Source: a virus. From it: a DNA stretch of 27,098 bases. A model generated the notes under the pieces. The model did not search any database. It worked only from the letters and a program-made list of their open reading frames with translations, and was not told the DNA's origin. Position 1 is the first letter of the stretch, and each line of letters starts with the position of its first letter. Location: positions 1 to 27,098 of the IMG/VR virus record IMGVR_UViG_3300042483_000279. One strand, written 5' to 3'. The position numbers and the translations under genes are program-made. Below, one piece after another: positions 1 to 27,098 of the stretch.

Positions 1-2524
1 TTACTAATTGATCAAATAATGTAGGATCATCAACTACGCCATCATCGTCGCTGTCATTGAATGTGACTTGAATTTTTTTAGTATCAACATAACCATCTAG
101 ACCTCGAAACTCTTCAGTAATTTCCCAATCTCTATCATAGGTAAATGGAGTTGTGCCGCCTGGAGACAACGGGTTGGTATTAATATTTAAAACTTTGATT
201 ACATCTTTAACAACAGTATTATTACGAGTATCATAAATTTTATCGCTAGAATCAAAGAAGAATCTTACCTGTTGGGCACTTTCAAATATGTAACGTGTTA
301 ATCTACTAGTCACTGTATAGTATTCTGTATCTGTCGTGAATAGCACTAGCCAACTACTGTCCGTTTTAGAATTAGTGGCGTCGCCTTGCCTACCAAGGCT
401 AAAGACTTCGCTAGTGTTAAGATTTGTCTCTGTAATAATTTTCCATAATCTTGTTTCAATATCATATCGAAGACCGAATTTTTTATTTCCAAACACCAAA
501 TCTACCATGGCAGTTATAGTACTGGATTCTATGCTGGTTCTCCAAGCAGGAATGATTTCAGATAATACTGCAGTATTTGGAACTATATCATTTAACACAA
601 TAGGTCCTGATTTATCAAACAACAGTCCAGTACCATTGGCTGTTCCATCTCCCGCTATTGATACTGCTTTTGTCCAAATGAATGTAGCAGAATTCAATAC
701 TGTGGCAGAGCCAGGCACCAACTCATTGTTTTTTGTTTTATCAAAGTAATAACCGGCGGGCGCTGTAAATTTTATCAAGGCACCCACTGTAAAAAATCGT
801 AACAGGGTACCAGTATAAGAAGAAACTTTTTGCTTTGTACCCGATACAGTATCTTCAATGTAGCCAGTACTCTGATTAACATCCAATGTTCTGTTGTACC
901 ATTTAACTTCTAATAAATTTACAGGAATTTTTTCAAAATTATCGTAGTAAAAATTTTTAAGATTAGATGATTTTAAAACGTCTGACAATTCATTATAAAG
1001 AATTGCCTCTATGTCTGTTCTAGTGGCGTACTTAAATCTAAAACTGTCAGAGAATTCTTGTTTATATATTAAACCGTCATCCGCAAACAAGTTAGTTTTG
1101 CTGTACTTGCCTGTTGGGTCTACTAGGTCAAAATATCGACTGATACCGCTTGAACTGCGGTTAACTGCTTTTACTTTTACAACTTGCTGATTAACACTTA
1201 GAGGACTAATATTGTAATCTTCTCCTGTAATCATTCTATTTTGTGTATAGTACGTGGCAGGAGCATTAGTCTTAATACTGTCGTTAGTTTCGGTTGGGCC
1301 ACTATTAGACACGCTTGATTGTAAACTTAATGTCACACTCAATGTTTCAACTTGGCCAACTTGACTAATATAAGGAATATCTATGCTAACATTCTTAATA
1401 TCTTTAGGATTAACAGTATAGTTTAGTCCGTTGCTGGTTCTGTAGTATGTTCTAAATGTGCCTTGTGGTAAATTACCAAACACACCGTCACTGAACACTA
1501 AACTAACTCTGTCACTGGCTCTAGTTACTACACCATATATGTTTCGGATGCTTTTGTTAAGACTATTATAGATAACATTATTGCCTTCGAAACTAGGGAC
1601 TTGTGCCCAATACTCACTTTCCGTTCCGTTGTTATCTAGTCTATATAACCACACATCACTGTTGTTAATGTTAACTGCGTCTAGGTCAACTGATTCGTCT
1701 GTGGCTGGCTGGCTCAGTGTAAAGCTGCCTTGATTCAATGTACCTTGAGTAAATCTTAAAAAGAATCCTGTATTGCTACTGCCGTTGCCGCGGCCGCTGT
1801 CTCTGTACAAGAATGACAAACTGTTTCCTATGCTAGGAGGTTCTTCATATATTTCAGTTTTACCAGCAAACGTTGTACTTACAATTTCAAAATTCATACT
1901 GCGGCCATCTACTGGTTTGTTAAAAGAGTATACCGGTATAGAAGTGCTCACTGTTTGAAATCTATATTGTTCAGTGGGAATACCATAAATTTCTTGTTTT
2001 GCGTCTGGATTTCCATACTGTCTAGTTGCCGGCAAGGCCGCATTGATAACTTTAATAAACTGGTCGTACCAATTGGTGTTAGCTGGATCATTCCACGCAA
2101 CAACCTGATTGGCTAGATTTCTGCCGTTGCTGTCATACACTGACTGAGTAGTACTTACAGTATTAAATTTCAACAAGCCCGATGCAGCAATATTACGTTT
2201 TGTTTTATAACTTAATAAACGTGCTAGACGCAACACACTTTCGCGTCGTTCTGCTAGCTCTAGGAAGTTTTCACGGGCATTTAAATCAACACGGAAAGCT
2301 ATGCTTTGGCCCAAGAACGCAATCATGTCGATTAGGGCAAGGTATTCGCTTGATTCAATATAGTCGTTGAAATCTTCTGGATAATTCTCGCGGATATAAC
2401 TAATCATCACGCGGCGTAGATTTTCAAAGTCGTAGCTTTGGAAATCGGCATTACGGAAGCTCTGGTATATACGTTTCCAGTCTTCTGCTACTAGTAATCT
2501 ATTTTGTCTATCTGTTGCTGACAT
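1..2524 (-). CDS. 6: Baseplate wedge protein gp6 (partial, C-terminus beyond left edge)
   Basis: This is a T4 gp6-like baseplate wedge subunit, part of the ring that links the hub to the wedges and controls sheath contraction. The frame is open from ATG at 2524 to the window edge: 841 codons with no stop, so the protein is longer than T4 gp6 (about 660 aa), as in marine T4-like phages. Recognition rests on the N-terminus, with FENLRRVMISYI at about residues 29-40, followed by the segments IESSEYLALIDMIAFLG and FRVDLNARENFLELAERR. These are typical of gp6/baseplate J-like wedge proteins of cyanophage type. The middle and C-terminal parts are beta-rich and contain DGVFGNLPQG, a motif of this family. 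A late-type promoter box lies 21 bases upstream of the start, and GGGAAG precedes the ATG. It is the last visible gene of the minus-strand baseplate operon. The family call is firm; the C-terminal end is not visible. Confidence 0.85.
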   Translation of the reverse strand, partial: MSATDRQNRLLVAEDWKRIYQSFRNADFQSYDFENLRRVMISYIRENYPEDFNDYIESSEYLALIDMIAFLGQSIAFRVDLNARENFLELAERRESVLRLARLLSYKTKRNIAASGLLKFNTVSTTQSVYDSNGRNLANQVVAWNDPANTNWYDQFIKVINAALPATRQYGNPDAKQEIYGIPTEQYRFQTVSTSIPVYSFNKPVDGRSMNFEIVSTTFAGKTEIYEEPPSIGNSLSFLYRDSGRGNGSSNTGFFLRFTQGTLNQGSFTLSQPATDESVDLDAVNINNSDVWLYRLDNNGTESEYWAQVPSFEGNNVIYNSLNKSIRNIYGVVTRASDRVSLVFSDGVFGNLPQGTFRTYYRTSNGLNYTVNPKDIKNVSIDIPYISQVGQVETLSVTLSLQSSVSNSGPTETNDSIKTNAPATYYTQNRMITGEDYNISPLSVNQQVVKVKAVNRSSSGISRYFDLVDPTGKYSKTNLFADDGLIYKQEFSDSFRFKYATRTDIEAILYNELSDVLKSSNLKNFYYDNFEKIPVNLLEVKWYNRTLDVNQSTGYIEDTVSGTKQKVSSYTGTLLRFFTVGALIKFTAPAGYYFDKTKNNELVPGSATVLNSATFIWTKAVSIAGDGTANGTGLLFDKSGPIVLNDIVPNTAVLSEIIPAWRTSIESSTITAMVDLVFGNKKFGLRYDIETRLWKIITETNLNTSEVFSLGRQGDATNSKTDSSWLVLFTTDTEYYTVTSRLTRYIFESAQQVRFFFDSSDKIYDTRNNTVVKDVIKVLNINTNPLSPGGTTPFTYDRDWEITEEFRGLDGYVDTKKIQVTFNDSDDDGVVDDPTLFDQLV

Positions 2525-2544
2525 ATCTGCTTCCCATATACAGA

Positions 2545-2552
2545 TATTTATC
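2545..2552 (-). promoter_or_regulatory. Late promoter box GATAAATA upstream of gp6
   Basis: The minus strand reads GATAAATA in the 51-base gap between gp25 and gp6. It matches T4 late promoter TATAAATA at seven of eight positions. With T4 geometry, transcription would start near 2539 and give a leader of about 15 bases that contains GGGAAG. Confidence 0.6.
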
Positions 2553-2575
2553 GGTTTTATTATATGCTATTTTAA

Positions 2576-3019
2576 TTAGCCGATTAGACCATTTGCTTGG
2601 TCAAATTTAAATTGGAGAGATTCTTGTATGTTATAAGGAAGATAAGTCAGCGTACATTCTATTTGTAGGCCGCTTTCGTAGGTTGTAACAATTACATTGT
2701 TGGCATTGACCCGAGGATCGTAATTGATAATCTGTTCAACGTTTTTTACAATAAGTTGTTTTAGATCTTCCGTCAACGGTTCAAATAATACATCCCATAT
2801 GATAGTGCCGAACGTAGGATTTTCTAACCGTTCGCCTTGACGAATATGAAAGTGATTGATAATATCTTGTTTAATTAAGGCTAGATCATACAGGCTATAG
2901 CTCTTGCTGTCGCCGCTGACACTGCTAAAACCTTTGTAGGTTTTAGATCCAGGCACAGTTGCTCTGCCGGCAGGGCCTTTTAGTACTACCTTGTTAAATA
3001 ATTTCTGATTGGCTGTCAT
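2576..3019 (-). CDS. 25: Baseplate wedge protein gp25
   Basis: This is a gp25-like baseplate wedge subunit of 147 aa; T4 gp25 is 132 aa. The family has a lysozyme-like fold without enzyme activity, sits in the wedge core and seeds sheath assembly. The visible family pattern is a central LYDLALIKQDIINHFHIRQGER followed by PTFGTIIWDVLFEPL and then NYDPRVNANNV. The ATG at 3019 is preferred because GAGGAG lies about 10 bases upstream, inside the end of gp5; the longer open frame upstream has no such site. The gene begins 8 bases after the gp5 stop, so the two are translationally linked. It sits between gp5 and gp6 in the baseplate operon, its usual place in T4-like phages. Confidence 0.9.
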   Translation of the reverse strand: MTANQKLFNKVVLKGPAGRATVPGSKTYKGFSSVSGDSKSYSLYDLALIKQDIINHFHIRQGERLENPTFGTIIWDVLFEPLTEDLKQLIVKNVEQIINYDPRVNANNVIVTTYESGLQIECTLTYLPYNIQESLQFKFDQANGLIG

Positions 3020-3027
3020 AGTAGTAT

Positions 3028-4596
3028 TTACTCCTCGTTCTCGGGTGGCATTTCCTTGGAGAATGTGTCGGTTATTGTAGAATATTTTTTCCAATACTCC
3101 GGTACAGGAATATCACTGCCTGCTTCCCTATCAGTCAAGTCAGGTTTAAAACTAGCAGGATCTAAATTTTCGTGATGTGGCCAAGGTTCGTGGCTTGGAA
3201 TACGTAACATAATACTGTCTGTTGTACTTTCAGTTTCGTCTGGATTAGCAAAAGTAGTCAATGGTTCAGGGGCTGTAGCAGCGACTGCACTAGCTGCAGC
3301 TGGGCCGTTTAGATTAATATTGCCACCGGAAATTGTAGTGTTGGCAGCGGCAATTTCCATATTTCCGCCAGATGTTAATTTGTTTGCGCCGCTGGTGTTA
3401 AGGTCAAATCCGCCACCAACTGTGATATTGGTTTGATCCGCAACGGTTTCATCGTGTGTGCCGCCAACTTGTATAAAATTGTTAGAATCAACAATTAGAA
3501 TTTTGTCTGTGCCAATTTCTGTTTGATGGCGGGCGCCTACTTTTAAATTAAAATTTCTACCAACTTCTATGTTAAAATCTCTATCAGCGTAAAAATTAAA
3601 ATCTTGTTTAGTACGTATGCTTATACTGTCTTCGGCAAAAATATCAATTTTACCATCGCTAGACATTTCTATCCAGGTTGTGCCGCGGGCGTTACCTATG
3701 TAAATTAAGTCTTCGCTGTTGTGCATCAAAATTTGATGGCCAGTTCTAGTTCTAAATCGTATTAATTCATTGTGTGGAATTTCTGGAAGCCCATCATCTT
3801 CGTCTTGTTCAACGGCGGCATAGTCAGGAGGACCGTCACTAGCAGTAGTACGACGAAGGAATTTATCATCTCCATCATCCATAACCACACTGCTGCCGCC
3901 CAGTCTGCTGATAAATCCGGCGGCAATCTTGTGCTCGTCTTTACCAAACTTGCCTTTAGGAGCGCCGCTTCGTTTATCAATTGGGCCAGGAGTGCTGATG
4001 CCAAATACCATACTGGGTATCTCTCTCCTGGCACTGCTGGTTGTGATACCCCTAATATCGTCTTCTATCAGGCCTTGTTCGTCTAAGATATCCTGCAGTG
4101 GGCTGGCAGGTTTAAGAATTTTAGTAGGATCTGTGGCTGCTTCTCTTGCTTTTTTATTATATTCAGCAACGGGCACACGTTCATATGTACCGTCTATATT
4201 ATATTTTGTGGCAGCATGTCCAGGAACTTGAAAATTCATATTTTCATCAGGTACACATCCTATCCAATAACCTTTACGTGGATCACCATCAATAAAGATA
4301 ACCATGACAATAGTACCAACATCAGGAGGAATGAACCACATGCCGTAACTTTTTTGCGTGGCATTATAGTCATCTTCTTCCGTGATAAACTCTACATTAG
4401 TTTGTCCGCCAAACGGTGTTAGATATTTTACTTGGTGTAGCTGGCCTTCTTTAGCTTCGTCATTACCTACTTCTCTTAATAGCTGTACCTGTAGCGTACC
4501 CATGTAGGTAGGATCCAAGTGACTGATAACTTTTGCTAAGAATGGGCCCGGCTTTTGTTCAGCACTGCCTGTGGGTTGTCGTGTATCTTCTGCCAT
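3028..4596 (-). CDS. 5: Baseplate central spike/hub protein gp5, without lysozyme domain
   Basis: This is a gp5-like baseplate spike protein, the trimeric needle that pierces the outer membrane. Residues from about 18 to 125 look like the OB-fold of gp5/VgrG proteins, including PFLAKVISHLDPTYMGTLQV and GYWIGCVPDENM. After a low-complexity linker, residues from about 275 to 435 form repeating short beta strands such as GTTWIEMSSDGKIDIFAEDS, ending in Gly/Asn-rich repeats. This matches the intertwined beta-helix. A C-terminal extension holds RIPSHEPWPHHENLDP. T4 gp5 (575 aa) has a lysozyme domain between OB-fold and helix; here the corresponding segment (about 130-270) is charged and shows no lysozyme motif. 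AGGA lies 9 bases before ATG 4596. The gene starts 3 bases after the upstream hub-like gene. Confidence 0.85.
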   Translation of the reverse strand: MAEDTRQPTGSAEQKPGPFLAKVISHLDPTYMGTLQVQLLREVGNDEAKEGQLHQVKYLTPFGGQTNVEFITEEDDYNATQKSYGMWFIPPDVGTIVMVIFIDGDPRKGYWIGCVPDENMNFQVPGHAATKYNIDGTYERVPVAEYNKKAREAATDPTKILKPASPLQDILDEQGLIEDDIRGITTSSARREIPSMVFGISTPGPIDKRSGAPKGKFGKDEHKIAAGFISRLGGSSVVMDDGDDKFLRRTTASDGPPDYAAVEQDEDDGLPEIPHNELIRFRTRTGHQILMHNSEDLIYIGNARGTTWIEMSSDGKIDIFAEDSISIRTKQDFNFYADRDFNIEVGRNFNLKVGARHQTEIGTDKILIVDSNNFIQVGGTHDETVADQTNITVGGGFDLNTSGANKLTSGGNMEIAAANTTISGGNINLNGPAAASAVAATAPEPLTTFANPDETESTTDSIMLRIPSHEPWPHHENLDPASFKPDLTDREAGSDIPVPEYWKKYSTITDTFSKEMPPENEE

Positions 4597-4599
4597 TTG

Positions 4600-7056
4600 T
4601 TATCCTGCGAAATCGCCTAGGGCTGCGTTGTTAGCTGATATTTGATCATCTGTCAGTGGAGCTGTTTGTGGTCCTTCTGCAGCCCACTCTGTTATTCTTG
4701 CCTGAGTAGCTTCATCGTCTTCTGCAGCATATTCATTTTCTGTAGGCGCTGAAGCTGTCTGTGGAGGCTTAGTGCTCTTAACTTCTTGACCTGGTAATCT
4801 ACTTAATTTTAAAGTTTGTGTAAATTTACCTCTCCTAAAATTAGACGTAACAAGCGTGACAAGATAAAGTCCACTAAACTGTGGAACTCCAGCGGTTGTA
4901 CTAAAATCATACACACCATCTTCTAGGTTAATATCAATTGGAGTTCTAAAATTAACAGTAATTAATACTCTGCCGCTTTGATAATTCATTGCTCCGTCAG
5001 CATTGATAAATTTATTATCTGTAGCCACTGCGCTATAGTTGCCCATACCACTGTCTCCTAGGAAATAAGGATCTCCTAGAATTGTTAAATTCAAATTGAT
5101 CATGCTAGTATTGCTAGTAATGCTGTCGTGGAATTGTCTAGCGGCAATACTGGCATTATCGTCAAGGCCGCCACCTCCTTTGCCGCCAGTCATGGTCATA
5201 ATTCCGTCTTTTAATACAGTAGTGGGAATTTGTCCTTCTTTAGGTTTTTCACCGTCTGGTGTTTTATTATCTGGATCGCCTTCTACTCCAGAGCCAGCAT
5301 TTGCTTTTTGCTCTTTATCTCCGCTATTCTTGCCGGCGTCGGCGCTCATCTGTGTAAAAAAGCTGGCATTAAATTCTATATCAAAATCCATTACATCTAA
5401 ATTTTTGCCTGTATAGATATAATTGTATTCTTTAATAACTTGTTCTTTGGCTTTTTCTGTTCCAGGGTTTGGAGTGTTCGGAGGTAAAAATGCGCTGGCA
5501 GAAGCATCGTAAGGAACAATTCTATAAACAATTAATTTAGGCTTAACCCCTGTTTTTTTAATATTTTCATCTGAAGGAATATAGTACAAGTGTGTTTCAA
5601 CTCTCCACCACTGTACTGTACCTTCAGGAGTTATTTGACTTAGAGCGGTTCTTCCGTATTCGCTCATCAAGATCACTTGATTGATAGCGTTAACAACATC
5701 GCTGCCTTGGGTAAATTTAAATTCACTAGATTCAGGATTGATAGAAATAGCGCCACGCTTGTAAGTTCCAGATTTTTCATCGTAGGCAAGATTATCTTTA
5801 GCAAACGGAGTAGCACCTTTATTATACAAGTTGAATCCCATTGTACTTTTACCAACATCATTCATTTCAGATTCATCTTGTACTTGTGTTTTGTTAATGC
5901 TGCTGGTGGTGACTCCTAGTTTTTTAAACAAGTTCATGTCCCCACCAGATGAACTATTAGGGTTTATGGTTGCACCAGCACTAGAAGTAGAATCATTACT
6001 GGGAGGATTAGCATCACCTGTTTTTAAATCTTTAGGAAAACTAATTAATATTTGATCAGCCACAACAACATCTTTACGTTTGACTGCTTCATTTAAACGT
6101 GTATTCAAAACTGCTTGTAAACTTTTCTCTCCAGTTTGTAACATTTCTCCCACATTTTTTCCTGTTATCGACACATCTGTTTTTAATTCAGAATATACTT
6201 TACTATAGGCTTTTTCGTTAACTGGGTATGCAGAAATGTCATACTCGGCACCTTTGCCTGTGGCTCTCATGGAAAATTTATAAAGTTTAATAGGAAAATA
6301 TTTTGTTGTTTTATCTATTTGTACGTTTTGTAAATCGGCATCAATATGTCCTTTGAATTCCATACTTAGTAACAGGGGCATTTCCAAATAATTCACATGA
6401 CCCACATTTTTTGCAGCAACTTGTAATGTTTGAAAAAACATTCCCATACTGTAAGGTTCGATCAATTTAAATTTAAGGCCCGTGGCATTGGTATTACCAG
6501 TACTTTGATCAAAACCTACGGAACTATTGATCTGTACATCTTCAATATAAAAATCAAAACTGCCGTCAGGGTTTGATTTTGTTTTGTTTGCGGTAGGTAC
6601 CCTGTCTGAAGGGTTGCCGTTGCCGCTTTTTAAAATTATTGGGCCTAATAGACCTTTACGATAAGTCTCATTTGGAAAATTTAAACTGGCATCATCTAAT
6701 ACACTTAATGTGAAAATATAATTGTAACTGGCATATTGATGAAGTATGTTAGGAAACGGCGGTTTAGCTTCTAACGCCACTTGCGTCTGGGCCTTGGTAG
6801 CGTTTTCAGTAAGATTACCTAACTTGTTTATGTTACTTTTAGCTTGTTGTATGGCGTTTTCTAATTCGGCAACCCCTGGCAAACTAGAAGTGATGTTACT
6901 TATGTTGACGCTTAATCCTGATTTAATAGCATTTGCAGCACTGGTGATACTATTACTGGCAGCTGAAAGACCTTTAGCAACACCTGTATCCGATAAAACT
7001 TTATTAACTGTGTTAGAAGCAGTGGTGGCAGCACTGGCAAGATCAAAAGATGGCAT
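4600..7056 (-). CDS. Large baseplate hub-like structural protein (gp27 position)
   Basis: This 818-aa protein lies directly before gp5, where T4-like marine phages encode a hub partner of gp5. I infer a gp27-like hub role from position and from beta-rich segments such as VQWWRVETHLYYIP and PKLIVYRIVPYDAS. The C-terminus, with MINLNLTILGDPYFLGDSG and a strand-rich tail ending SRLPGQ, is of the kind seen in tail-hub proteins. Residues 1-100 are Ser/Ala/Asn-rich and probably helical or disordered. A Gly/Lys-rich linker lies near residues 575-625. It is about twice the length of T4 gp27 (391 aa), so it may be a fusion or an expanded form. AGGAG lies 6 bases upstream of ATG 7056, and the gene starts one base after the gp53 stop. 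The structural-protein call is firm; the specific gp27 equivalence is tentative. Confidence 0.55.
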   Translation of the reverse strand: MPSFDLASAATTASNTVNKVLSDTGVAKGLSAASNSITSAANAIKSGLSVNISNITSSLPGVAELENAIQQAKSNINKLGNLTENATKAQTQVALEAKPPFPNILHQYASYNYIFTLSVLDDASLNFPNETYRKGLLGPIILKSGNGNPSDRVPTANKTKSNPDGSFDFYIEDVQINSSVGFDQSTGNTNATGLKFKLIEPYSMGMFFQTLQVAAKNVGHVNYLEMPLLLSMEFKGHIDADLQNVQIDKTTKYFPIKLYKFSMRATGKGAEYDISAYPVNEKAYSKVYSELKTDVSITGKNVGEMLQTGEKSLQAVLNTRLNEAVKRKDVVVADQILISFPKDLKTGDANPPSNDSTSSAGATINPNSSSGGDMNLFKKLGVTTSSINKTQVQDESEMNDVGKSTMGFNLYNKGATPFAKDNLAYDEKSGTYKRGAISINPESSEFKFTQGSDVVNAINQVILMSEYGRTALSQITPEGTVQWWRVETHLYYIPSDENIKKTGVKPKLIVYRIVPYDASASAFLPPNTPNPGTEKAKEQVIKEYNYIYTGKNLDVMDFDIEFNASFFTQMSADAGKNSGDKEQKANAGSGVEGDPDNKTPDGEKPKEGQIPTTVLKDGIMTMTGGKGGGGLDDNASIAARQFHDSITSNTSMINLNLTILGDPYFLGDSGMGNYSAVATDNKFINADGAMNYQSGRVLITVNFRTPIDINLEDGVYDFSTTAGVPQFSGLYLVTLVTSNFRRGKFTQTLKLSRLPGQEVKSTKPPQTASAPTENEYAAEDDEATQARITEWAAEGPQTAPLTDDQISANNAALGDFAG

Positions 7057-7057
7057 A

Positions 7058-7360
7058 TTAGACTCCTAACACTTTCGAAAGTCCTGAGCGTTTAGGAATA
7101 TAGATTTCTACTCCTGGAATAAAATCATATATTGGATCTTGAAGTACGTCAAGATTACGTTGTATGAATACCCACCACAGTTTAGATGTGCCATATAGGT
7201 CATAGGCCAATAGATCAGGCCTGTGAGAATACTGAGGTTCGATAGTATAAAGAAAATCATCTGGCTCCGAGCTAACTGGTCTAATAGACAAGATTCCAAG
7301 ATAATTTTGAATCACCGAAGTATTAAACCAAGGACTCGAACTTGTGTAAGTAGCGGCCAT
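7058..7360 (-). CDS. 53: Baseplate wedge protein gp53
   Basis: This is a small gp53-like wedge subunit (100 aa; T4 gp53 is 196 aa). The hallmark is YTIEPQYSHRPDLLAYDLYG followed by KLWWVFIQRNLDVLQDPIYDF and PGVEIYIP, the conserved core of the gp53 family with its LysM-like fold. The protein therefore consists of little more than this core. The start codon overlaps the stop of the upstream gene (TAATG), and a strong GGAGG lies 8 bases before it. It is encoded in a continuous operon with the hub and spike genes, which agrees with a role in joining wedges to the hub. Confidence 0.9.
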   Translation of the reverse strand: MAATYTSSSPWFNTSVIQNYLGILSIRPVSSEPDDFLYTIEPQYSHRPDLLAYDLYGTSKLWWVFIQRNLDVLQDPIYDFIPGVEIYIPKRSGLSKVLGV

Positions 7361-8367
7361 TATACATAACCTCCGTTAACATAATCACCTTTAACAAATT
7401 TCTGTAAACTAAATCTACGAACAGCTTCTCTACTATAGATAGGACGCACTGTTATTTGTAATTCACTTTTGACTGGCACCCAACTGTTACCAGATGTGGC
7501 AAAACTGCCACCACCTGCAAGAGCAGTTACACCTGAAATTAATTTGCCAACGCCTGCTACGGCTCCACCTATTGCACCAATTGTTCCTAGAGCATTGGCT
7601 ATTTTATTTGCTCCCAAAGCGCCTGCTAGTCCTGCTAGACCAGCTGATACGCCTGCTATGCCAGCTACAGAACTAAGTGCGCCACCGAGGCCGCCAGTTA
7701 CCTCACTACCTGCGAATGCTGTACTTGTATTAATATAGTTTGTGTCAGCAGGCAAATTGATAGAAAAACTTTCAATCACTACCGGAATGTTTTTAAAAAC
7801 ATAATCACCGTAGCCGTTTAATTTAAAAATAGGAGGAGGATTGCCTTGAAGGTCACCTTCGCCGGTAAACATCTTTGTGGCACTTCTTAGACAGTGTACA
7901 GCGGCAAGCCAATACATTGCCTGCTCTCCATCTTCAACGTTGAACGCACCATTTATTGAAATTGTGTTTGCTCTACTGTTTTGATAATAGACAAATCCGT
8001 AATTGCTATGCGTAAAATTTTCTTCGCCGTAACTGGCAGTACTTGAAATGGCAATGCTGGGCGTATAAGGAAAAACTAGTCCACCTGCTTGTACTAACGG
8101 GCTTAACATTGGACTACTGGAAAATGCAGGCGGAATTGCCAAACGTACACGCCAATCGCTGCTGGCATCGGCTCCGCCAAACGAAACACCGGCTGCGCTG
8201 GATGATCCTGATTCGCCACCTTTCGGTAGGTTGATGCTCCGTAATGACGAGATCAAGGCAGCTGGGTTAGATAAATTATTAAGCGCACCGGCTAATCTAC
8301 CTGCAGTCGACAATGCGCCGCCAACAGTACTGGCTGCTGTATTCAATATTGATCCAAAATCTGCCAT
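7360..8367 (-). CDS. Baseplate tail-tube cap/initiator-like protein (gp48/gp54 type)
   Basis: This 335-aa virion protein heads the minus-strand baseplate operon. Its central part (about residues 65-220) contains SSDWRVRLAIPPAF, LVFPYTPSIAISSTASYGEE and FNVEDGEQAMYWLAAVHCLR. This resembles tube-like proteins that cap the baseplate and nucleate the tail tube, as T4 gp48 and gp54 do. A Gly/Ala-rich hydrophobic insert lies at about 225-290, before a last beta segment with SELQITVRPIYSREAVRRFS. Gly/Ala repeats also occupy the N-terminus. AAGGAG precedes ATG 8367 and a late promoter box lies about 20 bases upstream, so this gene starts the transcript. The choice between gp48 and gp54 cannot be made by eye; a general tail-tube or baseplate role is more certain. 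Confidence 0.55.
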   Translation of the reverse strand: MADFGSILNTAASTVGGALSTAGRLAGALNNLSNPAALISSLRSINLPKGGESGSSSAAGVSFGGADASSDWRVRLAIPPAFSSSPMLSPLVQAGGLVFPYTPSIAISSTASYGEENFTHSNYGFVYYQNSRANTISINGAFNVEDGEQAMYWLAAVHCLRSATKMFTGEGDLQGNPPPIFKLNGYGDYVFKNIPVVIESFSINLPADTNYINTSTAFAGSEVTGGLGGALSSVAGIAGVSAGLAGLAGALGANKIANALGTIGAIGGAVAGVGKLISGVTALAGGGSFATSGNSWVPVKSELQITVRPIYSREAVRRFSLQKFVKGDYVNGGYV

Positions 8368-8387
8368 TGATTTCTCCTTTTGTCTTC

Positions 8388-8395
8388 TATTTAGT
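8388..8395 (-). promoter_or_regulatory. Late promoter box ACTAAATA for the baseplate operon
   Basis: The minus strand reads ACTAAATA about 20 bases upstream of the first baseplate gene, sharing the TAAATA core with the other late boxes in this window. It abuts the -35 element of the opposite-facing sigma-70 promoter. An AAGGAG Shine-Dalgarno lies downstream at 8374-8379. Confidence 0.55.
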
Positions 8396-8423
8396 TGACA
8401 AAATAATCTGGGTAGTTTATAAT
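8395..8423 (+). promoter_or_regulatory. Consensus sigma-70 promoter driving gp55-gp47-gp46
   Basis: TTGACA (8395-8400) and TATAAT (8418-8423) both match the bacterial consensus and are separated by exactly 17 bases. Transcription would start near 8430. AGGA at 8437-8440 lies 5 bases before the gp55 ATG. A promoter this perfect is expected for early or middle genes read by unmodified host polymerase, which suits a gene encoding the late sigma factor. Confidence 0.85.
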
Positions 8424-8445
8424 AGTACTAGAACCTAGGACTCGC

Positions 8446-9270
8446 ATGAAAGTTAATTACTTAAACAACAAAGATTTATTAGAAGAAATACACAAAAGCA
8501 AAAATACATTCTGCTCATTTACCCAACCAGAATATCATCGTTATGATTTGATATTGCCCACTGTTGATAAAATTAACATTCGAACTGTTGCTGAAGCTAA
8601 ACGGGCACAGGCCAAACGAATGAGTCAAGAGGCGTATGCTCGACGTAAAGCTGCCGGGGAAAAAGTCAAACAAGCAGACTGCGAAGTGGACTATAAAAAG
8701 ATTGCTAAAACAGACATTGTGTTTAGAATTATGTCGTTTGAGCACATTCCGTTAAACGGTACCCGTAAAAAAAATCCAAAGACCATAGCGGATCATAGAG
8801 ATAAAGTTAATTTTCCTCCATTTCAACACTGGAAGTTCGACGATAAAGATATTTTAGTATGTGTTGGAAAAAGTCACTGGAAGGGTGATTTAGAAACTGG
8901 TAAATTTAACAAAGATCACGGGCAGATTACAAATACACTTGCCCGTATGTACATTAAATTATGTGAACGATATGCCACAAGAGGCAATGTACGAGGTTAT
9001 ACTTACAACGACGAAATGAAAGGACAGGCTATTTTACAACTAACACAAATTGGTTTACAATTTGATGAAAGCAAAAGTGATAACCCATTTGCCTACTTTA
9101 CGGCAGCGGTGACTAACAGTTTTGTTCGCATTATTAATTTAGAAAAACGTAATCAAAATATTCGTGACGACCTATTGGAGATGAATGGCATGAATCCTAG
9201 CTACAGCAGAACTGGCGCTGGTGAACATGCAAATGCTATAAAACGTTTCGAAGGTGAATCAGGTGAGTAA
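8446..9270 (+). CDS. 55: Late-transcription sigma factor gp55
   Basis: This is a gp55-like sigma factor, which directs host RNA polymerase to TATAAATA-type late promoters. Two regions match the family: the N-terminal YLNNKDLLEEI (residues 5-15), and a C-terminal sigma region 2-like part (about 155-250) with ARMYIKLCERYATR, FDESKSDNPFAYFTAAVTNSF and VRIINLEKRNQNIRDDLLEMN. It has 274 aa against 185 in T4. The extra length is a charged segment between these parts (about 20-150), which contains Lys/Arg-rich stretches. The C-terminus (IKRFEGESGE) lacks the hydrophobic clamp-binding end known from T4 gp55. AGGA is 5 bases from the ATG. It overlaps gp47. Confidence 0.88.
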   Translation: MKVNYLNNKDLLEEIHKSKNTFCSFTQPEYHRYDLILPTVDKINIRTVAEAKRAQAKRMSQEAYARRKAAGEKVKQADCEVDYKKIAKTDIVFRIMSFEHIPLNGTRKKNPKTIADHRDKVNFPPFQHWKFDDKDILVCVGKSHWKGDLETGKFNKDHGQITNTLARMYIKLCERYATRGNVRGYTYNDEMKGQAILQLTQIGLQFDESKSDNPFAYFTAAVTNSFVRIINLEKRNQNIRDDLLEMNGMNPSYSRTGAGEHANAIKRFEGESGE

Positions 9271-10276
9271 TTTATTTAAAAAAGTTGCTTGCTTTACAGA
9301 CATACATTTTGGATTAAAATCAAACAGTCAAACACACAATCAAGACTGTGAAGATTTTGTTGATTGGTATATTGCAAAGGCCAAGGAGAACGGATGTGAT
9401 ACAGGTATTTTTATGGGCGATTGGCATCACAACCGCAATAGTCTTAATATTACAACTATGGACTACAGCCTTAGAGCCCTTGAGAAACTGGGACAGGCTT
9501 TTGATAAGTTTTATTTCTTTCCTGGTAATCATGATCTTTATTACAAAGACAAGCGGGATATTCACAGCGTCGAATTCGGAAAGTATATTCCTGGAATTAC
9601 TGTGGTACACGAACCTACTACTATTGGCGACGTCACCTTATGTCCGTGGCTTGTCGGAGACGAATGGAAAACCATAGGCAAGAAAGGTGGCAAATATATC
9701 TTTGGTCACTTTGAATTGCCCAGTTTCTTCATGAATGCCATGGTTCAGATGCCGGATCATGGTGAAATTCAGTTGGATAGTTTTAAAAACTACGAACTTG
9801 GGTTTAGCGGACACTTTCATAAACGACAACAACGTCAAAATATGCATTACATTGGTAATGCGTTTCCGCACAACTATGCTGATACGTGGGACGACGAACG
9901 CGGCATGATGATTTTAGAGTGGGATGGTGTGCCCCAGTATATTAACTGGACAGAGTGTCCTAAATTTAGAACTATTAAATTAAGTCAGTTGATTGACGAA
10001 GCAGATACGCTGATTACCAGCAAGATGCATCTGCGAGTAAGTCTCGACATTGACATCAGCTACGAAGAAGCTAGCTTTATCAAGGAAAAATTTATTAGTG
10101 ATTATGATATTAGAGAACTAACACTGATATCTGAAAAGAAAGAAGTTGAAATCAATACTGATATCAATATACAAGCATTTGAAAGTGTGGATCAAATTGT
10201 GAGCAATCAGTTGGTCAATATCGAAAGTGACACTTTCGATAGTAAAGTATTATTGAGTATCTATAATAGCCTATGA
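9263..10276 (+). CDS. 47: Recombination nuclease subunit gp47 (SbcD/Mre11-like)
   Basis: This is a gp47-like calcineurin-type phosphoesterase and partner of gp46. Together they resect DNA ends for recombination-dependent replication. All expected metal-binding motifs are visible in order: D-I-H near the N-terminus (FTDIHFG), GDWHHN, GNHDLYY, FGHFE and SGHFHKR. The length (337 aa) equals that of the T4 protein. There is no ATG start. Two GTG codons are in frame, at 9254 and 9263; 9263 is preferred because AAGG lies 8 bases upstream. The gene overlaps gp55 by 8 bases (17 if 9254 is used) and overlaps gp46 by 4, so the three are translationally coupled. The region after about residue 235 is the less conserved capping part. 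Confidence 0.93.
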   Translation: MSNLFKKVACFTDIHFGLKSNSQTHNQDCEDFVDWYIAKAKENGCDTGIFMGDWHHNRNSLNITTMDYSLRALEKLGQAFDKFYFFPGNHDLYYKDKRDIHSVEFGKYIPGITVVHEPTTIGDVTLCPWLVGDEWKTIGKKGGKYIFGHFELPSFFMNAMVQMPDHGEIQLDSFKNYELGFSGHFHKRQQRQNMHYIGNAFPHNYADTWDDERGMMILEWDGVPQYINWTECPKFRTIKLSQLIDEADTLITSKMHLRVSLDIDISYEEASFIKEKFISDYDIRELTLISEKKEVEINTDINIQAFESVDQIVSNQLVNIESDTFDSKVLLSIYNSL

Positions 10277-12054
10277 CAATTAAAATTAAAGAACTAACTG
10301 TTAAAAATTTCATGAGTGTGGGTAATCAAACCCAAGCGGTAGACTTCTGTAAAGAACAACTTACCCTTGTACTAGGTGAAAACCTAGATCAAGGTGGAGA
10401 TGACAGTGGAAGCCGTAACGGTACCGGTAAGACTACCATTATCAATGCCTTAACCTATGCGTTATACGGCACAGCATTGACCAATATCAAGAAAGATAAC
10501 TTGATCAACAAGATCAATGGCAAAAACATGTTGGTTACACTGAGTTTTGAAAAAGACGGTAACAAGTACAAGATTGAACGGGGTCGCAAACCTGCTATCA
10601 TGAAGTTCTATGTGAACGATCAAGAACACTCTGTTGACTCTGCTGATGACAGTCAAGGTGACATGCGGGAAACGCAAAAGGACCTTGATGACTTAATGGG
10701 TATGAGTCACGATATGTTTAAGCATATCTTGGCTTTGAATACCTATACCGAACCGTTCTTAAGCATGAAAGCCAACGAACAACGTGCTATCATTGAACAA
10801 CTGTTAGGCATTACCTTACTAAGTGAAAAGGCAGAGGCTCTTAAAGAGCAAGTGAGAGTAACTAAAGATCAAATTTATCAAGAGAACGCAGATATCGAAG
10901 CTGTAAAGAAGTCTAATGAAAAAATTCAATTGAGTATTACTGGTTTGGAGACAAGACTGAGTGCTTGGTATGCTCAGCAACGAACAGATTGCGATAGAAT
11001 TACCAAGTCCATAGAAGAACTACAAGCAGTAGACATCGAACGAGAACTCACAGCTCACGCTAAGTTAAAAACATACAATGAGCAAGCAGCTAAAATAAAA
11101 AGCCTTAACAAAGAAAAGGCCACAATTGAAACTGCGTTAATTCAAGCTGATAAAAGTGTAACCAAATACACAAAAGAAATAGAGCAACTAAAAAATAACA
11201 CTTGTCCAGCTTGTGAGCAAGAGCTACACACCCACAAGCATGAAGAAATGTCCGTGCTTGCTGAAAAGAATCTAGCAGATGCTTACACATATCTTCAAAG
11301 CCTCAGTGATAGCTATGCTATTATTGTGACTGAGCTTGAAGGTATCGGCGATATCAACGGTAGGCCAACAACTTATTACGATACACTAGAAGAAGCTCTT
11401 AAACATCAAAACAATTTAACCAGTTTAGAAACTGCGTTGGGTGCTAGACAGCAAGAAACAGATCCTTATCAAGAACAAATAGATGATTTGCGTAATACTG
11501 CGCTTCAAGAAATCACATGGGATAGCATAAACAATCTCAATGTACTTAAGGGCCATCAAGAGTTTTTGCTCAAGTTGCTGACCAGCAAAGATAGTTTTAT
11601 CCGTAAAAAGATCATAGATCAAAATCTTGCCTACCTTAATAATAGGCTTACCTACTATTTGGATAAAATGGGATTACCCCACACAGTGGTATTTCAAAAT
11701 GATTTAACTGTGGAAATTACACAACTTGGGCAGGATCTAGACTTTGACAATTTGTCACGTGGAGAACGCAATAGGTTAATTTTAGGATTAAGCTGGAGTT
11801 TTAGAGATGTGTGGGAAAGTTTGTATCAAAGTATCAACTTGTTATTCATTGATGAACTTATTGACAACGGACTAGATGCCGCAGGCGTAGAAAATGCCTT
11901 AAGTGTCTTAAAGAAGATGGCTAGGGAACGTAAGAAAAACATTTATTTGATCAGTCACAAGGACGAATTAATCGGACGAGTGAACAATGTACTCAAAGTG
12001 ATTAAAGAAAATGGATTCACTAGCTATGCTAATGACTTAGAAATTGAAAATTGA
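10273..12054 (+). CDS. 46: Recombination nuclease ATPase subunit gp46 (SbcC/Rad50-like)
   Basis: This is a gp46-like SMC-family ATPase which, with gp47, processes double-strand ends. The visible parts are Walker A SRNGTGKT (residues 47-54); a long heptad-rich coiled coil from about 180 to 470; a zinc hook C311-P-A-C314 in its middle; the ABC signature LSRGERNRL at 494-502; Walker B LLFIDE ending at D527-E528; and the switch histidine H562 in LISHKDE. The 593-aa length is close to T4 gp46 (560). The insertion GGDDSG just before Walker A is a common feature of T4-like gp46. The ATG overlaps the gp47 stop (ATGA). Confidence 0.95.
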   Translation: MTIKIKELTVKNFMSVGNQTQAVDFCKEQLTLVLGENLDQGGDDSGSRNGTGKTTIINALTYALYGTALTNIKKDNLINKINGKNMLVTLSFEKDGNKYKIERGRKPAIMKFYVNDQEHSVDSADDSQGDMRETQKDLDDLMGMSHDMFKHILALNTYTEPFLSMKANEQRAIIEQLLGITLLSEKAEALKEQVRVTKDQIYQENADIEAVKKSNEKIQLSITGLETRLSAWYAQQRTDCDRITKSIEELQAVDIERELTAHAKLKTYNEQAAKIKSLNKEKATIETALIQADKSVTKYTKEIEQLKNNTCPACEQELHTHKHEEMSVLAEKNLADAYTYLQSLSDSYAIIVTELEGIGDINGRPTTYYDTLEEALKHQNNLTSLETALGARQQETDPYQEQIDDLRNTALQEITWDSINNLNVLKGHQEFLLKLLTSKDSFIRKKIIDQNLAYLNNRLTYYLDKMGLPHTVVFQNDLTVEITQLGQDLDFDNLSRGERNRLILGLSWSFRDVWESLYQSINLLFIDELIDNGLDAAGVENALSVLKKMARERKKNIYLISHKDELIGRVNNVLKVIKENGFTSYANDLEIEN

Positions 12055-12296
12055 TGGAAGACGCACATACCAGTCTAATGAGAAAAGTACATGAGTACTA
12101 CAAGCTACACCAGAGATGGCAAGCTAGACAAACTCATGTGGCTGGTATCGAGCTACGACGGCTCTTGGCTGAAATAAGAGACTTAACAATCACTAGGCGC
12201 GAAGAAATACAGGCAATTAGGGCAACTAAACCAAAAGTTAAAAGTCCCAAGTACAAAGAATCACTTTTAAAAGATCAAGAGGCCAATAAGAACTAA
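12054..12296 (+). CDS. Small basic helical protein of unknown function
   Basis: This 80-aa protein is translated from an ATG overlapping the gp46 stop (TGATG). It is rich in Arg, Lys and Glu with no Cys. Residues from about 8 to 62 look like two amphipathic helices (KVHEYYKLHQRWQAR, then LRRLLAEIRDLTITRREEIQ), and the tail after KPKVKSPKYK is basic and disordered. Small proteins of this kind occur next to recombination genes in T4-like marine phages, so a DNA- or nuclease-associated role is possible. I do not recognise a named family, and it shows no resemblance by eye to UvsY. Coupling to gp46 and the charged helical pattern make it a real gene. Confidence 0.7.
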   Translation: MEDAHTSLMRKVHEYYKLHQRWQARQTHVAGIELRRLLAEIRDLTITRREEIQAIRATKPKVKSPKYKESLLKDQEANKN

Positions 12297-12303
12297 CTAG
12301 TTG

Positions 12304-12741
12304 ATGTCATGGTATTATCAAAACACAATAGTCGAAACCTTACCTGAAGTATGTATTGGATTTGTCTATTGTATCACTAATAACATCACTGGTCGAAAAT
12401 ATATAGGCAAGAAATTATCAAAATTTTCTAAAACAACTTATAAAACAGTAAAACTCAAGAACGGCACCAAGAAGAAAAAGCGGATTAAATCCAAAATTGA
12501 TTCTGACTGGCGTGAATACTATGGCTCAAACGACCAACTAAACAAAGACGTAGAACAACAAGGCAGAGAAAATTTCCATAGAGAAATAATTTATTACTGC
12601 ACATCAAAGGCTGAATGTAGTTATATCGAGGCAAGAGAACAATTCTCCAGGCGGGTATTAGAATCAGATGACTACTACAACGGACAAATCGCTGTTCGTG
12701 TACACGGCTCACACATCAAAGGCAAACAACTAAACGGTTAA
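12304..12741 (+). CDS. Putative GIY-YIG-like endonuclease
   Basis: This 145-aa protein resembles the small endonuclease-like proteins common in T4-like cyanophages. The N-terminus has GFVYCITNNITGRKYIGKK, where FVY and YIG take the place of the GIY and YIG strands. It is followed by a Lys-rich insertion (about residues 48-60) and by SDWREYYGSNDQL. The glutamate in CSYIEAREQF may be the metal ligand, and YYNGQIAVRVH may supply the conserved Asn. The usual Arg a few residues after YIG is not obvious, so activity is uncertain. It could be a homing-type nuclease or a DNA-repair nuclease. The start is ATG 12304, one codon after an in-frame TTG and 7 bases after the previous stop. It is the last gene before the gene-free structured stretch. 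Confidence 0.7.
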   Translation: MSWYYQNTIVETLPEVCIGFVYCITNNITGRKYIGKKLSKFSKTTYKTVKLKNGTKKKKRIKSKIDSDWREYYGSNDQLNKDVEQQGRENFHREIIYYCTSKAECSYIEAREQFSRRVLESDDYYNGQIAVRVHGSHIKGKQLNG

Positions 12742-13020
12742 GGCTTCCACCGGCTAATCTCGGGTGGCGAACAGAAGAAACCTGGACCCAGTGTCGCAGG
12801 GATCCGTAGACTCTTGCCGTTAAGAGCACTCAATCAGTATCCTTTACAGGACCAGGATCGCAAAGCTGCCGCGGTTTGATTGTTTCAAGGATTTCAAAGG
12901 CAAAAAGAGGGAGAAATACCCACGTTTGCTAGCATGTTAGCGTATGTTAGTGGACCGCCGTCATAATAAAGACACAGCTCGAGGTACCGGATGACCGCCT
13001 CTGTAACTGCTGTAACGCTA
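12742..13020 (+). ncRNA. Candidate structured RNA (unclassified)
   Basis: This stretch has no convincing gene and looks more G+C-rich than its surroundings. Complementary segments nest in order: CCTGG 12781-12785 with CCAGG 12852-12856; AGGGAT 12798-12803 with ATCCTT 12839-12844 (one G-U); and CTCTT 12811-12815 with AAGAG 12822-12826. CAATCA 12831-12836, in the loop of that set, can pair with TGATTG 12877-12882 outside it, forming a possible pseudoknot. Further stems are CCACC/GGTGG (12747-12767), CCAC/GTGG (12920-12953) enclosing GCTA/TAGC, and GAGG/CCTC (12981-13001). I could not match it to tRNA, tmRNA, RNase P, a group I intron or a known riboswitch. It could be an independent small RNA or the 3' UTR of the gp55-gp46 transcript. 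The strand is inferred from the flanking genes. Confidence 0.4.
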
Positions 13021-13083
13021 AGTGGATTGTGCAACTCAGATAATGTTCAATTTTCTTTGCCCGCAAGGGCAAAGTGTGACTGA
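12991..13083 (+). CDS. Possible 30-aa micro-ORF in the structured stretch
   Basis: ATG at 12991 opens a 30-codon frame beginning MTASVTAVTLSGLCN and ending at TGA 13081. GAGG at 12981-12984 is correctly spaced as a Shine-Dalgarno. However, GAGG can pair with CCTC at 12998-13001, which would hide the site in a hairpin whose loop holds the ATG. The frame also runs through the perfect hairpin at 13055-13074. The ORF may be fortuitous. Confidence 0.15.
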   Translation: MTASVTAVTLSGLCNSDNVQFSLPARAKCD

Positions 13084-13086
13084 ACA
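13044..13086 (+). other. Two-tier RNA hairpin with GCAA tetraloop
   Basis: CTTTGCCC and GGGCAAAG (13055-13074) form a perfect 8-bp stem closed by a GCAA tetraloop. TGTTCA 13044-13049 and TGAACA 13081-13086 can form an outer stem around it. No U-run follows, so it is more likely an RNA-stabilising or structural element than an intrinsic terminator. Confidence 0.5.
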
Positions 13087-13102
13087 ATCTAGATAATACT
13101 TA

Positions 13103-13173
13103 AATGCTTCGCATTAATAATAAAGAAAATAGTTCGAGCGTGAGCGAAGAACAGTTGAACGTAGTTCAACTTT
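13103..13173 (+). terminator. Hairpin cluster ending in a weak terminator-like stem
   Basis: Three hairpins follow closely: AATGC/GCATT (13103-13115); TTCG/CGAA within 13132-13152, also closed by GTTC/GAAC; and a perfect GTTGAAC-GTA-GTTCAAC stem (13154-13170) followed by only three T. They lie just before a late promoter-like box, where the upstream transcript should end. The U-run is short, so intrinsic termination is uncertain. Confidence 0.35.
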
Positions 13174-13174
13174 A

Positions 13175-13182
13175 AATAAATA
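13175..13182 (+). promoter_or_regulatory. Late promoter-like box AATAAATA
   Basis: AATAAATA lies 6 bases before the ATG at 13189 and overlaps another box register, TTTAAATA (13171-13178). With T4 spacing, transcription would start at or just before the ATG. A/T-richness makes a chance match possible. Confidence 0.4.
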
Positions 13183-13188
13183 TATATT

Positions 13189-14511
13189 ATGAAAGTCCAT
13201 CAAATAGTCTCTGAAAGAACTGAATCATTGAATGAAGCCGTACCTCTTGTAATAGCAGGTATTGGAATAGGTACAATAATTACCGCAATCTCTGTAGGCA
13301 TGAGTGCTTGGAGTGCCTACGAAATATACAAATTCATTGGCAAATACAACCAAGATCCTGAATCAATTACTGACGACGAATGGAATGATCTATTCATAGA
13401 TGCTGTACTATTGTTTACACCTGGCTTTGCCAAGCTGGGTAAAGCAGGAATACTTAAACTTATTCCTAAGTCATGGCAAAGTAAAGGCGGCAAGTGGTTA
13501 AAAAAGAAAGTTACTGAGCGTCTTGCCCAATTAGAAAAAACAGTAGCTAAAACAGAAAAAATAAACTTGAGAAAATTTGACCCTGACAGTAAAGTAGGGT
13601 TTGAAAAAATTAAAGCCTACTTAAAAATGCGTGGTGCCAATGCTTCCATGAAGGCAGCAGCCCAGGCAAGGATGGGATTTATACCCGATGTAGCCATGAC
13701 TGTGATAAAAACTGTTGTGGGTTTAGAATTTGTAAGAGAATACTACGTGGATTTGTCCGTGTTAGAGGAAGACTACCAAGATTATAAAGCTGGCAAAGAT
13801 TCTCCTTTTGGAAAAATGTCAGAGCAAGAAGCCTATAACAAGTATCAACAGTTAAGAAAGAAACTGTTAGGAGAATTGGCCATTGGTGTTGCCTTAAATA
13901 CTGGAGTGGCCAGCAAATTCTTTGGCGCAATGTCAGGCATGTTTAAAGGTATTGCCACAGGTGCAGCTACACTGGGCGGCGCCAGCATTACAACAACAAA
14001 ATATTTAGGTATGTTTGTTAGCTTGCCTACTAACGTGGCAAAAGGTATTTCTAAATTAATTGAAATGGGGCCTGCGGCCCCAGCTTTCTTGATATTCATG
14101 CGTACCAGTGCTGGTAAAGAATTTTTAAATAGTTCTTTGGTAAGAGCAATTACTGAACCAACAGGGGCATTGACAGCAGCCGCTATTGATTTACTAGAAA
14201 AAGGATTACAGGAAGCTGGACTACTAGATGGTCCACTACCTGGTAAGACCGCAGTAAAACCACCAACTGGTGATGCTGCCGATGGCGCAAGACAAGCTAC
14301 AAATGGTATGAATATTCAATGGGTTGGCAAGAAACTTTACATTAATAATCAACAAATTAGTGATGAAAATGGATATCGTCTAGTAGGCAACGACAAACTT
14401 AATGACATAAAAGCTAGGGTTGGTGTTGCCGGCATTCCTGATCCTACTTTAAAAATACAGGACGACCCTAAGAAAAAATACGGCGTCTATGGTTACGACG
14501 AAATTAAATAA
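13189..14511 (+). CDS. Probable internal (packaged) head protein, hydrophobic
   Basis: This 440-aa protein belongs to no family I recognise. Its N-terminus, MKVHQIVSERTESLNE, resembles the capsid-targeting peptides of T4 internal proteins (MKTYQEFIAE in IPI-III and Alt). L14-N15-E16 before A17 fits the L/I-x-E rule of the gp21 prohead protease. After the cut come hydrophobic Gly-rich stretches at about 17-40, 67-90 and 225-300, able to form or disturb membranes, and a polar C-terminal part with NIQWVGKKLYINNQ. I infer a protein packaged in the head and released at infection, perhaps acting at the host membrane. There is no Shine-Dalgarno; a late-type box directly precedes the ATG. The gene ends in a terminator and overlaps its convergent neighbour by 8 bases. 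Alternative: a minor virion protein outside the head. Confidence 0.5.
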   Translation: MKVHQIVSERTESLNEAVPLVIAGIGIGTIITAISVGMSAWSAYEIYKFIGKYNQDPESITDDEWNDLFIDAVLLFTPGFAKLGKAGILKLIPKSWQSKGGKWLKKKVTERLAQLEKTVAKTEKINLRKFDPDSKVGFEKIKAYLKMRGANASMKAAAQARMGFIPDVAMTVIKTVVGLEFVREYYVDLSVLEEDYQDYKAGKDSPFGKMSEQEAYNKYQQLRKKLLGELAIGVALNTGVASKFFGAMSGMFKGIATGAATLGGASITTTKYLGMFVSLPTNVAKGISKLIEMGPAAPAFLIFMRTSAGKEFLNSSLVRAITEPTGALTAAAIDLLEKGLQEAGLLDGPLPGKTAVKPPTGDAADGARQATNGMNIQWVGKKLYINNQQISDENGYRLVGNDKLNDIKARVGVAGIPDPTLKIQDDPKKKYGVYGYDEIK

Positions 14512-14719
14512 TAGCCATACGGCTATTTTTGGTAATTTCAATATTTTCTTTTATAATCTCATTCATGATCTGCCTATCCTCGTAGCCGTAAACGTGCATT
14601 AGATCCTGACTGCTTACTCCGCCTCGCATGTACCAACTTATGCGAAAGATTTCATCTTTTATTTGTTTTGTATCTAATTCTAAACTGTTAACCAACTCTT
14701 CGATGTCAGATCTAGACAA
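14504..14719 (-). CDS. Small tail-assembly chaperone-like ORF, probably expressed by -1 frameshift from gp26
   Basis: This 71-codon frame begins with TTG at 14719; no ATG or GTG is available between it and the preceding in-frame stop, and no Shine-Dalgarno is visible. The product (IKDEIFRISWYMRGGVSS, then DRQIMNEIIKENIEITKNS) resembles a small helical protein found after gp26 in T4-like marine phages. It lies in the -1 frame relative to gp26. The frame is open back through the end of gp26, so a -1 slip at 14737-14743 would fuse it to gp26 as 77 extra residues, giving about 347 aa. This mirrors the G/GT chaperones that load onto tape measure proteins. Its 3' end overlaps the terminator of the convergent gene. 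Separate translation from TTG cannot be excluded. Confidence 0.6.
   Translation of the reverse strand: MSRSDIEELVNSLELDTKQIKDEIFRISWYMRGGVSSQDLMHVYGYEDRQIMNEIIKENIEITKNSRMAII
14510..14530 (+). terminator. Intrinsic terminator between convergent genes
   Basis: AATAGCC (14510-14516) and GGCTATT (14521-14527) form a perfect 7-bp stem with an ATAC loop, continuing into a T-run to 14530. It starts within the stop codon of the 13189 gene. On the minus strand the same sequence codes for the last residues (N-S-R-M-A-I) of the gp26-linked ORF, so the hairpin is shared by both transcripts. Confidence 0.7.
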
Positions 14720-14743
14720 GGGTAACAGTTTTATACGAAAAAA
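14682..14743 (-). promoter_or_regulatory. Putative -1 ribosomal frameshift signal (slippery site plus stem)
   Basis: On the minus strand the last gp26 codons read AGT TTT TTC GTA TAA, so the heptamer T TTT TTC (14743 to 14737) is correctly phased for tandem -1 slippage. Five bases downstream, AAACTGTTA (14731-14723) pairs perfectly with TAACAGTTT (14690-14682). Two more G-C pairs follow after a single bulge. TGTC and GACA can pair inside the loop. The gp26 TAA stop lies between slippery site and stem. Confidence 0.75.
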
Positions 14744-15546
14744 CTTGATTGGTCCATTACAACTTCAATAGCGTTTTCAGTGCCACAATTGCCGCAAATG
14801 ACTTTTTGTTTTGGCATCTCCCAAAGTTCTTTATTCTTTTCAAGTTTACTCTTGATAAGAGTATAATGTTCTCGGTTAGTGTTAGACAACCACTCTCGAA
14901 TATGATCTTTCTCAGTTACTAATACATTGGGAATTTGAACTGACTCAATGGCAGTTAAAAATACATGTACTTGTATTTCAGCTAGTTTAGCATAGATATC
15001 ATCCATGACTTGTTGCCTACGGTCGATATCTATATCAGCAATCTGACCAAGCATTTTTTGTAATTTAAAATTTTCCAAGTTTACTATTGTCATTTCTTCG
15101 TAGCTTAACGGCTTAAAGTTAATGGTAATTTCTTCGTCAACTACTAGTCTATTGTCAAAATTCTTATCAGCATAGTGATCCATGACACTAGTTAAATCAA
15201 TGGCAAAGTCGTTTTCAGTACCACAGTTAGTACAGGTATGTCCAATACTCATTTCTTTACCGTATGTTGCCATTCTAATGGAAACTAATAATACATCTAG
15301 ATCAATACTGGGCACTTTATGTGCGTCTGTAATATATGGACAACAACTTTCTATTAATTTTACTGTGGCTTCACCGTTAAACAAGCTGTCAGGTGTTTTC
15401 ATTATGAGTTCATCCATGCCAGTCATGGCAAAAATTGGCACTTTACTAACATCTCCTTGTAGAGTACCTTCCTCGTAGTACAGCCCTTTGCTGGGCAAAC
15501 TGATAAACAACTTGGGTTGTCTAAAGTATTTTTGTAATGGATTCAT
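14731..15546 (-). CDS. 26: Baseplate hub/assembly protein gp26 with two CxxC knuckles
   Basis: This 271-aa protein matches the T4 gp26-type baseplate family (T4 gp26 is 208 aa). Its N-terminus has KLFISLPSKGLYY and VPIFAMTGMDELIMKTPDSL, the conserved start of this family and of related tail-assembly chaperones. Two nearly identical knuckles, C105-T-N-C108-GTEN and C251-G-N-C254-GTEN, could together bind one zinc ion. Between them are helices with YEEMTIVNLENFKLQKML. gp26 is required for hub assembly but is not a major part of the finished T4 baseplate, which fits a chaperone role. A late box CATAAATA lies 34 bases upstream. The slippery site at the 3' end suggests a minority of ribosomes produce a longer fusion. 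The tape measure gene starts divergently 66 bases away. Confidence 0.82.
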   Translation of the reverse strand: MNPLQKYFRQPKLFISLPSKGLYYEEGTLQGDVSKVPIFAMTGMDELIMKTPDSLFNGEATVKLIESCCPYITDAHKVPSIDLDVLLVSIRMATYGKEMSIGHTCTNCGTENDFAIDLTSVMDHYADKNFDNRLVVDEEITINFKPLSYEEMTIVNLENFKLQKMLGQIADIDIDRRQQVMDDIYAKLAEIQVHVFLTAIESVQIPNVLVTEKDHIREWLSNTNREHYTLIKSKLEKNKELWEMPKQKVICGNCGTENAIEVVMDQSSFFV

Positions 15547-15560
15547 AGCTTTTTTATCCC

Positions 15561-15568
15561 GATAAATA
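15561..15568 (+). promoter_or_regulatory. Late promoter box GATAAATA for the tape measure-head operon
   Basis: GATAAATA lies 45 bases upstream of the tape measure ATG. With T4 spacing, transcription would start near 15574 and give a leader of about 39 bases containing GGA. It faces an opposite box at 15580-15587, so the two late promoters have overlapping start regions. Confidence 0.65.
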
Positions 15569-15579
15569 TATTATACGAT

Positions 15580-15587
15580 TATTTATG
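15580..15587 (-). promoter_or_regulatory. Late promoter box CATAAATA for gp26
   Basis: The minus strand reads CATAAATA 34 bases before the gp26 ATG, giving a predicted start near 15574. The leader has only a weak GGGA element. Confidence 0.6.
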
Positions 15588-15612
15588 TGCGTAGTTTTTT
15601 GGAAATTTTAAT

Positions 15613-18462
15613 ATGGCTTTAGATAGAAATGATCAGTTAATGATGCAACAAGCGTTTGAAAACGCTTTGAAATCTAGTGGCCGCGGCCCTGTAACTGTAG
15701 GTGGCGGAGGTGCGCCACCAAGCGGTGGTGGCAATCAAGGGTTTGACACAAGTAAAGTTAAAGAAGGCTTGAAAGATGGCGCAGAGTCTTTCCTACATGC
15801 TGCTAAGTCAAGTGCTGATACGTTCCAAGGACTTAGCAAACATGGCGCTAATTTTAGCAATGACCTAATTGGCATGAATGTTGCTGCCGCTGGCAGTAGA
15901 TTGAGCCTAAATGATTTCGCTAACGTTATTGCTAATAACGGAAAACAAATGGCCGGCCTTGGTGGCAGTGTCACTCGCGGTGCTGAAGCATTTGGCAAAT
16001 TAAGCAAGAGTTTCTTTGATAGTAACGCTGGCGACGAACTACAGCAGATGGGATACAATGCTAAAGAACTTAACGAAGTTCTTGCGTTACAAGCCAGTAC
16101 ACAACGTTACACTATGGGTATTGAAGGTGCCGCAGGTGTAAAATCAAGAGAAGCTGCAGCTTCATTAGCTAAAGAGATGGATGCCATTGCCAAACTCACA
16201 GGCAAAAGTAAAGAAGAACAAATGGAAGCTGCTAAGAAACGCAGCACCGACGGACAAATTGAAGCAAAGTTAAGATTAATTGGAATTGAACAAGGTGCCG
16301 CCGCAGAAGCGGCAGCAAGAGAAGGATTCCAAAAACAATTTGCTCAAGCAGAAGCTCGCGGTATGGGACAAATGGCAAAAGAAATGTTTGCCACTGGAAC
16401 AGTTACTAGCGAAGAAGCTGCCACTCAATACGCATTACTAGGCGAGGCCGCACAGAAAACTGGCGAGCAAATGGGCCACTTGGCCAAAGGTAACATTGTT
16501 GCAGCAGAAGCAGCCAACAAGGAAGCAGAAGCAGCCAACGCTCGTAATCAAAGAGATCCAACACTTTTACGAATGGCCGCCATGGGAGATGCTGCAGGCA
16601 GCGTAGGTACAATTTTAAAGAAGAGTACAGAAGACAACATGGCATTACACGATAGTGTAATGAGTGTAGTAAAAGGAAATACAAACTTATTAAAAAGTCA
16701 AACTGATTATGCTACTGCCCTTAGCAAAATTAGAACTGATATTATAGCAAGTCAAGAAGGTCGATTAAAACCTGGCGGAGAACGTGTTAGCGGAGCAACT
16801 CAAGGAGTTATAGCAACACAAATAGCTGGACAAAATCTTGGAGCAGGTGTTGCTGCCGCATCGGAAGTTAAGAATAAAGCGACCGGCGAAAGCATTGCCG
16901 GTGGCGCCCGTCGTATAGGTGAAATTGGAGAACAAACTGCTAACAATCTAGCAGGTCCGGGTAAGAATGCCGCAGTCAATATGGAAGATGCCGCCAGGAA
17001 AGGTCAAAACCCACAACCGTTTGTGCCCAAGCCAGGCGAAGGCAAATACGAAGCAGAAGCAAGAAAAGAAAACGAAAGTGGCGGTGTAGTTGGTGAAATT
17101 ACAAAAGCTCTGAGTAATTTATCAAACATTGGAGCCGACACTCTAAATATTACTGGTAAGGTTACAGGTTTAACACGACATGCAGATGGCGGATATGTTA
17201 GCCAACCAACACTGTCAACTTTAGCAGAAGAAGGTCCTGAGTTTGTATTAAACCAAGGACAGATGAAGGACACTATTGCTGCTGCTGGCATGAGTGGTGT
17301 TAAGAATATACTTGGAAAACTTCCTCCTCCAGACTTGGACACTAAAGAAGACAAATTTAAAGCAGCATACGAATCAATGAAAGGTATGGCTCCGCCAAGG
17401 GGAAATCCTACAGGTGGCATGGACGGATTTGACTTGAGCAGTATATCCAAAGCTATTAGTATGCCAGCCAAAGCACCTGCCGTTGATATGGCTGGCATTG
17501 CCAAAGCTATCAGTATGCCTGCTAAGACAGAACCTAATATCAATATGACAGAAATGTCTAAGACTATTAGCACATCAATCAGTTCCATGACTGGCGGCGA
17601 GTCAACTACTAAACGTGTTCAAAGTGATGACAGTAAGAGTGCTGAAAAAGAAATGTCAGAATTAAAATCAAAGTTTAATGAAGACATGGCCGCAAGAAAA
17701 AACATTCTGATTGAAGGAATGGCTGTTGAAGATAGAAAATTTTCCAAAGTCCAAGCTGTTATGAAGGCAGACGACGAAGCAATAAAGATAAAAGAAGAAT
17801 TTTCAAAAAAACAGGAAGAGCTACAAAAGAAAATTGCTGACGGTATCACATGGGAAACCAGTAAAAAACAAGAATCAGTTGAAGAGACTAAAAAACTTGT
17901 TACAGAACAACTAGCAGTAACTTTACAAGGACAAGAAGCCAGATTATCTGAAATAGAAAAAGAAGAAGCGTTAAAATTAATTGGTATCGAACAAGGTGCC
18001 GAAGCAGAAAAAGCAGCTAGAGAAAAGTATCAAAAAGATACTTCATTATTAAACATGGCTGCTATTGGCGCAGAAGAACCAGAAGCCTCTATGGGTGCCG
18101 GCAAGTACTCAGCACCCATAGCAGCCACTCCTGCTATAGATTTGAATGCCATTAATTTGCCCGGCTTTGGAGCCCAAATGAAAGCCAATGCTGCCAGTGT
18201 GCCTGCTGCAGTAAATAAACCTGCAGAAGAAGCCAAAGCCCAAGCAGACGCGAAAGAACAAGCTGCCAAGGCACCAGCTGCCAAATCTCAAGCTGACGAT
18301 AAACCAGCACAGCGAGGCGGCAAGACCGCTGCTCTAGAAGACGTAGTAAAGGGTTTAGATATGTTAAATATAACTATGAACAAGCTACTTTCACAGAGCG
18401 ATGATTTGGGAAGAAAACAAATCACGGCGCTCGAGAAAAATCCAAAGAACATGTATAGTTAA
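15613..18462 (+). CDS. Tail tape measure-like protein (gp29 role)
   Basis: This 949-aa protein is Ala/Gly/Lys/Glu-rich and largely helical, as expected for a protein that sets tail length and is held inside the tube. The segment DGGYVSQPTLSTLAEEGPEF (about residues 526-545) is a motif repeatedly seen in the C-terminal half of tape measure proteins. Before it lies a long region of Ala-rich helices. A segment with LIGIEQGA and AARE occurs twice, at about 222-245 and 787-810, and KAISMPAK also repeats near 616-640. A strong coiled coil covers about 675-800, and the C-terminus ends in an Ala/Lys-rich linker and a last helix. It is longer than T4 gp29 (590 aa), suggesting a longer tail. It lies divergent from gp26 and its frameshift partner, which supports the role. 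Confidence 0.72.
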   Translation: MALDRNDQLMMQQAFENALKSSGRGPVTVGGGGAPPSGGGNQGFDTSKVKEGLKDGAESFLHAAKSSADTFQGLSKHGANFSNDLIGMNVAAAGSRLSLNDFANVIANNGKQMAGLGGSVTRGAEAFGKLSKSFFDSNAGDELQQMGYNAKELNEVLALQASTQRYTMGIEGAAGVKSREAAASLAKEMDAIAKLTGKSKEEQMEAAKKRSTDGQIEAKLRLIGIEQGAAAEAAAREGFQKQFAQAEARGMGQMAKEMFATGTVTSEEAATQYALLGEAAQKTGEQMGHLAKGNIVAAEAANKEAEAANARNQRDPTLLRMAAMGDAAGSVGTILKKSTEDNMALHDSVMSVVKGNTNLLKSQTDYATALSKIRTDIIASQEGRLKPGGERVSGATQGVIATQIAGQNLGAGVAAASEVKNKATGESIAGGARRIGEIGEQTANNLAGPGKNAAVNMEDAARKGQNPQPFVPKPGEGKYEAEARKENESGGVVGEITKALSNLSNIGADTLNITGKVTGLTRHADGGYVSQPTLSTLAEEGPEFVLNQGQMKDTIAAAGMSGVKNILGKLPPPDLDTKEDKFKAAYESMKGMAPPRGNPTGGMDGFDLSSISKAISMPAKAPAVDMAGIAKAISMPAKTEPNINMTEMSKTISTSISSMTGGESTTKRVQSDDSKSAEKEMSELKSKFNEDMAARKNILIEGMAVEDRKFSKVQAVMKADDEAIKIKEEFSKKQEELQKKIADGITWETSKKQESVEETKKLVTEQLAVTLQGQEARLSEIEKEEALKLIGIEQGAEAEKAAREKYQKDTSLLNMAAIGAEEPEASMGAGKYSAPIAATPAIDLNAINLPGFGAQMKANAASVPAAVNKPAEEAKAQADAKEQAAKAPAAKSQADDKPAQRGGKTAALEDVVKGLDMLNITMNKLLSQSDDLGRKQITALEKNPKNMYS

Positions 18463-18464
18463 TT

Positions 18465-20195
18465 ATGAGCTGGAAAAAATATTTCACCCCTGTTAATGTA
18501 AGATCATCGGGCTCAAACAGCAGTCCGTTAACTAATAGCGGCAACGGTGTAGGCCCAGCTAGAAAAAACTATTCTAGCTTTTTACCGGATGTTTATTCCG
18601 GCGCCCCTAATCGTATTGAACGCTATTTGCAATATGATACCATGGACATGGACAGTGAAGTCAATGCGGCCTTGGACATCATTGCTGAATTTTGTAGTCA
18701 AAAGAATAGAGAAAATCAAACACCATTCCATTTATTTTTCAAGAGCAAAGCTACTAATAGTGAAATTGCCATCTTGAGAGAATATCTACAGCAATGGACA
18801 AAATTACAAAAGTTCGAAACTAGAATTTTTAGAATTGTACGCAACGTATTCAAATACGGCGATGCATTCTTTGTAAGAGATCCTGAAAATAAAAAATGGG
18901 TTTACATAGATTCTAGTAAAATAGTTAAAATTATTGTGAACGAAAGTGAAGGCAAAGAACCTGAACAATACATTATTCGTGATTTAAATCCTAATTTTAT
19001 GGACTTGGTCACAACCACTATTCAGCCCAACAATCTTAACACCAACAATCGCGGAACTAATTACGCTGGGCCCAACGGCAGCGGCCCCGCAAGAGGCATG
19101 ACTGGTTCATATCCGCAAGGTGGCACTGTGGGCACACGCTTTGATACACAACAAAACGAACTAGCAGTAGATGCCAAGCATGTGATACATTTAAGTTTAA
19201 GCGAAGGTCTAGACAATAACTTTCCGTTTGGAAACAGTTTATTAGAAAATGTTTTTAAAGTATTCAAACAAAAAGAATTACTAGAAGATGCTATTTTAAT
19301 CTATCGCATACAACGTGCTCCTGAAAGACGTATTTTTTACATTGATGTGGGTAACATGCCCAGCCACTTGGCCATGGGCTTTGTGGAACGTGTTAAAAAT
19401 GAAATTCATCAAAGACGTATCCCCAGCGCAACTGGCGGTGGTACCAACGTTATCGATAGTGCTTACAATCCATTAAGCATTAACGAAGATTACTTCTTTC
19501 CAACCACAGCAGAAGGTCGCGGAAGTAAAGTTGAAACACTGCCAGGCGGTACAAACCTAGGTGAAATTGACGACTTAAGATACTTTACAAACAAATTATT
19601 TCGCGGTTTAAGAATCCCAAGTAGCTATCTGCCAACTGGTGCAGAAGACAGCCAATCACAGTATAACGACGGAAGAGTTGGCACAGCATATATTCAAGAA
19701 TTGCGATTTAACAACTACTGTATGCGACTACAGAGCTTGATGCAAGATGTATTTGATCAAGAATTTAAACTGTATTTGTATGAAAGAGGCATCAATATTG
19801 ACAGTGCTCTGTTTGAATTAAAGTTCCAACCGCCGCAAAACTTTGCCACTTATCGTCAAGCAGAGTTAGATAATCAGCGTATCAACACATACGGTACTAT
19901 TAGTCAACAGACTTATATCTCAAAACGTTTTGCTTTGAAACGTTATCTAGGACTAAGCGAAGAAGAAGTTGCAGAAAACGAACGCTTGTGGGCTGAAGAA
20001 AACGGCAAAGGCAAGCCAACACCCACTGACAGTAGTGGAGAATTACGCGGCGTTGGAGTTAGTCAAGCAGGTATAGAATCTGATGCTGGCGCTGCCGCCG
20101 ACACCGAAGCGCCACCAGGAATGGAAATGCCTGGCGCACCACCGGGAACAGCACCAGCAGCACCTGGGCCGGTTCCTACAGCACCGGCAGCATAA
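18465..20195 (+). CDS. 20: Portal protein gp20
   Basis: This is a gp20-like portal protein (576 aa; T4 524), a dodecameric ring at the head vertex through which DNA enters and leaves. The family is clear from MDMDSEVNAALDIIAEFC near residues 62-79, FRIVRNVFKYGDAFFV, the clip/stem part LEDAILIYRIQRAPERRIFY, and GTNLGEIDDLRYFTNKLFRG near 365-385. The N-terminal 30 residues are Ser/Asn/Gly-rich. The last 60 or so residues are Pro/Ala/Gly-rich and are probably disordered. The ATG lies 2 bases after the tape measure stop with no strong Shine-Dalgarno, so translation is probably coupled. In T4, gp20 is preceded by gp17-19 (terminase, sheath, tube); here these genes are not in the window. Confidence 0.95.
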   Translation: MSWKKYFTPVNVRSSGSNSSPLTNSGNGVGPARKNYSSFLPDVYSGAPNRIERYLQYDTMDMDSEVNAALDIIAEFCSQKNRENQTPFHLFFKSKATNSEIAILREYLQQWTKLQKFETRIFRIVRNVFKYGDAFFVRDPENKKWVYIDSSKIVKIIVNESEGKEPEQYIIRDLNPNFMDLVTTTIQPNNLNTNNRGTNYAGPNGSGPARGMTGSYPQGGTVGTRFDTQQNELAVDAKHVIHLSLSEGLDNNFPFGNSLLENVFKVFKQKELLEDAILIYRIQRAPERRIFYIDVGNMPSHLAMGFVERVKNEIHQRRIPSATGGGTNVIDSAYNPLSINEDYFFPTTAEGRGSKVETLPGGTNLGEIDDLRYFTNKLFRGLRIPSSYLPTGAEDSQSQYNDGRVGTAYIQELRFNNYCMRLQSLMQDVFDQEFKLYLYERGINIDSALFELKFQPPQNFATYRQAELDNQRINTYGTISQQTYISKRFALKRYLGLSEEEVAENERLWAEENGKGKPTPTDSSGELRGVGVSQAGIESDAGAAADTEAPPGMEMPGAPPGTAPAAPGPVPTAPAA

Positions 20196-20198
20196 ATA
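20191..20198 (+). promoter_or_regulatory. Late promoter-like box CATAAATA at the end of gp20
   Basis: CATAAATA overlaps the gp20 stop codon and ends 6 bases before the next ATG. Transcription with T4 spacing would begin almost at that ATG. It may be a chance product of the TAAATAA stop region. Confidence 0.35.
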
Positions 20199-20204
20199 AC
20201 GTAT

Positions 20205-20444
20205 ATGATACTACGAGAATTGTTTTACGTTGATAAAGATATTAGGGCCGTGACATCTGACAGTCGTTATGATGCTGGCCGTGACGACACCTCTGTGCGA
20301 AAAGGTGACACACGTAAAACTAGATTGACTTTAAAGCAGATAAACGAACTGCGTAAAGCCAGTGAACAGCATATTTTAGAACAAGAAAAAGAACTAGAAT
20401 TTGTTGAACAGATGTATAAAGCACCAGCACAGCCTGTTGCTTAA
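20205..20444 (+). CDS. Small head-core-position protein (gp67 slot)
   Basis: This 79-aa protein lies between portal and prohead protease, where T4 encodes gp67 (80 aa), a prohead core component. It is charged and helical: GDTRKTRLTLKQINELRKAS (about residues 33-52), then EQEKELEFVEQMY. Small proteins with DTRK-x-RLTL-x-x-IN-x-LRK occur at this place in marine T4-like phages, usually listed as virion or hypothetical proteins. Unlike T4 gp67 it is not strongly acidic at the C-terminus, so equivalence is positional only. There is no Shine-Dalgarno; a late-type box ends 6 bases before the ATG. Confidence 0.6.
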   Translation: MILRELFYVDKDIRAVTSDSRYDAGRDDTSVRKGDTRKTRLTLKQINELRKASEQHILEQEKELEFVEQMYKAPAQPVA

Positions 20445-20492
20445 CAAAAATCCCCGAAAACTTACCATTTAAGCGTATATTTTACAGTTATA

Positions 20493-20500
20493 TGTAAATA
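20493..20500 (+). promoter_or_regulatory. Late promoter-like box TGTAAATA
   Basis: TGTAAATA lies in the 93-base gap before the acidic core protein. The predicted start near 20506 leaves a leader of about 32 bases with AGGAGA just before the ATG. It keeps the TAAATA core but differs at position 2. Confidence 0.4.
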
Positions 20501-20537
20501 TATCGACAGCCTTGCAATAAACACATAGGAGACAAAC

Positions 20538-21434
20538 ATGACTGATCGATCAAAGTTCGAGCAGATGCTCGAGTATCTAATTTCTGAAGAACAAGACAAA
20601 GCCAAAGAGCTTTTCCATCAACTGGTAGTTGAAAAATCTAGACAAATCTACGAAGAAATTCTTTCTGAAGACTTCGAAGAAGATGTTGAAGAAGGTAAAG
20701 ACGACGAAGACGACGAAGATCGTACAGACGAAAATCGTGCAGACGAAGATGATGTTGAAGAGGGTTTCGGCTTTGAAGCTGACGACATGGGCGACGATGA
20801 AATGAACGGTGACGAAATTGGTGGCGATGCTACTGATGACTTCATGGGCGACATCGAAGCAGGTGATGACGAAGAAGGCGATGACATGGGCGGCGATGGC
20901 GACATTGAAGATCGTGTAGTTGACCTAGAAGATGCTTTAGATGACCTAAAAATGGAATTCGAAAAGATGATGGGCGGTGAAGGCGATGACATGGGCGACA
21001 TGGGCGGCGATGACATGGGCGACATGGGCGGCGATGACATGGGCGACATGGGCGACGAAGAAGAAGTTAAAGATAGCTTCAGCATAGGCGACAACTTCAT
21101 GCGCGAGTACATCGAAAAAGTAGCAAACCCAAAGCACGGTGATGACGGTGTTAACAACAAGTCAATCGTAGCAGGTAAGAACGATATGGGCGGTACAACT
21201 GCTAATATGACAAAAGGCGGTACTGAAGGCGGCAAAGGCGTACAAAGCGGTTTACTAAAGCCAAACACTAAAGAAGAAAACTTTGGTAATGTAAATGTAC
21301 CAGGCGGCACTAATGCTAAACAGTTCTATAAAAAGAACGGTTCAGGCCACGGCGCTGAAAAGAAAGGCAACGGCGACAACGGTGACAAGGGCGCAGGCTC
21401 TCCAATCAACGGCGTCAAAACCAGAGCCAAATAA
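20538..21434 (+). CDS. Acidic prohead core-like protein (gp68 position) with GDDMGDMG repeats
   Basis: This 298-aa protein lies just before gp21, where T4 has core protein gp68. The N-terminal 50 residues are helical (FEQMLEYLISEEQDKAKELF, then VEKSRQIYEEILSEDF), similar in style to gp68 and other core proteins. Residues from about 45 to 180 are extremely acidic, with long Asp/Glu/Gly/Met stretches and three exact copies of GDDMGDMG. A helix with VVDLEDALDDLKMEFEKM interrupts them. The last 120 residues change to a Gly/Lys/Asn-rich basic tail. I infer a scaffold-core component; a highly acidic core would fit release and proteolysis by gp21. AGGAGA lies 6 bases from the ATG. Confidence 0.65.
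   Translation: MTDRSKFEQMLEYLISEEQDKAKELFHQLVVEKSRQIYEEILSEDFEEDVEEGKDDEDDEDRTDENRADEDDVEEGFGFEADDMGDDEMNGDEIGGDATDDFMGDIEAGDDEEGDDMGGDGDIEDRVVDLEDALDDLKMEFEKMMGGEGDDMGDMGGDDMGDMGGDDMGDMGDEEEVKDSFSIGDNFMREYIEKVANPKHGDDGVNNKSIVAGKNDMGGTTANMTKGGTEGGKGVQSGLLKPNTKEENFGNVNVPGGTNAKQFYKKNGSGHGAEKKGNGDNGDKGAGSPINGVKTRAK
20982..21053 (+). repeat. Three perfect 24-bp tandem repeats
   Basis: Three identical 24-bp units occupy 20982-21005, 21006-21029 and 21030-21053, each encoding GDDMGDMG in frame. A degenerate copy (GDDMGGDGD) lies about 100 bases upstream. The in-frame period and perfect identity suggest recent slippage-driven expansion. Confidence 0.9.
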
Positions 21435-21444
21435 GGTTAAGTAG

Positions 21445-22071
21445 ATGAATTATCTTCGTGAAAACCTGAGTTTCGACCAAGCAAAAATGGTCGTTGAATC
21501 CGACGGCGAAGGAGGCAAGAACCTTTATATGAAAGGTATTTGTATCCAAGGCGGCGTTAGGAATCAAAATCAGCGTGTTTATCCTGTTAATGAAATCGAC
21601 AGGGCTGTCAAGACCCTGAACGATCAACTTGAAGGTGGATACTCAGTACTCGGCGAAGTGGATCATCCAGATGACCTAAAAATTAACCTTGACCGTGTGA
21701 GCCACATGATTACAAATATGTGGATGGATGGCCCAAACGGTTATGGAAAATTAAAAATCCTACCGACTCCAATGGGCAACTTAGTGAAAACTATGTTGGA
21801 AAGCGGAGTTAAGTTAGGAGTAAGCAGTCGCGGATCCGGTAACGTCAAAGAAGACGGATCCGGTGAAGTGTCAGATTTTGAGATTATCACAGTAGATGTG
21901 GTAGCTCAACCAAGTGCTCCGGGAGCGTACCCAACACCAATCTATGAACACCTTATGAATAATAAGGGAGGTTATAGTAGCCTTCGTATAGCGAAGGAAG
22001 TGCAGGGCGACCCTAAGGCGCAGAAATATCTCAAAGAGAGCTTATTAAGATTAATAAGCGGACTCCAATAA
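21445..22071 (+). CDS. 21: Prohead core protease gp21
   Basis: This is a gp21-like prohead serine protease (208 aa; T4 212), which cleaves scaffold, capsid and internal proteins after L/I-x-E before DNA packaging. The family features are GGVRNQNQRVYP at 36-47, GEVDHP at 70-75 with H74 as the likely catalytic histidine, and GVSSRGSG at 125-132 with S127/S128 as the likely nucleophile region. It continues with VSDFEIITVDVVAQPSAPGA near 142-161. AAGG lies about 9 bases before the ATG. It is followed by gp22 and gp23, the T4 order. Its predicted substrates in this window are gp22, gp23, the acidic core protein and the 13189-14511 protein. Confidence 0.95.
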   Translation: MNYLRENLSFDQAKMVVESDGEGGKNLYMKGICIQGGVRNQNQRVYPVNEIDRAVKTLNDQLEGGYSVLGEVDHPDDLKINLDRVSHMITNMWMDGPNGYGKLKILPTPMGNLVKTMLESGVKLGVSSRGSGNVKEDGSGEVSDFEIITVDVVAQPSAPGAYPTPIYEHLMNNKGGYSSLRIAKEVQGDPKAQKYLKESLLRLISGLQ

Positions 22072-22084
22072 AGAGGAGAAACAC

Positions 22085-23179
22085 ATGTTGGAAGCACTAA
22101 AAAGTCTATTCGAAAACAATGTGGTTTCTGAAGATGTAAGAGCAGAAATTGAGAAAGCTTGGGATTCTCGTATCAACGAAAATCGTACACAAGTTACTCA
22201 ACAACTAAGAGAAGAATTCGCACAACGCTACGAGCATGACAAGTCTGTCATGGTAGAAGCTGTTGATCGCATGTTGGGTGACCAACTACGCGAAGAAATC
22301 GCTCAATTTGTTGAAGATCGTAATCAATTAGCCGAAGCAAAAGCAAAAGTAGTGGTGAAAGCCAAGAAAGACGCAGAAAAAATTAAAGAATTTGTTGTGC
22401 GTCAGCTAGCTACGGAAGTTAAAGATTTACATGAAGATCAAAAACAAATGGCTGACAAGTTTATTAAACTTGAACAGTTCGTTGTAGAAGCTCTAGCACA
22501 GGAAATCGCAGAATTCCATACAGACAAACAAGATCTTGCAGAAACAAAAGTGCGATTGATCCGTGACGGCCGAGAGGCATTCACTAAGGTCAAAGAACAA
22601 TTTGTTAAGCGTGCAGCTAGTTTGGTAGAATCTGCAGTTGAAAAAACTCTTACCCAAGAGATTGGTCAACTAAAAGAAGATATTGAAACAGCACGTAGAA
22701 ACGACTTCGGTCGCAAATTGTTTGAAGCATTTAGTAATGAATATCAAACAAGCTACCTTTCAGAGAAATCTGAAACAGCAAAATTGCTCAAGGTTATAAA
22801 CCAAAAAGAGTTGGAAGTTGCAACAGCTAAAAATGATGCAGCACAAGCTAGACAACTCGCAGAAAGCAAAGAACACAAAATTAAGGCTCTAGTGGAGAGC
22901 AAAGAACGTCAAGAAGTTATGACGGAATTAGTAGCACCTTTGTCCAACGGACAAAAAGCTATTATGACAGAGCTTCTTGAAAGTGTACAGACATCAAAAT
23001 TACAAAATAGTTTTGACAAGTACCTTCCGGCTGTAATCGCTGGAGAAGCTCCACAAAAACGTAAGGCACTAGTAGAGGCAAAGGAAGTAACAGGAAATAA
23101 AATTCCTAACAGCGCAAGTAGCAGCGAGAATGACAACAATATTGTTGATATTCGTCGACTCGCTGGATTAAAAATTTAA
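22085..23179 (+). CDS. 22: Prohead core scaffolding protein gp22
   Basis: This is a gp22-like major scaffold protein of the prohead core (364 aa; T4 269), degraded by gp21 during maturation. It is almost wholly alpha-helical and charged, with repeated blocks of about 60 residues of the type LAxEIAEF-x-x-DKQDLAE-x-K, visible near 75-110, 125-165 and 170-210. The start, LEALKSLFENNVVSED, is typical of the family. The C-terminal third contains LVAPLSNGQKAIMTELLESV, which corresponds to the conserved core-capsid contact region. A strong GAGGAG precedes the ATG. The extra length comes from the repeated helical blocks. Confidence 0.93.
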   Translation: MLEALKSLFENNVVSEDVRAEIEKAWDSRINENRTQVTQQLREEFAQRYEHDKSVMVEAVDRMLGDQLREEIAQFVEDRNQLAEAKAKVVVKAKKDAEKIKEFVVRQLATEVKDLHEDQKQMADKFIKLEQFVVEALAQEIAEFHTDKQDLAETKVRLIRDGREAFTKVKEQFVKRAASLVESAVEKTLTQEIGQLKEDIETARRNDFGRKLFEAFSNEYQTSYLSEKSETAKLLKVINQKELEVATAKNDAAQARQLAESKEHKIKALVESKERQEVMTELVAPLSNGQKAIMTELLESVQTSKLQNSFDKYLPAVIAGEAPQKRKALVEAKEVTGNKIPNSASSSENDNNIVDIRRLAGLKI

Positions 23180-23190
23180 GGAGACAATAA

Positions 23191-24375
23191 ATGTCAGAAC
23201 TACTATCAAGCCGTTGGAACGAAACCAAGGAAGCCCTATTAGAAGGCCTACAAGGCAATCGTAAAACATCGATGGCTGTAACATTAGAAAACACTCGCAA
23301 GTATCTAGCAGAAAGTGCGTCAGCAGGCGCAACTTCAGCAGGTAACGTTGCTACACTTAACCGCGTGATCCTTCCAGTGATCCGTCGTGTTATGCCAACC
23401 GTTATTGCTAACGAGTTGGTTGGCGTTCAGCCAATGACCGGTCCAGTTGGACAAATCCACACTTTACGTGTTCGCTATAGCGATTCATCTACAGGTGCTG
23501 GAGTTGTTGCTGGTGAAGAAGCATTCAGCCCATTCAAGATTGCTGAATCTTATTCTGGTAACCAAGTTTCAGGAACTCCTAAGGCAGCTACTACAGCCAA
23601 CTTAGAAGGTGCTGCTGGTAACAGAATGAGCATTCAAATCTTGAAACAAACAGTTGAAGCTAAGACACGTAAGCTATCAGCTCGCTGGACATTTGAAGCT
23701 GCTCAAGATGCACAAGCCCAACAAGGTATTGACATCGAAGCAGAAATCATGGCTGCTCTTGCTCAAGAGATCACAGCTGAAATCGACCAAGAAGTTCTTG
23801 CTTCTTTAAGCACTTTAGCTGGTGCAGCTACACAGACATACGATCAGAGCTCAGTATCTGGTGTTGCTACATTCGTTGGTGACGAACATGCCGCATTGGC
23901 AGTTCAAATCAACCGTGTTGCTAACTTGATTGCTCAACGTACACGTCGTGGCGCAGGTAACTGGGCTGTTATCAGTCCAATGGCATTGACAATTCTTCAA
24001 AGTGCTACAACTAGTGCGTTTGCTCGTACTACAGAAGGCACATTCGAAGCACCTACAAACACCAAGTTTGTTGGTACATTGAACAACGCTATGAAGATTT
24101 ATGTTAACACATACGCTTTAGAAAGCGGCGGATTTGACAACGTTCTAATCGGCTACAAAGGTTCTAGCGAAGCAGATGCGGCAGCATTTTATTGCCCATA
24201 TGTTCCGTTGATGAGCAGTGGTGTTGTATTAGATCCATCAACATTCGAACCAGTCGTTTCATTCATGACACGTTATGGTTATGTTGAGTTAACAAACACA
24301 GCGTCATCTCTTGGTAACGCTGCTGACTACTTAGGCAAGGTTGCTATCACTGCTGCCGCTGTCAAGTTCAGTTAA
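23191..24375 (+). CDS. 23: Major capsid protein gp23
   Basis: This is a gp23-like major capsid protein with the HK97 fold (394 aa; T4 521). The N-terminal 41 residues are the delta-type propeptide: L39-A40-E41 before S42 fits the gp21 cleavage rule. Family motifs are GNVATLNRVILPVIRRVMP near 48-66, LVGVQPMTGPVGQIHTLRVRYS near 72-93, KTRKLSARWTFEAAQDAQAQQG near 153-174, and the C-terminal FYCPYVPLM and SFMTRYGYVEL. The reduced size suggests loss or shortening of the insertion domain that T4 carries. AAGGAG lies 7 bases from the ATG, as expected for a highly expressed protein. A strong terminator follows. Confidence 0.97.
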   Translation: MSELLSSRWNETKEALLEGLQGNRKTSMAVTLENTRKYLAESASAGATSAGNVATLNRVILPVIRRVMPTVIANELVGVQPMTGPVGQIHTLRVRYSDSSTGAGVVAGEEAFSPFKIAESYSGNQVSGTPKAATTANLEGAAGNRMSIQILKQTVEAKTRKLSARWTFEAAQDAQAQQGIDIEAEIMAALAQEITAEIDQEVLASLSTLAGAATQTYDQSSVSGVATFVGDEHAALAVQINRVANLIAQRTRRGAGNWAVISPMALTILQSATTSAFARTTEGTFEAPTNTKFVGTLNNAMKIYVNTYALESGGFDNVLIGYKGSSEADAAAFYCPYVPLMSSGVVLDPSTFEPVVSFMTRYGYVELTNTASSLGNAADYLGKVAITAAAVKFS

Positions 24376-24402
24376 TCAATACACCGCAAGGTGGTATGAT
24401 TC

Positions 24403-24427
24403 AAAAGGCTCTTCGGAGCCTTTTTTT
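24403..24427 (+). terminator. Strong intrinsic terminator after gp23
   Basis: GGCTC and GAGCC, flanked by A and T runs, form a stem of about 9 bp with a UUCG tetraloop, followed by seven T. This is a textbook rho-independent terminator 27 bases after the gp23 stop. A small CACC-GCAA-GGTG hairpin lies just before it. Confidence 0.93.
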
Positions 24428-24433
24428 ATATCT

Positions 24434-24441
24434 GCTAAATA
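24434..24441 (+). promoter_or_regulatory. Late promoter box GCTAAATA after the gp23 terminator
   Basis: GCTAAATA follows directly after the terminator and would start a new transcript near 24447 for the virion-protein genes downstream. The leader of about 84 bases contains small hairpins (GCGG/CCGC and ACAGC/GCTGT) and ends in AAGGAG. Confidence 0.5.
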
Positions 24442-24530
24442 CATAGTAATGATTCACATAGTGTGAGTTTTATGCGGAAATCCAACCGCGTACAGCCTAG
24501 AACGCTGTTATTTCTTAAGGAGAAAATAAA

Positions 24531-25223
24531 ATGGGACGTCCTTTACATAAAAAATTCTTTGGTAACCGAAACATCGGTTCCGCAAGCGTAACCACTGATG
24601 ATGGCATCGGTGGCAGTCGAGTAGGCAGTGTTACTGTGGGTGGTGTCAACAACTCTACAGGTTATACCACTGGCGGCGCAGTTACATTCACGCAACCACA
24701 ACTACCAGGCGGCGTTCAAGCTACCGGCACAGTGGTAGCCACTGCAGGTGCTATTGTCAGCATCACAATAGTGGAAGCAGGTTCGGGTTACACATCAGTT
24801 CCTACAGTAACAGCAGGCACAGGTACAATTGGCACAACCACTCTCACAGCCGTGTTTCAAGTGGACACAGGTGCAGTAAGTACAGCAACCAATCAAGAAA
24901 ATGCCATCACAGTGTTTGCTTTTGTCACAGGCGGCAGTCGCAAAGTTGGAGACATCATCAAACAAGTATCCGGCACACGCTACAAAGTTAGAACAGCAGA
25001 CGGCACTATGATTTGTAAATTAAAAGCATCAGCCGCATCAGCCGCAGGTGAAATGGATATACAGGCCACAGATGCAGCAGCAGGCACATATTTTGTGACC
25101 AAACTGACATCACACAGAGCCAGACTGACTCAAGGCACTGGCACAGTGTATGCTAACAATACTTCACATGCTTGGACATTAGGTTCTGCTACTGCCACAG
25201 TGGCTAAGATTCCTAACGCTTAA
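24531..25223 (+). CDS. Virion structural protein, beta-rich
   Basis: This 230-aa protein begins MGRPLHKKFFG, a start seen in structural proteins of marine T4-like phages. It is Gly/Thr/Ser/Val-rich and nearly free of helices. The first half contains repeated strands of the type STGYTTGGAVTF and GSGYTSVPTVTAGTG. The second half has GGSRKVGDIIKQVSGTRYKVRTADG, followed by an Ala-rich segment. A location directly after gp23, under its own late-type promoter with a strong AAGGAG, suggests abundant expression, so a capsid decoration or head-fibre role is possible but unproven. There is no transmembrane segment or enzyme motif. Confidence 0.6.
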   Translation: MGRPLHKKFFGNRNIGSASVTTDDGIGGSRVGSVTVGGVNNSTGYTTGGAVTFTQPQLPGGVQATGTVVATAGAIVSITIVEAGSGYTSVPTVTAGTGTIGTTTLTAVFQVDTGAVSTATNQENAITVFAFVTGGSRKVGDIIKQVSGTRYKVRTADGTMICKLKASAASAAGEMDIQATDAAAGTYFVTKLTSHRARLTQGTGTVYANNTSHAWTLGSATATVAKIPNA

Positions 25224-25245
25224 TAGTATATTGGAAAAATAGATA

Positions 25246-26499
25246 ATGTCAAAAATAGTTAGAGTCCAAGACGGTGACTACAAGATAGTTGTAGGATCCG
25301 AATCCAGTGAAGGGTATATCTATCTAGATACAAACCCTAACGGAATAACTGGATTCCAGGGCAAGGTTACTATTACAGGTGACCTATTGGTCATGGGTAA
25401 TACCACAACTGTGTCTTCGGAGACTTTAACTGTTGTCGATCCAGTAATTGTTGTAAACCAAGGAGAACTAAATCCAGGTGTGGCAACAGCAGGTACTCGA
25501 GCTGGTATAGAAATTGATAGAGGAATTAGACCAAATGCGTTTGCCATTTGGGATGAAAGCGTAGACAGTTATGATCCGACAGGCGTATTGATTGGCGAAC
25601 CAGATAATAATTTTCACGGTAGTTTTATTTTTAAAGATGCTAACGAAAATCTAAGAGCCATTGTTACAAACACTGTTAATACTCTAGGCGGTGACCTTGC
25701 GTTGATTACTCAAGGTAACGGTGTTATAACTGTATCAGGAACAAGTAGCTACGAGAATCAGATTCTTGATTACACAGCCTTAGTTACTAGTTATAATATT
25801 GCCAGTGTGTCACGAACAACCAACGTAGCAACAGTTACGTTAACTAGTGCGCCTAGTCCAGCATTTACGGCAGGGCAACGAGTATTTGTCACTTGTGGCA
25901 CCAATGCAACATTTAACGGTTCTTTTATCACAATTATTTCTGCGGTAGGTTCAAGCTTCACTTATGCCAACACTGGTATCAATTTACCCACAACTGTGGC
26001 AACTGGAACGGTAAGACCGGATGCCATACTCGACGACGACAATATTCCAAACATGAAAGCAGTGGCAGATTATGCTGCCAATGTTGCTTCTTTAGCAACG
26101 ATTAACAGAATTTTAGAAAACGATACCAAAGTACAAGCCTACGATTTCGACACTAGCGGAGTTAGTGAAATAACTTTTGAAGTTGATGGGACTGAGCGAG
26201 CGGTAATTAATTCAAGCGGACTAACAGTAAACAATATCAGAATTCAAAATAATAATATTTTTAATATATCGACAGAAAATGTGTTATTAGGAGACGGTGC
26301 TGATCCAAGAGGCGGAGTGTTAAACATTGCCAATAGGTCTTTACTTTCTACACCGTCTACTCCATTAGGATACGTAAAATTGTATTCTCGTGATGTGGTA
26401 GGCACTGGCGGCACAGGATTATATTTTGTAAATACTTTAGGAACCGGCGATGAATTAATCAGTAAAACTAAAGCATTTCTGTACTCGTTAATACTTTAA
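25246..26499 (+). CDS. Putative tail fibre or virion appendage protein
   Basis: This 417-aa protein is made of short beta repeats. Near residues 38-72, GKVTITGDLLVMGNTTTVSS then LTVVDPVIVVNQGE is a pattern common in fibre-like and virion proteins of marine T4-like phages. It is followed by AGIEIDRG and AIWDESVDSY. The middle contains a Thr/Val-rich Ig-like stretch (about 180-255), and the C-terminal third resumes strand-rich repeats such as AVINSSGLTVNNIRIQNN. This is typical of a trimeric fibre or appendage. There is only a weak GGA before the ATG. The specific location on the virion cannot be told from sequence. Confidence 0.6.
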   Translation: MSKIVRVQDGDYKIVVGSESSEGYIYLDTNPNGITGFQGKVTITGDLLVMGNTTTVSSETLTVVDPVIVVNQGELNPGVATAGTRAGIEIDRGIRPNAFAIWDESVDSYDPTGVLIGEPDNNFHGSFIFKDANENLRAIVTNTVNTLGGDLALITQGNGVITVSGTSSYENQILDYTALVTSYNIASVSRTTNVATVTLTSAPSPAFTAGQRVFVTCGTNATFNGSFITIISAVGSSFTYANTGINLPTTVATGTVRPDAILDDDNIPNMKAVADYAANVASLATINRILENDTKVQAYDFDTSGVSEITFEVDGTERAVINSSGLTVNNIRIQNNNIFNISTENVLLGDGADPRGGVLNIANRSLLSTPSTPLGYVKLYSRDVVGTGGTGLYFVNTLGTGDELISKTKAFLYSLIL

Positions 26500-26508
26500 G
26501 GATACGAA

Positions 26509-26820
26509 ATGGCAATTTTAAGCACACTACTCGGAACTTCAGCAATAGCTATTACACCTAATCTTACTACAGATTCGGCAATAACTGTAATAATGTTTTG
26601 TAATTTAAACACCTCAATAGAAAATATTGATGTGCATGTAGTAGCCAGTGGTGGAACCCCAACAAACACAAATAAAATTGTAGACCAAGCTCCAGTTGAT
26701 CCAAGTGATACATTTATTTTCAGTACTGAACGATTGGTGTTAAGCCCAGGTGATAGAATTTATGCTCTAACAACAACTCTTAACATGGTCAGTGTAACAG
26801 CAAGTTATGTGGTTATCTAA
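26509..26820 (+). CDS. Small beta-rich virion-associated protein
   Basis: This 103-aa protein is rich in Thr, Ser, Ile and Val. TFIFSTERLVLSPGDRIYAL near residues 68-87 is followed by a last strand ending SYVVI. Small proteins with a LxPGDxIYA pattern occur among phage fibre and virion genes. I do not recognise a named family. AAGGA lies 7 bases before the ATG, and the gene sits in a row of structural genes on the same strand, which supports a virion-related role. Confidence 0.55.
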   Translation: MAILSTLLGTSAIAITPNLTTDSAITVIMFCNLNTSIENIDVHVVASGGTPTNTNKIVDQAPVDPSDTFIFSTERLVLSPGDRIYALTTTLNMVSVTASYVVI

Positions 26821-26822
26821 TT

Positions 26823-27098
26823 ATGAAATATTTACGCAGACATAATGTAAATCCCCAAAGTTTTTTAGACGATACCATTCTTCAAAAAGCTGATGGTAAT
26901 ATAGAGTTTAATCCTACCAGTGACGTATTGATCAACGGTAATCTTGTTTTTGGAGCAGGATTTGGTATTCCAGGACCCACAGTCTCAAATGTGATGTATG
27001 TTACCCTAGATGGTAACGACGCCAACGACGGCCTAGGTGAAGGCCCTAATCAAGCTAAACGAACACTGAAGGCCGCATGTGCCGTGGCACAACAAGGT
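26823..27098 (+). CDS. Tail spike/fibre-like protein, N-terminal part only
   Basis: ATG at 26823 opens a frame that stays open to the window end (92 codons). The N-terminus has NIEFNPTSDVLINGNLVFG, a fibre-like repeat. VMYVTLDGNDANDGLGEG then AKRTLKAACAVAQQ (about residues 59-91) is the characteristic beginning of a right-handed beta-helix (pectin lyase-like) domain of tail spikes and polysaccharide-binding or degrading proteins. There is no Shine-Dalgarno, and the gene starts 2 bases after the previous stop, so coupling is likely. Most of the protein lies beyond the window, so enzyme activity cannot be judged. Confidence 0.65.
   Translation, partial: MKYLRRHNVNPQSFLDDTILQKADGNIEFNPTSDVLINGNLVFGAGFGIPGPTVSNVMYVTLDGNDANDGLGEGPNQAKRTLKAACAVAQQG

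Follow-up and report, generated by a model that had tools for sequence, protein, structure and literature searches.

The gp26-like gene of the viral DNA analysed here (the window: 27,098 nt, IMG/VR record IMGVR_UViG_3300042483_000279, positions 1-27,098) very probably encodes a T4-type tail assembly chaperone (TAC) in two forms. The short form, TAC-N, would be gp26 itself, and the long form, TAC-NC, would arise through -1 frameshifting at a slippery heptamer near the end of the gene. We infer the slippage itself, its rate and the chaperone role from sequence comparison. Within the window alone, TTTTTTC occurs 15 times versus 12.4 expected, which is the chance level, and the predicted stem is marginal, so the case rests on conservation in relatives.

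Organization of the locus

The features of the locus are as follows.

14731..15546, minus strand: gp26-like gene, TAC-N (short tail assembly chaperone), 271 aa, ATG start
14737..14743, minus strand: slippery heptamer T TTT TTC, in phase with TAC-N
14731..14733, minus strand: zero-frame stop TAA of TAC-N, 10 nt from the heptamer start
14723..14731, minus strand: predicted mRNA stem of 9 bp (-14.6 kcal/mol), 5' arm, beginning 5 nt past the heptamer
14682..14690, minus strand: 3' arm of the predicted mRNA stem, pairing with 14731-14723
14504..14743, minus strand: -1 frame extension, putative TAC-C domain, 79 residues from the shift site plus the stop
15613..18462, plus strand: divergent 949-aa gene adjoining TAC-N, candidate tape measure, with homologues at the same place in many relatives

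Read on the minus strand, TAC-N ends with CAA TCA AGT TTT TTC GTA TAA. The heptamer lies at 14743-14737, in phase just before the gp26 stop, as the original prediction had it, and it is kept in all 63 IMG/VR relatives. The -1 frame is open across the junction, from 14764 to the stop at 14506-14504 (minus strand), and the predicted TAC-NC fusion is 347 aa long; both the open junction and the length of about 347 aa had been proposed earlier. The -1 extension is read here as part of a predicted fusion and not as an independent gene.

Conservation of the slippery heptamer

We examined 77 jumbo-type loci, consisting of the window, 63 IMG/VR relatives and 13 named jumbo phages, the latter out of 62 phage records matched by tblastn. 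T TTT TTC is in phase and at the same position in the window and in 63/63 IMG/VR relatives. The 13 named phages all carry T6C, except for T7 in two, and an in-phase T6 is present in 77/77 jumbo-type loci. Counted over 82 loci, in-phase TTTTTT followed by C, T or G occurs in 81 (78 TTTTTTC, 2 TTTTTTT and 1 TTTTTTG), Cygsa01 being the one without it. All 81 heptamer loci have a -1 extension; its length is 60-82 residues in the 79 loci whose contig permits a full reading. In two other T4-like phages, Cygsa01 and pertopsoe, the heptamer was not found, although the -1 ORF is present.

The spelling of the Phe-Phe pair (FF) at this site is restricted. The second Phe codon is TTC in 41/43 jumbo representatives and TTT in 2/43, and the share of the commonest codon at 24 other conserved residues is 30-79%. 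The first Phe codon is TTT in 43/43, a count fixed by selection because the heptamer finder accepted T6 only; 0/77 jumbo-type loci were dropped for want of T6. Elsewhere in these genes Phe is spelled TTT 358 times and TTC 124 times, and among the 14 other FF pairs each of the four spellings is found, TTT TTC just twice. The distance from the heptamer start to the zero-frame stop ranges from 10 to 40 nt among the 43 representatives, the stop shifting while the heptamer is fixed. Judged from these alignments, conservation of both the heptamer and the -1 frame goes beyond coding needs.

Downstream hairpins and the alternative of polymerase slippage

The stem was described earlier as starting 5 nt past the heptamer, with 9 bp and 2 further bp after a bulge. 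The position and both sets of pairs stand, but the interruption is a C.U 1x1 mismatch and not a bulge. In the window the stem has z = -1.62, with 13/200 shuffles folding equally well, and z = -2.64 under other bounds with 100 shuffles; both arms are identical in the close relatives L001-L005 and L011. Hairpins are enriched 3' of the heptamer (z < -2 in 19/47 versus 37/423 control stretches, Mann-Whitney p = 2.9e-6). About 40% of the folded phages have a strong hairpin; its sequence varies between phages, and in many relatives the hairpin is weak or absent. Of the proposed co-variation in relatives, conservation of the heptamer and of the -1 frame held up, but the stem does not accompany the heptamer in every phage. 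No Shine-Dalgarno-like stimulator was found upstream in any of the 43 representatives.

As the conserved site is a run of T, reaching T7 in two jumbo phages, the slipping enzyme could be RNA polymerase on the T6 run (transcriptional realignment) and not the ribosome. In IS elements such slippage is an established alternative (PMC5009743). We consider it very unlikely at this locus, where the run is exactly 6 T in 41/43 representatives. Efficient transcriptional slippage in bacteria usually needs about 8 or more T. These 41 also have C as the seventh base, which fits tandem slippage of tRNA-Phe, and the hairpins at spacer distance downstream also fit a ribosomal mechanism.

Start codons for the second ORF

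It had been claimed that the second ORF has no ATG, GTG or Shine-Dalgarno, and this was borne out: the -1 frame of the window has no ATG or GTG before +114 nt, and its TTG codons lie at +24 and +48, the first without a Shine-Dalgarno. The relatives, checked for a start and a Shine-Dalgarno of their own, have no consistent start codon and no Shine-Dalgarno. No ATG, GTG or TTG occurs before +90 nt (the first 30 codons) in 16/43 representatives, PA5oct has no start codon anywhere in the -1 frame, and in the other 27/43 the first early start is without a Shine-Dalgarno.

These counts argue against an ordinary separate small gene, translated from a start of its own or from a coupled one close to the gp26 stop, which we likewise regard as very unlikely. 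The ORF is annotated in that way, as 'gp51' or hypothetical protein, in Phosso, 121Q, GAP32, XbC2 and Syn1, an ATG lies at +9 to +12 in Atu_ph07, Phosso and 121Q, and overlapping start-stop pairs are common in phages. However, conservation in the alignment starts at FF, 5' of the candidate starts in most rows, and a separate gene leaves the retained T TTT TTC spelling unexplained.

The -1 frame extension

The product of the -1 frame is conserved in the alignment of relatives and is a helical domain; the AlphaFold2 model of this C-domain has four helices (pLDDT 90.4). The dN/dS of the extension is 0.011-0.108 in 13 hand-picked pairs of relatives, and third positions of the -1 frame take 56% of the differences among 256 pairs differing by 2-35%. 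By these sequence measures, purifying selection acts on the extension. When 30 C-domains were scanned with Pfam and PHROG, no family was common to more than 3 members at E <= 1, and VIA-align of the C-domain model gave no match above Z 4.3. One could also suppose that the heptamer merely follows from a conserved Phe-Phe in an AT-rich gene and that the -1 ORF is there by chance or as a decayed gene. This idea agrees with the chance frequency of TTTTTTC in the window but can be set aside almost entirely, given the varied spelling of the other FF pairs, the dN/dS of the -1 frame, its confident structure model and the absence of free codon choice at FF from all 77 jumbo-type loci.

Homology of TAC-N and the link to T4 gp26 and gp51

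TAC-N matches PF12322 T4_baseplate (E=8e-19, 68.6 bits, cut-off 24.5) and phrog_150 baseplate hub (E=2.8e-23), and its AlphaFold2 model has a pLDDT of 88.8. A profile of the jumbo fusions aligns with a fusion profile of 8 other T4-like phages through the junction (prob 99.5, single-comparison E=6.6e-23). The 8-phage profile in turn aligns with residues 8-244 of the 249 of T4 gp51 (prob 97.1, single-comparison E=4.8e-11), and its match to T4 gp26 ends at about the FF junction (prob 99.3). The gp51 link is based on this 8-phage profile, an earlier profile that contained T4 gp51 itself being excluded as gp51 evidence. Compared as single sequences with the jumbo profile, T4 gp51 and gp26 score poorly (prob 7.2 and 44.1), and as the direct comparison is weak the link to T4 goes through intermediate phages. 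The jumbo C-domain alone is weakly matched to the C-domain of other T4-likes (prob 17.8 and 28.8).

The best named BFVD matches were T4-like hub assembly or baseplate proteins. Foldseek against PDB gave no match at E <= 0.001 for the TAC-N model or the C-domain model. The HK97 tail assembly chaperone 2ob9 was found with Z 5.7 and rmsd 4.5 over 101/107 residues, at rank 6 and tied with unrelated chains. The sole sequence matches of TAC-N to solved structures were to HSP90 (E 0.06-0.07), and we took these as chance. The original prediction had named gp26 and its fusion as equivalents of lambda G and GT; this fits the layout, and by homology the locus belongs with the T4-type tail assembly chaperones.

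According to PMC3004832, T4 gp26 and gp51 are listed among the hub assembly chaperones, gp51 being required and absent from the particle. The same paper notes that gp26 as part of the T4 hub has genetic support, which counts against a chaperone. In the record of Pectobacterium phage CBB the gp26 homologue is labelled structural protein, which would be odd for a pure chaperone and also counts against it. The PA5oct record has ESI-MS/MS marks on two genes upstream of gp26 and none on gp26.

The divergent neighbouring gene

The divergent 949-aa gene starts at 15613, 66 bases from TAC-N, and has homologues at the same place in many relatives. It had been put forward as a tape measure-like gene; the position was as described, but its identity is backed by no search. 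The protein has no Pfam or PHROG match over the cut-off, tblastn of phage records and a PDB sequence search gave no match, and its profile reaches prob 0.1 against T4 gp29. The positional counterparts in RaK2, 121Q and GAP32 belong to phrog_14121 'virion structural protein', and the RaK2 record compares its neighbour gene to a tape measure protein. A GPE-type motif, of a kind seen in tape measure C-termini, is present in the window protein, with similar motifs in L041 and L049 among 25 proteins examined. For Atu_ph07, PMC6102473 names a different gene, gp701, as tape measure. The 949-aa gene is a candidate tape measure, as yet unproven.

Proposed mechanism and implications

According to the frameshift reading, the majority of ribosomes would read gp26 to the TAA and produce TAC-N (271 aa). 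In a minority, tRNA-Phe would occupy both the P site and the A site at U UUU UUC and move back one base, in this phage probably aided by the stem 5 nt downstream, and these ribosomes would continue in the -1 frame to give TAC-NC (347 aa) with its helical C-terminal domain. By analogy with lambda gpG and gpGT, both forms may coat the tape measure protein while the tail is being assembled, the C-domain may recruit tail tube subunits, and both forms would be gone before the virion is complete.

This provides a probable function and a corrected gene model for the locus, as 0/13 of the jumbo records examined annotate a frameshift. Their labels for gp26 are baseplate hub, baseplate hub subunit, base plate or hypothetical protein; the extension, where annotated at all, appears as a short hypothetical ORF. 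The result strengthens the case for T4-like gp26 and gp51 as tail assembly chaperones, which is testable in the culturable phages 121Q, RaK2 and PA5oct. The loci also make up a large natural collection of frameshift sites in which the heptamer is fixed and the hairpins vary freely. A broader scenario is possible, although we stop short of favouring it: the RaK2/Atu_ph07-type jumbo phages may be an unrecognised, uniformly frameshifting branch of the T4-like chaperones. Frameshifting would then be ancestral, and T4 genes 26 and 51 would have arisen by copying of TAC-N and in-frame fusion to TAC-C. The enlarged jumbo C-domain may be tuned to a different tail tube protein, with the hairpin freely replaced and the heptamer fixed.

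Comparison with known systems

A frameshifted T4-like TAC is not new in kind and has been published for other phages. Vladimirov, Gautam and Davidson (Virology 2022) reportedly named genes 26 and 51 TAC-N and TAC-NC, and their paper may already cover the frameshift of jumbo phages, of which we found no printed account in the open-licence literature. PMC10885494 and PMC12846349, which cite Vladimirov et al. 2022, describe T4-like TACs and, in the TAC-N genes of T4-like phages, poly-T frameshift signals. The window shares with these systems a homologous TAC-N (PF12322) and the poly-T signal at the gene end. Its C-domain has 79 residues, whereas those of other T4-likes with the heptamer have 58-68 and are weakly alike.

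In Pseudomonas phage Adele and the Vandenendeviridae/Andersonviridae, PMC12846349 reports TAC-C open in the -1 frame in every genome examined there and a conserved poly-T (GTTTTT) at the TAC-N 3' end. These are other phage families, the motif is GTTTTT and not TTTTTTC, and the C-domain region sits between TAC-N and the tape measure gene (PMC12846349). The lambda gpG/gpGT pair and other long-tailed phages likewise have a -1 frameshift near the end of the chaperone gene and a minor C-extended form, the ratio in lambda being 30:1 (PMC5009743). The likeness to lambda is one of layout, without demonstrated sequence homology, and the hint of a shared fold is limited to HK97 2ob9.

The cyanophages Syn1 and Sf-FS3, which carry gp26 and a small gp51 'baseplate hub assembly catalyst', have the same gene order and -1 frame, and their TTTTTTC begins 10 nt ahead of the stop; they differ in having two annotated genes and an extension of 64-68 residues. 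T4 itself has separate genes 26 and 51 with no slippery heptamer ending 26, whereas the window would use one gene and a frameshift, giving a fusion that is collinear with T4 gp51 via intermediate phages.

Results

By slipping back one base on U UUU UUC, ribosomes very probably make a fusion, TAC-NC, from the gp26-like gene for a short tail assembly chaperone (TAC-N), and we hold this with high confidence because of conservation. The features in the window are as follows.

15546-14731, minus strand: TAC-N (gp26-like) ORF, 271 codons, ending AGT TTT TTC GTA TAA
14743-14737, minus strand: heptamer T TTT TTC, read from the sequence
14764 to stop at 14506-14504, minus strand: open -1 frame, read from the sequence
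14731-14723 with 14690-14682, minus strand: 9-bp mRNA stem, predicted RNA fold
Start 66 bases from TAC-N, divergent to it: ORF of 949 aa, ORF reading
13189-14511, plus strand: convergent gene of 440 aa, ORF reading

The heptamer before the gp26 stop, the -1 ORF open across the junction and the divergent candidate tape measure ORF are all placed as originally predicted, and the fusion, put at about 347 aa, computes to 347 aa. The 9-bp stem does begin 5 nt after the heptamer and is followed by two further pairs, separated from it by a C.U mismatch and not by the bulge that had been described. Taken from the window alone, these features hardly exceed chance; TTTTTTC occurs 15 times against 12.4 expected, and the stem has a z of -1.62 or -2.64, depending on the bounds chosen. 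The convergent gene, for which Pfam and PHROG gave no convincing match, shares its last 8 bases (14504-14511) with the -1 frame domain, whose stop lies in this overlap.

The TAC-N protein falls into the Pfam family PF12322 (T4_baseplate, E=8e-19) and the PHROG family phrog_150 (baseplate hub, E=2.8e-23). It matches 62 phage records by tblastn, with 24-30% identity among the 60 matches listed, which take in the RaK2, 121Q, GAP32, PA5oct and Atu_ph07 kinds. The window is most likely a piece of a jumbo phage, since a 383-kb IMG/VR contig (L002) carries an identical TAC-N protein and junction. The neighbouring genes by Pfam/PHROG matches (portal gp20, late sigma, SbcC/gp46-like), together with a hub-lysozyme-like gene and the major head protein, fit this origin. 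One Acinetobacter phage record calls its gp26 product 'tape measure protein assembly chaperone'. In Atu_ph07, gp26 does not adjoin the large divergent gene seen in most other jumbo-type loci, and a small ORF is annotated upstream of gp26. The TAC-N model also matches uncharacterised large-phage proteins of 438-553 aa in BFVD (Foldseek probability 1.00, query TM 0.43-0.53) from Ralstonia RP12 and RSF1, Erwinia Special G, Aeromonas PS1, Klebsiella Eowyn and Achromobacter Motura, which are candidate tail chaperones of their phages.

We compared 82 loci: the window, 63 from IMG/VR (several near-identical to each other), 13 named jumbo phages chosen for variety out of 62 records, and 5 other T4-like phages. 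An in-phase T6 lies close to the gp26 end in 81 of them, Cygsa01 being the one where it was not found; the spelling is TTTTTTC in 78, TTTTTTT in XacN1 and RAS14, and TTTTTTG in RL38J1. None of the 77 jumbo-type loci lacks the T6; the heptamer is thus conserved in relatives, as the original prediction called for. Of the 81 loci with T6, 79 allow the -1 frame to be followed to its stop, and the contigs of L006 and L014 break off before it. The 75 complete jumbo-type loci were reduced by clustering at 90% to 43 representatives. At their slip site the first Phe codon is always TTT (43/43), which follows from requiring T6. In 41 of them TTC is the second Phe codon, while the most used codon at 24 further conserved residues accounts for 30-79%. 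Elsewhere in these genes Phe is spelled TTT 358 times and TTC 124 times, and all four possible spellings occur among the 14 other FF pairs. The zero-frame stop drifts while the heptamer stays put, as the distance from heptamer start to stop is 10, 13, 16, 19, 25, 37 or 40 nt.

To judge by its sequence, the -1 frame is coding. The extension is 71-82 residues long in the representatives (79 in the window), begins FFR in 40 of 43, is conserved in its middle part, which reads WYMRGG in the group of the window, and in most carries an EDR-like motif. Its dN/dS is 0.011-0.108 in 13 hand-chosen pairs, third positions hold 56% of differences over 256 pairs, and AlphaFold2 predicts a small helical domain with confidence (pLDDT 90.4).

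An ORF initiating independently of gp26 fails as a general explanation. The window's -1 frame does have TTG codons at +24 and +48, and an ATG (extension residue 39) at +114 nt, so that the claimed absence of ATG and GTG holds only before that point. Sixteen of the 43 representatives lack ATG, GTG and TTG alike before +90 nt, PA5oct lacks a start codon anywhere in the frame, and the first early start in the other 27 is not preceded by a Shine-Dalgarno sequence. When the window's extension was searched with tblastn, its match to Atu_ph07 began at residue 1, the shift site. None of 23 annotated non-T4 records (13 jumbo, 10 others) gives the TAC genes as a joined CDS.

RNA folds were computed over the 60 nt downstream in 47 phages, namely the 43 representatives and 4 other T4-likes. 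Fold z was below -2 in 19/47, against 37/423 control stretches out of the same loci (mean -1.58 versus -0.29, p = 2.9e-6). The hairpins are unlike in sequence (e.g., L052, L054, L055, Atu_ph07, XacN1) and virtually missing in several phages, among them L022, L032, L041, Munch, XbC2 and Hallingskeid; the heptamer is therefore the fixed part and the stem a common aid. No upstream Shine-Dalgarno-like element was found in any of the 43 representatives.

Ten other T4-likes (150-253 kb) were taken out of the match lists. In eight of them an in-phase T6 heptamer is accompanied by a C-domain in the -1 frame, the seventh base being C in IC12, phiAS5, Sf-FS3, Syn1, YB07 and K491, T in phiM12 and G in RL38J1. 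No such heptamer was found in Pseudomonas phage Cygsa01 or Salmonella phage pertopsoe, which keep the C-domain ORF in the -1 frame and have ATTTTCA immediately before the gp26 stop; they may use a different shift signal or initiation. In single comparisons, the eight-phage profile of predicted fusions aligned with T4 gp51 over residues 8-244/249 (prob 97.1, E=4.8e-11) and the jumbo fusion profile aligned with the eight-phage profile through the junction (prob 99.5, E=6.6e-23). With T4 gp26 the alignment of the eight-phage profile stopped near the FF junction (prob 99.3), and the C-domain part of this profile, taken alone, matched the gp51 C-terminus (prob 92.9; reversed control 0.2). Because the jumbo C-domain alone matches weakly (prob 17.8 and 28.8 in two comparisons), its homology rests on collinearity.

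Discussion

This kind of TAC frameshift is already known. Two papers citing Vladimirov, Gautam and Davidson 2022 mention poly-T -1 signals in T4-like TAC-N genes (PMC12846349) and some T4-like phages with short and long TACs as separate genes, without frameshifting (PMC10885494). PMC5009743 describes G-T frameshifting as conserved in a wide range of long-tailed phages, 'except T4'. In PMC3004832, gp26 and gp51 are listed as hub assembly chaperones, gp51 as required and absent from the particle, and genetic evidence in favour of a place for gp26 in the hub is also mentioned. Our search of open-licence literature, which did not cover Vladimirov 2022, found no account of a frameshift in RaK2-like jumbo phages. 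By homology and analogy, TAC-N and TAC-NC are predicted to act in tail assembly. We consider the frameshift finding correct and the annotation of the locus well worth fixing.

In T4, gene 26 has no slippery site at its end and is followed by gene 25, which begins in the -1 frame (TAATG); gene 51 is divergent. The T4 record also annotates a shorter 26'. T4 lacks the heptamer and keeps genes 26 and 51 separate, whereas the window has one gene with a -1 frame extension.
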